This document shows, in pieces, positions 1 to 64,000 of a stretch of 64,000 nucleotides of DNA. Source of the DNA: OCS155 cluster bacterium AG-426-D23 (GTDB lineage: Bacteria; Actinomycetota; Acidimicrobiia; Actinomarinales; Actinomarinaceae); the NCBI GenBank assembly GCA_003213165.1, contig QCNO01000002.1, positions 1-64,000 of the forward strand. The letters are read 5' to 3'. Both the position numbers and the translations under genes were made by a program. The notes beneath the pieces are model-generated. The model did not search any database and had not been told where the DNA came from. It worked only from the letters and a program-made list of their open reading frames with translations. Within the stretch, counting starts at the first letter, position 1. The number at the start of each line of letters is the position of its first letter.

Positions 1-173
1 ATATTGTTTAATACAGCCAGCCAATCTTTATCTGACGTTAATGCAAAACCAAGCATTCCCCTGAAAAAATTAATTACAAGATACGATGTAGCAATAGTTA
101 AAGCTGCAGATCCGACAGATGAGAACAAGCTCTCCTGTAATGACTTTGCGGTCTTTTTAATTAAATCAACCAT
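1..173 (-). CDS. amino-acid ABC transporter permease (AapM-like), N-terminal fragment running off the window
   Basis: Minus-strand open frame starting ATG at 173 (MVDLIKKTAKSLQESLFSSVGSAALTIATSYLVINFFRGMLGFALTSDKDWLAVLNN...), overlapping the TAA of the upstream permease (TAATG); position after the AapQ-like gene. Confidence 0.65.
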   Translation of the reverse strand, partial: MVDLIKKTAKSLQESLFSSVGSAALTIATSYLVINFFRGMLGFALTSDKDWLAVLNN

Positions 174-1972
174 TACCTCTCCACTATTTTCATTTTTCTA
201 TTGTAGTAATTAATTATTGTTGAAATAGTCAAGCTTACTGTACTGTAAAACGCCATCCAGATTAAAAATACTGGCAAAGTCTGACCTTCTTGGTTGTAAA
301 GGGTTTGCCCCACAGCAACAATTTCTGGATATGCAACAGCTATACCTAAAGACGTGTTTTTTGCAAGGTTTAGATACTGATTGCCCATAGGTGGAAGCAT
401 TACCCTTATTGCCTGTGGTAAGACTATTAACCTTAATAGTGCACCTCGGCCTAACCCAAGAGAAAGACCTGCTTCAGACTGTCCTTTTGAAACTGCCATT
501 ATTCCAGCTCTAACAACTTCAGAAATGAATATTGCTGTATATAGAACAACCCCCAGCCAAATAGCGAAATAGCCTACTGAGAGACTCTTACCAAACCCAT
601 CAGCATATCTTTTAAACTTAGTAGTGCCAATTTGTTCTATTTTTGGTCTTGATAATTCTAGTGGTTTACTGTCTGTTACTCGAATATCGTATGTTTTTTC
701 GTTTATTTTTACAGTATCTCCCTGAGATACAAAAACTTCTTCGATTACACCTGTATACTTTGCATAAATGGATATCTGTTGATTCAAATCACCCTTTAAG
801 TCTTTTGCTGTAGCTTTTGCTATTACATCACCTTTTGTTACTTCTGTGCCGGGGACAGCAATCCAATCTATAATATCTGCTCTCTTCATACCATCCAGCT
901 GTGCATCTAATACAATTTTTGCCTCTGGGTTCCAATATAGTTTATTATTAACACCGTCAAAAAATTGAGGAACGCCCCAGTCTGCTTTAAAAACAATTTC
1001 ATCGCCAACTAGAAAATTAGAAAGCCCCATCCCTACAGAGGAAAACATTAAGACAACGACTAACAATACAATTATGACATTTAATATTATTTTAAAGTAA
1101 TCATCATCACTGTAAATTCCCTGAGCTTCTTCTGATTTTTTGCTATCTATAAACTTCTTTGTAGACCTGTAACCAATAAATACTGCAATTGAAGAGAAGA
1201 GTATCTGATAAAAAATTGCAGGCAAAAGGTCAACTCCTGTTGAAATATATCCTGCTAAGAATCCTATAACGCCCATAACTCGATATCCTCCATACCAGCC
1301 AGCGACCAGTAATCCAAAAAAGATACCAACTGACCAAAGAAAAGGCCTGGTTTCTCTACCCTCTCTTTCAAGAATTTGTACTCTCCACTTATAAATTTTG
1401 TTAGCCAAAATAAAAATGGCTAGTAAGTAAACCCAAAATAAATATGCTGTAGGTTGTCTGTTTAACCAAGGAAAGGCAATACCTTTTGCACTTACATGAA
1501 GATTGTAAGTTCCTACATCAAAAACTTCTAATCTAGGAAAAGTTAATACAAAAGCTTGGAAAAAGAAAATTTGTACTAATAGAGGAACGTTACGAACAAC
1601 TTCTAGTAAACCTGTAGAAGTTTTCTCTACTATATAGTTTTTTGATAAACGAGCAATACCAAGAAATGTACCCAAAAATGTTGCTGCAAATATACCTGTT
1701 ACTGTGACCCTTAACATATTGAGCATCCCGACCTGGATCATCTGTCGACCAGAATTAGGGAGAGTATACATTCCTTCTGCAATCGAAACTCCCGGCGTTT
1801 CTCCTAGCCATCCCCATGAAAAAGCAATATTAGTTTGTTCAAGATTTACGACTGCATTTTGGATATAGCTCCAGATTATATAAAGAAGACCTACTAAAAA
1901 TACTATTTGTGAAGCCCACTTAAGAAATACTACATTCCTAAAAAACGATAGTGTCTTAAGTGCATTTTTCAT
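173..1972 (-). CDS. aapQ: general L-amino acid ABC transporter permease (AapQ-like) with a large extracytoplasmic insertion
   Basis: Motifs such as VEVVRNVPLLVQIFFFQAF and EVVRAGIMAVSKGQSEAGLSLGLGRGALLRLIVLPQAIRVMLPPMGNQYLNLAKNTSLG typical of HisM/AapQ permeases. Confidence 0.88.
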   Translation of the reverse strand: MKNALKTLSFFRNVVFLKWASQIVFLVGLLYIIWSYIQNAVVNLEQTNIAFSWGWLGETPGVSIAEGMYTLPNSGRQMIQVGMLNMLRVTVTGIFAATFLGTFLGIARLSKNYIVEKTSTGLLEVVRNVPLLVQIFFFQAFVLTFPRLEVFDVGTYNLHVSAKGIAFPWLNRQPTAYLFWVYLLAIFILANKIYKWRVQILEREGRETRPFLWSVGIFFGLLVAGWYGGYRVMGVIGFLAGYISTGVDLLPAIFYQILFSSIAVFIGYRSTKKFIDSKKSEEAQGIYSDDDYFKIILNVIIVLLVVVLMFSSVGMGLSNFLVGDEIVFKADWGVPQFFDGVNNKLYWNPEAKIVLDAQLDGMKRADIIDWIAVPGTEVTKGDVIAKATAKDLKGDLNQQISIYAKYTGVIEEVFVSQGDTVKINEKTYDIRVTDSKPLELSRPKIEQIGTTKFKRYADGFGKSLSVGYFAIWLGVVLYTAIFISEVVRAGIMAVSKGQSEAGLSLGLGRGALLRLIVLPQAIRVMLPPMGNQYLNLAKNTSLGIAVAYPEIVAVGQTLYNQEGQTLPVFLIWMAFYSTVSLTISTIINYYNRKMKIVER

Positions 1973-2007
1973 AAATAAATCCTATCAGAAATATTTTTCT
2001 TATTCAA

Positions 2008-2036
2008 AGTAAAAGGGGCTAAAAGCCCCTTTTACT
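2008..2036 (-). terminator. strong 13-bp hairpin between SBP and permease genes (attenuator or 3'-end stabiliser)
   Basis: AGTAAAAGGGGCT-AAA-AGCCCCTTTTACT perfect inverted repeat between the aapJ stop and aapQ start. Confidence 0.7.
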
Positions 2037-2055
2037 AATTATAAATAGGTAAAAA

Positions 2056-3135
2056 TTACCTTGCTGGTGGTGCGTAAACTAATCCGCCTTCTGTCCAGCG
2101 AGCGTTAGCTCCACCTTCTCTGTAGAGACCTAATGGATTTAAGTTTCTTGAGAAGATTTCATCGTAGTTACCAATTTGTTTTACAACGTTGTAATACGCA
2201 TCGGCACTAAGACCCATCTTTGTTTGAAGCTCTCCGTCATTCTTACCAAATAATCTACCCATTTCTGGTGCAGCATCATAATCAAATGAATCGATGTTAG
2301 CTCTTGTAACTCCGTACTCATCTGCAATGATTGTTGCATAAACAGTCCAGTTAATGATGTCAGCCCATTGGCTATCATTTGATCTGTATGTTGGACCTAA
2401 TGGTTCTTTTGAAATTGGTGATTGTGGGAAAATTGCCCAGTCATTAAGAGCGTCATTGACTGCTCTTCTACCAACTAATCCTGAACCGTCAGTTGTAACA
2501 ATATCACACTCACCAGCAATGAACTTGTCAATTGCCTCTGAGAATGCTTCAACTGTAACAAGCTCAATTGTGGCTCCTACAAGTCCAGCACCTTCTGTAA
2601 TATTCTTTTCTGTGGTTGTACCAGCATTTGTACATACTCTTAGTCCGTCAATATCAGCAAGAGTTGAAGATGATGAAAGTCCATCAGAAACTCTTCCCAT
2701 TAATTGCTGACCGTCAAAGTAAGTTGTTGGTCCAAAATCATTACCAAGCTCTGTGTCTCGGCTTTGAGTCCAAGTTGTGTTTCTTATCAACACATCAACT
2801 TCTCCAGCGCTAAGTGCTGTAAATCTTTCAGCTGCAGTGAGTTGTTTAAATTCAACTTTACTGTAATCACCGAAGATAGCAGCAGCAACTGCATAACAGT
2901 AGTCAACGTCGAATCCTGAATAAGAACCGTCGTCCCCTACTTCAGTGAATCCAGTTGCACCTGTGCTAACACCGCACTTAAGGAAGCCTCTTTCTTGAAC
3001 TTGTTCAAGCGTTGACTCGCCTTCGTGGTCATGTTCTTCTTCAGTAGCCTCAACAGCTGCTTCGTCAGTTGTGTCTCCACAAGCAACGATAACCATTGCG
3101 AATACTAAAAGAAAAACAATTGCTTTTTTATTCAA
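2056..3135 (-). CDS. aapJ: amino-acid ABC transporter substrate-binding lipoprotein (AapJ-like)
   Basis: Lipobox VIVACGD, then LEQVQERGFLKCGVSTGATGFTEVGDDGSYSGFDVDYCYAVAAAIFGD; adjacent permeases; SD aaggag upstream. Confidence 0.9.
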   Translation of the reverse strand: MNKKAIVFLLVFAMVIVACGDTTDEAAVEATEEEHDHEGESTLEQVQERGFLKCGVSTGATGFTEVGDDGSYSGFDVDYCYAVAAAIFGDYSKVEFKQLTAAERFTALSAGEVDVLIRNTTWTQSRDTELGNDFGPTTYFDGQQLMGRVSDGLSSSSTLADIDGLRVCTNAGTTTEKNITEGAGLVGATIELVTVEAFSEAIDKFIAGECDIVTTDGSGLVGRRAVNDALNDWAIFPQSPISKEPLGPTYRSNDSQWADIINWTVYATIIADEYGVTRANIDSFDYDAAPEMGRLFGKNDGELQTKMGLSADAYYNVVKQIGNYDEIFSRNLNPLGLYREGGANARWTEGGLVYAPPAR

Positions 3136-3335
3136 TGTTTATCTCCTTTTAATTAAAAGTAGACAGCCTCTTTAGAGGCCGTATGTATTTAAATTTAATA
3201 TAGTTAGGATTTTGTATCAATGAAAAAAACCTTAAAAATACAAAAAATTTGCAATTTAAATGAAATTCGCTAAGAAACTTGTTCTTATTAGTAAAAACTT
3301 AGGTTATCATTTTATGTTGTATCTAAGGAGAAAAA

Positions 3336-4607
3336 TTGTCCACTACCGTAGTTCTCGGAGCCCAGTGGGGAGATGAAGGTAAGGGTAAAGTCACAGATTT
3401 TTTTGCTTCAACAGCCGATTTTGTCGTCAGATTTCAAGGTGGAAACAATGCTGGTCATACAATTGTGGTTGGAGATGACAAAATTGCATTATCCTTAACA
3501 CCATCAGGAGTGCTTTATCCTGATTGTACCCCGGTAATCGGCTCGGGTTGTGTTGTTGATCTTGGGTTCTTAAAAGAAGAACTCAAAATGCTAAACAAAA
3601 AAAATATTAATACTGATAAATTAGTGATTTCACCAAATGCACATGTAATAATGCCATATCATAAATTACTTGATGAGCTTATAGAAGAAAGCTTAGGAGA
3701 AAACAAAATCGGAACAACAAAAAAGGGGATTGGACCGTGTTATGCAGATAAAATTCAAAGAAAAGGAATAAGAATCCAAGATCTATTAGATAAAACGAAT
3801 TTAGAAATAAAAATTAGACAAAATGTAGATGATGTAAACCTAACTCTTACAAAAATCTATAACCAGCCTCCACTGATAGCTGACGAGATTATTGACGAGT
3901 TTAGTGCCTACAAAGATATTGTAACTAGCCATGTAGCAGACACATCTTTATTAATCGCAAATGCAATGAAAAATAAAAAAACAATTTTATTTGAGGGAGC
4001 TCAAGGAACTTTATTAGATATTGACCATGGAACGTATCCTTTTGTAACAAGCTCAAATACTTCCTCTGGCAATGCAGCTATTGGTTCAGGCATAGGCCCT
4101 AAAAATCTAGATAAAATCGTTGGTGTAACAAAAGCATATATTTCTCGTGTTGGTAGTGGTCCTTTTATTACAGAACAAAAAAACGAAATTGGTGACTATT
4201 TAATAGAAAAGGGAGCAGAGTTTGGTGTAGTTACCGGAAGAAGGAGAAGATGTGGATGGCTTGATTTAATCTCTCTAAAATACTCAGCAAGAGTTAACTC
4301 TTTAACAGAACTTTTTATCACTAAACTTGATGTGCTTTCAGGCCTTGAAGAATTAAAGCTTTGTGTAGGTTACAAAAATAACGGCGAAGTTATTACAGAC
4401 TATCCATATGATCAAAACATCTTAAATTCAGCTGAGCCGGTGTATGAAATCTTTGATGGTTGGATGGATGACATTTCAACAGTTAAGTCCTATGAAGATT
4501 TACCAGATAATGCAAAAAGTTATATAAAAGCAATTCAAACCTTTATAGATGTACCCATTACGTTTATCTCTGTTGGACCAGAGAGAACAGAAAATATAAT
4601 AATTTAA
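3336..4607 (+). CDS. purA: adenylosuccinate synthase (TTG start)
   Basis: STTVVLGAQWGDEGKGKVTDFFA..., GTTKKGIGPCYADK, TGRRRRCGWLDLI. Confidence 0.97.
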   Translation: MSTTVVLGAQWGDEGKGKVTDFFASTADFVVRFQGGNNAGHTIVVGDDKIALSLTPSGVLYPDCTPVIGSGCVVDLGFLKEELKMLNKKNINTDKLVISPNAHVIMPYHKLLDELIEESLGENKIGTTKKGIGPCYADKIQRKGIRIQDLLDKTNLEIKIRQNVDDVNLTLTKIYNQPPLIADEIIDEFSAYKDIVTSHVADTSLLIANAMKNKKTILFEGAQGTLLDIDHGTYPFVTSSNTSSGNAAIGSGIGPKNLDKIVGVTKAYISRVGSGPFITEQKNEIGDYLIEKGAEFGVVTGRRRRCGWLDLISLKYSARVNSLTELFITKLDVLSGLEELKLCVGYKNNGEVITDYPYDQNILNSAEPVYEIFDGWMDDISTVKSYEDLPDNAKSYIKAIQTFIDVPITFISVGPERTENIII

Positions 4608-5870
4608 ATGATTGATAGATACATAAATAATAAAATTAATGCAATTTGGAATGATCAAAATAGATTTGATACATGGAAACTCATACAGGAGAAATATGTT
4701 GAAACTCTTGAAGAACTAAAAATAGCAGAAGCTGGTGTTGCAAAAAAAATTCGAAAGGCTGAAATTTCAAAAGAAGAAGTGTATAAACAAGAGAAGATTA
4801 CAAACCATGACTTAGCCTCATTTGTAGATATACTTCAAAAAAAAGTTGGTGAGGGTTCGAATTGGGTTCACTATGGTCTTACTAGTTCAGATATTGTAGA
4901 TAGTGCTAATAGTTTACTAATAATACAATCCATAGAAATAGCTCAAGAGTTGATTCTTAATTTGCTTAAAGAACTCAAATTAAAAGCAATAAAAAATAAA
5001 GATACCAAAATTATTGGCAGGACTCATGGAGTATACGCTGAAGAAACCTTTCTTGGTAATATTTTTGGAAACTGGTATCTAGAAATTAAAAGGTCTCTTG
5101 ATAGAGTTGAAAGAGCAAAAGTCTCAATTGCTTATGGAAAACTAAGTGGCCCTGTTGGTAACCACACAGTTGTTACAGAAGAAATGGAAGAAATAACACT
5201 TGAAAAACTTGGACTCAAACCTGAAATATTTGCAAGTCAAATCGTTAGCAGAGATAGATATGCTGAGGTATTTACTTCTCTCTCTATTCTGGCTTCAACC
5301 TACGAGAGAATCTCAACTAATTTAAGAAGTTATCAAAGATCAGAAATTTCTGAAATGTATGAACCATTTAAAGATGGGCAAAAAGGCTCTTCTGCAATGC
5401 CTCATAAAAAAAATCCTATAGGCAGCGAGAGAATTACTGGCCTTGCAAGAATTGTCAGGGGATACACATTAAGTGGCTTAGAGAATATGGTACTTTGGAA
5501 TGAAAGAGATATATCTAATTCTTCAGTGGAAAGGATTGCACTACCAGATTGTTTTAATTTAATTTGCTTCATGACTTCAGAACTAACTTCAATTATTAGT
5601 GACCTTGTCATCAATTATGAACAAATTGAAATCAATTTAAATAATGCTAAAAGTAAAACAATGAGTCAACAAATATTATCTCATCTTGTAAACGTTGGCA
5701 TTGATAGAGGAGAGGCTTACAAGGTAATTCAGGAAGAATCATTTAAAAACTCAAGTCCAGATGAATTTAAGACCAACCTCGAAAAACATTTCAATGTTGA
5801 ATTTCCTAATTTTGACACTCATGAAAATAAAAACATCAATGAAGAATTTTTTGAGGATAAATTAACTTAA
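4608..5870 (+). CDS. purB: adenylosuccinate lyase
   Basis: Signature GSSAMPHKKNPIGSE; directly follows purA. Confidence 0.96.
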   Translation: MIDRYINNKINAIWNDQNRFDTWKLIQEKYVETLEELKIAEAGVAKKIRKAEISKEEVYKQEKITNHDLASFVDILQKKVGEGSNWVHYGLTSSDIVDSANSLLIIQSIEIAQELILNLLKELKLKAIKNKDTKIIGRTHGVYAEETFLGNIFGNWYLEIKRSLDRVERAKVSIAYGKLSGPVGNHTVVTEEMEEITLEKLGLKPEIFASQIVSRDRYAEVFTSLSILASTYERISTNLRSYQRSEISEMYEPFKDGQKGSSAMPHKKNPIGSERITGLARIVRGYTLSGLENMVLWNERDISNSSVERIALPDCFNLICFMTSELTSIISDLVINYEQIEINLNNAKSKTMSQQILSHLVNVGIDRGEAYKVIQEESFKNSSPDEFKTNLEKHFNVEFPNFDTHENKNINEEFFEDKLT

Positions 5871-5871
5871 T

Positions 5872-6552
5872 TTGGAAAATTTTAAAAACAAATTCATAGA
5901 GATTAAAGATGAAATTAAAAATCTCAATCCTAACAATGAATCAATCACAGATTCAGTAATTGCGCCGATATTTTTTGTTGTAAGTGCTAATTTTTTAGAA
6001 CTGAATCGAGCGATATACAGTACAGCAGCATTATTATCTGCAATTGTTATTTACAGAGTATTCAAAAAACAAAATTTAAAATATGTATTTTATGGTTTCA
6101 TCGGATCTTTAATTGCTTTGTTTATTGCCAGAATACAAGGAAGTGCATCTGGGTTTTTTCTCCCAGGAATTATTAGAGATGGCACAATAGCTTTTGTAGG
6201 AATTCTGTCAATCATAGTAGGTAGGCCTTTTACAATATATAGTTCAAAAGCTTTTAGAAATTGGCCAAAAGAATGGTACTTACATAAAAAAGTAAAGCCA
6301 GCGTACACTTTGGTGGCTATTATCTGGACATTTTATCTTTTAATAAAGGCAGGTTTACAGATTTACTTTTACAACAACCCAGAAATTCTTATAGTAATAA
6401 AACTTGCAACTTCTAATCAAAGTACTCTCATTTTGTTAGTTGTTACATATATTGTTGGTCAAAAAAGACTACAGAAATTAAATGGGCCAAGTGTGGACGA
6501 ATTTATCAACAACACACCTGAACCATGGACAAGTCAACAAAAAGGATTTTGA
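5872..6552 (+). CDS. DUF3159 family membrane protein (TTG start)
   Basis: Multi-TM; PIFFVVSANFLELNRAIYSTAALLSAIVIYRVFK ... RPFTIYSSKAFRNWPKEWY pattern of actinobacterial DUF3159 proteins. Confidence 0.65.
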   Translation: MENFKNKFIEIKDEIKNLNPNNESITDSVIAPIFFVVSANFLELNRAIYSTAALLSAIVIYRVFKKQNLKYVFYGFIGSLIALFIARIQGSASGFFLPGIIRDGTIAFVGILSIIVGRPFTIYSSKAFRNWPKEWYLHKKVKPAYTLVAIIWTFYLLIKAGLQIYFYNNPEILIVIKLATSNQSTLILLVVTYIVGQKRLQKLNGPSVDEFINNTPEPWTSQQKGF

Positions 6553-6567
6553 GGTTATTATTAAAAC

Positions 6568-7788
6568 ATGGATAATTTACTAAATTCGGAAGCAACAACC
6601 ACTTTAATTCTATTAGGGATATTGATTGTTTCTTATGGAATTTTAAGATCTATTTTTTTTCCAGCTGTAAAAAAATTAGCAAATAGGACATCAACGTTTA
6701 TTGATGATTTATTTCTTGATAAAAAATTTTTAAATAGGCTCTCCTATGTAGTAGTTTTTATCATCTTCAATATATTGACCGCAACACCAGAATTTAGTAC
6801 TGACCTGTTTAGTAATGTTATTGTTTCGAGACTAATAGATGCTACATTTGCACTATTGGTCGGATTGACGATTTTAGAAGTCTTAAGCGTTTTCAATAAA
6901 ATTTCTGAAAAAATTGATGTTTTAAAAGATAGACCAATAAAAGGTTATATCCAAATTCTCAAAATAATTATCTCTGCTTTTGTGGTGATTATTATTTTTG
7001 CAATCGTAACTGGACAGTCTGTAGCTTATTACATAAGTGGACTTGGTGCACTTACAGCTGTTTTGCTATTAGTTTTTCAAGATACAATTTTGTCATTTGT
7101 GGCTTCAGTTCAAATAGGTCAAAATGACATAATCAAAATCGGAGACTGGATTGAAGTTCCAGAATTTGGAGCAGACGGTGATGTGGTAGACATTGCACTT
7201 CATACTGTAAAAGTTCAAAACTGGGATAAAACAATAACAACAATTCCAACATCAAAAATTGTAAATACTTCAGTTAAGAATTGGAGGGCAATGTCTGAGT
7301 ATGGTGGAAGAAGAATCAAAAGATCTTTACTTATAGATATTTCAAGTATCAAATTTTTAACGCCCAAAGAAATTTCAGAATTAGAGAAATTAGCACCGTT
7401 AAAAGAATATATATCTTTTAAAAATAATGAATTATCTGAATTTAATGCTTCTATTGAAAATCCAGATAACAATATTGAAACTAGAAAATTGACAAATATA
7501 GGTACTTACAGAGCATATATTGAAAGCTATTTGAAACAAAATTCAAACTTAAATACTGAAACTATGACATTCCTTGTTCGACAACTTCCTTCATCTCCAG
7601 AGGGTGTGCCGTTAGAAATCTATACATTCACAAAAACTACTGAATGGGAGGCATATGAGAAAATTCAGTCTGATATCTTTGATCACTTATTTGCTATTCT
7701 TCCAAAATTTGGCCTAAGAGTTTTTCAGAATGGACTGCTTGAAGCTGTAGCTGTTAAAAACTTGCCTTTTAATCAGTTAGACGAATAA
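6568..7788 (+). CDS. mechanosensitive ion channel family protein (MscS-like)
   Basis: AVLLLVFQDTILSFVASVQIGQNDIIKIGDWIEV ... GDVVDIALHTVKVQNWDKTITTIPTSKIVNTSVKNW. Confidence 0.92.
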   Translation: MDNLLNSEATTTLILLGILIVSYGILRSIFFPAVKKLANRTSTFIDDLFLDKKFLNRLSYVVVFIIFNILTATPEFSTDLFSNVIVSRLIDATFALLVGLTILEVLSVFNKISEKIDVLKDRPIKGYIQILKIIISAFVVIIIFAIVTGQSVAYYISGLGALTAVLLLVFQDTILSFVASVQIGQNDIIKIGDWIEVPEFGADGDVVDIALHTVKVQNWDKTITTIPTSKIVNTSVKNWRAMSEYGGRRIKRSLLIDISSIKFLTPKEISELEKLAPLKEYISFKNNELSEFNASIENPDNNIETRKLTNIGTYRAYIESYLKQNSNLNTETMTFLVRQLPSSPEGVPLEIYTFTKTTEWEAYEKIQSDIFDHLFAILPKFGLRVFQNGLLEAVAVKNLPFNQLDE

Positions 7789-9261
7789 TTTTTTTCTAAA
7801 AACAATAAGCCCAAATATTATAAAAATATAATTTAAATAATTTCCATATCTGCTGTAAGGAGTTTCTTTCTGTTTTGCCTCAAGTCTTTCAGTAAGTACT
7901 CCTGTTTCAAATAATTTAGTTTTAGCAACCACTTTTCCTTTATGATCTATAAATGCTGATTTACCAGTTATAGCCGCATGTACAATCGGTCTTCCGTTTG
8001 AAATTGCGTTTGCCCTAGACATTAATATAAATTGATCTGACATACCGCTTTCTCCATAACTTGCTTGGTTAGTAAGTATTACAACTAATTCTGCACCATC
8101 TTTGACACTGTTCCTGATATATCTTTGGAACGATCCTTCAAATGAGATAACAGTTGAAATTTTCGTATTATTTACTATAAATATTTTTTGACCATCACCC
8201 CTAATCATGTCACGTGGAACTAGTGCTAACGAAGGAATCCAGTCTAAATATTTTCTCAATGGAATATACTCTCCAAAAGGCACAGGGTGCTGTTTTAAAT
8301 ATTGATCTATAATCTCACCATTTTTATTTATAAAGACTCCATAATTTTCAAAATATTGATTTTGTATAGGTCTGTCTCCTCCTATTAAAAAATATGAATC
8401 TAGTCTCAAAGCTTCTGTAGCAATATCGTTTTGAACTCTAGTATGTATTCCGGGATCATTGTTAAATCCTGTTGAGCTCTCAGGCCAAACTACAAGATCA
8501 AAATTCCCATCAAGAGATTGTGTTTGAGTTAAATGGCTTTCATATATTTTTTGTCTTTCATTGCTACATCTATTTTTTGCACCAGGACACGGACTGTTTC
8601 CTTGAATGATTGCGATGTTTAGTTCTGATGCTCCTAATTGAACATCATCGTAATCAATATTAATAATTACAAGACTGAAAACGTATATTGAAATAACTAT
8701 TAAAGAAAATATCATATAATTTTTAAAATAATTTTTTTGATTGTTTTTTGAAAAGACACCAAGTGCAATTATTAAAGAAAAAGATTGTAGTAAAAGCGAT
8801 GATCCCGTTGGTCCAAAGCTTTCAAAAGACAGACGAGCATCTAGCATGAACCAACTATCTATAGGGCCAGTTAATAAAACCGTTGAGGGAAAACCCCAAG
8901 GAAAACCGCCAAATGGAAAATATGCTCTAATCAAATCAAAAATCGCTATAACTGACAACAATACATAGAAATTGTTATCAGATTTTGTATTTAGATAAGA
9001 AAACAGTTTTGCGAATATTCCATATATCAATCCCATTAAAATTGTTAGGGGAATCCATGCCTCAAGTCCTATTGATTGAATTCCCAATAAAATCACACCA
9101 TAGGTGATACTCCCAAATATAAACCCTGTTAAAAAAGGTTTTTCATCTGATAACAATGAATAGTAAAAAAAATACAATGCTGGAAAAATTAAGAACCAGA
9201 AGTCAAAAGGAGGAAAACTTAAAAAATATAGTATCCCTCCTAAGGATGCTCGTATTAACAT
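7777..9261 (-). CDS. lnt: apolipoprotein N-acyltransferase (CN-hydrolase domain)
   Basis: N-terminal multi-TM region plus nitrilase fold LNIAIIQGN..., DLVVWPESS, HPVPFGEYIPLR. Confidence 0.88.
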   Translation of the reverse strand: MLIRASLGGILYFLSFPPFDFWFLIFPALYFFYYSLLSDEKPFLTGFIFGSITYGVILLGIQSIGLEAWIPLTILMGLIYGIFAKLFSYLNTKSDNNFYVLLSVIAIFDLIRAYFPFGGFPWGFPSTVLLTGPIDSWFMLDARLSFESFGPTGSSLLLQSFSLIIALGVFSKNNQKNYFKNYMIFSLIVISIYVFSLVIINIDYDDVQLGASELNIAIIQGNSPCPGAKNRCSNERQKIYESHLTQTQSLDGNFDLVVWPESSTGFNNDPGIHTRVQNDIATEALRLDSYFLIGGDRPIQNQYFENYGVFINKNGEIIDQYLKQHPVPFGEYIPLRKYLDWIPSLALVPRDMIRGDGQKIFIVNNTKISTVISFEGSFQRYIRNSVKDGAELVVILTNQASYGESGMSDQFILMSRANAISNGRPIVHAAITGKSAFIDHKGKVVAKTKLFETGVLTERLEAKQKETPYSRYGNYLNYIFIIFGLIVFRKKLFV

Positions 9262-9298
9262 ATCTTTTTATGTTAATAATTAGACCTCATGAAATAAA

Positions 9299-10033
9299 CT
9301 AATTTATATTTCTTAATATCACATATAAACCAGAAAAAATAGAAAAATAAGTCACGGATGCAGACAAAAAACTCTGAGAAACTTTAGAAAAAATTAAGCT
9401 TGATAATCTAATTCCTAAAAAAACAAATGGGATATTGATCAAAAATAAATAAATGTGATCAATATAAATCCTTCCAGTAAAAGCAAGCAAAGACAAAGTG
9501 ATTATTATTCCAATTATAAAAACACTATTTAATGATGGTCTAAATTCGTCTGGATCAGTATCTCGATACAGAAGAGCAACTGGAGGGCCTCCTATTGCGG
9601 CAATCATTCCAAAAATTCCAGAAAATGTACCACCTATAAAAGAATTAGTTTTGTTTCTTTTTATAACCCATCCAAAAAAAGAAGCTAGTCCAGCTAAAAA
9701 AACTATTAGACCTACAGAAATAGAAAGGTATTTTTCATTTAATATTGATAAAAACAATAAACCAATTGGTCCCCCAACAAACCTACCTGCAACTAATGGT
9801 TTAACTGAACTTAAATCAACCCTGTTTCTTTCTCTTATAAATACTCGAATTGCTAACGGTAAACCCAGTAGAGATAAGAGTTGAGGAACTAATAGAGCTT
9901 CAATCTGTACAACTATAGGTGATGCTATAACAGCAAATCCAAATCCTAGTATTCCTTGAACTGATGATCCTATAAAGATTAATAAAGCAATAAAGATTAA
10001 TTCAAAAAGGGTAAGTTCAAAAGGTAGACTCAA
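9299..10033 (-). CDS. TauE/SafE family (DUF81) membrane permease, TTG start overlapping the upstream SelW-like gene
   Basis: GSSVQGILGFGFAVIASPIV and GGTFSGIFGMIAAIGGPPVALLY repeat motifs of TauE/SafE. Confidence 0.85.
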   Translation of the reverse strand: MSLPFELTLFELIFIALLIFIGSSVQGILGFGFAVIASPIVVQIEALLVPQLLSLLGLPLAIRVFIRERNRVDLSSVKPLVAGRFVGGPIGLLFLSILNEKYLSISVGLIVFLAGLASFFGWVIKRNKTNSFIGGTFSGIFGMIAAIGGPPVALLYRDTDPDEFRPSLNSVFIIGIIITLSLLAFTGRIYIDHIYLFLINIPFVFLGIRLSSLIFSKVSQSFLSASVTYFSIFSGLYVILRNIN

Positions 10034-10266
10034 TCAAGCGCTTCTTCTATGAGCTTAAGAATCTCACCATCCTCAGTATGTCTACCTAGTTCTTTTTTTG
10101 AAAATAATAAATTGTCATTTAGGTGGAACTCAAATACTCCTCCACCACTTGGAATTAAATTAATCGAGGTTACTTTGTTTCCGTAAATTTCTAAGATATC
10201 TTCTATCGTACTAACTGCACGAGGGGTGTAGTTTCAGACTACACAAAACTCTAATTTTATTTCCAT
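10030..10266 (-). CDS. SelW/Rdx-family selenoprotein with in-frame UGA (Sec11) in a CxxU motif
   Basis: Reading through TGA at 10234-10236: MEIKLEFCVVUNYTPRAVSTIEDILEIYGNKVTSINLIPSGGGVFEFHLNDNLLFSKKELGRHTEDGEILKLIEEALD*; Rdx hallmarks CxxU, PRA, PSGGGVFEF, SKKELGR; overlaps the TauE start (TTGA). Confidence 0.85.
10207..10221 (-). promoter_or_regulatory. candidate bSECIS hairpin apex downstream of the UGA
   Basis: Minus strand CGUGC-AGUUA-GUACG; loop begins 17 nt after UGA with G in its second position, compatible with the published bacterial SECIS consensus. Confidence 0.5.
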
Positions 10267-10302
10267 AATTTAATAGTATCATAACTTAGATTAAGGAGGT
10301 TT

Positions 10303-12201
10303 ATGTTTAACTATTCTGAGGCAAACTTAGAGAGCTTGAATGATGATTTGGATAGAACTTTAGAAGAATGTAAAAGATTAGTTGAAAACATAAAGTTATC
10401 AACAAATGTCAATTTAAGTGATTTCAATGAATTAGAAAGTACAGTTTATGACGTTTCAGGAAGAATTGCTTTTCTTGGAGACGTACACCCTCATGAGAAG
10501 ATTAGAGATTTTGGAAATGAAGCAGATTCTATCATACAAAATTTTGCACTTGAAATATTTAATGATGATGATCTTTATAAAAAATATAATGAAATTGATA
10601 TTTCAAATGCAGATAAAGAAAGTATTGAGTTTCACAAAGATTTAGGTACAGATTTTAAAAATGCGGGTCATGGTTTATCTAATGAAAGCAGGAATAGGTT
10701 AATAGAAATTGATAAGAAGCTTATAGAGCTTAGTATTTCCTATTCAGAAAATATAGCAAAAGACAAAACTAGGCTTAAATTTTCAGAAGCTGAGTTAAAC
10801 GGTTTAAGCAAAAATGATCTTAACAACTTAAAAAAGGACGAAGAAAAATTTATTATTACAATGGCATATCCAGATGTAAATGCTGTATCTGAAAATTGCA
10901 ATGTTAGGAGCACTAGAGAAAAAGTTTGGAAAGCTTTTAATAATCGGGCCGTAAAAGATAATATTCCAATCCTTAAAGAGGCTGTTCTACTCAGAAATGA
11001 AAAATCTAAATTATTTGGATTTGAAACCTGGGCGGAATATAGATTGCAAAACAGAATGGCAAAAAATCCAAAAAATGTTGATTCTATGTATAGGGATTTA
11101 ATCCCTAAGTTGCAAAAATCTGCTGAGAGAGAAAAGATAGAACTTGTAATAGATGATATTGAAATTAATGATATCTCACCTTGGGATATCAGATATTTTA
11201 TTTCATCGAAAAGAAGCAAAACTAGCAATATAGAAAATAGTGAACTAAAAAAATATTTTTTTATACATGACGTAAAAAACGAAATGTTCAAAGTTTGTGA
11301 AGAAGTTTTTGATTTAGAAATTAAAGCGGAATCAAATCAAACTGCATGGCATGAAGATGTTGAACTTTGGTCTTTATGGGAAAAAAATGGTGAACAGTTA
11401 GCTTATTTCTACTTAGACCTTTATCCGAGAGAAGGAAAGTTTACTCATGCAGCAGTATTTGATATCTCTTCTGGTGGGTCTGAAAGACAAGAGTTACCAG
11501 TGTGTTCAATGGTCGCGAATTTTCCAAATCCAAATTCAGGAGATGGACTTATGACTTTTGATGAAGTTGAAACCTTGTTTCATGAATTTGGTCATGTATT
11601 GCATAATGGAATTGGTAAATCAAAATATACAAGATTTGTTGGTGCAAATTGTGAGTGGGATTTTGTGGAAGCTCCTAGTCAAATTATGGAACACTGGGTT
11701 TGGAAAGTAGAGTGCTTAAAAAGGATTTCAAAACATATTGAAACATCAGAACCATTAAATGAACAGTTGTGTGAAAAGTTAAACGAATCAAAAAACATTG
11801 GAATTAGCTTGTTGGCATTGAGGCAAGTATCTTTTGGACTTGCCGATCAACATATGCATGGTAAAAATTTCAATGATGATCTTTTACAAATAGAACAAAC
11901 TTCTCAGCTAGTAACGAATATCACATACCCCAAAGATACTAATCATTTGGGAGCATTTGGTCATTTACTTGGTGGGTATGATGCTGCTTACTATGGGTAC
12001 TTATGGGCTGAAATTATTGGCGATGACTTGTTCAGCAGATTTGAAAAAGAAGGAGTGCTTTCAAATTCAGTAGGTATTGATTACAAAAACAAGATTCTGA
12101 TGCCCGGAGGTACTATACCTGCCGAAAATATGGTTCAAAACTTCCTCGGTAGAAAATGGAATGATGAAGCTTATTTATTTCAAAAGAACTTGCTTAATTA
12201 A
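10303..12201 (+). CDS. M3 family oligopeptidase
   Basis: Zinc motif FHEFGHVLH, preceded by MTFDEVETL; thimet/oligopeptidase-like length. Confidence 0.92.
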   Translation: MFNYSEANLESLNDDLDRTLEECKRLVENIKLSTNVNLSDFNELESTVYDVSGRIAFLGDVHPHEKIRDFGNEADSIIQNFALEIFNDDDLYKKYNEIDISNADKESIEFHKDLGTDFKNAGHGLSNESRNRLIEIDKKLIELSISYSENIAKDKTRLKFSEAELNGLSKNDLNNLKKDEEKFIITMAYPDVNAVSENCNVRSTREKVWKAFNNRAVKDNIPILKEAVLLRNEKSKLFGFETWAEYRLQNRMAKNPKNVDSMYRDLIPKLQKSAEREKIELVIDDIEINDISPWDIRYFISSKRSKTSNIENSELKKYFFIHDVKNEMFKVCEEVFDLEIKAESNQTAWHEDVELWSLWEKNGEQLAYFYLDLYPREGKFTHAAVFDISSGGSERQELPVCSMVANFPNPNSGDGLMTFDEVETLFHEFGHVLHNGIGKSKYTRFVGANCEWDFVEAPSQIMEHWVWKVECLKRISKHIETSEPLNEQLCEKLNESKNIGISLLALRQVSFGLADQHMHGKNFNDDLLQIEQTSQLVTNITYPKDTNHLGAFGHLLGGYDAAYYGYLWAEIIGDDLFSRFEKEGVLSNSVGIDYKNKILMPGGTIPAENMVQNFLGRKWNDEAYLFQKNLLN

Positions 12202-12267
12202 AGTTGTATTCTAAAATACTTTATGTTAAGCTTGTGAATATATTCACAAAGTATATAAAGGAATAAA

Positions 12268-12462
12268 ATGACAGACGGATTAAAAGCAAGTCAAATAAAA
12301 GGTGGAATTAGGCCATCAAAAAGTTTTGATCAGGGCAGAGTATGTAAAGACGAATCTTGCAGTACTCAATTAAGTATTTATAACAAAAGAGATCACTGCT
12401 TCAATCATGCTCCAGTGAAATATCCTAGAGTAAGAGGCAGGATTCTTCAAGAAACTGCTTAA
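12268..12462 (+). CDS. conserved small Cys/His-containing protein
   Basis: 64 aa, VCKDESCSTQLSIYNKRDHCFNHAPVKYPRVRG; own terminator downstream. Confidence 0.65.
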   Translation: MTDGLKASQIKGGIRPSKSFDQGRVCKDESCSTQLSIYNKRDHCFNHAPVKYPRVRGRILQETA

Positions 12463-12510
12463 GTTTTTGATACCCCCCCTAACGGAATCTCCCCCAAGAG
12501 ATTTCTTGTA

Positions 12511-12532
12511 AGCCCCTAAGAAATTAGGGGCT
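12511..12532 (+). terminator. rho-independent terminator
   Basis: AGCCCCTAA-GAAA-TTAGGGGCT followed by TATTTAT. Confidence 0.8.
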
Positions 12533-12567
12533 TATTTATAGCCCACCAAGTATTAAAATAAACCATT

Positions 12568-12777
12568 ATGAATGTTGTATTTACAGTTCCTGAAATCAGT
12601 TGTGGTCATTGCAAAGATACGATTGAATCTACATTAAGTAATGTTGAATCTATAGAAAGTGTTTCAGTTGATATTGAAAAGAAATCAGTTGAGGTTTTCT
12701 CGTCTTCTGATATTGACATGATAAACGTATCTCAACTGTTAGATGAACAAGGCTACACAGTTGTCCAGTCAGAATAA
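12568..12777 (+). CDS. copZ: heavy-metal-associated domain copper chaperone
   Basis: HMA fold with SCGHCKDTIESTL; overlaps the P-type ATPase start. Confidence 0.85.
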   Translation: MNVVFTVPEISCGHCKDTIESTLSNVESIESVSVDIEKKSVEVFSSSDIDMINVSQLLDEQGYTVVQSE

Positions 12778-14836
12778 CACACTAAATTTAGACATTGAGG
12801 GTATGACATGTGCTGCATGTGCTGCCCGAATAGAGCGAGTAATCTCAAAACAAGAAGATGTACTAGACGTATCTGTAAGCTTTCCTCTAAAATCTGCAAT
12901 TGTTGATATTAAAAACAATGAAAGGTTTGATGTTGATAATTTAATTAAGAAAGTAAATACTATTGGTTACAAAGCAAAAGAAGCAGACAGTCTTAGATCA
13001 AACAAAAAAGTTAAGTTTAAATTTGTTATACCTTTCTTATCATTATTGCTAACTTATATTCTTAGATTTATATTTGAGGCTGGACTTGATGTCTTATCTT
13101 ATGCAATAGGCTCATTTGTTATATTGATACTTGGTAGAAATTTTCATATTTCTGCTTTTAAAAAAATTAAATATCTTGATTTTAATATGGATACACTAAT
13201 TTCAATTGGTAGCTTAAGCGCGCTTATTATTTCATTATTACCAAACACTGTACTTGGTTCAGATTTATCAATCACAAATAATAAAATGTTTCTTGATACT
13301 GGTGCTTTCATAGTTTCGTTTATCTTAATTGGTAAAGCAATAGAAGATAAGGTCATAGAAGAATCTGTAAATGAATCTGAATCAATAAAAAGTAAGATGC
13401 CTAAAACTTTAATTGTTGAAAGAAGTGGGCAAGATCTTGAAGTGCCCATTAAAGAGGTTGTAGTTGGTGATTCATTTAAAGTAAGTCCTGGAGAAATTAT
13501 TCCTGTTGATGGTCTTGTTTTTGAGGGCTCAACAACTGTTGACGAAAGTTTATTAACTGGAGAATCAATTCCTCTAGTCAAAAAATCTGAAGATTTAGTT
13601 GTAGGTGGAAGTATAAATTTAGATGGTGCAATTAAAGTCTCTGTCCAAGAGTCTTACCAGAAATCTACCTACAACATAATTGAAGAATTAATTAGAACGG
13701 CTCAAGCAACTAAACCAGAAATTCAAAAATCATTGGACAAAGTAACTCAATACTTTGTTCCAATTGTTCTAATAATTAGTGTTTTGACTTTTCTATTTAG
13801 ATTCTTTATAAGTGATTTTGCGTTGTTAGATGCCTTAAAAAATTCAATAGCAGTTCTTGTAATTGCATGTCCTTGTGCATTAGGCTTAGCAACTCCAATA
13901 GTGTTGTTTAAAACTGCAACTCTGAGTAAAAAAGATGGATACTTATTTAAAAATTTCGATATTTTACAAAAATTTGGTGATATAAATACTCTTATTTTTG
14001 ATAAAACAGGCACTCTTTCTTCTGGTATTTTTAAAATATCAAAGATCGAAAACAACAACACTTCTCTAAATGAAGATACCATTTTGCAAATTATTGCAAG
14101 TCTTGAAAGCTATTCTCAGCATCCGATTGCAAGAAGTATTGTTTATGAGGCAGAATTACGAGATTTGAAATTACTTAAAGCTAATGATGTTAAGGAGGTT
14201 CCTGGCTTAGGCATACAGGGAATAGTCGATGACAAAAAAATTGTCATTGAAAAAAATGAAGATTCCAATGAGTCTTCAATCATTGTTAAAATTGACGACG
14301 AAAAAATTTACATCTACTTGGAAGAAGAAGTATCCGTATCATCAAACTTCTTAGATGTACTAAGAGATGAAAAAGAAATAATTATTCTTTCTGGAGATAA
14401 AGAAGTTAATGTTGAAAAGTTTGCTAAAAGTATTGGGATAAAACAATATCATTCAAATAAAACCCCAGAAGCAAAATTAGACTTCATTAAAAATAAACAA
14501 CTAGAAGAAAAAATTATATATGTTGGAGATGGAGTAAATGATTCCCCTTCAATAAAACAAGCAGATATTGGTATAACTACCTCTAGTAGTAGTCAAATAG
14601 CACAGGTAGCTGGAGATATTTTAATTCACAAGGGAGGTTTAGACACGATATCTGATATTTTTAAATTATCAAAAAAATCTAAAAGTAGAATCTATCAAAA
14701 TCTATTCCTTGCTTTTGTTTACAACACCTCGATGATTCCATTAGCTGTGTCTGGGGCAATTACACCAAACTTAGCAGCTTTGGCTATGGCACTATCAAGC
14801 ATTTCAGTTGTGTTAAATTCATCAAGAAAACTATAA
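12743..14836 (+). CDS. copA: copper-translocating P1B-type ATPase (start may be a TTG near 12764)
   Basis: GMTCAACAARIE HMA, CPCALGLATP, DKTGTLS, GDGVNDSPSIKQADIGI. Confidence 0.95.
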   Translation: MNKATQLSSQNNTLNLDIEGMTCAACAARIERVISKQEDVLDVSVSFPLKSAIVDIKNNERFDVDNLIKKVNTIGYKAKEADSLRSNKKVKFKFVIPFLSLLLTYILRFIFEAGLDVLSYAIGSFVILILGRNFHISAFKKIKYLDFNMDTLISIGSLSALIISLLPNTVLGSDLSITNNKMFLDTGAFIVSFILIGKAIEDKVIEESVNESESIKSKMPKTLIVERSGQDLEVPIKEVVVGDSFKVSPGEIIPVDGLVFEGSTTVDESLLTGESIPLVKKSEDLVVGGSINLDGAIKVSVQESYQKSTYNIIEELIRTAQATKPEIQKSLDKVTQYFVPIVLIISVLTFLFRFFISDFALLDALKNSIAVLVIACPCALGLATPIVLFKTATLSKKDGYLFKNFDILQKFGDINTLIFDKTGTLSSGIFKISKIENNNTSLNEDTILQIIASLESYSQHPIARSIVYEAELRDLKLLKANDVKEVPGLGIQGIVDDKKIVIEKNEDSNESSIIVKIDDEKIYIYLEEEVSVSSNFLDVLRDEKEIIILSGDKEVNVEKFAKSIGIKQYHSNKTPEAKLDFIKNKQLEEKIIYVGDGVNDSPSIKQADIGITTSSSSQIAQVAGDILIHKGGLDTISDIFKLSKKSKSRIYQNLFLAFVYNTSMIPLAVSGAITPNLAALAMALSSISVVLNSSRKL

Positions 14837-14879
14837 AAATTTATATTAAATAAATTTATTAAAACATTAATCTTTCATT

Positions 14880-15728
14880 ATGGAAGATGTTGTTTGGTAT
14901 AGAAAGCCACTTTTATCAGAACCTGTAGCAATACTTGCCTTTGAAGGATGGAGTGATGCAGGAAATACAGCAACTGGCTGCGTTGAGAATTTAAGTTGCA
15001 CATATGAAGTGGATCCTTTTGCAGAGCTAAATTCTGATTCTTATTACAACTATCAAATGAGAAGGCCGATTGTTGAGGTTAAAGACTTTGGTGAAAGGAA
15101 CTTTCATTGGCCCCAAACTTCATTCTATTCCATCGAAGACTACAAACTCAAAAGCGATTTGATTTTGGTTTTTGGAGAAGAGCCATCAATGAGATGGAAG
15201 GAATATTCAAGAAATATTACAGAAACTCTTTTAGATCTCGGAGTTAAAAAAGCTGTTACCTTAGGAGCTTTTTTTGGACAAGTAGCACATACACTTCCTG
15301 TTCCAATTTTCGGTGTAAGTGGAGATCCAACATTTCACTCTCGCTTTAATGTACTCAACCCTAATTATTCAGGACCAACAGGCATAACAAGTGTTGTTGG
15401 TCAGTCATTAAGAGATAATGGAATTGAGACTTCTGGTCTTTGGGCTGCTGTTCCGCATTACTTAAGTAGTGGTGGATATCCTAAAGGGATGAGTGCACTT
15501 TTAAACAAAACTTCTGAGATATTAAAAATTGATATTGATGACTCTGGCATACAAAGTGAAGGCCAGCAGTTTGAACTGAAAATAAGTAAAGCTATGGAGA
15601 ACTCCCAAGACCTAGCTGACTACGTTTCTAAACTTGAAGAAGCCGAAGTTAGTATTGAAGACAACTTCTCTGAAGACAATTTAGTCCAACAGATTGAAGA
15701 TTTTTTGAATGAAGAGAGAGAACTCTAA
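14880..15728 (+). CDS. PAC2 family protein
   Basis: LSEPVAILAFEGWSDAGNTATGC ... GAFFGQVAHTLPVP ... GLWAAVPHYL. Confidence 0.85.
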   Translation: MEDVVWYRKPLLSEPVAILAFEGWSDAGNTATGCVENLSCTYEVDPFAELNSDSYYNYQMRRPIVEVKDFGERNFHWPQTSFYSIEDYKLKSDLILVFGEEPSMRWKEYSRNITETLLDLGVKKAVTLGAFFGQVAHTLPVPIFGVSGDPTFHSRFNVLNPNYSGPTGITSVVGQSLRDNGIETSGLWAAVPHYLSSGGYPKGMSALLNKTSEILKIDIDDSGIQSEGQQFELKISKAMENSQDLADYVSKLEEAEVSIEDNFSEDNLVQQIEDFLNEEREL

Positions 15729-15824
15729 CTAGACGCTTTTCTTCTTATGTCTATTTGATTTACGACGTTTACGATATTTATGTTTTGACATTTTCTTACG
15801 TCTTTTTTTGATCAAAGATCCCAT
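15729..15824 (-). CDS. bS22-type ribosomal micro-protein (AURKAIP1/COX24 domain), 31 aa
   Basis: Minus-strand ORF MGSLIKKRRKKMSKHKYRKRRKSNRHKKKSV*, matching the actinobacterial MGSVIKKRRKRM... family; below the ORF-track length cutoff. Confidence 0.85.
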   Translation of the reverse strand: MGSLIKKRRKKMSKHKYRKRRKSNRHKKKSV

Positions 15825-15895
15825 AAATTAAATTTTTTTCCTTTTTTCCTAACTGCGAAATTCTAACTGATTCTCATCATTAACTGAAAATCTTT

Positions 15896-16747
15896 TCAAA
15901 GTTTTTTAATTTTGCTTAATTTTATTGCATTATTTATTGCCATTAAGCCATCATTATCATTTGGAGACCTTCTTAGGGCCCATAGTCCCCAAGTAATCAT
16001 AGAGAGCATTTCAAAGTACTCAAATTTTTCAATATCTTCGTCAGACTTTATCCCTATTTCCATTAATGAACTTTTTTTAAATTCTTCGTTATCATCAAAT
16101 TCATTTTGCCAAAATAAGTCTGCATAATCAAAGTAGCTATCTCCCATAGATGAGTATTCCCAATCAATAAGAATTGTTTTATTTTCATAGATTACGAAAT
16201 TTGCATGGTAAAGATCTTGGTGACACGGTACATTTTTAATTCCAATTTCGTTTATCTTTTTTATAACATTTGAAGCAACTTCAATAGCATCTTTTTCTAC
16301 TGGGCGAGAAGCTTCTGCAATATTATGAAAAACTTTTAGAGGTGAAAAATTTTCTTCAAGTACCAAATCTGAATTATGCAATTCATTTAATATATAAAAT
16401 GCATTAATCCGCATTTCTTTATTTTTAAAATCTTGTTGCTTATATGTATATATGTCGAAATATTCTGAAATTTTAATTCCAGTAATTTCATCAAAAAGTA
16501 TAAACGGAAGCGTTAATCCAGCCTCATAAGCTCTAATAGAATTAAGCTTTTCAGATTTTCTATTTATAACATCTGGATTTTTTCCGGGAATTCTCAAAAC
16601 AAACTTTTTATTATCAATGCTTACAACAACTGTATTATTTGTTATTCCATCTAAAGGTGAAATGGTGTATTTATTTTCATCTTTAATATTAGAAATTTCA
16701 TAATCTAAAAATATTTTTACTACTTCACTAGATTCGATCATATTCAT
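15896..16747 (-). CDS. choline/ethanolamine-kinase-like phosphotransferase
   Basis: PCHQDLYHANFVIYENKTILIDWEYSSMGDSYFDYADLFW catalytic region. The 65 N-terminal residues of the listed ORF are antisense to 16764..16964 and are excluded. Confidence 0.82.
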   Translation of the reverse strand: MNMIESSEVVKIFLDYEISNIKDENKYTISPLDGITNNTVVVSIDNKKFVLRIPGKNPDVINRKSEKLNSIRAYEAGLTLPFILFDEITGIKISEYFDIYTYKQQDFKNKEMRINAFYILNELHNSDLVLEENFSPLKVFHNIAEASRPVEKDAIEVASNVIKKINEIGIKNVPCHQDLYHANFVIYENKTILIDWEYSSMGDSYFDYADLFWQNEFDDNEEFKKSSLMEIGIKSDEDIEKFEYFEMLSMITWGLWALRRSPNDNDGLMAINNAIKLSKIKKL

Positions 16748-16763
16748 TATCATAATATAAGTT

Positions 16764-16964
16764 ATGAATGATCCATTTGCACTAGATTTAACAATAATTC
16801 TTCTTCTTCTTGGTGTTGGAGCAGCAATGGTAGCTGGAAATGTTGCGGCGTTACTCAAATCAAGCAAAGAGGGTACTGAAATTTTCGTTACACGAACAAT
16901 TTTTTTAACAATTGTTGGTCTTGTAATTACTATCTGGTCCATTGCTTCGTTAATAAACAGATAA
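16764..16964 (+). CDS. small two-TM membrane protein
   Basis: 66 aa; MNDPFALDLTIILLLLGVGAAMVAGNVAALLKSSKEG...; -10-like TAATAT just upstream of the ATG. Confidence 0.6.
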   Translation: MNDPFALDLTIILLLLGVGAAMVAGNVAALLKSSKEGTEIFVTRTIFLTIVGLVITIWSIASLINR

Positions 16965-17009
16965 AAATACTAAAAATAGGTTATGATATTCAAAGAACTA
17001 AAGGTTTAA

Positions 17010-17576
17010 ATGTTATCAGACAAAGACATAAAAATATCACTAGAGAATAACGAGATAGTGATTTCTCCTTTAGACGAAGCTTACATTCAGCCTTCAAGTA
17101 TAGATCTAAGAGTTGGAAATGAATTTAGAGTATTTGAAAACCATAAATATTCTCATATAGATCCAAAAGCAGAGCAAGAAGATTTAACTACTCTGGTTAC
17201 TGCAACAATTGATGAACCGTTTGTTCTCCATCCAGGCGAATTTGTTCTTGGAACTACATATGAAAAAGTGACTTTATCAAATAAAGTAGTTGCAAGACTA
17301 GAAGGAAAAAGTTCTCTAGGTAGAATTGGGCTATTAATTCACTCGACTGCAGGATTCGTAGACCCTGGTTTTTCAGGCTATCTAACACTTGAGCTTTCAA
17401 ATGTGGCAAATTTACCAATCAAAATTTACCCTGAAATGAAAATAGGTCAGATATCTTTCTATTACTTAAATTCTCCCTCTGAATCCGAATATGGTTCAGG
17501 AGTATACGGAAGCAAATATCAGGGACAAGAGGGACCTACTCCAAGCCGTAGCCATAACGATTTTAAAAATAAATGA
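17010..17576 (+). CDS. dcd: dCTP deaminase
   Basis: [46 protein letters not shown]. Confidence 0.95.
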
Positions 17577-18256
17577 TTCCAGGTATTGGTACCCTAATAA
17601 ATTCTTTTGCAGTAATTGGTGTAGGCCTATTGAGTAGATTTTTTATTAAAAAGGAAATTAAAAACTTTGAAAATAATTTACTGCCTCTTGGTTTGTTGGT
17701 ATTAACTTTGGGAATTAGAGAATCGCTAAAAAGTCCAGAATTTTTAGTTACACTTTTTGCTGTTTTAATTGGAGCAATTATTGGTACTTATTTAAAAATT
17801 GAAGAAAGAATTAAGAGCTTTGGAGAATATCTTCATAAAAAATTTGAAAAAGGAGCAGGAGAAAAAAATAAATTTGTTGAAAGTTACTTAACTGCTTCAT
17901 TAATAGTGGTTACTGGTCCACTGGCAATTGTGGGTCCATTCTTAGATGTAGTTGAGGGAAACATTGAGCTTTTGTTAATCAAAACCGCGCTTGATTGTTT
18001 CTTAGTTTTATTTTTAACTTCGAGTGGTGGTAAAGGAGCAGGTTATTCAGGGATTTCCATCTTGATATACCAAGGCTTCTTTACTTCATGCGCTTTAGCT
18101 ATTGGTGGATCGATCGATCAGACTATGTCTGATTCTATAGCTGGAATTGGTGGCGTATTGTTAGTAGGAGTTGGAATTAATTTACTTGGAATCAAACAAA
18201 TTCCCGTTGGAAATTATATTTTGAGTTTATTTATTCCGTTTTTTCTAACATTTTAA
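17573..18256 (+). CDS. DUF554 family membrane protein
   Basis: [22 protein letters not shown] ... [16 protein letters not shown] ... [25 protein letters not shown]. Confidence 0.85.
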
Positions 18257-18896
18257 ACACTCGAGTTGCTCCTTGGACTCCCTTAAATTGATCAACAAGC
18301 TTTTGGGACTCTTCCTCAAACGTACCTTTTACAAAATAATATTGCCTAATTGAAAAACAGCGATTTTTGAAATCTATAGCTATGGGCACAAGCGGTATAT
18401 TTAGGCCTTTTGCCAGATAGTAAAAACCACTTCTAAACTCAGACACTGGCTCTGTGCCTGCCTCAGGTGCAATAACTAAAATATAGTTATCTATTTTTTT
18501 GAACTCTTCAACTGCTCCATAAATTAGGCCTTTTGAATTAACTCTATATACAGGAATTCCACCAAGTTTTAATAAAAGATATTTTTGTAACCACCAAAAT
18601 GGCCACGGAACACCTAGTCTGTCTAAATTTTTTGAGATAGTAAACAAGCTAGGTAATCGAGTAAATATCCATGCAGCACCAAAAAAATTAATTTTTAGAT
18701 CTAAAGACCAAACTGCTAAAAGAGCATACCAAGCATCTCGCATTGCTGTGTGAGGTAAACCAATAAGAATCATTTTTCTTAAATCTGGAATTTCGCCTTT
18801 AATATCCCATCTAAATAGTTTCATTAAAAATCTTCCAAGGGGGCCAAGAATTCTTCTTTTCTTAATTGCTAGGTTGTTATAATTTGTCTCACTCAT
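18231..18896 (-). CDS. 1-acyl-sn-glycerol-3-phosphate acyltransferase family protein
   Basis: LIGLPHTAMRDAWYALLA, IAPEAGTEPVSEFRSGFYYLAKGLNIPLVPIAIDF. Confidence 0.8.
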   Translation of the reverse strand: MSETNYNNLAIKKRRILGPLGRFLMKLFRWDIKGEIPDLRKMILIGLPHTAMRDAWYALLAVWSLDLKINFFGAAWIFTRLPSLFTISKNLDRLGVPWPFWWLQKYLLLKLGGIPVYRVNSKGLIYGAVEEFKKIDNYILVIAPEAGTEPVSEFRSGFYYLAKGLNIPLVPIAIDFKNRCFSIRQYYFVKGTFEEESQKLVDQFKGVQGATRVFKMLEKTE

Positions 18897-19879
18897 AACT
18901 GTGACACATGTTTTGCTATTTGAACTGCATTAAGTGCTGCACCTTTGAGTAAGTTATCGGAAACAACCCAAAAGTTGAGTATTTTTTTTGATGAAAGACC
19001 CTCTCTCATTCTTGATACCAAAACATCATCTCTTCCCTCAGCATCAAGTGGAGTAGGTAGTGGATCATCCCAATATTCGATGCCATCAAAATTCTTGATT
19101 ACGTCAATTGCAGACTCTCTTGTAACTTCATTTTCAAAAACTGCTGAACAGAATGTTCCGTGTCCTGTTTTTACTCCAACCCTAGCGTTTGAAGGCTCTA
19201 CAATTAAGTCGTCTATAGAAAGTATCTTTCTTGATTCATTTACAAACTTCATTTCTTCGTCAGAATATCCGTTCTCTAATAAGTTTCCAGCAATTGGAAT
19301 AACATTTTTCGCAATCGGTCTTGAATAAAAGCCATCTGAATAGTCATCTTTCAATTCTTCTCCCATTTCAATTTCTCTATTAAGAGAATCCACCGCTTGC
19401 GTTCCTGATCCTGATACTGCTTGATACGCGACTGGCGTAATAGATTTAAGGTCGAATTTATCATGGAGTGGCTTTAAAGCCATAACTAAACCCATAGTTG
19501 TACAGTTCGGATTAGCAATTAGTTTTGTATTGCTATTTATAGTTTCTTCATTAATTCCATAAACTACTAATGGGACTTCATTGTCATGTCTGAAAGCTGA
19601 TGAGTTATCAATGACATAAGCTCCATGTTCTACAAACTTCTTGGCAAATTCTCTGGATCTATCACCACCAGCTGAAAAAAGGGCAATATCAAATTCTGAT
19701 ATATTTTCATCAATTAACTCTTTAACAATCAACTTATCTTTATTTATTTCTAATTCAGTGCCTTTTGATTTATGTGATGCAAAGAAAGTGTATGAAGTGT
19801 CTTTCGAAAAATACTCTTCTGATAGATTTATGATTTTACGACCAACTAATCCAGTTGCCCCAATAATGGCTATTTTCAT
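18893..19879 (-). CDS. asd: aspartate-semialdehyde dehydrogenase
   Basis: GATGLVGRK, NPNCTTMGLVMALKPLHDKF, AYQAVSGSGTQAV. Confidence 0.96.
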   Translation of the reverse strand: MKIAIIGATGLVGRKIINLSEEYFSKDTSYTFFASHKSKGTELEINKDKLIVKELIDENISEFDIALFSAGGDRSREFAKKFVEHGAYVIDNSSAFRHDNEVPLVVYGINEETINSNTKLIANPNCTTMGLVMALKPLHDKFDLKSITPVAYQAVSGSGTQAVDSLNREIEMGEELKDDYSDGFYSRPIAKNVIPIAGNLLENGYSDEEMKFVNESRKILSIDDLIVEPSNARVGVKTGHGTFCSAVFENEVTRESAIDVIKNFDGIEYWDDPLPTPLDAEGRDDVLVSRMREGLSSKKILNFWVVSDNLLKGAALNAVQIAKHVSQL

Positions 19880-21087
19880 TAGTTTGTTATGAATTCTTCA
19901 TGTAGGACATTAAGAGCCTTCTCAATATCATTACTGCTGATAACACAGGATACTCTAATAGGAGAAGTCGATATCATTGATATATTAATTTTATTATTTC
20001 CCAAAGTTTTAAACATTTTTGAGGCAACTCCCGATTCTGATTTCATACCTGCACCGATTATAGAAATTCGAGCGATATTTTCATCTACGTCATAACCTTT
20101 TGCATCGAGTTGTTTTGAAATATTTTTTAAAGCATCTTCTACATCTTTTTGTTGTTCGGAGGGAGCAGTAAATGAAATATCAGTAATTGATTCTTTAGAT
20201 ACGTTTTGAACAATCATATCAACATTTATTCCAATCTCTGAAAGAGACCCAAAAACTGTACCAGCAATGCCTGGCTGATCAGGAACACCAAAAAGTGTGA
20301 ACTTAACTTCTTTATCATTATGGGTTACCCCACTTACAATTGCCTCTTCCATTTTTTTTTCTTTCACTACGGTACCTTTATTGTTTGTAAAAGTTGATTT
20401 TACAATTATTGGCACATTATACCTTCTACCAAATTCTACAGACCTAGCCATTAATACACCTGCTCCAGAAGAAGACATTTCAAGCATCTCGTCATAAGTA
20501 ATTTCATCAATTAGCTTTGCTGAATTAATAATTCTAGGATCCGCAGTAAATACCCCCTCCACATCAGTAAATATTTCACACTTTTCAGCACCAAGGGCAG
20601 CTGCTAAAGCAACCGCAGTGGCATCAGATCCTCCTCTGCCTAAGGTAGTTATTTCTTTCGTGTCACGATTAAAGCCTTGGAATCCTGCAACAATAACGAT
20701 GTCTCCTCGTTCAATGCCCTCTCTAACTCTTTCACCTGAGATTTCTTCAATTTCTGCTTTGCCGTGCCTAGATGTAGTAATTATTCCAGCTTGAGAACCT
20801 GTAAGAGAAAATGAACTATGACCCAAACTATTTAAATGCATTGAAAGTAGCGACATGGTTATTCTCTCGCCAGCAGATAACAACATATCCATCTCACGTG
20901 GAGTGGGTTGTTCGGAAAGCTCATTGGCTAAATCAATTAATTCATCTGTGCTTGATCCCATTGCTGAAGGCACAACTACAACTTCATACCCTTCTTTCTT
21001 ACGGTCAATTATTCTCTCCGCAACTATTTTTAGCGAGCTTGTGTCAGCTACGCTAGTTCCACCAAATTTTTGTACGATTAATTTCAT
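19879..21087 (-). CDS. lysC: aspartate kinase
   Basis: MKLIVQKFGGTSVAD, TLGRGGSDATAVALAAALGA; two ACT domains; overlaps asd. Confidence 0.96.
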   Translation of the reverse strand: MKLIVQKFGGTSVADTSSLKIVAERIIDRKKEGYEVVVVPSAMGSSTDELIDLANELSEQPTPREMDMLLSAGERITMSLLSMHLNSLGHSSFSLTGSQAGIITTSRHGKAEIEEISGERVREGIERGDIVIVAGFQGFNRDTKEITTLGRGGSDATAVALAAALGAEKCEIFTDVEGVFTADPRIINSAKLIDEITYDEMLEMSSSGAGVLMARSVEFGRRYNVPIIVKSTFTNNKGTVVKEKKMEEAIVSGVTHNDKEVKFTLFGVPDQPGIAGTVFGSLSEIGINVDMIVQNVSKESITDISFTAPSEQQKDVEDALKNISKQLDAKGYDVDENIARISIIGAGMKSESGVASKMFKTLGNNKINISMISTSPIRVSCVISSNDIEKALNVLHEEFITN

Positions 21088-21143
21088 TGGAAACATTCTA
21101 ATTAATTTATTAAAGAATTAAAGACCCTAGTACTCTAGTTTTT

Positions 21144-22022
21144 ATGAGTATAGATTTGCACATTCACTCAGTTAATTCTGATGGAACCTTCTCAGTAGAG
21201 GAAATCGTGAATCTTTCTAAGGAATTACAATTAGAAGCAATATCAATAACAGATCATGAATATTTAACTGAGGTGCCTTCCGATAATGACATAAAAATAG
21301 TTAAAGGAATTGAAGTTGGTGCAGATTGGAAGGAATTAAAGTCAAAAAATCCATTTGCTGGTATTCATCTCTTAGTCTATTTTTTAGACAGAAACACAAG
21401 TTTAAACGTAAGACTTGAAGAGATTAGAAGTAAGAAGAAAGAGAGAAATTATATAATTCTTGAAAGCTTGAAGAAATCAGGCATAGATATTGAAAAATCT
21501 GAGCTAGATCTCGTAAAAACTAAGGTGCCTGGTAGACCACACATTGCACAAATAATGGTTGAGAAGCAGTATGTAAGTAATGTAAGTGAAGCCTTTACAA
21601 AATTTTTAAGAAATGGGGTCATCCCCAATATAGATACTCATCAACTTGATATTGAAGAAATAATTCAATTATCAAAAGAATCAAAGTCGCTAATTTTTTT
21701 AGCACACCCTCATACTCTCATGAGCAGTGAATCATACAAAAAAAATCAAAATTGGGTTACTTCAGAATTTTTGACCTATCTAAAACAAATAAAAATGATG
21801 GGACTGAGTGGTCTAGAAGTTTACTACCCAGGTTATAACAATTCTGTAAAGGCTCAACTTATTGAAATTTGTGAAAGTTTAGATCTATTAATTTCTGGTG
21901 GGAGTGATTTTCATGGTGAAAATAAGCCAAATAATTTGCTTGGAATAGGTTATGAAAATAATCCAATAAAAGTTCCCTTAAATTTATTATCTAGAATGGA
22001 AGAAGCTTATGCAAAACTATAA
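21144..22022 (+). CDS. PHP domain phosphoesterase
   Basis: DLHIHSVNSDGTFSVEEIV, ITDHEY, ISGGSDFHGENKP. Confidence 0.88.
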   Translation: MSIDLHIHSVNSDGTFSVEEIVNLSKELQLEAISITDHEYLTEVPSDNDIKIVKGIEVGADWKELKSKNPFAGIHLLVYFLDRNTSLNVRLEEIRSKKKERNYIILESLKKSGIDIEKSELDLVKTKVPGRPHIAQIMVEKQYVSNVSEAFTKFLRNGVIPNIDTHQLDIEEIIQLSKESKSLIFLAHPHTLMSSESYKKNQNWVTSEFLTYLKQIKMMGLSGLEVYYPGYNNSVKAQLIEICESLDLLISGGSDFHGENKPNNLLGIGYENNPIKVPLNLLSRMEEAYAKL

Positions 22023-23490
22023 AAAATTGATGGGTTCTATATCTATAGTTACAGCTTCGTATGCTGCTAGTAGACTTTTAGGATTTTTTAGAGAGATTCT
22101 TCTAGCTAAATGGACTGGAGTTTCAGGTGCGACAGACACACTTGATTTAGCATTTATAATTCCAGATTTCTTGTTTTATCTTTCAGCTGGAGGTTACCTT
22201 GCCATAACTCTGATTCCCTTGATGAGTAGTAAGTCAGAAGAAAAATTAAATAACTATTTCTTGTCACTTTTATATGGGCTGTCTTTGGTTTTTATTTTAT
22301 TTTCAGCCATAGTTTTCTTGTTTAGATACCAATTGTCAGAGGTTCTAAATGTTGAGTCACCTGCATTCTTTATTGAGATATTTACCCCAATTATATTTAG
22401 TCAAATATTCTTTTTTATAGGGGCAATCCTTATGTCTTATCAGTATTTAAAGGAAAACTTCTTATTTGCATCACTTGCCCCATTGGTTTACAACAGTACG
22501 ATTATATTTTTTGGTTGGATCAACTCTAGTTCTCCAGAAAGTACAGTTAAAGGTTTCGCTATAGGTACTTTAGTCGGTTCAATAATTGGCCATTTAATAA
22601 TTCAGGTTATTGGTGCATCGAGGTCGGGTCTAAAATACAGTTTTGTACCTCCTCGACTGAGATATTTGAAAGAGTATCTATTTATCTCTTTACCCCTTGT
22701 TGTTGGACAATCAATTGCTGTAATTGATGAACAGCTTTTCAGAATTTTTGGGTCAATGCTTACTGTTGGTAGTGTTGCAACTTTTCGATACGCACGCAGG
22801 ATTGCCATACTTCCAGTTGGTATAATTGCTCAAGCAATTGGTGTTGCAAGTTATCCATTGCTTGCAAGATTGTTCAAAACAGACGAAATAGGCGAATTAG
22901 TACTTCTAGTTAGAAAACAACTCTCTTATCTGTTTTTATTCAATGGTGCCGTTATGGTCTTCTGTCTTGGTAATGCTGAATCTATAATTTCTATAATTTA
23001 CGAACGTGGAGCTTTCAATTCAACAAACACATTAACTGTGGCCAGTATATTTTCAATTGTTGTTTTTGCTATATTGCCTTGGTCTATGAATCAAGTTCTT
23101 ACAAGATCATATTATGTTCAAAAATTATTCTGGTTTCCTGTAATAAGCGGTACTGTTATTTCTATATTAACTACGATTCTTTTGCTTGTTATAGACAATA
23201 AAGATGCACAGACTTATGCTCTACTAATAACATTGTCTTTATTTGTTTATTCAATATATTTACTGATTAATTTAAAAGTTAAAAATATAAAAGTACTTAA
23301 CCTATCTCTAGTTAAAGATTACATTAAATCATGTGCAATTTTGATACTATCATTCTTTCTTTCTGAATTGTTAGTTTTTGAAGGTACATTCATACAACTT
23401 TCAACAAGCTTTGTAAGTATTGTAGGTTTGACTTTTACTTTTCTTGTATTGCTAAAATTTGAATATATTAATATTACGAAAAGAAACTAA
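22009..23490 (+). CDS. murJ: lipid II flippase MurJ/MviN family
   Basis: ASYAASRLLGFFREILLAKWTGVSGATDTLDLAFIIPDFL; multi-TM. Confidence 0.9.
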   Translation: MQNYKKLMGSISIVTASYAASRLLGFFREILLAKWTGVSGATDTLDLAFIIPDFLFYLSAGGYLAITLIPLMSSKSEEKLNNYFLSLLYGLSLVFILFSAIVFLFRYQLSEVLNVESPAFFIEIFTPIIFSQIFFFIGAILMSYQYLKENFLFASLAPLVYNSTIIFFGWINSSSPESTVKGFAIGTLVGSIIGHLIIQVIGASRSGLKYSFVPPRLRYLKEYLFISLPLVVGQSIAVIDEQLFRIFGSMLTVGSVATFRYARRIAILPVGIIAQAIGVASYPLLARLFKTDEIGELVLLVRKQLSYLFLFNGAVMVFCLGNAESIISIIYERGAFNSTNTLTVASIFSIVVFAILPWSMNQVLTRSYYVQKLFWFPVISGTVISILTTILLLVIDNKDAQTYALLITLSLFVYSIYLLINLKVKNIKVLNLSLVKDYIKSCAILILSFFLSELLVFEGTFIQLSTSFVSIVGLTFTFLVLLKFEYINITKRN

Positions 23491-23831
23491 TGCAAAAATT
23501 TCCATTAAAAAAAGGTCTGTCCAGTGCACAAGAATTGCATGAGGAAATAAACGATTATATAGATGTGTTAATGGGGCACATTAACCCCCCGATTGCAGAT
23601 GGGGTCGATACACTTTTTGAAGTTAGCAGTACATATCTGGCAAGAGCTAAAGAAATAGAGATAAAATTACTTGAAAGAGAAAGAAACACAAAAGTTGAGT
23701 CTGGAGACGAACTAAAAAAATTCAGAACTGGAGAGTTAAGAAGTTTTATAGAGTTGTGTAAAAGTGCTCAAAATCAAGGATCTCGAAGAATAACAGTCGC
23801 TTTAAGTGAATTAAATCTTAAAGAGAATTAG
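23490..23831 (+). CDS. hypothetical protein
   Basis: 113-aa ORF abutting murJ (stop/start overlap); no family recognised. Confidence 0.6.
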   Translation: MQKFPLKKGLSSAQELHEEINDYIDVLMGHINPPIADGVDTLFEVSSTYLARAKEIEIKLLERERNTKVESGDELKKFRTGELRSFIELCKSAQNQGSRRITVALSELNLKEN

Positions 23832-25357
23832 TCAATATTTTCGATATCAAAAACTTCACTAATGTTTTCTTGAACATTGTTTTCTGTACGAGAGTTTTCC
23901 GATAAGCCTTTTGCTGCCTTTACTTGTATAGAAACTTTTAGTCCCATTATTTTTGCTATTTCTGATTCAATAAATTCCAAAATATCTTGCGATTTTTTTA
24001 ACTCAGTAATTAAATAATCATTCTCATCATCAACATAAAGAGTCAGGTTTTCCTTGTCATCTATCTGAGGCCTTACCAAAGTAATATAGGAATATTTTCT
24101 AGGTGTAAGTGTGTTTTTTCCTTCTTGAAGTATTTTTGGCCAATATACATCAAAATTTTCTAGATCTTTTTTTGAGGCTTTATTTGTGCTTTTAGTTATT
24201 TTTTCAGTATTTTGTTTTGGTTTTGGCATTTGTTTTGAAGAAGGGATTTCTTTAACAACATCTTCTTGAATGTTCTGTTCACCCTCTAAAAGATCAACTC
24301 GCCTTGAAATTGATTTTATATCAGATGCGAGTTGGGGTTTAATTAATTTAATAAGGAATAATTCCAACTTTAATTCTTGAGAAGGTGCATTGACAATTGT
24401 TTGGTTAAGTTCATCCAATAAATCCAAGACTCTAGATAGCTGCTTAGCAGTTATAAATTCATTTGAATGTTTTACTAATGTGTTTTCACTTTCGCTAATA
24501 GCTAAAAAAGTATCATCATCAGGCAAATATTTGAAGTAAAAAATATTTCTAAATAACTCGGTAATAGAATTTAGGATGTCCAAAGGTTGAAGCCCTTTGC
24601 TGTAGTTAACTTTAAGAATATTTAGAATCTCAGATGTATCTTGTGTATTCATAGACTCAATAATTTGCTGTAAATCAGCAATAGAGACCTTGCCAAGAAT
24701 ACTGTACAAGTCATCGATGGTTGCTTTATTACCAAATGTATTATGGGTTTGTTCAAAAAGATTTATTGCATCACGTAATGAACCGTCGCTTTGATTAGCA
24801 ATATAGCTTAAGACATCATCATTAATTTTTATTTTTTCATTTTTACCAATCTCATTAAGTGTGCTTATAATTTCATCATTCCCAATTCTTTTAAAAGCTA
24901 TGTGAGTTGTTCTGCTTTTAATAGTTTCTAATACTCTTTCAGGTTCTGTGGTTGCAAGTATAAATATCACGTGCTCTGGTGGTTCCTCTAAAGTTTTTAA
25001 AAATGCATTTGATGCTGCATTAGATAACATATGTACTTCATCTAAAATAAATACTCTCTTTTTACCAGGGCTACTAGCTATAAAGTTGATACTGTCGTTT
25101 AACTCTCTAATGTCATCGACCTTATTATGGGAAGCTGCATCTATTTCTGTAATATCAAAGACCGGATCACAACCCAAAGTAGTTGCAATTATTCTTGCAA
25201 GTGAGGTTTTGCCAACACCTCTTGGTCCAGAAAATAAGTATGCATGACTTAGATTATTATTCTTTATTTGCTTTTCAATTAACGTTACAGCATCAGATTG
25301 ACCCACTAGCTTTTTTAAGCTATTAGGTCTGTATTTTCTATATAAGGCTTCTTGCAT
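23828..25357 (-). CDS. dnaX: DNA polymerase III subunit gamma/tau, lacking the usual Cys zinc module
   Basis: EALYRKYRPNSLKKLVGQ, GPRGVGKTSLARI, DEVHMLSNAASNAFLKTLEEPPEHVIFILATTEP. Confidence 0.93.
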   Translation of the reverse strand: MQEALYRKYRPNSLKKLVGQSDAVTLIEKQIKNNNLSHAYLFSGPRGVGKTSLARIIATTLGCDPVFDITEIDAASHNKVDDIRELNDSINFIASSPGKKRVFILDEVHMLSNAASNAFLKTLEEPPEHVIFILATTEPERVLETIKSRTTHIAFKRIGNDEIISTLNEIGKNEKIKINDDVLSYIANQSDGSLRDAINLFEQTHNTFGNKATIDDLYSILGKVSIADLQQIIESMNTQDTSEILNILKVNYSKGLQPLDILNSITELFRNIFYFKYLPDDDTFLAISESENTLVKHSNEFITAKQLSRVLDLLDELNQTIVNAPSQELKLELFLIKLIKPQLASDIKSISRRVDLLEGEQNIQEDVVKEIPSSKQMPKPKQNTEKITKSTNKASKKDLENFDVYWPKILQEGKNTLTPRKYSYITLVRPQIDDKENLTLYVDDENDYLITELKKSQDILEFIESEIAKIMGLKVSIQVKAAKGLSENSRTENNVQENISEVFDIENID

Positions 25358-25416
25358 ATCTATAAATGGTAATATCTTTACTTTCTATAATGCACTATAC
25401 AATTAAACTAAGTCAA

Positions 25417-25968
25417 ATGAGAATAGGAGTTGACTTAGATGGTGTTGTTGCCAATTTTACTAAAGGCTGGACAGAGCATTACAAAATAGAATTTGGTAAA
25501 GAAATACTTGAATCAGATATTATTAATTGGGGATTATCTAAACCTTTGACACATTTCGAAACAGAACTAGATTTCTGGGAATGGGCTAAAGAGATTAACG
25601 GAAGTTCAATATTTAGAAATTTAGAAACCTACGAAAATTCAGTTGAAGTTTTAACTAAGCTTGCTTTGAGTGGACATGAAATTGTAATTTTATCTTCAAA
25701 GCCATGGTGGTCAATACACGATACTTTAATGTGGCTTGGTGAAAACAAAATTCCTTCAAGAGAAATACATTTTATTGAGGATAAGTGGAGAGTTGAGTGT
25801 GATGTTTACATTGATGATGCACCACATCAAATAGAAAACTTTGTGAAAAAAGTACCTGACAAATTAATTTTACGTTTTGTGAGAGAGTACAACAGACCCG
25901 TAAGAGGTGCTGTAGATATACACAACTGGGCAGAATTAACTTCTTTACTTGAGGAACACAACTTGTAA
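25417..25968 (+). CDS. HAD-like 5'(3')-deoxyribonucleotidase family protein
   Basis: MRIGVDLDGVVANFTKGW ... DVYIDDAPHQIENF. Confidence 0.7.
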   Translation: MRIGVDLDGVVANFTKGWTEHYKIEFGKEILESDIINWGLSKPLTHFETELDFWEWAKEINGSSIFRNLETYENSVEVLTKLALSGHEIVILSSKPWWSIHDTLMWLGENKIPSREIHFIEDKWRVECDVYIDDAPHQIENFVKKVPDKLILRFVREYNRPVRGAVDIHNWAELTSLLEEHNL

Positions 25969-25977
25969 AGTAATTAT

Positions 25978-26955
25978 ATGAACGATTCATTTATCTTGAG
26001 AGACAGAAAGTGGAGAGAACAAAATGAACGCGTAACATTATCAAGTTATGCGACTTTTTCTGGAGATTCGAAAGGAAGAAGTAAAGAAGAACCTGAAGAT
26101 ACTTTTAGAACATGTTTTGAAAGAGATCGAGATAGAATAATTCACTCAAAAACTTTTCGGCGACTAAAACATAAAACACAAGTATTTATAAACCCTGATG
26201 GAGATCATTTTATTACAAGAATGACTCACACGCTAAACGTTACACAAATTGGAAGGTCAATCGCAAAAACGTTAGGGTTTAATACAGATCTTACTGAAGC
26301 AATATGTTTGGGTCATGATGTAGGACATTCCCCTTTTGGACATACCGGTGAAGAAGTATTAAATGAAATACTAGATGGTGGATGGAGTCACTCCGAAAAC
26401 TCAGTAAGAATGTTATCAGTAATTGAACCACTCAATCTTACAAAGGAAACTATTAATGGAATAGAAAAGCATCCATGGAAATTTAAGGAGCCTCCTTTTA
26501 CAAACGAAGGTCTAATTTGCAGGTATGCTGATAGAATCGCATATCTGTCTCACGATGTTGAAGATGCAATTCGAGCTAGAGTATTAAATAAAAATGACAT
26601 ACCAAAACATATTATTTCTCAACTTGGTAAACCAGGGAGTACTTGGATAAATTCCCTAGTTTCTGGAGTATTTAAAGCTTCCTCGGACGGTAGTGTCAAA
26701 ATGGATGAAGAAGTTTTAAATATTATGAATGATCTTAGAAAATTTATGTTTGAAAAAGTATATCTTAGAGATGAAACAAAAAAAGAAAGAGAAGAAGCAA
26801 AAAAAATTGTTGAAAAGCTTGTTTTGAATTTTGCTAATAATCCTGATTTGTTACCTAAGCAATATAGAACTAGTCAATTAGAAATAGAAAACGCTGTAGA
26901 CTACGTGGCAGGTATGACTGACAGGTTTGCCTTGAAAGAGTTTGAGAAATTATAA
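25978..26955 (+). CDS. dgt: deoxyguanosinetriphosphate triphosphohydrolase-like protein
   Basis: HSKTFRRLKHKTQVF, RMTHTLNVTQIGRSIAKTLGFN, GHDVGHSPFGHTGE HD motif. Confidence 0.93.
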   Translation: MNDSFILRDRKWREQNERVTLSSYATFSGDSKGRSKEEPEDTFRTCFERDRDRIIHSKTFRRLKHKTQVFINPDGDHFITRMTHTLNVTQIGRSIAKTLGFNTDLTEAICLGHDVGHSPFGHTGEEVLNEILDGGWSHSENSVRMLSVIEPLNLTKETINGIEKHPWKFKEPPFTNEGLICRYADRIAYLSHDVEDAIRARVLNKNDIPKHIISQLGKPGSTWINSLVSGVFKASSDGSVKMDEEVLNIMNDLRKFMFEKVYLRDETKKEREEAKKIVEKLVLNFANNPDLLPKQYRTSQLEIENAVDYVAGMTDRFALKEFEKL

Positions 26956-27771
26956 TTATTCCCCTTTAAATTTAGGTTCTCTTTTTTCCATTCGAGCATA
27001 GATACCCTCTTTCAAATCTTCAGAACTTAAAAATGAAGTACTCCACATTCTTACTAGATCTAATGATTGATCAGAAGTAAGTTCTTCACCTTTGTCAAGA
27101 ATCATCTTTACTCCCCTCATTACTAGAGGTGAATTAGACGCAATTTCTTTGGCTAAATCCATGGCTCCATTTATAAGTTCTTCATGGGTATCAAACGTAT
27201 GATTAACAAACCCTATTTCCATTGCATATTCACCGTCAAAAGTTTTTCCAGTATACGCAAGTTCCCTTAATAATCCTTTAGAGATAATCTTTGGCATTCT
27301 TTGTAAGGCTCCCACGTCTGCAACTAACCCTAACTTGGATTCTCCAATTGAAAATTTTGCATCTTTTGTTGAAAGTCTAATGTCACAAGATGCTACTAAG
27401 TTTGTTGCCCCACCAATGCTATGTCCCTGAATAGCAGCAATTGTTGGTTTTTGAGTCTTGGCAACTGCAGTAAAAGCATCTTGAAATTTTTTTGTAATTT
27501 CCATGATTTCAATTCTTTCTTTTGCATTAGTTTTTAAATCTTCATTCAAGTCAAAAGCACTTACAAGTAAATTTATGTCTATACCCGCAGAAAAGGTATC
27601 CCCTTTCGCTGCAATAATAATTACCCTTACTTCATTGTTGTCATCTAATTCTTTGATTAATTCTGGTAGGCCAAACCATAATTCATCATTTAATGCATTT
27701 TTCTTCTCTGGACGGTTGAACCAAATTAACCCTACGTTGTCTATTACTTCTGAAAATATTTTTTTATCCAT
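26956..27771 (-). CDS. enoyl-CoA hydratase/isomerase family protein
   Basis: NRPEKKNALNDEL, GDTFSAGIDI, IQGHSIGGATNLVASCDIRLSTKDAKF. Confidence 0.9.
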   Translation of the reverse strand: MDKKIFSEVIDNVGLIWFNRPEKKNALNDELWFGLPELIKELDDNNEVRVIIIAAKGDTFSAGIDINLLVSAFDLNEDLKTNAKERIEIMEITKKFQDAFTAVAKTQKPTIAAIQGHSIGGATNLVASCDIRLSTKDAKFSIGESKLGLVADVGALQRMPKIISKGLLRELAYTGKTFDGEYAMEIGFVNHTFDTHEELINGAMDLAKEIASNSPLVMRGVKMILDKGEELTSDQSLDLVRMWSTSFLSSEDLKEGIYARMEKREPKFKGE

Positions 27772-27805
27772 ACTTACCTAGATTCTATATTACTAAAATA
27801 ACAAG

Positions 27806-28471
27806 ATGGATGTATTCGAAGCACTTTATACAACAAGGGCTATGCGGCGAGTAAAAGAAGATCCTATTCCAGACAACATCATAAAGTCAATGATTGATTC
27901 TGCAATACGTGCGCCTAGTGGATCAAACAGACAAAATTGGAAATTTTTAGTCGTAACAGACAAAAATATACGAGAAAAATTAAGTAATATTTATAGGGAG
28001 ACTTGGGATTACTACATAAATTCTTTTTTAAACAGTGCTAAGGATCCTGGTGCGTCAAGTTTAAAAAAACAGAATGATAAAGATATTGAGACTATTAGAA
28101 GAATAAGTAACTCTGCTTCCTGGCTGGCAGAAAATTATCACAAAGTACCTTTACTTGTCTTAGCATTATCAAGAAATGATCCAACAGGGTCATCAATTTA
28201 CCCAGCGATATGGAACTTAATGTTAGCAGCGAGAGGCCATGGTATTGGTACATGCTTAACAACAGTTATGAGTTTTGAAACTGAGAAGGTCTTTGAAGTA
28301 TTAAACATACCAAATGACAAGGGTTGGACCTTAAATGCAACTATTACTGCAGGGTATCCACTTGGTAAATGGGGAGTAGCCGAGCGAAAGCCGGTTGATG
28401 ATGTAACTTATTTAAACACCTGGGGTAACAAGACAAACTGGAATCTAGAACAACCTCTATGGAATTACTAA
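27806..28471 (+). CDS. nitroreductase family protein
   Basis: TTRAMRRVKEDPIPDNIIKSMIDSAIRAPSGSNRQNWKFLVV. Confidence 0.9.
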   Translation: MDVFEALYTTRAMRRVKEDPIPDNIIKSMIDSAIRAPSGSNRQNWKFLVVTDKNIREKLSNIYRETWDYYINSFLNSAKDPGASSLKKQNDKDIETIRRISNSASWLAENYHKVPLLVLALSRNDPTGSSIYPAIWNLMLAARGHGIGTCLTTVMSFETEKVFEVLNIPNDKGWTLNATITAGYPLGKWGVAERKPVDDVTYLNTWGNKTNWNLEQPLWNY

Positions 28472-28519
28472 TTTTGTAATCGATTAGAAAAGATACTTTC
28501 CAACCATTAAGCTCAAATT

Positions 28520-29107
28520 ATGAGGTTTTTAAATCGATTACTATTAATTGTTTTATTAATATTTTCTGTCAGTTGTAGTAACTCTGGTCAAGAAAATAAT
28601 GTAACTCAAGACATTCAAATAACTGACGCTACAGAGGCTGGGGTTGAAGTCAAAGAGCCTGCTAACAGCATCTGGGTTTCTGCAAAAAAAGGTGACATTG
28701 AATCTATAAGACAACATATTGCATTCGGAACAGATTTAAATTCTGTTGGTTCCAGCAGAGATGAAACAGCATTAATCATTGCTGCGTGCCAGGGACACGT
28801 TGAAGTTGTTGATTTATTGGTAAAAGAAGGTGTTGATCTTAACATTCAAAATAACGAAGGTGTTACTGCACAGTTCTGTGCGGTATTTTTTGGACGTACA
28901 GAAATAGTACAAATTCTTAGTGATGCTGGAGCAGATCCAAATATAGTTATGAGTCAAGATCTGACTGCAATGGACCTTGTTTCTGTAGAGTGGGGAGATA
29001 CACGGGAATCCGCAGTAAGACTTTACAAACTTAAGTATCAGGTTAGTTTTGGTGTTGATGAAATAAGAGCCGAACATCCTTTAATAATGGAAATTTTAAA
29101 CAAATAA
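28520..29107 (+). CDS. ankyrin-repeat lipoprotein
   Basis: Lipobox FSVSCSNS; ankyrin units DETALIIAACQGHVEVVDLLVKEGVDLNIQNNEG. Confidence 0.8.
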   Translation: MRFLNRLLLIVLLIFSVSCSNSGQENNVTQDIQITDATEAGVEVKEPANSIWVSAKKGDIESIRQHIAFGTDLNSVGSSRDETALIIAACQGHVEVVDLLVKEGVDLNIQNNEGVTAQFCAVFFGRTEIVQILSDAGADPNIVMSQDLTAMDLVSVEWGDTRESAVRLYKLKYQVSFGVDEIRAEHPLIMEILNK

Positions 29108-29124
29108 AATTTTTTAAAATTTTG

Positions 29125-29198
29125 CACGCCCGGAGGGAGTCGAACCCCCAACCTTCTGATCCGTAGTCAGATGCTCTATCCAGTTAAGCTACGGGCGC
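29125..29198 (-). tRNA. tRNA-Arg(ACG)
   Basis: Minus strand GCGCCCGTAGCTTAACTGGATAGAGCATCTGACTACGGATCAGAAGGTTGGGGGTTCGACTCCCTCCGGGCGTG; anticodon loop CTACGGA. Confidence 0.92.
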
Positions 29199-29202
29199 TT
29201 TG

Positions 29203-29289
29203 CGGAGAGGGAGGGATTCGAACCCTCGAGGGAATTGCTTCCCCACTCGCTTAGCAGGCGAGCACTTTAGGCCACTCAGTCACCTCTCC
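29203..29289 (-). tRNA. tRNA-Ser(GCT)
   Basis: GGAGAGG...CTCGC-CTGCTAA-GCGAG...GGTTCGAATCC...CCTCTCCG with long variable arm. Confidence 0.92.
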
Positions 29290-29296
29290 AAGTACG

Positions 29297-29382
29297 CGGA
29301 GGGAGTGGGATTCGAACCCACGGTATGGAATACATACAATAGTTTTCAAGACTATCGCCTTCGTCCGCTCGGCCATCCCTCC
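29297..29382 (-). tRNA. tRNA-Ser(TGA)
   Basis: GGAGGGA...ATAGT-CTTGAAA-ACTAT...GGGTTCGAATCCC...TCCCTCCG. Confidence 0.92.
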
Positions 29383-29396
29383 AGATGGTTTTTACG

Positions 29397-29485
29397 CGGA
29401 GGGAGAGGGATTCGAACCCTCGAAGGGGATAAACCCTTACACGCTTTCCAAGCGTGCGCACTAGGCCAGACTATGCGATCCCTCC
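29397..29485 (-). tRNA. tRNA-Ser(GGA)
   Basis: GGAGGGA...ACGCT-TGGA-AAGCGT anticodon arm, long variable arm, GGGTTCGAATCCC...TCCCTCCG. Confidence 0.92.
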
Positions 29486-29510
29486 GAATAAACCTGAGAT
29501 TCTATTTTAG

Positions 29511-29969
29511 TTATCTCTTAGTTTCAAAGAAAGAGGATAATATATCTTTAGATTCATGCGATAGTATATTATCTTTTATCTCAACAAAATGATTTAATCT
29601 TGGATCCTGAGGTATATTGTACAACGAAAATGCTGCACCAGCTTTTTCATTTTGAGCTCCATATATCAATTTTTTAACTCTTGATGAAGAAATAGCACCA
29701 GCACACATAGCATCTGGCTCTAAGGTTACTGCTATTGTTGTCTCTTCAAGTCTCCAAGTACCTAAAATTTGTGAAGCTTCTTCTAAAACTAATATTTCCG
29801 CATGGGACATTGGGTTTTGGTCTAATTCTCTTCTATTGTGATTTGCACATATTAAGTTATCGTCTTTATCAAATATTGCTGCACCCACAGGAACTTCATC
29901 AATATCCAGAGCTTTTCTTGCTTCATCAAGAGCTACTCTCATCTTGTCTTCATCTGATATAAATTTCAT
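29511..29969 (-). CDS. tadA: tRNA adenosine(34) deaminase-like, PCxxC motif changed to PDxxC
   Basis: MSHAEILVLEEAS...TTIAVTLEPDAMCAGAISSSRVKKLIYGA. Confidence 0.85.
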   Translation of the reverse strand: MKFISDEDKMRVALDEARKALDIDEVPVGAAIFDKDDNLICANHNRRELDQNPMSHAEILVLEEASQILGTWRLEETTIAVTLEPDAMCAGAISSSRVKKLIYGAQNEKAGAAFSLYNIPQDPRLNHFVEIKDNILSHESKDILSSFFETKR

Positions 29970-30009
29970 CTTATTTAATTATCTCAACTGTTGATGTTAA
30001 TATAACCAA

Positions 30010-30564
30010 ATGTTTGAGTTTTTCATATTTGCATTTGTAACTGCAATCACTCCTGGTCCAAACAATTCTTTGCTAATGGCCTCTGGAATAAAATTTGGTA
30101 GAAAAGCATCGATACCTCATTTTCTTGGGATTTGGCTAGGGTTCACTTTTTTATTTTTTGTAGGTGGTTTTTTACTTACCTATGTACCAGTTGAAATTTT
30201 TAATTATCTTCAATATGTTGGTTACGCGGTTATTACATATATTGCATACAGGGTTGCCACTACGTAGCTAGACACAGATGTAAAAGGTTCTGCTGTAGAG
30301 AAGCCTTTTACCTTTATACAAGCTTGTCTTTTCCAATGGATAAATCCTAAAGGTGTTGTTATGGCTGTGTCCGGTCTTACGGCATTCAATATTACAAATA
30401 ACCAGGGTGCACTGATATATTTTTTAGTTTTACCTTTTTGTGTAGGAATATGGTTAATACTAGGAGAACAGCTTCAAAATAGTTTGAAAAAAAATAAGAC
30501 AGTGGCTCGTGCAACTTATGTAGTGCTTGGCATAAGCATGATTGCTAGCTTGTTATTAGCCTAA
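30010..30564 (+). pseudogene. LysE/RhtB family exporter interrupted by an in-frame TAG (30265-30267)
   Basis: Frames 30010..30267 and 30268..30564 are the same frame: FVTAITPGPNNSLLMASGIKFG...YRVATT(TAG)LDTDVKGSAVEKPFTFIQACLFQWINPKGVVMAVSG. Confidence 0.75.
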
Positions 30565-31806
30565 AGTTTTAACACCAACAATTTCAGCAACTGTATCAGA
30601 GAACTCGACTTTACCGTCTTCAGTTTGGTTATTTTCAATTAAGGCAATTAAGATTCTTCCTACTGCAATTGCGGTTCCATTTAGAGTATGTAAAATATTT
30701 GTTTCTCCATCTGATTTTGCTCTTATGTTAAGCCTTCTTGCTTGAAAGCTTGTTGTGTTGGAACAAGAAGTAACCTCTCTGTATGTGTTTTGACTTGGTA
30801 TCCATGCTTCAATGTCATATTTTTTAGCAGCAGAAGCGCCTAAGTCTCCTGCGCAAACATCTACAACCCTATATGGAATCTCTAAAGCCTGTAAGAGCTC
30901 TTCTTCAACTGAGAGAATAAATTCATGTTCCTCTTCAGATTTTTCAGGATTGCAGAAGGAAAACATCTCAACTTTGTCGAATTGATGTACTCTAAATATT
31001 CCTGTTGTATCTTTTCCATATGTTCCAGCTTCGCGTCTAAAGCATGTAGAAAATCCTGCATATCTAATTGGTAAATTCTCTATGTCTAAAATCTCATCGC
31101 TATGTAAAGCTGCCAATGGTACTTCTGAAGTTCCAACTAAATATAAATCATCATTTGGAATTTCATACACTTGCTCAGCATCGTCGGGAAAAAATCCGGT
31201 TCCATATAATGCATTCTCTCTAACTAGCACTGGTGGCACAGTAGGGGTGAAGCCTTTGTTTGAGAGAATATCTAAAGCCCAAGAAACAAGATTGAATTCA
31301 ATTTTTACTAAATCACCAAACAAGTAAGAAAAACGAGAACCAGATACTTCAGATGCTTTTTGAACATCAATTAAGCCTAATTTTTCTGCAATCTCTAGGT
31401 GGTCTTTTGGGTTATCTATATTTTTTATATCACCGACTTGTTTTATTTCTGCATTGTCTTCATCGGTTTTACCATCAGGAGATGTTGATGAAATTAAATT
31501 TGGAATTTTTACCCATAAATCATAAAAAACTTTGTCTTTTTCTTCTACCTCATCAAATAGTTTTTTTACATTTTGACTAATTTGAGAGGCTTTTTCCAGT
31601 AGTACATCTTTTTCTTTTGGTTCTGCATTCGCTATATCTTTGCCTAGTGATTTTTGATCTGCTCTTAATTTTTCAGCTTCAAACCGTAGTTTTCTTCTAG
31701 ATTCATCAAGTTCGATTAATTGTTCTAAGTCAATATCAAGATTCCTTCTTTTAAGATTGTCTTTCAGAGAATCTAAATCATTTTTAAGCAATAAAGGATC
31801 TAGCAT
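30556..31806 (-). CDS. serS: serine--tRNA ligase
   Basis: TSEVPLAALHSDE, FSTCFRREAGTYGKDTTGIFRVHQFDKVEMF, HTLNGTAIAVGRILIALIEN. Confidence 0.97.
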   Translation of the reverse strand: MLDPLLLKNDLDSLKDNLKRRNLDIDLEQLIELDESRRKLRFEAEKLRADQKSLGKDIANAEPKEKDVLLEKASQISQNVKKLFDEVEEKDKVFYDLWVKIPNLISSTSPDGKTDEDNAEIKQVGDIKNIDNPKDHLEIAEKLGLIDVQKASEVSGSRFSYLFGDLVKIEFNLVSWALDILSNKGFTPTVPPVLVRENALYGTGFFPDDAEQVYEIPNDDLYLVGTSEVPLAALHSDEILDIENLPIRYAGFSTCFRREAGTYGKDTTGIFRVHQFDKVEMFSFCNPEKSEEEHEFILSVEEELLQALEIPYRVVDVCAGDLGASAAKKYDIEAWIPSQNTYREVTSCSNTTSFQARRLNIRAKSDGETNILHTLNGTAIAVGRILIALIENNQTEDGKVEFSDTVAEIVGVKTLG

Positions 31807-31809
31807 GAA

Positions 31810-32793
31810 TTAACTCTCTGGTGGTATAAAAGCATATATTGAAAGTAAATTATCTGAAAGCTCTTCCTCATCATCAATTTCTTCAATTTTAATAAACCAT
31901 TCGTGTTGGATACCTTTTTCTATATTAATGGGGTCTGTAAGAAAAATTTTGCTTTCTTTTGGTCCTATTGAGCTAATTTTATTTTTTGATTCATATACTG
32001 TTTCTTCAAACTCATCTGTTACCAAAATTAAAACTACTACATCGTAAGAATCAACATTTCCCTCATTAGATATCACTACTTGAAGAGAGACTGGTTCATC
32101 TAAGAGAACTGCGACGTCATCCTCCGTAAAAGCAATTGGCATTGGTACAAATTCAGTTCCAGAAACAGCAAGATTTTTTTGCAGAAATAAGCCACCTGTA
32201 CTTTTTTTTGCTTTATCAACTAATAAATCAGCAAATTGATATGAATTATCTTCAATTCCTATATATTCAATTTGATAAAAATTGGGTAAAAAGGTTCCCT
32301 CAATCAGAGCATTCTGCCGGAGAAGAAAAAGAAATTCAGAGTAAGCTTTGTCACCAATAGAAAGATCAATAATGCTTTGAGCTATCGATTCTTCTATATT
32401 TACAGAATTTGGGTTATCAATAAGTGTAGTTATTGAAACTTCGAATAACTCTACTCCATCTAGCCAACTGTTAACAGCAATTTCTAATAGTTGCTTTTCC
32501 TTTGAGGTGTATTCATTATTGCTGCTGTTTAAAAGTTGATAAGCCTCTTGAGAGTTTGTACGAATTTTATTAACCTTACTTTCGAATTTCTCTCTACTAA
32601 CTTCTGAAAAATCCAAAAGCTCCCTAAAATTTTCTGAGTTTAAGTTATGTATTTCAGAAATAGTGGCTGCATCTGATAGAAATTGATTAAATTCTTCAGC
32701 TTGATTTAATTCATTAAAATAAGTTATCAATACATAAGTCAATAAAGCAATAAATATTGTTAGTCCCGTTAATTTAAATATGTTACTTTTCAT
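31810..32793 (-). CDS. hypothetical membrane-anchored protein
   Basis: N-terminal TM segment then a long extracytoplasmic region; no family recognised. Confidence 0.55.
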   Translation of the reverse strand: MKSNIFKLTGLTIFIALLTYVLITYFNELNQAEEFNQFLSDAATISEIHNLNSENFRELLDFSEVSREKFESKVNKIRTNSQEAYQLLNSSNNEYTSKEKQLLEIAVNSWLDGVELFEVSITTLIDNPNSVNIEESIAQSIIDLSIGDKAYSEFLFLLRQNALIEGTFLPNFYQIEYIGIEDNSYQFADLLVDKAKKSTGGLFLQKNLAVSGTEFVPMPIAFTEDDVAVLLDEPVSLQVVISNEGNVDSYDVVVLILVTDEFEETVYESKNKISSIGPKESKIFLTDPINIEKGIQHEWFIKIEEIDDEEELSDNLLSIYAFIPPES

Positions 32794-32885
32794 TTGCGTT
32801 GATCTGTTTGTCTTTACGAACAGTATTGTACTTCTTTATTAAGTCTAAGAAAACTAATACATTTCACAACTATCATTGTTACTAA

Positions 32886-33539
32886 ATGACAAATAGCAAA
32901 GCAATATGGACAGTAAAAACTGAATGCGGTCCTATTAGAGAAAAAAACGAGGACGCTATATATCCTGATAAATCAGGTTCCTCAAGCCTGCCTATCAAAG
33001 CAGGAGTATTTGATGGGATGGGCGGTCATAAAAAAGGTGAGGTTGCTAGTCTTTTAGCTTCGGAGGTAATGGATGCTAATTTTATAAATATTTCTGACTA
33101 CGTAAATCTAGCTAATAAAAACATCTTAGATTATCAAAATAAACATACAGAAGCTATGGGAATGGGTACAACAATGACTATTGTTGAAATCGATAAGGAG
33201 AAAGTTCTGCACTTGGCACACGTTGGAGATAGCCGATGTTATGTATTAAATAATAGAAATTTGATGCAGTTGACTAAAGATGAAAATGTCCCAGGCTATC
33301 AGAATGTACTTACACAAGCACTGGGTAGTAAAGAAAAGCTAAAGATTCAAACTAAAGATTTTCAGCTTACAAGTGGTGATGTTGTGTTTTTATGTACTGA
33401 TGGCGTTTATAACGAAATAGGTGATGAATATCTAAAGAATAAATTAATGGATGGAGTTACTGCTGAGACACTTATAAGTGAAGTACTTTTACAAAACCCA
33501 AAAGATAATATATCCGCAATAATAATAAATGTGATTTGA
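32886..33539 (+). CDS. PP2C-type serine/threonine phosphatase
   Basis: GVFDGMGGHKKGEVAS, LAHVGDSRCYVL, FLCTDGVYNEI; adjacent to PASTA kinase. Confidence 0.92.
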   Translation: MTNSKAIWTVKTECGPIREKNEDAIYPDKSGSSSLPIKAGVFDGMGGHKKGEVASLLASEVMDANFINISDYVNLANKNILDYQNKHTEAMGMGTTMTIVEIDKEKVLHLAHVGDSRCYVLNNRNLMQLTKDENVPGYQNVLTQALGSKEKLKIQTKDFQLTSGDVVFLCTDGVYNEIGDEYLKNKLMDGVTAETLISEVLLQNPKDNISAIIINVI

Positions 33540-35311
33540 TTATGAAAATTGGACAAATTATAAAAGAGCGATATGAGATAGTAGAAATCCTGGGCGAAGG
33601 TGGTATGGCTTTCGTTTACAAAGCAAAAGATAAACAACTTCAGAGAAATGTAGCAATTAAAACACTCAAGCCAAATTATGTTAACCAGGAAAAATTTGTA
33701 GATCGTTTTAGGCGTGAAGCACAAACTGCTGCAAATTTAAATCACCCAAATATTGTACAAATATTTGATTGGGGAATTGAAGATGAACCGTATTTTGTAA
33801 TGGAGTATATAGAAGGCAATACTTTAACTTCTATAATTACTGGAAACAAGACGGTTGGATTAAATGATATTTTATATATTGGCTCACAGGTAGCGAATGG
33901 TCTTAAAGAGGCACACAAACATGGTTTAGTCCACAGAGATATTAAGCCAGGAAATATAATGATTACTCCAGACGGTAAAGTAAAGGTTACTGACTTTGGA
34001 ATAGTTTCATTACAAAACGAAGAAAGTGATATTACTAAGACTGGTGCTGTTCTTGGAACCGCAAGCTACATTTCGCCCGAACAAGCACAGGGTAAGCCCG
34101 TTTCATTTGAGTCAGATTTATATTCTTTAGGGACAGTGCTGTATGAACTAATAGCAGGAAACCCACCTTTCACTGGTGATTCGCCAATAGCAACAGCTAC
34201 AAAACATTTAACTGATAAGCCAGAAAAATTATCAAATTATAGAAAAGACATACCGAAAGCACTAGAAAATGCAATACTAAAACTTCTTGAAAAAAGACCT
34301 TCTGATAGATTTAAATCTGCCGAAGATTTAAGAGCTTTGCTTTTACAACAAAGAAAGCAAATTCAAATCAACCAAACTCAAGAAAACTTAGTTGACTTAA
34401 CAAATCCAAAAATAAAATTTAGATTTACTTTACCTGCCCTAATAATTTCTGTAGCACTTGTGTTTGGAACTATTTGGGCGTTATCAAATGTGTTTGACGG
34501 TCTTCCTGCTGACGGTGGTGCTCCAATGTTAGTAGAAATACCCGATTTAACTGGAAGTGAGCAAGCACAAGCTCTTAACGATTTACAATCACTAGGTTTT
34601 ATTGTTGGAATTGAAAATGCTGCTGACTCTTCTGTTCCTGCAGGGTTTGTTATTACAACACAACCGCCTGCAGATACTATAACTAATCCCGATACCTTGG
34701 TAACGATTATTGTTTCGGTAGGTCCAGAAGCTTTCCCTATTCCATATGTAGTTGATCTTGAAATAGCAAGAGGTATTTATGTAATTAATGAAAGTGGCTT
34801 CCAAGTAGGACAACAATTAGAAGTAAATGACGACAATATTCCTCGAGGATTTATTATTTCTCAAAATCCAATTGCAGGAACAAAAATGAGTCCTGATTCA
34901 ACAGTAGATTTAGTTATTTCAGGTGGGCCAAGCTTGATTGAAATAAGTGACCTCTCAAGGAAATCTATAGTTGATGCTATTCAAATTCTTGATACACTCG
35001 GATTTGAATATGAGTTTATAGAGGAATATTCTGAAGATGTTTCTGTAGGGCTGGTATCACACACAATTCCACGAGCAGGCGAGTTGGTTACTATTGATCA
35101 AGTAATTCAGGTAATAGTTTCAATCGGGCTTAAAGTTGAGGTACCGAACTTAATTGGATTTACTTATCAAGAGGCATCTAATATATTGCAAGAAATAGGC
35201 CTATTGCCTTCAGCAAGTGGGGATACTGGAGGAAGAGTAAGTGAGCAAAATCCAAGAGAAGGTGAGTTTATTGATCCTGAAGGATTTGTTGAATTAAGTT
35301 TTGGAAGTTAA
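33536..35311 (+). CDS. pknB: serine/threonine protein kinase with PASTA repeats (PknB/StkP type)
   Basis: ILGEGGMAFVYKAKDKQLQRNVAIKTLKP, HRDIKPGNIMITPDGKVKVTDFGI; C-terminal PASTA repeats. Confidence 0.95.
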   Translation: MIMKIGQIIKERYEIVEILGEGGMAFVYKAKDKQLQRNVAIKTLKPNYVNQEKFVDRFRREAQTAANLNHPNIVQIFDWGIEDEPYFVMEYIEGNTLTSIITGNKTVGLNDILYIGSQVANGLKEAHKHGLVHRDIKPGNIMITPDGKVKVTDFGIVSLQNEESDITKTGAVLGTASYISPEQAQGKPVSFESDLYSLGTVLYELIAGNPPFTGDSPIATATKHLTDKPEKLSNYRKDIPKALENAILKLLEKRPSDRFKSAEDLRALLLQQRKQIQINQTQENLVDLTNPKIKFRFTLPALIISVALVFGTIWALSNVFDGLPADGGAPMLVEIPDLTGSEQAQALNDLQSLGFIVGIENAADSSVPAGFVITTQPPADTITNPDTLVTIIVSVGPEAFPIPYVVDLEIARGIYVINESGFQVGQQLEVNDDNIPRGFIISQNPIAGTKMSPDSTVDLVISGGPSLIEISDLSRKSIVDAIQILDTLGFEYEFIEEYSEDVSVGLVSHTIPRAGELVTIDQVIQVIVSIGLKVEVPNLIGFTYQEASNILQEIGLLPSASGDTGGRVSEQNPREGEFIDPEGFVELSFGS

Positions 35312-36134
35312 AACTAAAAATTTCAAGAATGTACTTTTACATTGGTACAAAGATAATAAAAGAGAGTATTCCTGGAGAAACAATTCTGACCCTTGGAGTA
35401 TTTACTTACTTGAAGTAATCTCTCAACAAACCCAGCTAGACAGAGCAGATAAGTATTTTAAGGAATTTATAAAAGAATTTCCTACTCCAAATGATATGGC
35501 CACTACTTCATTCAAAAAGGTATTGAAGATGTGGTCAGGTTTAGGTTATAACAGCAGGGCCAAAAGAATGTTTGAGTCATCAAAAATAATAGCCAAGAAA
35601 TCTTTTGATGATTTATATCCTGACTTTCAACAATTACCAGGCGTTGGACCTTACACAGAAAATGCAATACTATCTTTTGCATACAATGAACAAGTAATAA
35701 CTGAGGACATAAATGTAAAGCGAATTATTTCTAGATACTTTGGTATTGAAAATCCAAAAAAATATATTGATCGTTTTTCATCTTTGCTTTTAAAAAATAC
35801 TAATTCGAGAAATTTAAATCAAGCTTTCATGGATTTTGGCAGCAGTATTTGTAAGCCTCGAAGTCCATTGTGTTCAGATTGTCCACTTGAAAATACCTGT
35901 GAAAAATATTTTAATTATGAAACAAAGCCTATAGAAAAGTTTTCTGGATCTAATAGAGAACTTAGAGGAAATTTGATTAAATTACTTCTAAAAAAAGGAA
36001 ATCTGAAGGTCAAAACTATACAACAGGAACTGGACACCGATCAAGATAGGCTGAACGAAATATTAAAAAAGATGCAAAAAGATGGTTTAGTAAAGTTGAA
36101 TACAAATAATCTTGTTGAAATAAATCTTGGTTGA
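35301..36134 (+). CDS. mutY: A/G-specific adenine glycosylase-like (HhH, Fe-S) protein with a C-terminal winged-helix-like tail
   Basis: EVISQQTQLDRADKYF, LPGVGPYTENAILSFAY, CKPRSPLCSDCPLENTC. Confidence 0.85.
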   Translation: MEVKTKNFKNVLLHWYKDNKREYSWRNNSDPWSIYLLEVISQQTQLDRADKYFKEFIKEFPTPNDMATTSFKKVLKMWSGLGYNSRAKRMFESSKIIAKKSFDDLYPDFQQLPGVGPYTENAILSFAYNEQVITEDINVKRIISRYFGIENPKKYIDRFSSLLLKNTNSRNLNQAFMDFGSSICKPRSPLCSDCPLENTCEKYFNYETKPIEKFSGSNRELRGNLIKLLLKKGNLKVKTIQQELDTDQDRLNEILKKMQKDGLVKLNTNNLVEINLG

Positions 36135-36150
36135 TATTAAGTTGTAAATT

Positions 36151-36405
36151 ATGCCAGTATCCAAAAAAAGAACGAAAAATAACAGGCCTACTCAATCAAA
36201 AAATATATCGAGTCAAATGTCCTCGGGGAAAGGGCCTTCTCCGAGATGGTATGTTATAACAATGTCTTCTTTGATGATTATTGGAGTTTTGTTGATAGTT
36301 TTTAATTACTTAACACTTTTGCCTGGTTCAGTATCGAAATGGTATTTATGGAGTGGTCTAGCGCTAATTGGCGGAGGGTTTTTAATGACGACTAACTATA
36401 ACTAA
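36151..36405 (+). CDS. crgA: cell division protein CrgA-like
   Basis: 84 aa; basic N-term MPVSKKRTKNNRP, two TMs, SPRWYVITMSSLMIIGVLLIVFNYLTLLPGSVSKWYLWSGLALIGGGFLMTTNY. Confidence 0.85.
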   Translation: MPVSKKRTKNNRPTQSKNISSQMSSGKGPSPRWYVITMSSLMIIGVLLIVFNYLTLLPGSVSKWYLWSGLALIGGGFLMTTNYN

Positions 36406-36409
36406 TAAT

Positions 36410-37864
36410 TTACCTTAATAAGCCTTCATCTTTTAATTCTTGAAATACATCATTAAAAGAGTTGTCATCTTGAAAGTGGTTTTTTAAATTTGATATAGTC
36501 TCAAAACTGCCATTTGAATTAAACCAACTTATTCGAGTTCTTCTTAATAAATAGTCTGTAGGCTTTACTGCTGAATAATGATTGATGCAAAGATCAACAT
36601 CTTCATCGTTAATCGTATTTTTTAATTGAAGAATTTGATCGACAAATTTTAATTTATTCAATTTAAATTCCAGATTATATAAATTTTCCAAGCTTTCTTT
36701 TGCAATTATCCTAAACCCCGTAAGCTTGCCGCCCGATATTTGAATAAAGTTATGATCAATTTCTTTAAAAAAATGTCCCCTTGAAATATTTTTTGAATTA
36801 GTTTCTGAACTATCAATTAGAGCTCTTACTCCAGACCATGAAGATATATATTTAACTTTCTCTACATCAAAATATTTTTTTACATGTCTAATTAAATATT
36901 GTTTGTCATCTTCATTTGCGTATGGTCTATCAAGGGTGCCGGAAAAATATTCCGTATCCGTGGTTCCGACTATAGTATTACCAAACCATGGAAGTATAAA
37001 CATAACTCTGTCATCTTCTGTTCTTGGTAAAAGTACTCCATTTTCTTTTATACACAGTGGATCACCTTTAAGGATAAGGTGTGCTCCTCCGCTATATTTT
37101 ATAGAGGATGATTGCTCTTGATAACCGCCTGGAAGCTTGTGTGTTCCAGTTGCTGCAATGATTTTATTTACATGTATTTTATGGGGCTTTTGCTTTTCTG
37201 AATCGGAAAAGCTGATATCATATCCTGTATTGCTTCTGGATATATCAGTTATATCAATATAGTTCAATGCGATTGCATTATTGATTTCTGTTGCATTTCT
37301 CAACAGAGTCAAGACTAATTTTGAATCATCAGTTTGTGCATCTTGAAATATAAAGCTTTTAGAAAGGTTTGATTGTTTTAGTTTTGGAAAGAGTTTTAAA
37401 GTAGTATCTTTTGTGATGTTCTTATGTTTTTGGCCTTTTTTTCTCAAACCCAAAAAATCATAAAAAGTAAGTCCAATTTTAAAAGCTATTGGTGCTATCA
37501 AATTAGTTTGAAATAATTTAGGTAAGTCTGAGAAGCCGTCGTTTTTATATATAGGTGCCAGAAGTTTTAGAGGTTTATATAAACCACCTAATGAATCCTT
37601 AAGGATTGTTTGCTCTTTCAAGCTTTCCCGCACTAAACCAAATTGAAGTTGTGGTAAGTATCTAATACCTCCGTGGAGTAGTTTTGTGCTTCTACTTGAT
37701 GCTCCTGATGCAAAATCGTTTTTCTCCAGAAGAATTGCATTAATGCCTTCGGAGGCGGCTAGTTCAAGTATTGCAGAACCAACAACTCCCCCTCCTATAA
37801 TTAGTAAATCGTATTCATTATTTTGTTCCAGATGGTTAATCTGTGATTTTCTAGAAAAATTCAT
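36410..37864 (-). CDS. glpD: FAD-dependent glycerol-3-phosphate dehydrogenase/oxidase family
   Basis: DLLIIGGGVVGSAI, ASGASSRSTKLLHGGIRYL, FILPWFGNTIVGTTDTEY, GGKLTGFRIIA. Confidence 0.9.
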   Translation of the reverse strand: MNFSRKSQINHLEQNNEYDLLIIGGGVVGSAILELAASEGINAILLEKNDFASGASSRSTKLLHGGIRYLPQLQFGLVRESLKEQTILKDSLGGLYKPLKLLAPIYKNDGFSDLPKLFQTNLIAPIAFKIGLTFYDFLGLRKKGQKHKNITKDTTLKLFPKLKQSNLSKSFIFQDAQTDDSKLVLTLLRNATEINNAIALNYIDITDISRSNTGYDISFSDSEKQKPHKIHVNKIIAATGTHKLPGGYQEQSSSIKYSGGAHLILKGDPLCIKENGVLLPRTEDDRVMFILPWFGNTIVGTTDTEYFSGTLDRPYANEDDKQYLIRHVKKYFDVEKVKYISSWSGVRALIDSSETNSKNISRGHFFKEIDHNFIQISGGKLTGFRIIAKESLENLYNLEFKLNKLKFVDQILQLKNTINDEDVDLCINHYSAVKPTDYLLRRTRISWFNSNGSFETISNLKNHFQDDNSFNDVFQELKDEGLLR

Positions 37865-38094
37865 TAATCAAGAGGTTGCATTTCTTCCTTACAGTGTTTT
37901 GGAGGTTCGTTAGCAACAACTGATTGCCTATTGATAGTAAGTTGTGTACCACACTTATTACAGTTAAATGATTGTGAAATTTCAACAACATCATCTGTAT
38001 CAAGCTCTGGAGGAATGCTTGCTAATGAAGATATTGAATTTCTTAAAAACCTAAAAACTACAAAACCGATTAAAAGCGCTATTAAATAATCCAT
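37864..38094 (-). CDS. small membrane protein with zinc-ribbon-like C-terminus
   Basis: N-term TM; FNCNKCGTQLTINRQSVVANEPPKHCKEEM. Confidence 0.6.
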   Translation of the reverse strand: MDYLIALLIGFVVFRFLRNSISSLASIPPELDTDDVVEISQSFNCNKCGTQLTINRQSVVANEPPKHCKEEMQPLD

Positions 38095-38114
38095 ATATTT
38101 AGATTACCTTCCTG

Positions 38115-38187
38115 TGGAGATGATGGGACTTGAACCCACGACCCCCTGCTTGCAAAGCAGGTGCTCTTCCAGCTGAGCTACATCCCC
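38115..38187 (-). tRNA. tRNA-Ala(TGC)
   Basis: GGGGATGTAGCTCAGCTGGAAGAGCACCTGCTTTGCAAGCAGGGGGTCGTGGGTTCAAGTCCCATCATCTCCA. Confidence 0.93.
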
Positions 38188-38275
38188 TCGCCTTAATATT
38201 ATGCCCTTGATATGAGAGTAAATGAAAAAAAAATTTAAATATTTCTTTTAATAGACTATTGTTAATTAGACATAT

Positions 38276-38350
38276 GGGCCTATAGCTCAGCCTGGTTAGA
38301 GCGCATCCCTGATAAGGATGAGGTCGTTAGTTCAAATCTAACTAGGCCCA
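38276..38350 (+). tRNA. tRNA-Ile(GAT)
   Basis: GGGCCTATAGCTCAGCCTGGTTAGAGCGCATCCCTGATAAGGATGAGGTCGTTAGTTCAAATCTAACTAGGCCCA. Confidence 0.93.
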
Positions 38351-38370
38351 CTACTTTTTTAAAAAAGAGT

Positions 38371-39615
38371 TCACACTTCTTCTCTGTAAATTAGTCTTGT
38401 TCCCTTTTTGTTAAACAAGTATGAAAATATCCATTCAATAACTACTAGCAATTTAGATCGATAGCCAATTAAATAAACGATATGAATTACACTCCAAACA
38501 ATCCAAGCTATAAAGCCTGACACTTCAATGTTTCCTATCTTTCCAACAGCTTTATATTTGCCAACAGTTGCCATCATGCCTTTGTCCGAAAATTTAAATG
38601 GCTTTCTATCAATTTTTAAAATTTTGTTTTTTACAATTTTAGCGACATACTTTCCTTGCTGAATAGCTACGGGCGCAATGCCTGGTAAAGAATTATTTTT
38701 TAAATCTTTATGATTTGCTGCATCACCTAATACAAAAACATCAGGGTCTTCTTTTAATGAACAATCTGGATCAACAATTGCTCTTCCATAATCATCAGTA
38801 ATTGTGTTTAACTTACTAATCAATGGAGACGCTTCATTTCCTGCAGCCCATATAATATTTCTGGATTTTATAATTTGTTTATTAGTTTGAACTATATGAT
38901 CATTGACATTTTCTACTTTCTCGTCTTTTAGTACTTGGACACCAAAGTCGAATAAATATTTTTCTGTTTTATCTGATAATTTATTGCTAAACATTGGAAG
39001 TAACTTACTGTTTGCTTCAATTAAATAGACATTAGGATCATCGGAGTTAAAATTTTCGAATTCTTTATTTAAATTTTTATACGCTATCTCAGCAATTGAA
39101 CCAGCCATTTCAACTCCTGTTGGACCACCTCCAATAACAACAAAATTTAAATACTCTTGTTTGATTTCATTATTTAATTCATTTTCTGCTTTTTCAAAAG
39201 CCTTTAAAAGATTTTCTCGAATTACTAACGCGTCATTTATACCTTTGAGCCCTTGAGAATAATTAGACCAACTATCATTCCCGAAGTATGAATGAAGTGA
39301 ACCAGTTGCAATAACCAACTGATCATAACTTAAATTAATACCTGAATCTAATTCCACATTCTTTTTATCTCTATCAACAGAGGTAACCTCACCTAAGACT
39401 ACTTTTACATTTTTGGATTTTTTAAACATTCTCCTAATTGGAAAAGCAATATTTGCAGGTGATAAAACAGCTGTTGCAACTTGATACAAGAGAGGTTGAA
39501 ATAGATGATGATTTTGCTTATCTATTAAAGTAAATTCAATCTCTTTATTTGAACTTGCATTTCTAATGAAATTTAAGCCACCAAATCCCGCTCCAACAAC
39601 TATAACTTTTTTCAT
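38371..39615 (-). CDS. ndh: type II NADH dehydrogenase (NDH-2) family oxidoreductase
   Basis: VVGAGFGGLNFIRN, QNHHLFQPLLYQVATAVLSPANIAFPIR, GGGPTGVEMAGSIAE, VFVLGDAAN. Confidence 0.9.
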   Translation of the reverse strand: MKKVIVVGAGFGGLNFIRNASSNKEIEFTLIDKQNHHLFQPLLYQVATAVLSPANIAFPIRRMFKKSKNVKVVLGEVTSVDRDKKNVELDSGINLSYDQLVIATGSLHSYFGNDSWSNYSQGLKGINDALVIRENLLKAFEKAENELNNEIKQEYLNFVVIGGGPTGVEMAGSIAEIAYKNLNKEFENFNSDDPNVYLIEANSKLLPMFSNKLSDKTEKYLFDFGVQVLKDEKVENVNDHIVQTNKQIIKSRNIIWAAGNEASPLISKLNTITDDYGRAIVDPDCSLKEDPDVFVLGDAANHKDLKNNSLPGIAPVAIQQGKYVAKIVKNKILKIDRKPFKFSDKGMMATVGKYKAVGKIGNIEVSGFIAWIVWSVIHIVYLIGYRSKLLVVIEWIFSYLFNKKGTRLIYREEV

Positions 39616-39679
39616 AGTAATAAAATTATATCTTGAAGACAGAAAAAGATTTATTAGATTTAAAAACAGAATTTAAGTA

Positions 39680-39877
39680 TTAAGTTTTATTCTTTCTTAT
39701 CCATGAATAAGTTATAAATAGTGCCAATATAAAAAGTATTGAATTTGAATAAGGCCAATTAGACAGATTGAATTCAGAGTTTCTAAACAAAACATAGTCG
39801 ATCAATCTAAAAATTAAACTGACAATTGTTCCTGAGAAAAAGAAAACTATAAAAATATTTATATACCTATTTTTCAT
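39680..39877 (-). CDS. small membrane protein, hypothetical
   Basis: 65 aa, two predicted TM segments, overlaps next gene start. Confidence 0.5.
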   Translation of the reverse strand: MKNRYINIFIVFFFSGTIVSLIFRLIDYVLFRNSEFNLSNWPYSNSILFILALFITYSWIRKNKT

Positions 39878-40274
39878 CTAAATGTCTCTCTAAATCACTT
39901 AGGTTGTTTAGTATTTTGTTACCATTATCCATTAGTCCCCAAATAAAAATGTTTAAAAATTTTACATTATTTGCATCAATACCAATTAATTTTTTGTTGT
40001 TCGCGAATGCGTAACCAATTTCAGCTGCAGTCCCAGAGTCTACATCTCTTCCAGTTAATAATGCGACCACTATATCTGCTTGCTTCAACGCATTTAAATC
40101 TGTTGTAAAAATTTTTATCTTTTCTTCTTGTGTATATTCACCTGAAACTACACCTGCATCTCGATGAGGCAAAAAAGTTTTGTAGCCCCTAGTTTCAAAT
40201 ATTTCCGCGATACTTTCTAGATAATTTCTCTCATGATCATCAAATAATGGTCCTGCAATATATACATAATTCAT
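39867..40274 (-). CDS. nucleoside 2-deoxyribosyltransferase family protein
   Basis: VYIAGPLFDDHERNYLESIAEIFE..., DADIVVALLTGRDVDSGTAAEIGYAFANNKKLIG. Confidence 0.85.
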   Translation of the reverse strand: MNYVYIAGPLFDDHERNYLESIAEIFETRGYKTFLPHRDAGVVSGEYTQEEKIKIFTTDLNALKQADIVVALLTGRDVDSGTAAEIGYAFANNKKLIGIDANNVKFLNIFIWGLMDNGNKILNNLSDLERHLDEK

Positions 40275-40279
40275 CTGTA

Positions 40280-41005
40280 TTAGAATTTTAAACTATTTAA
40301 ATACTTTTTTATATCTGTTAGTTTTTTATAACTCAGAATACTTTCACTCATAGAGTTAATGCTATCTAAAATAGTAGGTTCCCAAACTTCACTCAGTGGA
40401 TATACTTCAACCAAAACCAGGAACAAGCTTGTGTTGGTGTCTAGTGGTGTAGATATTTGTGTTTCAAGTCGAAAGAATAAATTTTCAAAACTTATAACTT
40501 CAGGTCTCGTTACTTCTGGATGGTTACTTAATGCTTTAATTGTTGTTACATTCCATACCCACCTTTGGATTGTATTTTTGCACATATATTTAGTTAATTT
40601 ATCACTTGATTTCATAAGTAGCTCATTATCTGCAACAGGCTTATGTAAAAACGAAAAATCTCTACCTAAGGCTTTTGAAGGTATCCAGCCACTTGGAAAT
40701 ACAAAACTTATTCCTTCTAGTTTTCCTTTATGCATTACAGCAATATCTTCTTCTATTTGAAAAGAAAGTTCTTTTAAAGAGTCGTTTTTATTAATTTTTA
40801 GTTTTTCTTCAACTTTTTCTAGTAAGTTTAATCGTTGAAATAGTTCTGTTTCACCATATAAATCGCTTCCGTATAAAGCAACTTGGTTTATTTTTTGTTC
40901 AAGATAGCTTCTCCTGGGTGTTTGACTAATCAGACTACCTGAATATTTTTGCATTGAAGGATTGTTGTTAAATGGTGTTTTGATGAAGTCCAAATACATT
41001 ATCAA
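40280..41005 (-). CDS. DUF3445 / heme-dependent oxidative N-demethylase-like protein
   Basis: LSFQIEEDIAVMHKGKLEGISFVFPSGWIPSKALGRDFSFLHKPV and RLETQISTPLDTNTSLFLV pattern. Confidence 0.65.
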   Translation of the reverse strand: MIMYLDFIKTPFNNNPSMQKYSGSLISQTPRRSYLEQKINQVALYGSDLYGETELFQRLNLLEKVEEKLKINKNDSLKELSFQIEEDIAVMHKGKLEGISFVFPSGWIPSKALGRDFSFLHKPVADNELLMKSSDKLTKYMCKNTIQRWVWNVTTIKALSNHPEVTRPEVISFENLFFRLETQISTPLDTNTSLFLVLVEVYPLSEVWEPTILDSINSMSESILSYKKLTDIKKYLNSLKF

Positions 41006-41030
41006 TAATTCTATATAATTAATAATTAGA

Positions 41031-41771
41031 ATGAGTAAAACTGGACTGATATTATTTCACGGTTTTTTTGAACACAAAGAAAGACATAGACTCAACAAAG
41101 AATGGTTCGAAAAACTTGGTATCGAGTCTCACCTTGTTGATTTACCAGGTCATGGAGAAAATGCTTTAATCAAAGGAGATATTAGTTCTTGGGAAGAGGT
41201 TGATAGTGTATTACAAACCTCTTTTAAGAAAATTGAGCATTGTGAAACAAAAATTTTGTTTGGTCACTCTTTTGGTGGACAAGTTGCATTATATTCTATA
41301 CTAAGTGGGCTACTCGACCCCGATTACTTAATTCTTTCAGCACCTACATTAGATGACAATTATCCAAACGTAGTAAAAAAACTATCAATCGTAATTTCAA
41401 AAATAGCTCCAAAATTTAGGTTTCCATCATCTGTCAGTAAAAAAAATCTCTCAACAGATAAAGAAGTTGTTGAAGATTATTTTCAGGATCCTCTTGTTTT
41501 TCGCTCAGTTACTGCAAGATATGGTAAAGAATTGATTGATAACCAGACATTTGTAAATAATAATATTGAAAACTTGAGTACACCGACAATTTTATTTCAC
41601 GGAGAAAATGATACTATCGTTCCAATTAAGGCGTCGAATGGTATTAAACAATTGGAGAATGTGGAGTTTATAACTGTAGAAAATTCAAAACATGAAATTC
41701 TAAATCAAGATACTAGGCCATTTGTGTTGAGTGAGCTACACAGATGGTTGAGGGAAAAACAGATAATCTAA
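41031..41771 (+). CDS. alpha/beta hydrolase (monoacylglycerol-lipase-like)
   Basis: LILFHGFFEHKERH, DLPGHGEN, ILFGHSFGGQVAL, PTILFHGENDTIVPI. Confidence 0.85.
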   Translation: MSKTGLILFHGFFEHKERHRLNKEWFEKLGIESHLVDLPGHGENALIKGDISSWEEVDSVLQTSFKKIEHCETKILFGHSFGGQVALYSILSGLLDPDYLILSAPTLDDNYPNVVKKLSIVISKIAPKFRFPSSVSKKNLSTDKEVVEDYFQDPLVFRSVTARYGKELIDNQTFVNNNIENLSTPTILFHGENDTIVPIKASNGIKQLENVEFITVENSKHEILNQDTRPFVLSELHRWLREKQII

Positions 41772-41774
41772 TCT

Positions 41775-41797
41775 TATTGCAAATTATTTGCAATAAT
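41775..41797. promoter_or_regulatory. Nur-box-like palindrome upstream of nikMN/cbiM
   Basis: TTATTGCAAA-TTA-TTTGCAATAA perfect 10-bp arms; contains TTGCAA-N5-TTGCAA, the Streptomyces nickel-regulator Nur box pattern; 24 nt before the ATG. Confidence 0.6.
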
Positions 41798-41821
41798 TTA
41801 TTCCTTTTCTAAACTTGTCTT

Positions 41822-42757
41822 ATGCATGTACCTGACGGATTTATTAATGCTTCTGTGTCAGCAGCAACGGGAGTTATTAGCTTTGGAACTTTGTGGGCAT
41901 ACATAAGATCTGCAAGTTCCTTGATAGCTGATAAATTTATTGCTTTAACTGGGATGATGACTGCTTTAATTTTTGTTTTACAAATGATAAATTTTCCAGT
42001 TGCAGCAGGAACTAGTGGCCATTTGTTAGGAGGGGCTTTAGCTGTCATAGTTCTTGGACCTAGACTTGGTTTAATCTGTCTTTCAGTGGTTGTAATAATT
42101 CAGTCTCTTCTATTCGCAGATGGTGGACTAAGTGCGTTGGGAATAAATGTCATGAATATGGCAATTGTAACCTCTGTTACCGCCTGGGTCGTCGTGAAGT
42201 ATTGGATAAAGTTTATTGGCAAAACCTTTTCATCATTAATAGTTGTCAGCGTTTTGTCTGGAATTGTTAGTGTTGTTTTCTCATCAATTGCATTTATGGT
42301 TCAGTACATATTAGGTGGAACTATATCTATACCGGTGGGGACAGTCTTAATAGCAATGATATCGGTTCACTTTTTAATTGGACTTGGCGAGGGAGTAATT
42401 ACAGCTCTAATTGTTGGATTGCTAATAAGGGTTAGACCAGATCTTATATACGCTTACGATAGAGAAGATAAAAATACGAGAGCTGTTTCTTTTTATGGAT
42501 TGTTCATCATGTTAATTTTACTACTGAGTCTAATTACACCATTTGCCTCCTCTTCCCCAGATGGCCTAGAATCTGTTGCTGAAGAATTCGGTTTTCAGGA
42601 AACGGATGGATTAGTGCTTTTACTTGAAGATTACGGAATAAGTACTATAAATAATAACTTTGTATCAACATTTCTGAGTGCATTGCTTGGGATTGCATCG
42701 ATAGCAATTATTACAGCTATGTTTATGAAGAGACGTGAGAGTGGGAAAAATTCCTAA
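41822..42757 (+). CDS. ECF-type Ni/Co transporter S-component, CbiMN/NikMN fusion
   Basis: MHVPDGFIN... CbiM N-terminus; C-terminal NikN/CbiN-like PDGLE segment. Confidence 0.88.
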   Translation: MHVPDGFINASVSAATGVISFGTLWAYIRSASSLIADKFIALTGMMTALIFVLQMINFPVAAGTSGHLLGGALAVIVLGPRLGLICLSVVVIIQSLLFADGGLSALGINVMNMAIVTSVTAWVVVKYWIKFIGKTFSSLIVVSVLSGIVSVVFSSIAFMVQYILGGTISIPVGTVLIAMISVHFLIGLGEGVITALIVGLLIRVRPDLIYAYDREDKNTRAVSFYGLFIMLILLLSLITPFASSSPDGLESVAEEFGFQETDGLVLLLEDYGISTINNNFVSTFLSALLGIASIAIITAMFMKRRESGKNS

Positions 42758-43094
42758 TAAATTTTTTGATTTCTATTATTTGTAGATATATATTTAGAGT
42801 ACTTTTTGTGAAGAAAATCTTTATAGATAATCATTACAAGAAGTATTAAGAGATAACCCTTGAGGCAGGAAATCTGGAAACAGATTGCGGAGTTTTCAAG
42901 GGTTTTCTCGTTTTATATCTGTTCGAGAAGTTTCCTATTGTTTAAAATCTGTTTACTAAAAATTTAACACTCTAGTAGAAAATAAATTAAGTTATTAAAA
43001 CAAACGCTCCCAAATTTGTTGGTATACATAAATCCCTAGGAACCTAATATCCTAGGGTGTTCAATTGATGAAAAATGGCTAGTATTTTTATAAA

Positions 43095-43673
43095 ATGGTT
43101 AACCAAATAAAATTTCAAACTTTAAATAACAAATGCATAAAATGCAGGAAATGTTCTCTATCTTCAACACGAAAAAATGTAGTAGTTGGTCGAGGAAACC
43201 CAAACTCAAAGCTGTTTGTAATTGGTGAAGGACCAGGCCAACAAGAAGATGAACAAGGCGTTGCTTTTGTTGGAAGGGCTGGGAAAATGTTGGACTCAGC
43301 ATTTTTATCGGTTGGCATTGATACAAATAAAGATTGTTACATTTCAAATATTGTTAAATGCAGACCCCCAGGAAATAGAAAGCCATACAAAAATGAAGTA
43401 TCTGAGTGTATTCCTTGGTTAGAAAAACAAATAGGACTTATTAAACCAAAAGTTATTGTACTGGCAGGTTCAACTGCGGTAGAATCTTATCTTCAAGTGG
43501 CTGAACCAATATCAAAAATTAGAGGGAAATGGATAATAAAAGATGATATTAAATACATGCCTATTTTTCATCCATCTTACTTACTTCGAAACCCGTCAAA
43601 AGAAAAAGGTAAACCTAAATGGCTAACATGGCAAGATCTAAAAAAAGTAAAGGAAGAACTTAATTTAACTTGA
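43095..43673 (+). CDS. family 4 uracil-DNA glycosylase (Fe-S)
   Basis: CIKCRKCSLSSTRKNVVVGRGNPNSKLFVIGEGPGQQEDEQGVAFVGRAGKMLD; IFHPSYLLR. Confidence 0.92.
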   Translation: MVNQIKFQTLNNKCIKCRKCSLSSTRKNVVVGRGNPNSKLFVIGEGPGQQEDEQGVAFVGRAGKMLDSAFLSVGIDTNKDCYISNIVKCRPPGNRKPYKNEVSECIPWLEKQIGLIKPKVIVLAGSTAVESYLQVAEPISKIRGKWIIKDDIKYMPIFHPSYLLRNPSKEKGKPKWLTWQDLKKVKEELNLT

Positions 43674-44579
43674 AAATTCTTCCTTAGTATTTAGCAACAG
43701 TGAAATAAAAATAAAAACTCCCGCAATAAAAATATTTGTATTAAAAGATTCTCCTAAAAATACTACACCGGCAGTCACTCCAACAATAGGTACTAGATAG
43801 TCAACAGAAGCAACTTGCAGTGCACTAACTCTCCTTATTAACCAGGTAAAAGCTGTAAATGCACTTAAGTTTGCAATAACTAAAGCAGCTATCCTCAAAG
43901 TTTGAGATAGGTTTAATGTTTCTGTCTCAATATCAAAAAATATATATGCAATTAATGAAGCAACAATCATCAATGGATATTGGTAGCTCAACCAGGTAGC
44001 AACTTTGTATTTGGGTGCGTACTTTCTATTTAACACTGTTGCCAATGAAATACACTGAACTCCAAAAAACGCCAACGTTCCTCCAAGGAGTATGCTTCCT
44101 TCATCTAAAAGCCCAGTTTCCTGTCTTAAAAATAAATATGCAATACCTGCAAAACCTACAAGTATTGCTAAGTATCTAGTTTTTGAAATCTCTTCATCCT
44201 TTAAAAGTAGCTTTATCCAAATTACAGTAAATACTGGTGCGGAACTTATGAGAAGGGTCACAAGACCCGAAGAAATATATTGAAGTGCAAATATAAAAAA
44301 CCAACTAATTGAAAACACAGAAAAGAACCCCGTTATGGTTGCTTCTTTAAAAATTGTTGATTGAAATCCTTCTCTAATAAAAATGGCATAGTATAAAAAT
44401 AACAAAGACCCTATCAAACAAACCCTTACCGTAACAAGATAGATTTCGTTAATACCTTCTATGAGAAGACTTCTAGATAACACATTGCCCATTCCCCACA
44501 TAAATGCAGCTATAAAAATAGCAACAATGGTTTGGAATAATGTTGGCTGCTGTAATGGTGTATTCGTAGTTGATTTCAC
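43665..44579 (-). CDS. EamA/DMT family transporter
   Basis: Ten-TM EamA pattern; FMWGMGNVLSRSLL ... ALQYISSGLVTLLISSAPVFTVIWIKLLLKDE. Confidence 0.85.
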   Translation of the reverse strand: MKSTTNTPLQQPTLFQTIVAIFIAAFMWGMGNVLSRSLLIEGINEIYLVTVRVCLIGSLLFLYYAIFIREGFQSTIFKEATITGFFSVFSISWFFIFALQYISSGLVTLLISSAPVFTVIWIKLLLKDEEISKTRYLAILVGFAGIAYLFLRQETGLLDEGSILLGGTLAFFGVQCISLATVLNRKYAPKYKVATWLSYQYPLMIVASLIAYIFFDIETETLNLSQTLRIAALVIANLSAFTAFTWLIRRVSALQVASVDYLVPIVGVTAGVVFLGESFNTNIFIAGVFIFISLLLNTKEEFSS

Positions 44580-44639
44580 TCTTGAAATACTAATGCTCTC
44601 AAAAAGATAACTCTTATTGACAATTTTCGCTATTATTAA

Positions 44640-44725
44640 ATTAGCGGGAGCAAAAGCTGAGAGGGTTGTAAAAACCGACCGTATGAACCTGTTGGGTAAT
44701 TCCAGCGAAGGGAAATCATAACTTT
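44640..44725 (+). promoter_or_regulatory. TPP riboswitch (THI element)
   Basis: AGCGGGAGCAAAAGCTGAGAGGGTTGTAAAAACCGACCGTATGAACCTGTTGGGTAATTCCAGCGAAGGGAA matches the CUGAGA...ACC...GAACCUG...GGGUAAUxCCxGCGxAGGGAA consensus. Confidence 0.95.
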
Positions 44726-44759
44726 TATCCCAATTACAAACTATTGAAGGTGGTTATTT

Positions 44760-46124
44760 ATGAATACAAATATAGCTTATGTTGTAATTGCATCCTTGCT
44801 TGTGATGGTATTTCTTATTACTAGAAATATTAAAACAGTTAATAGCGAATACTTTGTACTTGATAAGACAGAAAAAACTTTTGGGTTGACTATGAGTTTC
44901 TATGCAAGTGGCATGGGTTTATGGATATTGACTTCACCAGCTGAAGTTGCATGGTATGGACTTGGATATGATATTTATGGATACGCAATCTCAGCTGCAA
45001 CTCCTTTTATTTTGATATACATATTTGGCCCAAAAATTTCTAAACTACTTCCTAATGGTGTTACTTTGGCTCAGTTTGTTGAAAAAAAATATGGATCTGT
45101 AGCACAAAAAATTGTTTCTTTAGTAGCTGTTATTTACATGAGTGCATTCTTGATAGCAGAGTTCGCATCAATAAGTTATTTATTTGAGGCAATCTCTGGT
45201 GTTTCAGGTATTGTGGTTGCAGCGTTAGTTGCAGCTACTACTTTTTTGTACCTTAATAAGTCGGGATTTAAAGCTTCTTATCTGACAGATAAAATTCAAG
45301 GAATTGGAATAATACTTCTTTTAACCTTTTTGTTTGGTATTTGGTTTAGTCAAAATAAAATCAGCGAAATTACAGATTTTGCAATACTTGGTGGGTTAAA
45401 TACTTTTGAAACATACAGCTTGAAATCAGCACTTGCAGTAATAATTGCAGTTACAGCAGCTGAAATATTTTCTACTGGCTATTGGCAAAGAACCTTCTCA
45501 GCTATGAATGAAACGACAATCAAAAAAGCTAGTATCTACTCAGGATTTGGGGTTTTTATAACAATTCTTCTATTAGGCATTGCGGGTGCCGTTGGTGCTG
45601 GGAAAGGTTTGGAGATTCCCACTTTAAGCTTTATAAATCAATTGAGTTTAAATTCCATGACTGTATTGGTTTTAATCTCCCTAGCAACTCTCTTGGTAAC
45701 ATCGAGCGTGGATACATTGGAAAATGCTATCTCATCTACCATATCAATAGACTTAATTAAAAAAGGAAGTAAAGAAGCTAATAATATAACTTTATTAGTT
45801 ATTATCTTGGCACTTTTTGCTTCAACAAGAGTAACTAATATTTTTACTGTATTTTTAGTTGCTGATCTTCTAGCAACAAGCCTTGTTTTTCCTGCTTTTT
45901 ATAGAATTAAAAAAACGAGCAAAGACATTTTGCTTGTTCTGCCTTTTGTTGGTTCTCTTATTTCAGTGTTTGTTTACAGATATCTGTTTATTAATTTAGA
46001 AGAAAATCCTGGAGGTTTATTTGTTCCAACAGATCTCTACGGATTAGCTGATCTTAATACTTTTGCTATTGCTTTAGTATCATCAGTCATAATTACGTTT
46101 GTTGCAGACAGATTTACCAAATAG
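44760..46124 (+). CDS. sodium:solute symporter family protein, probable thiamin-precursor (HMP/thiamin) transporter, ThiV-like
   Basis: SSS-family TM pattern; directly downstream of a TPP riboswitch. Confidence 0.8.
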   Translation: MNTNIAYVVIASLLVMVFLITRNIKTVNSEYFVLDKTEKTFGLTMSFYASGMGLWILTSPAEVAWYGLGYDIYGYAISAATPFILIYIFGPKISKLLPNGVTLAQFVEKKYGSVAQKIVSLVAVIYMSAFLIAEFASISYLFEAISGVSGIVVAALVAATTFLYLNKSGFKASYLTDKIQGIGIILLLTFLFGIWFSQNKISEITDFAILGGLNTFETYSLKSALAVIIAVTAAEIFSTGYWQRTFSAMNETTIKKASIYSGFGVFITILLLGIAGAVGAGKGLEIPTLSFINQLSLNSMTVLVLISLATLLVTSSVDTLENAISSTISIDLIKKGSKEANNITLLVIILALFASTRVTNIFTVFLVADLLATSLVFPAFYRIKKTSKDILLVLPFVGSLISVFVYRYLFINLEENPGGLFVPTDLYGLADLNTFAIALVSSVIITFVADRFTK

Positions 46125-46133
46125 AATTAATAG

Positions 46134-48002
46134 ATGAAACCAGAAAATTTAAATTCATTCAGCACTCTATCAAATCTTGTAGCTAAAGATTCAAACTTAA
46201 TTGTGCAAAGTACCCGTATGGAATTTGAATCTAATACATATGTAAGTGAACTTTGGAGAATGAGCAAAGGGAACTGGAGAAAATTTAAGTCAGGTAATAA
46301 TAACTTTAGTAATCCAAAATTCGCAAAGAAAACCAATGACATTTTTTATATAAAAACCAATAGGTCTGTTGAGGACAAGAGTAAGGCTAAAAAGGCATCT
46401 TCAACTATAGAAATACAGTCTGGAAGGTCTGTTATCTCAATTTTTGAAATTGAAGGAAGTATTAATAACTATCTACTTAGTAATGATGAAAAGTTTCTAT
46501 ATGTTATTACTAGTGAGTGGAATGAGGAATTTAAGAATATTGAATCAAAAGATTCAGAGCCTATGTACTACGAGAATCTTCCTTTTAGATTTGATACAAG
46601 AGGAATCATTTACAACAAAAGAGGTAATGTCTACAAAGTTAATCTTCGAACCGGTAAATCTAATAAGGTTGTAGACGGTGATAAACATAATATCATTTCA
46701 ATTGATTCTTTAGTAGAAAATAATGGTGTACTTACTTTCTCTTATGACAAGCACAATTCAAAAGGGACAATGCTTGAAGAAAGAATTGGATTTTTAAAAA
46801 ACAAAAAAATTGTAGATATATTTACAAAAGGTATGATGGGAAATTTGTTTTACTATGAGGACGAACTTCATGCTGTTGGCTTAAGGAATAGGTTTGAATG
46901 GCCTACCAATACTACAATTTTAAAATTCTCTCAATCAGGAAAAGTTTCCTTTAAATACAGATTGTTTGATAGAAATATAGTTAAAGCGGAAGTGCACGAA
47001 TCTATTCTTTATTTTCTATATGAAGACTCTGGAAAAACACTACTAAGAAATGGAAATGAAAAAATTGACTTAATTGACCAAAATATCACTATCAAAGACT
47101 TTGCATTTAGCAGTGGGAATACTTATGTCATAGCAAACTCGTTTTCAAGTCCTGACGAGGTATATGAACTGATAGATGGAGAGCTAAATAAAATATCGAA
47201 AGCCAATGATTCTTTTGTTCAAAACGTTAGAACAAGAGATTGCATATATGAAAGAATTGATACGGGTAAGTCAGAGATTGACACATGGGGAATATTTGTA
47301 GGAAAAGACAAGCCTACAATCTTAAACATTCATGGTGGGCCTGCAAGCCAATATGGATTTACATTTTTTGATGAGTTTCAAACTTACGCCTCTGCAGGAT
47401 TTAATGTAATCGCTTGTAATCCAAGAGGTTCTGCTGGAAGAGGTCATGAATTCTTAAGAGATGTTTGTGGAAATAAGTGGGGTGTAAATGATATGCACGA
47501 TGTTCTTACTTCGTTTAAAAAAATGAAAAAAGTAATGGGAATAACCAATAAAAAAGATGGAATAATGGGTGGATCTTACGGTGGATTTATGACATCTTGG
47601 ATAATTAGTCATAATCCAAATGCTTTTCAATCTGCAATTGTTGAACGTGCTCTTCTTAATTGGGAAACTATGGTTGGAACATCTGATATTGGAATAGGTT
47701 TCCCAGAAATGTACCTGCTAGATGACATGTCGAAAAATATAGACCTATACAGAAAAAAAAGTCCTATGACATATGCGTCAAATATTAAAACGCCGACTTT
47801 AATAATCCACTCTCAAGAAGACTATAGGTGTCCAGTAGAGCAAGCCGAACAACTCTTCTCAAACTTGAAAAAAAGAGGTATCAAAACAGCTATGTTACGT
47901 TTTCCAGGTGAAAGCCATGAGCTTTCAAGATCAGGTACACCTGTTCATAGAAAACAAAGGTTTGACCACATCATAACTTGGCATAAAAAACATTTAGTTT
48001 AA
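46134..48002 (+). CDS. S9 family prolyl oligopeptidase / acylaminoacyl peptidase
   Basis: NIHGGPASQYGFTFFDEFQ, GIMGGSYGGFMTSWIISHNP, HSQEDYRCPVEQAEQL. Confidence 0.93.
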   Translation: MKPENLNSFSTLSNLVAKDSNLIVQSTRMEFESNTYVSELWRMSKGNWRKFKSGNNNFSNPKFAKKTNDIFYIKTNRSVEDKSKAKKASSTIEIQSGRSVISIFEIEGSINNYLLSNDEKFLYVITSEWNEEFKNIESKDSEPMYYENLPFRFDTRGIIYNKRGNVYKVNLRTGKSNKVVDGDKHNIISIDSLVENNGVLTFSYDKHNSKGTMLEERIGFLKNKKIVDIFTKGMMGNLFYYEDELHAVGLRNRFEWPTNTTILKFSQSGKVSFKYRLFDRNIVKAEVHESILYFLYEDSGKTLLRNGNEKIDLIDQNITIKDFAFSSGNTYVIANSFSSPDEVYELIDGELNKISKANDSFVQNVRTRDCIYERIDTGKSEIDTWGIFVGKDKPTILNIHGGPASQYGFTFFDEFQTYASAGFNVIACNPRGSAGRGHEFLRDVCGNKWGVNDMHDVLTSFKKMKKVMGITNKKDGIMGGSYGGFMTSWIISHNPNAFQSAIVERALLNWETMVGTSDIGIGFPEMYLLDDMSKNIDLYRKKSPMTYASNIKTPTLIIHSQEDYRCPVEQAEQLFSNLKKRGIKTAMLRFPGESHELSRSGTPVHRKQRFDHIITWHKKHLV

Positions 48003-48034
48003 ATAGTTCGTTTAGTTAAATAAACTAGTTCATA

Positions 48035-49612
48035 ATGAATAAATCATCAGTTGTTGTAGATGGGCACACAGTCAGTTACTGGAAATACCAGTTAATCAAT
48101 AAATTGTATACAGAAAACAATCTAGAAAAAATATACATAACAAATCATGATGACTTTTCTTTAGTTCTTTCATTAAACCGTATAGTGTGTAAAAACTTAT
48201 TCAAAATAACTATTTCTGAACTGTTTGAAGATGTAGAGAGAATTTCGGTAATAGAAAGTTCTCAGTACTCAGGTAACTTGATTTGGTTATCTGAAAAACC
48301 TATAGATTTTACATACGGTGAAAATATTATTTACTTTAGTAATGAAAATAGTGTTCAAAAGTTTGAAAAGTCTTATTACGGACAAAATTTAGATAAATTT
48401 AAATTTATAACATACCTGACACTAAGAAATAAAAGTAAAAACAAAATAATAAATGTTTCATGGACTGAAGAAGCAAAATTCAGTGAAAGTAAATCTATAT
48501 CAAAACACCTAGATTCCTTAAAGTTTCTAATCACAAATAGAAATACTGAAATAAGTACAAATTATAAAAAATTAATGCAGGAATCGACTTCAGTTATAAA
48601 CTCAAGACTCACTTCTTTAACTAGAAAAATTTATTCTTTAATTTTCAATTATCCTTCGTGGAGTATTTATACGTATCCAAGAATTTTAGACATTTTTGGG
48701 CAAAACTATCTGGATGAGTCAATGCTAAAAAAAGTCTTCAATGATCGTGCTTGGAACTTCAAAGCAGATCCTTTTTATTCTGAAAATGAAAATTCTATTT
48801 ATTTTGAAAAATTCAATTATTTCCTTGGAACCGGAAAATTAGCAAAATATAACTTTGAAAACAAAAGTATAAAGGATATAAAAACTTCTGACAATATTCA
48901 TTATTCATATCCTTGCACTTTTGAACACGAAGGGGAAACATATTTAATACCAGAAGGTGCGCAGAGTAATAAAATTGAAATTTATAGGGTAGACCAAGAT
49001 TCACTTAAGAAAGTAAATACTGTAATAGATGGTTTTGCAGGTGTTGATCCCACTATCGTAGAACACAATAATACTTGGTATATTTTTGCGACCGATGGAC
49101 GTATGGGAGGACATTCGTACCTAAATATATTTTATGCCAAAAATCCACTTACCGAGTGGACTCCACACAGTCTTAATCCTGTAAAAATTAACTTGAGCAA
49201 CTCTCGGGGTGGTGGATCGATGTTTAAAGAAGGAGATTCTCTAATTAGACCTGCTCAAAACTGTTTTCCTGAATACGGAACATCTTTAGTGTTTAACAAA
49301 ATTGAAAAGCTTAGTCCTTATGAGTTTAAAGAAGCTGTAGTTGGAGAATTAAAGCCTACCGAGAATTCAATGTTCAAGGGAATTCATACATTTTCTAAAA
49401 ATAAAGAGTCACTTGTTGTAGACCTCAAAACCAACGAATTTTTTCCTTTTGCAAGATTTGTAACATTGCTAAGAGCAAGAGTTAAGTCCGATGATGCGGG
49501 TCTGATTGCAGAAAATTCCTTATTTAAAAGAATCACAGTAATATTGCTCTTTCTAGTTTTTGTAATTCTAATTTACCTATTTGGTTGGAGAGCTTTATCT
49601 TTATTTGTCTAG
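48035..49612 (+). CDS. glucosamine-inositolphosphorylceramide-transferase-like (GINT1 beta-propeller-like) domain protein with C-terminal TM
   Basis: YSYPCTFEHEGETYLIPEGAQSNKIEIYRV, GVDPTIVEHNNTWYIFATDG, GGGSMFKEGDSLIRPAQNCFPEYGTSLVFNKIEKLSPYEF, HTFSKNKESLVVD. Confidence 0.65.
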   Translation: MNKSSVVVDGHTVSYWKYQLINKLYTENNLEKIYITNHDDFSLVLSLNRIVCKNLFKITISELFEDVERISVIESSQYSGNLIWLSEKPIDFTYGENIIYFSNENSVQKFEKSYYGQNLDKFKFITYLTLRNKSKNKIINVSWTEEAKFSESKSISKHLDSLKFLITNRNTEISTNYKKLMQESTSVINSRLTSLTRKIYSLIFNYPSWSIYTYPRILDIFGQNYLDESMLKKVFNDRAWNFKADPFYSENENSIYFEKFNYFLGTGKLAKYNFENKSIKDIKTSDNIHYSYPCTFEHEGETYLIPEGAQSNKIEIYRVDQDSLKKVNTVIDGFAGVDPTIVEHNNTWYIFATDGRMGGHSYLNIFYAKNPLTEWTPHSLNPVKINLSNSRGGGSMFKEGDSLIRPAQNCFPEYGTSLVFNKIEKLSPYEFKEAVVGELKPTENSMFKGIHTFSKNKESLVVDLKTNEFFPFARFVTLLRARVKSDDAGLIAENSLFKRITVILLFLVFVILIYLFGWRALSLFV

Positions 49613-50109
49613 TGTTCTCTTGATCTACTAGATTTAGTCATAACCTTATCTAATCCACCATTTGTAAAGACAAAAGATTCCACATTATCAACTAAATGTT
49701 TTCCATTTTGAGATTTTTGTGAAATTACTTGCACAGACATTCCTTCAAATGGAGATATCAAAGTTATTGATTGTTGTTTAAAACGCTTGGAAGATTGGTC
49801 TCTTCTGATAATGTCATTTACCATATGGCCCGACTCCCAAGACCAATCTTCTTCAATAACCACAAATTTACATATATGCTTGGTTTGGGTTTTGTCTATT
49901 CTCGCTCCAGGGCAAATAAGCACCGAGCCTTCAACCCAAGGATTCAGTCCTAAACTATCGTTTTTTGGAAATGCTATATCAAAAGAGTTGTCAACAATTG
50001 CTTCAATGTCACCTTTTTTTAAATTTCTTTCTTTTATGATTTCTGAAATAGTGTTTTGAATCCTGAACAAGGACTCTTCATCTAAGTCTTCTAGATATTC
50101 TCGATCCAC
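49609..50109 (-). CDS. hypothetical protein
   Basis: 166-aa ORF; GLNPWVEGSVLICPGARID...CKFVVIEEDWSWESG; no family recognised. Confidence 0.6.
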   Translation of the reverse strand: MDREYLEDLDEESLFRIQNTISEIIKERNLKKGDIEAIVDNSFDIAFPKNDSLGLNPWVEGSVLICPGARIDKTQTKHICKFVVIEEDWSWESGHMVNDIIRRDQSSKRFKQQSITLISPFEGMSVQVISQKSQNGKHLVDNVESFVFTNGGLDKVMTKSSRSREH

Positions 50110-50140
50110 AATTTTTATTTAAACAACTAAATAAGACAAA

Positions 50141-50296
50141 TTACTCTTCTTCTATCGCCAGTTTTTGACCAGCAGTTTCTTGGCCTCTTAAATCCCTTAT
50201 GTCTATTCGGATAAGTCCGACCACAAATATTGTTAGTGTTGCAACAGGAAATAACAATATTACAGTGAAAGGGCTCGACGTTAGAGTTTCTAGCAT
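50141..50296 (-). CDS. single-TM micro-protein, 51 aa
   Basis: Minus strand MLETLTSSPFTVILLFPVATLTIFVVGLIRIDIRDLRGQETAGQKLAIEEE*; not in ORF track. Confidence 0.55.
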   Translation of the reverse strand: MLETLTSSPFTVILLFPVATLTIFVVGLIRIDIRDLRGQETAGQKLAIEEE

Positions 50297-50349
50297 AATT
50301 AATCATAACAAATATTAGTAGTATAATTAAATCTTGTGAAAGGGATAGT

Positions 50350-50505
50350 GTGACAAAATTAGGATTGTACGCAAGTATGGTATCGGTTATAGCTTCTGTA
50401 CTTATTTATATTGTTTTAGATGACTCACAATTAGCAATATATGTAGGTCTATGGGCTCCAACTTTAATTTTATATAGCCAAGCTTACGAACAAGCAAACA
50501 AGTAA
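50350..50505 (+). CDS. two-TM micro-protein, 51 aa (GTG start)
   Basis: MTKLGLYASMVSVIASVLIYIVLDDSQLAIYVGLWAPTLILYSQAYEQANK*; not in ORF track. Confidence 0.6.
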   Translation: MTKLGLYASMVSVIASVLIYIVLDDSQLAIYVGLWAPTLILYSQAYEQANK

Positions 50506-50548
50506 GCTTTAATTTATCTAAAAAACACTTGGTTGCTAATATTTAACT

Positions 50549-50644
50549 GTGAATAAAGTAGAAAAGAAATCATTCTTTGGGTTCTTACTTATTGCATTTG
50601 TTTTGCACGTGTACCTTGTAATAACCACTTTTGTCGGTGGCTAA
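50549..50644 (+). CDS. single-TM micro-protein, 31 aa (GTG start), overlapping next gene start
   Basis: MNKVEKKSFFGFLLIAFVLHVYLVITTFVGG*; not in ORF track. Confidence 0.45.
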   Translation: MNKVEKKSFFGFLLIAFVLHVYLVITTFVGG

Positions 50645-51125
50645 AAAACTTCTCTTTTTCCTTTTAGTAATTTCATGTGGACCAACAGGTAGTGTGGTAT
50701 CAGAAAATTTCTCTGATGAAAAGGTTGTTGTAAATGAAGTCTTAGAAACAAAATCTTTAACATCTGAAGAAATATTAACTGAAATCTTTGATGCGTATAA
50801 AAATTTTTCAGAAAATCCAGCTTTAACAATTGATACTATATGGAATTATGCACATGAAGACAACCGTGAAGCAACAGGCCCCAAAGAAAGGTTTTCAATG
50901 ATGTTGACTTCTGAACCATACAATTCCATTGTTGATCTAAAAGATTATTCTTACGAGGTCATTTTTGAAAGTGATGAAAATATTCATTATGAAGTAAAAG
51001 TATTGGCTAAAAACAATAATTATTTTGTGGTTACATGGGTGTTTGAAAAAACTTTATGTGAAGAAAAGCCATGTTGGAGAACTATTGGAGTTACTCAACC
51101 AAGATTTTTTGATTCTGGTATTTAG
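50631..51125 (+). CDS. hypothetical lipoprotein (start TTG 50631 or GTG 50637)
   Basis: LLFFLLVISCGPTG lipobox. Confidence 0.6.
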   Translation: MSVAKKLLFFLLVISCGPTGSVVSENFSDEKVVVNEVLETKSLTSEEILTEIFDAYKNFSENPALTIDTIWNYAHEDNREATGPKERFSMMLTSEPYNSIVDLKDYSYEVIFESDENIHYEVKVLAKNNNYFVVTWVFEKTLCEEKPCWRTIGVTQPRFFDSGI

Positions 51126-51751
51126 TCGTCTAAATCTTCTAGTGGGTTTTCAGGTTGGCAAATTTCAAAAGCATTTTGCACAGCTTCGGAAGTAAAATCA
51201 ATATCTGCATCTCTAAAGGCAAAGAAACCAAACTCGCCAGGTTTTGGATCGGGAAAGTCTATACCTTGATCTCTCATACATTGAGAAAATTCTAAAGATG
51301 CATCAACCAAAGCGGCTTCAACCTCTGGGTCTAAGTCAAATTGTTCTGGAAGTGCATTTCTTAATATATCTTCACAATTTTCAAATGCACTTTCAAACTC
51401 TTCTTCATTTTCAATTTCTAAATTATCAAACTGAGGGTTCCCATCAATATCAAATGTTGGATCTGGAAAATTAATACCCTCTTCTCTCATACATTGCGCG
51501 AAATCTAGTACTCCTTCCTCAAAAGTTATTTCTTCATCTACAATTGTTGTTTCTGTTGTAGATTCTATAGTTACAACACCTTGTGACTCTTCACCACCAA
51601 TGGTGCATGCAGAAAAAATTAATAACAAAAGAAGTATTCTTACTTTCTTACTGCCTCTGCTGGTTGAATTTTGGAAGCTTTTATTGCTGGATACACCCCA
51701 GATATTGCTCCAATTAATAATGCTAGAAGCACTGCGCCGAATATTTGCCAT
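51122..51751 (-). CDS. two-module Cys-rich lipoprotein (paralog D); true start uncertain, overlaps macB
   Basis: LLLLLIFSACTIGG lipobox; modules LDFAQCMREEGINFPDP and LEFSQCMRDQGIDFPDP. Confidence 0.75.
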   Translation of the reverse strand: MANIRRSASSIINWSNIWGVSSNKSFQNSTSRGSKKVRILLLLLIFSACTIGGEESQGVVTIESTTETTIVDEEITFEEGVLDFAQCMREEGINFPDPTFDIDGNPQFDNLEIENEEEFESAFENCEDILRNALPEQFDLDPEVEAALVDASLEFSQCMRDQGIDFPDPKPGEFGFFAFRDADIDFTSEAVQNAFEICQPENPLEDLDD

Positions 51752-52824
51752 ACTGGTATTGAGAATACAATATTTGTGTAATTAGTGTAACCCAGTGTAA
51801 TGCCTGTACCCAAAAGAACCCCTACAAGACCTCCAATACCAGACAAAACTACGCTCTCTAATAAAAATTGATATCTAATCTCTCTTCTTGTTGCACCAAT
51901 TGAACGTCTAACTCCAATTTCCATTCTTCTTTCTAGAACAGACATGACCATAACATTGGCTATAGCAACCCCTCCAACAAGTAAAGCTACAGACCCTAAC
52001 CCTAACAATAAATTAGTAAACGCTTCTTCAGCTGCTTGTTGTGCTTCTAGTGCATCTGACGGACGCGTAACTTCAACTTGGTCAGGATTTTCAGGATTCA
52101 TCGATGGAGCAAGTACCTCAACCACATCCTCAATGAAAGTTGGGTTAGCTCTAAGGTATATAGTTGTGGGTTCTTCGTTAATGTCGAAAAGGGTTTTTGC
52201 AACACCATATCCAATAAACACAGACCTGTCTAGGTCAGGATGAATTTTTAACTCTTCTAATATACCAACTACACCAAACCACTCGTTTTCAATTAGTATT
52301 TTTGTTGGCTTAGTTAAGTTATTAATTCCTAATCTTTGAGCTGTTACACTTCCTAAAACTGTTACTGGGATATCAGATAATCCATCTTGAATAAATCTTC
52401 CATCAGCTAAATCACCACCAATAACATCTAGTAGTTCGGCACTAGTAATTATTGTCGAGATGCCGCCACCTTCAAATTCAGAAATAAAATTGCTTCTCCT
52501 GACTAATAAGTCTGTCTGTGTAGTTGAAGTAACTTCTTGGACGGGGCCGATTCTTTCAACCATTCCTAAAACACCTTTAGGGAGTTCTTCTTGGGTCCCA
52601 AAAAATCCAGCTTGTGGTGATGCTTTGACTAGATTCGTACCTAGAGATTCTAAAGTTGAAAGAAGATCTGCTCTTCCAGATGCTGAAATTCCAGACACAG
52701 CAACTATTGCCGCAATACCGATACCTATTCCTATAGAGGTGAGTGTTGCTCTTCCTTTTCTTGCTCGAACACCATACAAAGCTACAAAAAACAAATCTTT
52801 AGTTTTTAATCGTTTTTTCTTCAT
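51640..52824 (-). CDS. MacB-type ABC transporter permease (FtsX/MacB_PCD)
   Basis: GVRARKGRATLTSIGIGIGIAAIVAVSGIS..., VMSVLERRMEIGVRRSIGATRREIRYQFLLESVVLSGIGGLVGVLLG. Confidence 0.92.
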   Translation of the reverse strand: MKKKRLKTKDLFFVALYGVRARKGRATLTSIGIGIGIAAIVAVSGISASGRADLLSTLESLGTNLVKASPQAGFFGTQEELPKGVLGMVERIGPVQEVTSTTQTDLLVRRSNFISEFEGGGISTIITSAELLDVIGGDLADGRFIQDGLSDIPVTVLGSVTAQRLGINNLTKPTKILIENEWFGVVGILEELKIHPDLDRSVFIGYGVAKTLFDINEEPTTIYLRANPTFIEDVVEVLAPSMNPENPDQVEVTRPSDALEAQQAAEEAFTNLLLGLGSVALLVGGVAIANVMVMSVLERRMEIGVRRSIGATRREIRYQFLLESVVLSGIGGLVGVLLGTGITLGYTNYTNIVFSIPVWQIFGAVLLALLIGAISGVYPAIKASKIQPAEAVRK

Positions 52825-53504
52825 TTGCTTACAATTTTTCCATCTACTAGTTCGATAACTTTTTTGAACATGTTGGCGTGTTCTTGATTGTGGGTAATCA
52901 TTATGACAGTTTTTCCTTGGTTATTAAGGTCTTTTAAAATGTTTAAAATATTTATTCCAGATTCTTTATCCAGATTCCCAGTTGGTTCATCCGCTAATAC
53001 AAATGCTGGATCTTGGACAAGTGCTCTTGCAATTGCAACTCTTTGTTGCTGTCCACCAGATAATTCTTTTGGAAGGTGAGTTAATCTATCACCTAAACCA
53101 ACTTGATCTAAAACTTCTGTTGCTTTTTTTAGCCTTTCTGTTCTTGAAATGCCTTGATAAAGCAGTCCTTCAGCTACGTTTTCTTGAGCAGTTAGCCCAG
53201 GTAAAAGAAAGAAACTTTGAAAGATAAATCCTATCTTTTCACCCCGAAATTTGGAAAGTTCATTATCAGAAAGTTGCGAAACATCACTTTCTTCAATTTC
53301 AATTGACCCTTCTGTTATACTATCCAATAATCCAATCATGTTAAGTAAAGTAGATTTTCCACTTCCAGATTGACCTACTATCGCTACAAAGTCACCTTCT
53401 TCTACCTCAAGAGATACACCATCTAAAGCTCTCACTGGTGGTGGGCCTTCGTATACTTTGGAAATATTGTTTATAGATATTACAGTTTTAGTACTGGTTT
53501 TCAT
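52821..53504 (-). CDS. MacB/LolD-type ABC transporter ATPase
   Basis: GQSGSGKSTLLNMIGLLD, LSGGQQQRVAIARALVQDPAFVLADEPTGNLD. Confidence 0.95.
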   Translation of the reverse strand: MKTSTKTVISINNISKVYEGPPPVRALDGVSLEVEEGDFVAIVGQSGSGKSTLLNMIGLLDSITEGSIEIEESDVSQLSDNELSKFRGEKIGFIFQSFFLLPGLTAQENVAEGLLYQGISRTERLKKATEVLDQVGLGDRLTHLPKELSGGQQQRVAIARALVQDPAFVLADEPTGNLDKESGINILNILKDLNNQGKTVIMITHNQEHANMFKKVIELVDGKIVSK

Positions 53505-55066
53505 CTTGGAACAACTACGATTTGACCTTCTGAGATGTTACCCTTAACTTCAACGAAACCATCAGTAAAGACTCCTATTTCAACAGCAATATAACTGGTA
53601 TCAACCCCAGACTCACCCTCAAAGGTGCCTCCCTCAATTTCTCCATCATAAACTTCTAAGGCATAGCCACCTTCTGCCAAAGCAAGTAATGCATTTACGG
53701 GAACATATAATACATTCTGAGAAACTTCGGTCGTTACAAATACTTTCACAGGTGCCTGATCATATGCTTCGATTTCTTCAGGATTTAGAACTTCTAATGT
53801 TACTTCTATAAATTCTCCTGCTTGCGTTTGTGTTACAACTTGATCAATGAATTTAATTACCGTTGGAACTCGTTCATCTGTTGGAAGTTCTATCTGAACA
53901 CTGTCTCCAAGAGATACTGTTTCCTGGTCTGAGGCATCTACTTGAAAAACTACTTCTATTCCGGTTGAAGAAATATTATAAAGAGGTGAATTTAGTGCTA
54001 CAGCCGATCCGACATCATTTATATATGAACCCACAATAACTGAAGTTTTTGAAGCAAAAGCATTAGTGGGGCTAAATGTTTCTGATATAGCGCTTAATTT
54101 CAATTCTACCAGTTCTTCTCTGGCTTTATCTAATTCAGCCTCTCTGTTAACGCCTTCATTGTAAGATTCGAGAGCTTCGTCATATGCTTTCTGAGCATTT
54201 TCAATTGCTAGAGCTTCTGTGGCATCAACTCCAGATTCTTTTCCTGCTTCTCTGCTCTGAATACGCTCTTGAGCTTTAATATCCTCTTCGTATTGTGCTT
54301 TTTTCCCGGCACGAGTCGATTCAGACATAGATTCATACTGAAGTTCATCAATTAAGTTTCGGATTCTTTCAATTTCTGTTTCTGCAGCCTGCCAAGCAGC
54401 ATTTTCTTTCGTTGCATTTTCTTTTGCATCATCTAACAATTTTTTCTTATTATCAACTTCTTTAAGGGTTGTTCCTCCATCAGCAACTACCTCTTCAAGA
54501 TTTTCAATTTCGTTTTCTTTCGAATTTATTAAAACTTGTTCGGAGGGTGTAATCTCTGACTTAGTTTCAATTCCATAATCAATATATAAACTATTAAGCA
54601 TTTGAGATGTTTCTGTATCAAAAATTTCATCTGGTACAAAAGAGCTTTCTGCATAACCTAAATAAACTAAAGCTTCTTCAACTTGTTTAACGTCAACACC
54701 AGGATCCGAATTTAAATCAAGAGTTCTATAAAAGGGAGTACTTCCTTCAAGCAGTATTACTGGTTTATTGTCAATAATAAAAAGTACCTCTCCAAAGTTA
54801 ATTATTGTGCCTTCTTTAGGTAGAAAAGTAACAACTCCATTGGTTGGTGAGTTAAGAACTTTTTTGTCTGTCTGCCTTAATGTTCCGTTGTACTCTTCTT
54901 TTTTTGCTAAGTCACCTTTTTGTATGGCAACTGTAGTTAGTTCTAAAGTTTTATTATTAGAGGATGTGTCGATATTTTGTGTGCCAAAATAGTATCCGCC
55001 ATAAGCCAAACCAGCTAATGCAATTAGTATGGAGAGGTTTTTTAATTTAAATATATTTTTTATCAT
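53501..55066 (-). CDS. HlyD/MacA-like adaptor with peptidoglycan-binding domain
   Basis: N-term TM, PG_binding_1-like DVKQVEEALVYLGYAESSFVPDEIFDTETSQMLNSL, long coiled coil, C-terminal barrel segments. Confidence 0.85.
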   Translation of the reverse strand: MIKNIFKLKNLSILIALAGLAYGGYYFGTQNIDTSSNNKTLELTTVAIQKGDLAKKEEYNGTLRQTDKKVLNSPTNGVVTFLPKEGTIINFGEVLFIIDNKPVILLEGSTPFYRTLDLNSDPGVDVKQVEEALVYLGYAESSFVPDEIFDTETSQMLNSLYIDYGIETKSEITPSEQVLINSKENEIENLEEVVADGGTTLKEVDNKKKLLDDAKENATKENAAWQAAETEIERIRNLIDELQYESMSESTRAGKKAQYEEDIKAQERIQSREAGKESGVDATEALAIENAQKAYDEALESYNEGVNREAELDKAREELVELKLSAISETFSPTNAFASKTSVIVGSYINDVGSAVALNSPLYNISSTGIEVVFQVDASDQETVSLGDSVQIELPTDERVPTVIKFIDQVVTQTQAGEFIEVTLEVLNPEEIEAYDQAPVKVFVTTEVSQNVLYVPVNALLALAEGGYALEVYDGEIEGGTFEGESGVDTSYIAVEIGVFTDGFVEVKGNISEGQIVVVPR

Positions 55067-55129
55067 TGTTCTAATTCAATTAGTTTATTAAATCTACACG
55101 CTTTCTGTGAAATTATTTTATTAAGTTTT

Positions 55130-55729
55130 TTATTCATCCCATTCATCATCCTTTAATTCATCTGGAAGATTTTCTTCGCATGCTTGCCATGTTTGTACAA
55201 TTGGATCGTCTTCTCTAAGTTCCCAATCATCATCAATATAAGCATCTAACCTAACTTCTCTGTTGAAATAGTTTGGATCAGGTACTTTTGGATAGCCATT
55301 TTCTCGAAAACATTTTGCCATGAATAGAGATCTATCAATCTCTTTTGAAACCTGGACAGGATCTTCAAACTGATTTTCTTCAGCCACACCCCACAAGTTA
55401 TACTTCAAAGCACATTCCTCAATAATACTCCAAAGTTCTTGTGCCTCTTGTTCAGTTATTGTTTCAAAATATGAAGCTATAGTCGTATATAGGTCCAGAA
55501 AGTTTTTTGGCTCTTTAAATTTATAACCAGACTCATTTACACATTGGACAAGAACTAAAGGAGCATCTTCATCTGAAATTTCTTCTCGTTCGTCTGCTAA
55601 GTCAACACCCAAAGCAATTGCCTCTTTACCTTTGTCGGTATCTGCAACAGAGACAACAGCTTGCTCGTCTTGTTGAAAAAAAGAGCATGCTGTTAAAAAG
55701 ATAAATACAACTGATGCTTTTTTATACAT
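55130..55729 (-). CDS. two-module Cys-rich lipoprotein (paralog C); listed ORF start 55834, preferred ATG at 55729
   Basis: MYKKASVVFIFLTACSFFQ lipobox; modules LVQCVNESGYKFKEP and MAKCFRENGYPKVPDP. Confidence 0.75.
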   Translation of the reverse strand: MYKKASVVFIFLTACSFFQQDEQAVVSVADTDKGKEAIALGVDLADEREEISDEDAPLVLVQCVNESGYKFKEPKNFLDLYTTIASYFETITEQEAQELWSIIEECALKYNLWGVAEENQFEDPVQVSKEIDRSLFMAKCFRENGYPKVPDPNYFNREVRLDAYIDDDWELREDDPIVQTWQACEENLPDELKDDEWDE

Positions 55730-55754
55730 AGGAAAATTATAAAGAAACCTAGTC

Positions 55755-56339
55755 TTATCCCCCACCTTGTTCTGGCGGTTCAAGTCCGAGGTCATCAAAG
55801 CACTCTGCAGCAGCTTCTCTAATTTGATCTTCAAGATATTGTCCAGACTGTACTAATCCAACAAGAATTGGCCTTAGGGGTCTGTCTGCACTTGGGTCTT
55901 CAACCTCTATACCTTTTTCCCTCAAACATTGAGCAAACTCAAGTTCTGTATCGAGCCTATCTGCAACATCTTCTGGATTTTCAAAATCTGCGTTATCTCC
56001 TAGTGGTATATTGTTTTCTTCTGCACATGCTTGAATAGTCTCAAAAAGTTGTGTTCTTCCTTTTTCATTAGTTGCAAGAAAAATTGGCGTTAAAACACTT
56101 CTAAGACCTTCATCATTTTTTGGATCTTTGACGTCATAGCCATTGTCCCTTAAGCATCTTGCCATTAAAAGCTGGGCATCTTCAGGTGATAAATTGTCTT
56201 CAATAATATTTTCTACAATTGTTGTAACTGTATTGACTGTAGATAGATCTTCTGTGGAAACTACACCTTGTGAACTATCTGGAGCTGAACACGCAGCAAT
56301 CAAAATAGACATAAAGATTATTAAGCAATTATTTTTCAT
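55755..56339 (-). CDS. two-module Cys-rich lipoprotein (paralog B)
   Basis: ISILIAACSAPDSSQGVVS lipobox; modules MARCLRDNGYDVKDP and FAQCLREKGIEVEDP. Confidence 0.8.
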   Translation of the reverse strand: MKNNCLIIFMSILIAACSAPDSSQGVVSTEDLSTVNTVTTIVENIIEDNLSPEDAQLLMARCLRDNGYDVKDPKNDEGLRSVLTPIFLATNEKGRTQLFETIQACAEENNIPLGDNADFENPEDVADRLDTELEFAQCLREKGIEVEDPSADRPLRPILVGLVQSGQYLEDQIREAAAECFDDLGLEPPEQGGG

Positions 56340-56835
56340 ATCCTAATTCACCATATCCACACTCTTTTAATAATGGAGAAATTTCCTCTTTTGATTTATC
56401 TAATTCACTTAAATCTATTTTAGGTTCTTGTTGAGTTGGGTCTGAGACGTTGATGCCTTTTTCTCTTAAACATTTCGCTAGTTGAAGATTTTCATCATAT
56501 AGTTTTGCAAGATCATCTGGGTTTGATGAAGATGAATCTGACCACAGATTATATTTATTTATACAATAATTAATGTCTTCTCCTAACTGTGATTCCTCAT
56601 CTTTAGTATTACTTAATTGACTAATAGTTGTTTTCAAGTCTTGTATATCAAAAGGGGTTGCAATGTTGTAACCCTTTTCTTCATTTAAACATTGAGTTAA
56701 AACGATCGGATAGTCTTCTTCTGCAATTACTAAAGAAGTGGTCGTGGTATCTGTTAGAGAAGCTACTCCTTCATTACTGGTTGTTGAGCATAAGTTTATA
56801 AAAAGAATAAAAATTAAAAGATTTACTTTTTTCAA
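56329..56835 (-). CDS. two-module Cys-rich lipoprotein (paralog A)
   Basis: FILFINLCSTTSNEGVAS lipobox; modules LTQCLNEEKGYNIATP and LAKCLREKGINVSDP. Confidence 0.75.
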   Translation of the reverse strand: MKKVNLLIFILFINLCSTTSNEGVASLTDTTTTSLVIAEEDYPIVLTQCLNEEKGYNIATPFDIQDLKTTISQLSNTKDEESQLGEDINYCINKYNLWSDSSSSNPDDLAKLYDENLQLAKCLREKGINVSDPTQQEPKIDLSELDKSKEEISPLLKECGYGELGYEK

Positions 56836-56837
56836 AT

Positions 56838-57929
56838 TTATTTATTCCTTAAACCAAACAAGGGTCTTAATAGTTTGATATTTTTTACAGCATGGTAAAT
56901 AGTAAGAGATAAGAAACAAATTAAAAATAAAGCAATTGGAAATTTTATTATTGGATGAATGTTTGATCCAGCAAAAAAATACATGACTGCCATTTGTGCC
57001 GGCAGGTGAACAATATATACAGGATAAACAGCTGTTTTGTAATATGTTAATTGTGGTGAATCTTTGTTTAGGTAAACTGCAGCAATGCCGAGAAGTGCAA
57101 AAATAAAATTAAAAGACTCAAAAGCTATCAGCCTGTTGTCTAAGGCGTAATCTTCAAGGAAATTGTTAAAAAATCTGTAAAAATATGATGTTGCACCTAA
57201 TCCTAGATGTAACCGCCAATTTTTTTTATTCGATTCCCAAAATGCATCCCCCTGAGAAGTGAGAATTATTCCTATAAAAAACCATAGAAAGCCAAGTAGA
57301 AAACCATGGTCTGTAAGCGCATATGAGTTGTAATAATCTCCATATGTTTCAGTTTTAAACCTTGATAGATTCAATAGGTGCCCCTCAGCTATTATGGGAA
57401 TTGCGAATAAAAATATGCCTCCAGGTTTGTTGAGTAATGAAGCAATAAAGTTTTCTTTTGAGATAAAATTCAAAATCGGAATAAGAACTATGCAGTAAAC
57501 AAAAATATTAATCAAAAACCATAGATGTAGCCCGTCATACTCTAAAACAAAGAAAACAGCTTCGCTAATTTCGTCTAGCCACCAATAGTTATAATATCTT
57601 CCGACAATCAAAGCAGAAGAGGTTGAAAATACAAGAGTTCCAAATAACCAGGGTAAGATAAGGATTTTTGTTCTCTCTTTGAATATCTGCATCTTAGTTC
57701 TTTTGCTAAATGAAAGCCTTAGAGCGACTCCTGCAATTAAGAAAACAAGAGGTATTCTCCAGTTGTTCATGATGTTTAATAACGTCCATATACCCCCTGA
57801 CATTCTTTTGTTCTGAACAAAGAGTATTTGTGGAGCAATCAAAGTGAATGAAATTCCGAGATGATAAAAAATAAGAAGAAACATTGCTATGGATCGCAAT
57901 GCATCAATATCATATCTTCTTTGATTCAT
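56838..57929 (-). CDS. acyltransferase 3 family membrane protein
   Basis: RRYDIDALRSIAMFLLIFYHLGISF; WRIPLVFLIAGVALRLSFSKR; ten-TM pattern. Confidence 0.85.
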   Translation of the reverse strand: MNQRRYDIDALRSIAMFLLIFYHLGISFTLIAPQILFVQNKRMSGGIWTLLNIMNNWRIPLVFLIAGVALRLSFSKRTKMQIFKERTKILILPWLFGTLVFSTSSALIVGRYYNYWWLDEISEAVFFVLEYDGLHLWFLINIFVYCIVLIPILNFISKENFIASLLNKPGGIFLFAIPIIAEGHLLNLSRFKTETYGDYYNSYALTDHGFLLGFLWFFIGIILTSQGDAFWESNKKNWRLHLGLGATSYFYRFFNNFLEDYALDNRLIAFESFNFIFALLGIAAVYLNKDSPQLTYYKTAVYPVYIVHLPAQMAVMYFFAGSNIHPIIKFPIALFLICFLSLTIYHAVKNIKLLRPLFGLRNK

Positions 57930-57957
57930 ATGAACAATATTACAGCTTAAGAGGTGA

Positions 57958-58392
57958 TTAATTAAACTTCAGTTTTGCTTTAAGTTCTTCAGTAATGGGT
58001 GTTGGCTTCATTGTTGTTTGATCAGTATAGACATGAACAGCCTCGCAAGAGCTAACTAAATCCCCTGCTTCTTTTAGAAACATTCCCATAATCCAAGTCA
58101 TGCTCGAATTCCCTATTTCTTTTACTTTGACGCCAATTTCTATATCTTGATCAAAGTAAAGAGGTTTGTTGTACTGAACTAACACCTGTACGGTGTGAAA
58201 ATCTTTTTTTGTCTCTTCGATATCGCTCAAGTAGTCGTAATTAACATGCTTAAAGTAGGCAGTAATTGCTTGATCAAAAAATGCGACGTGATTAGCGTTG
58301 TGCATTACTCCCTGAGGATCTAGTTCGTAGTATCGAACTGTTGCCTCCCAAAAAACTTCGAATTGGTCTTTTGATAGTTTTATTTTTGACAT
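57958..58392 (-). CDS. 4HBT-type acyl-CoA thioesterase
   Basis: VRYYELDPQGVMHNANHVAFFDQAITAYF hot-dog fold motif. Confidence 0.88.
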   Translation of the reverse strand: MSKIKLSKDQFEVFWEATVRYYELDPQGVMHNANHVAFFDQAITAYFKHVNYDYLSDIEETKKDFHTVQVLVQYNKPLYFDQDIEIGVKVKEIGNSSMTWIMGMFLKEAGDLVSSCEAVHVYTDQTTMKPTPITEELKAKLKFN

Positions 58393-59595
58393 TTATACAA
58401 ATATTTGGGTTTTTGGTTCTATTCCGCCGGTAAGCGGCATGGCATATTCAAAAAAGTCATTTGTAACATATGGTTTGGATTCGTCTAAAAATTCCTTAGG
58501 CATGTCTTTTGTGTGTTTAGCGACTTTGCTCAAATCTACAACATCAACATCGCAGTGATATGTTTCTGACAGTTGTCTTTTAAGAATTACTGATCCACTC
58601 TGTAATTCTTTTGAAAAAACCACAGCATGATGTCCTACTCTCTCGGCTTCTTCAGCATCTATATCGGATACATCCGCTAAAAATGATCTCTGTAAATAAC
58701 CAAAGGTGTCCGCCCTAACTCTTGCACCATCAATATGTTGTGAAACTATATTTGTTAATGTATCACCTAGTGCACCTGAGCCTGAAAGTTGGATGTTCCC
58801 ATGGCTATCTTTTTTTCCTGCCAGTCCAGAACCTGTTTCGCTAGCATATGTTTGAAGAAAATATTCACCATCTTCGTTGTGAATTCCTTCAGAAACAGCA
58901 ACTACACACCTTCCAAGCGAATCATATACTTCTTTAACTTCTTTCAAAAAGGTTTCAATGTTGAATACTTTTTCAGGGACATATACTAAATGCGGACCAT
59001 CTTCTTCGGTAGATTTCCCCAAGGTACTTGCAGCAGTAAGCCACCCTGCATGTCGGCCCATTAAAACGTTTATTTTAATACCTCTAAGACTCCTGTTGTC
59101 TGCATCATCACCCTGAAAAGCATGAGCTACAAATCGAGCTGCTGAACCGTATCCGGGACAATGGTCTGTTTCGCGTAAGTCATTGTCGATTGTTTTAGGA
59201 ATATGAAATGCTTTCATTTCATATCCTATAGATTTTGCCCCTCCAGAAACTAAATTAGCTGTTTCAGCCGAATCATTACCTCCTATGTAGAAAAAGTTTC
59301 TGATATTCTGTTGTTCAAATATTGAAACAAGTTTTTCTATATCTGAGTCAGTAGGCTTTTTTCTTACTGAACCTAAAGCTGCGGCAGGTGTTTTTCCAAT
59401 GCCATAAAGTTGTGCTTCAGACAGATTTGAAAGATCTACAAAATCTTCATTGAGCATTCCTTCTAATCCGTGCTTTGCTCCTAGGATTTCATCAAAATCT
59501 GATTTAATTGCTTCTTTAATAAAGCCCACTAGTGATCTGTTTATGACAGCTGTTGGACCACCTGATTGTCCAATAACTGCTTTGCCTAGTGGCAT
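58393..59595 (-). CDS. pfp: diphosphate-type 6-phosphofructokinase
   Basis: IGQSGGPTAVINRSLVGF, FFYIGGNDSAETA and PKTIDND (PPi-type residues), LMGRHAGWLTAASTL. Confidence 0.9.
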   Translation of the reverse strand: MPLGKAVIGQSGGPTAVINRSLVGFIKEAIKSDFDEILGAKHGLEGMLNEDFVDLSNLSEAQLYGIGKTPAAALGSVRKKPTDSDIEKLVSIFEQQNIRNFFYIGGNDSAETANLVSGGAKSIGYEMKAFHIPKTIDNDLRETDHCPGYGSAARFVAHAFQGDDADNRSLRGIKINVLMGRHAGWLTAASTLGKSTEEDGPHLVYVPEKVFNIETFLKEVKEVYDSLGRCVVAVSEGIHNEDGEYFLQTYASETGSGLAGKKDSHGNIQLSGSGALGDTLTNIVSQHIDGARVRADTFGYLQRSFLADVSDIDAEEAERVGHHAVVFSKELQSGSVILKRQLSETYHCDVDVVDLSKVAKHTKDMPKEFLDESKPYVTNDFFEYAMPLTGGIEPKTQIFV

Positions 59596-59598
59596 TTT

Positions 59599-60507
59599 CT
59601 AACTCCCGTTTTGATATACCGAAATAAAACTTAAATAAGAATCAGCAATTTCTGAAACTGCTTCTTCTCTGGATTTATCACCACTGTGCCACCCTTTAAG
59701 TGAGTTCCAAAATATTGATCTTCCAATTGCAAATCCTTTGTAGCCATCTACAGATGAGCCTGCTCTGAGCCATTCATTAACCTTTTCATCATTCGCTCCT
59801 CTTCCCAGAACAACTGCAATCACATCTTCTCTTCCACCGTCTTTAATAGCTTTTGAAACATTTTCGTTATCTTCAACCGTGTCTAAGCCCTCAATCTTCC
59901 ATATATCTGGATCAGCACCCTTTTCTCTCATTTCTTCAACAACTTGTACTGCAAGCTTAGGTCTTATTTCAGAATCATATTTAGCTTGGTCTCCATCTAC
60001 ACTTGCCAATTGTTCTTCAGTTGCAGGTATTAAAAACTCTAAAAGAAACTTTCTATCGTTTTCATCTAACCAATCTGAAAGTGTTTTTATTCTTTCGCCT
60101 TGAACCTGCCTAGTTTCAGAATCATCACTTGGATTCCAACGAACAAGTATCTTTACAAAGTCTGCATTTACTTCTTTTATTTTTTCACCAAAGTCACTGC
60201 CGTATTCAAAGTCAAAAATCTTTTGTCCTGATTTTTCAACAGGAGCGGCAAACTTTATTCCTATTTCTTTAGCTTTTTCTTGAACTTGAAGTCCAAAGGA
60301 TTCGTCAACAAGAATTGCTGGATCTCCACCATTTATACCTTTATTTTGTGCTTCTAAAAAACCATCAAAAATAATGTCTTTCATGGAGGATACCCTGGCA
60401 ATTTCATCCTGCGTTGGTGGTCTTTCTTCCACTCCTAAAAGTCCTTTGGTTAAAGTGCCTCTGTGGTCGAAAGCAAGAATATATAAGTCGTTTGGGTATC
60501 CTTTCAT
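59599..60507 (-). CDS. DUF2090 / IolC C-terminal-like class I aldolase family protein
   Basis: YILAFDHRGTLTKGLLG..., VKILVRWNPSDD, FLLEFLIPAT, PDIWKIEGLD. Confidence 0.75.
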   Translation of the reverse strand: MKGYPNDLYILAFDHRGTLTKGLLGVEERPPTQDEIARVSSMKDIIFDGFLEAQNKGINGGDPAILVDESFGLQVQEKAKEIGIKFAAPVEKSGQKIFDFEYGSDFGEKIKEVNADFVKILVRWNPSDDSETRQVQGERIKTLSDWLDENDRKFLLEFLIPATEEQLASVDGDQAKYDSEIRPKLAVQVVEEMREKGADPDIWKIEGLDTVEDNENVSKAIKDGGREDVIAVVLGRGANDEKVNEWLRAGSSVDGYKGFAIGRSIFWNSLKGWHSGDKSREEAVSEIADSYLSFISVYQNGS

Positions 60508-60518
60508 AAAATCTCCTT

Positions 60519-61439
60519 TTATGTTTTTACTTTTGAACTATTTCGTGTAAAAACAAATAGCATAATTACTAAAAACAATAATGATACTAATAGTAAATAA
60601 TCAGAATATTGGTTTGTTTCAACACTTTCTTCAAATGTTGCCGCCAAAACTTCTACAAGCTGCAGCGTTGTTGTTCCCCAATTGCTGGCGAGTGTGTCAT
60701 CTAAAAAGACTACCCTAGAATTTTGAACTGCAGATATATCACCCCACCCATCTCTAATCGAAAGATCTTTGTTTAAGTAATCTGAATGCCCTACAACAAT
60801 AAAATCGGGATCAGATTCTATTACCATTTCTTCAGTTAAAGCTGGGTATCCGCTTCCATAAGGATCTTCCTCGGAATTAGCAATGTTTGTTACTCCTAGT
60901 AAGTTATAGATTTCGCCGATTAGAGATTCTGAATTAACGCTGTAAATTCCATATGAATATCCAATTTCATGGTAAACATTTACATCTTGGTAATTAGAAT
61001 TATTTATAATTCGATTGATCTCTAGCTTCATATCTCTAATTGTTGAAGAAGCCTCGTTTTTCTTATTCACTATATCTCCTATAGTGGAAATTTGTGCGTA
61101 TACGTCGTCTAAGTTTTTTGCTGGAGGTAATAAAACATAGTTTATTTCTTGTGCTTTAAGCCCTTCAACTATCCCGTTAAAGTCGAATGCAATAATTACA
61201 ATATCTGGATTAAGTGGCACTAGTTCTTCGGCTGTGACTGTATAAGCATCTATTATCTCAACAGGGAAATCAACCTCAGAAAAAGCATCTACTCCAACAA
61301 GTGTATTCTCTGCTTCTAATGACTGGATTATTTCAGTGTGAGTTGTAGATAACGAAATGATTTTCATCTCGTTGTTTTCTTGCGTTTGGTTCGAACACAT
61401 CGAAACCAACAAGGCAAGAAGAATAAGTTTAGTTTTCAT
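60519..61439 (-). CDS. BtuF-like cobalamin ABC substrate-binding protein with C-terminal TM anchor (ORF opens at 61478; preferred ATG at 61439)
   Basis: MKTKLILLALLVSMCSNQ signal; IISLSTTHTEIIQSLEAENTLVGVDAFS..., LVPLNPDIVIIAFDFNG; SD aaggaaat; downstream of a cobalamin riboswitch. Confidence 0.85.
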   Translation of the reverse strand: MKTKLILLALLVSMCSNQTQENNEMKIISLSTTHTEIIQSLEAENTLVGVDAFSEVDFPVEIIDAYTVTAEELVPLNPDIVIIAFDFNGIVEGLKAQEINYVLLPPAKNLDDVYAQISTIGDIVNKKNEASSTIRDMKLEINRIINNSNYQDVNVYHEIGYSYGIYSVNSESLIGEIYNLLGVTNIANSEEDPYGSGYPALTEEMVIESDPDFIVVGHSDYLNKDLSIRDGWGDISAVQNSRVVFLDDTLASNWGTTTLQLVEVLAATFEESVETNQYSDYLLLVSLLFLVIMLFVFTRNSSKVKT

Positions 61440-61533
61440 TATTTCCTTTCTTACCTTGAGAAAATAGAGAAACTTCAAGAATTTCTAGAAACTTCATTCC
61501 TTCTCTCGAGGACTGTTGTTTAAACAATAACGA

Positions 61534-61626
61534 AGGCGACCTGACTTATCTTTCGATTCACAGTTGCGGGACAGTGCTAGAATTCCACTAGCTTCGCTCC
61601 ATTATTCTTGAAATAGTAGCAGGTTA
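61534..61626 (-). promoter_or_regulatory. cobalamin riboswitch
   Basis: Minus strand AACCTGCT...AATGGAGCGAAGCTAGTGGAATTCTAGCACTGTCCCGCAACTGTGAATCGAAAGATAAGTCAGGTCGCC: B12-box signatures CCCGCAACUGU and AGUCAGG. Confidence 0.9.
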
Positions 61627-62229
61627 AATTTCTTCGTCTTCTTGGTTTTCTTTATTTTTCAACGCATCCATTAGAGTAGGTTCTTCTATGTCTCTCGGGA
61701 CATCTGGTCTTGGTAGGTCCTCATTAATTGAACTTTTTTCCTCTAATGATTCTTGTCTAACTTTTTTTATCGAATTTACAATAGACATCAACACTGTTTC
61801 TTTTTGTTCATTTTTGTTGTAGTCTTTAGTTTCTTCGGTTACTGTTTTTGAAGGAGTTTCTAAATGCGACTCTTCTAAGACAACTACCTCAATACCTCCA
61901 ACAAGATCAGAAACTAGATTGTAGAAAAAGGCACCAATAGTAGCAAGGGCTGTTTGCGTCAACATATAAACTGCTGCAAGAGAAACTACACTTGTAAAGA
62001 GTGTTTCAATATTTCCTACTAGTGAGGCATCTTGATCAAGAAGAGCTAGTCTTCTTGCAATGTCTTCAAGACCTTGTGGAACTCCAGCATTAACCAGTAA
62101 AACCCACATTATTGATAACCCGAGTACAACTGACAATGCAACTACAAAATTGAGCACTAACGTTACTTTTAATACAGTCCAGGGGTCTATTTTTCTTATT
62201 ATTCTTCTAACTCTGTTTACTCTGACCAT
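61624..62229 (-). CDS. DUF3566 actinobacterial membrane protein
   Basis: VRRIIRKIDPWTVLKVTLVLNFVVALSVVLGLSIMWVLLVNAGV; immediately downstream of gyrA, as in other Actinobacteria. Confidence 0.88.
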   Translation of the reverse strand: MVRVNRVRRIIRKIDPWTVLKVTLVLNFVVALSVVLGLSIMWVLLVNAGVPQGLEDIARRLALLDQDASLVGNIETLFTSVVSLAAVYMLTQTALATIGAFFYNLVSDLVGGIEVVVLEESHLETPSKTVTEETKDYNKNEQKETVLMSIVNSIKKVRQESLEEKSSINEDLPRPDVPRDIEEPTLMDALKNKENQEDEEI

Positions 62230-62231
62230 TT

Positions 62232-64000
62232 TTAGTTTTTTATAGGAATGAAAGCTGAAACCTCTTCCTCAGAGGATAGTTTCATAATCCTTACTCCTTG
62301 TGCCGATCTACTCATTTGTTTTATTTGCTTTACTGCACATCTTATTGCAGTCCCGCCTGTACTCATAAGCATAACCTCAGTATCCTCGTCTACAGACCTT
62401 GCTCCGACTAAATTTCCTTTATTTTCAGTAATCTTAAGAGCTTTCACTCCCATGCCGCCTCTTCCTGCTCTTCTAAATTCATCAAGTTTCGTACGCTTGC
62501 CATATCCCTTAGCTGTAATAAATAGAAGAGTTTCATCTCTAGAGGTAGCCGCACCTACAACTTTATCTCCCTCTCTTAGCTTTATTCCCCTTACACCCAT
62601 TGCTGTTCTTCCTTGGGGTTTAAGATTGGTCTCATCAAATCTTATTGCTTGCCCATTTTGAGATACAAGTATGACGTCTTCTTTACCAGAGGTCGTTTTT
62701 ACAGAAACAACCCTATCTTCGTCTTTTAGTTTTATTGCTTGTAATGATTTATAGTTCGAATCAAAGTCTTTAAAACTTGATTTTTTAACTGTTCCTTTTT
62801 CTGTCATTATTAATAAAAACTTCTCAGTTTCATAGTCTCTTGTGTCTATGATTGCCTGCACTTTTTCATCCTGTCCCATTGAGAGAACATTTTGAATTAA
62901 AGAACCCTTTGCAGTTCTATTAGTTTTTGGAATTTCATGAGCTTTGGCTCTATATACTTTTCCGCGGTCTGTAAAAAATAAAAGGTACGAATGCACAGAT
63001 GTAGAAAGAAGGTGTTCTATTACATCTTCGTTTGATGAAGCTGCTTTAACTCCTTTACCTCCTCTTCCTTGTTTTTTATATGAGGTCGATGGTACAGATT
63101 TTACATATCCGTTTGCAGAAACAGATACAATAATTTCCTCGTCTTCAATAAGGTCTTCTATGGAAACCTCGCCAACATCTGGGACAATTCGTGATCTTCT
63201 TTCGTCACCAAATTTATTTGTAATTGCCTCTAGCTCTTCAATTAAAATCTTGTCTTGTTTTGCACGACTTTTTAAAATTGCAGTTAGTTCTTTAATTGTT
63301 TCTTTAAGGTCTTTCTTTTCTTCTTCTAGTTTTTCCATTTCAAGCGCAGTTAGTCTCCTCAGGGGCATATCCAATATGTGAGATGCCTGTGTCTCACTAA
63401 GTTTAAATTTTGTCATTAAAGATTTTCTTGCTGTGTCTACATCTTTTGAAGCTTTTATGACTTTAATAATTTGGTCGATCTTTTTTAAAGCCAGAAGCAA
63501 TCCTTCTACTATATGGAGTCTGTTTTCAGCTTTTTGTAATCTGTGTTTTGTTCTTCTCTGTATGACATCAATTTGATGATCGATATAATATTTAATTAAC
63601 TCAGGAACTGAAAGTACTTTTGGGACCCCTTCAACAAGCGCTACTGAGTTTACGGAAAAAGTATCTTGTAACTGTGTTTGTTTAAAAAGTTGATTAAGTA
63701 CAACTTGTGGAACCGCATCTCTTTTTAGCTCAACAACTAACCTAGTTCCGTTCCTGTCACTGCTTTCATTCCTAAGATCAGAAATCCCTAGGAGTTTTTT
63801 GTCTTGAACAAGTGTTGCAATTTTTTCCATAATTCGGTCTGTAGATGCTTGATAGGGTAATTCTTTAACAACTATTGCAGACCTGCCTCTGCCTAGTTCT
63901 TCTACGTCAGCAACAGCCCTTATTTTGATCGATCCTCTTCCTTTTAATATTGCTTCTTTAATTGTTGGTGTATCAACAACAAGACCGCCTGTTGGAAAAT
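62232..64000 (-). CDS. gyrA: DNA gyrase subunit A (C-terminal part; 5' end lies outside the window)
   Basis: Frame continues past the listed ORF start to the window edge (KEAILKGRGSIKIRAVADVEELGRGRSAIVVKELPYQASTDRIMEKIATLVQDKK...); beta-pinwheel repeats and QGRTAMGVRGIKL GyrA box. Confidence 0.97.
   Translation of the reverse strand, partial: FPTGGLVVDTPTIKEAILKGRGSIKIRAVADVEELGRGRSAIVVKELPYQASTDRIMEKIATLVQDKKLLGISDLRNESSDRNGTRLVVELKRDAVPQVVLNQLFKQTQLQDTFSVNSVALVEGVPKVLSVPELIKYYIDHQIDVIQRRTKHRLQKAENRLHIVEGLLLALKKIDQIIKVIKASKDVDTARKSLMTKFKLSETQASHILDMPLRRLTALEMEKLEEEKKDLKETIKELTAILKSRAKQDKILIEELEAITNKFGDERRSRIVPDVGEVSIEDLIEDEEIIVSVSANGYVKSVPSTSYKKQGRGGKGVKAASSNEDVIEHLLSTSVHSYLLFFTDRGKVYRAKAHEIPKTNRTAKGSLIQNVLSMGQDEKVQAIIDTRDYETEKFLLIMTEKGTVKKSSFKDFDSNYKSLQAIKLKDEDRVVSVKTTSGKEDVILVSQNGQAIRFDETNLKPQGRTAMGVRGIKLREGDKVVGAATSRDETLLFITAKGYGKRTKLDEFRRAGRGGMGVKALKITENKGNLVGARSVDEDTEVMLMSTGGTAIRCAVKQIKQMSRSAQGVRIMKLSSEEEVSAFIPIKN

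Follow-up and report, generated by a model that had tools for sequence, protein, structure and literature searches.

A lipoyl-type domain inserted in the AapQ amino-acid permease of a Candidatus Actinomarina subclade

Can a domain of the lipoyl or biotinyl type reside in the outer loop of an amino-acid importer and, if so, what might it do there? The question is raised by a permease gene of OCS155 cluster bacterium AG-426-D23, in which the region ahead of the conserved core was proposed, from the nucleotide sequence, to hold about 130 extra residues folded as a barrel-sandwich domain. The gene lies in a 64 000 nt stretch of DNA, referred to here as the window.

The permease and its operon

The gene is a 599-aa ORF on the minus strand (173..1972) with about 10 transmembrane (TM) helices, and encodes the AapQ permease, part of an amino-acid ABC importer of the aapJ-Q-M-P type in Candidatus Actinomarina. 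Two profiles score above their cut-offs in this ORF, namely BPD_transp_1 (37 bits, cut-off 26.4), corresponding to the core with its EAA loop, and HEQRo_perm_3TM (44.2 bits, cut-off 42.2), corresponding to the N-terminal 3TM domain. The Foldseek matches of a full-length AlphaFold2 model include the Art(QN)2 permease 4yms. The EAA coupling region (437..520, minus strand; residues 485–512, EVVRAGIMAVSKGQSEAGLSLGLGRGAL) is cytoplasmic and anchors the topology of the protein.

The window also contains a complete aapJ-like gene (2056..3135, minus strand) for a substrate-binding lipoprotein with the lipobox VIVAC and an acidic linker, which is the probable partner of the segment inserted in AapQ. 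The linker that follows the lipobox (2980–3135) is of an EEEHDHE type, both acidic and His-containing, and species differ in having a long or a short version of it, with no relation to the AapQ insert. Only the 5′ end of aapM (1..173, minus strand) is present, because the window begins at base 1 of the contig (C2) and the gene is truncated there. In a relative at 98% identity the gene order is aapJ, aapQ, aapM (600 aa) and aapP (242 aa), and this synteny places all three partner genes alongside aapQ. AapM (L033:4800-6602), at about 600 aa, is much above its usual length. Its extra length consists of membrane segments; the protein has no similar insert and no outer domain, and it was rejected as a second bearer of the lipoyl-type domain.

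The AapJQMP general L-amino-acid permease of Rhizobium and other bacteria has the same EAA core in AapQ, the same 3TM N-terminal domain and the same J-Q-M-P order. The AapQ proteins of Sinorhizobium and Variovorax, however, are shorter (385 and 396 aa) and have a short loop at the position where the Actinomarina subclade adds its domain.

Extent, fold and topology of the insert

The peptide on which the original prediction was based is found on the minus strand at residues 320–458 of the 599-aa ORF, corresponding to window positions 600–1015. It lies within the loop between TM7 and TM8 (575..1024, minus strand; residues 317–466). Comparison with sister AapQ proteins confirms that an extra segment is present, but its length had been overestimated: only about 84 residues (approximately 349–432; 677..928, minus strand) are inserted, and the other 55 or so are common to the short forms. 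Where the two proteobacterial AapQs have only a short extracytoplasmic loop ahead of the EAA helix, this protein has an 84-residue insert, a difference that marks a variant of AapQ and does not bear on membership in the family. The insert is placed outside the membrane, as had been proposed, because of hydropathy, the charge pattern of the loop and the site of insertion, just ahead of the TM helix that leads into the EAA motif; TM prediction, charge counts and the helices of the model delimit the same extracytoplasmic loop.

When the region was scanned alone, the Pfam profile Biotin_lipoyl (PF00364) matched with 24.0 bits (cut-off 22.1, E = 3.4e-5), whereas on the full-length window protein the score is 19.2 bits and falls below that cut-off. 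All 19 aligned homologous inserts match the profile (best E 1.2e-10), and two full-length sister proteins (L065, 27.8 bits; L068, 28.9 bits) clear the cut-offs of both Biotin_lipoyl and BPD_transp_1. The same profile gave no match in the short-form permeases or in an unrelated insert of family f29 (described below). Against the PDB, a profile of the insert matched the lipoyl domain 1lab at 8.5e-5. An AlphaFold2 model of the isolated insert, which is of moderate confidence (pLDDT 70–78 over the core), matched lipoyl and biotin-carrier domains in Foldseek with probability 1.00 (3crk_C, TM 0.74). The full-length model (mean pLDDT 67, about 60 over the insert core) likewise matched lipoyl/BCCP domains with probability 1.00, including the lipoyl domain 3crk_C (TM 0.75). 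The predicted barrel-sandwich fold is therefore borne out.

The companion suggestion of an HlyD-type domain is not. Profiles of HlyD and CusB remain below their cut-offs (HlyD_D23, 16.4 bits against 30), and lipoyl domains of the E2/BCCP kind fit better. Adaptors such as HlyD, MacA and CusB share with the insert a barrel-sandwich hybrid located outside the cytoplasmic membrane, and their profiles match it weakly, but the insert belongs to an importer permease and lacks both the alpha-hairpin and the beta-barrel.

The carriers of PF00364, which include 2-oxo-acid dehydrogenase E2 and BCCP, resemble the insert in sequence profile and predicted fold. In contrast to these proteins, the insert is extracytoplasmic, is contained within a permease, and has no tight beta-turn that presents a conserved lysine for modification. 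Alignment with the lipoyl proteins of the genus, together with the alignment of the inserts, puts Asn397 (782..784, minus strand) at the lipoyl-lysine position. The species and the rest of its clade have Asn here, most members of two sister clades have Lys, and L061 has Thr; the hairpin exceeds that of the lipoyl proteins of the genus by about six residues. The claim that a modifiable lysine is missing thus holds for this species, while some sister species have a non-conserved Lys in the longer hairpin. Given the extracytoplasmic position, the altered hairpin and the variable residue, modification is unlikely, and we strongly infer that the insert is neither lipoylated nor biotinylated.

Distribution, selection and origin

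The genus sample comprised 42 genomes, which constitute the entire order in the sample, and 39 of them carry the AapQ gene. The insert occurs in 20 of these 39 (19 complete, 1 partial) and is cleanly absent from the remaining 19. As originally supposed, it is not the standard AapQ loop: precisely these residues are missing from the 19 sister species, and the domain is also absent from the Acidimicrobiia outgroups surveyed and from the two proteobacterial AapQs. In an AapQ tree computed without the insert columns, all insert bearers form one clade nested among short forms, a pattern of one change (support 100/97), and the AapM tree agrees with a single gain (support 90/79). No loss was seen in the trees within the bearer clade, all 20 genomes of which keep the insert. 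The insertion happened once, in the ancestor of one Actinomarina subclade: an ABC importer permease has genuinely acquired a domain, and only within that lineage. There is little doubt, in our view, that this AapQ carries an 84-residue lipoyl-type domain in an extracytoplasmic loop and that it was gained a single time.

In the wider class sample, AapQ is present in 139 of 395 Acidimicrobiia genomes, where the protein is about 510–530 aa long and where only the Actinomarina subclade has added the lipoyl-type domain. At E ≤ 1e-60, the AapQ type was matched in Acidimicrobiia only across the sample of the phylum Actinomycetota. In the open-licence literature, we found no text in which ABC permeases are linked to domains of the lipoyl or barrel-sandwich kind.

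The insert is maintained by purifying selection. Its dN/dS values within two clades are 0.066 and 0.046, compared with 0.06–0.08 for the middle part of the protein, and because these values are low and near those of neighbouring parts, the insert appears to be kept as a folded and used portion of the permease. In comparisons between clades, no part of the protein is as poorly conserved as the insert (33–46% identity).

A candidate donor is encoded in the same genomes. This lipoyl protein stands alone, is about 90 aa long and occurs in many genomes of the genus; its gene lies beside pyruvate-dehydrogenase-type E1 genes, and the insert profile matches it at E 1.8e-9 in the genome of the window. 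In one such locus (L083:1501-1773; G000:C2:166741-166983), the gene adjoins those for 2-oxo-acid dehydrogenase E1 alpha and E1 beta and has no neighbouring E2 catalytic core. The insert profile matches stand-alone proteins at about 1e-9 to 1e-10 and E2 subunits at about 1e-5, so that the cell's own lipoyl gene is a plausible source of the captured domain. Pairwise identities to the insert (approximately 26–31% for the stand-alone protein and 17–31% for E2 subunits) are too low to settle the donor. The probable ancestor of the insert is a cytosolic lipoyl carrier domain, for example this stand-alone protein; that origin is plausible but not proven.

Within the class sample, just one further family has a large extra segment at this loop, namely f29 of Acidimicrobiia (L095:1000-2900 approx., L096 and L097), in which about 110 residues are inserted at exactly the same point. 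This segment is probably helical and has no Pfam match above cut-off. It was rejected as a homologue of the lipoyl-type insert, since Biotin_lipoyl does not match it and hhalign gives a probability of 0.2%.

Possible roles of the domain

A precedent for an outer domain of this kind is the P2 domain of MalF (residues 91–271) in the E. coli maltose importer MalFGK2, which contacts the binding protein MalE (PMC3150292). Like MalF, the permease described here is one of the permease subunits of its type I ABC importer and bears a folded domain in one of its extracytoplasmic loops; the correspondence would be one of function, not of homology. The two belong to different permease families, P2 is larger (about 180 residues against 84), the insert has a lipoyl-type fold, and its contact with AapJ is putative. 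MalF-P2 does not appear among the Foldseek matches listed for the insert and full-length models.

By analogy, the insert may sit at the edge of the translocation path, where it would dock or gate the lipid-anchored AapJ. It could hold AapJ close to the gate or stabilize the closed complex, as MalF-P2 does for MalE. A docking or gating platform for AapJ is the likeliest of the roles that we weighed, and we favour it tentatively. Against it, the lipobox-linker region of AapJ does not vary systematically with the presence of the insert in a species, short-form transporters evidently function when the domain is missing, and the low identity of the insert between clades is unlike that expected of a tight, conserved docking surface.

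The main rival, which we consider unlikely without dismissing it, is that the insert is a structural or near-neutral passenger, kept only because misfolding would harm the permease. Because a barrel-sandwich domain begins and ends at neighbouring points, the loop would tolerate such an insertion; the f29 segment demonstrates that this site accepts foreign domains, and divergence between clades is faster in the insert than in the rest of the protein. A passenger would nevertheless have to survive in all 20 genomes of a strongly streamlined clade, with no loss seen and at a dN/dS of about 0.05–0.07. The bacteria of Candidatus Actinomarina are abundant in the sea, are strongly streamlined and seem to favour external amino acids as their carbon sources (PMC7771536). 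That such genomes retain an extra domain on a main amino-acid importer suggests that uptake really benefits.

The cell, a member of the Actinomycetota, probably has no outer membrane, and an extracytoplasmic domain might instead tether the transporter to the cell wall, a polymer or a further surface protein, or might sense an external ligand. A Met-Lys pair and Lys/Tyr positions conserved beyond the core residues would suit such a surface module, but profile scans of the insert returned no wall-binding family above cut-off, and we regard this role as improbable. Far less probable still is a true lipoylated or biotinylated carrier that provides the permease with redox or acyl chemistry. The fold and the Lys of most species in the two sister clades would agree with it; the Asn and Thr replacements, the extended hairpin and an extracytosolic location, remote from the ligases, argue otherwise. 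That the segment is an extended standard loop or an assembly artefact is scarcely credible: AapQ length does vary within Acidimicrobiia, but the presence and absence of these residues within the genus and their recovery in 20 separate assemblies refute this reading, as does the short loop of the two proteobacterial proteins.

For the explanation as a whole, in which a singly gained, selected and unmodified lipoyl-type domain serves AapJ docking or gating, we judge the case to be evenly poised. A fuller history, in which a cytosolic lipoyl carrier entered the outer loop of the importer, lost its chemistry and became the AapJ docking or gating module, with unrelated outer domains acquired independently at this loop at least twice in Acidimicrobiia, is possible but rather doubtful. 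If it were true, the AapQ loop would be a general point of entry through which evolution tunes importers that depend on binding proteins. Sister species with and without the domain provide a natural experiment on the effect of an outer domain in an ABC importer. Variation in AapQ is not confined to this loop: the 569-aa proteins of L098 and L099 (genomes G324 and G338) have about 50 extra residues elsewhere in the sequence.
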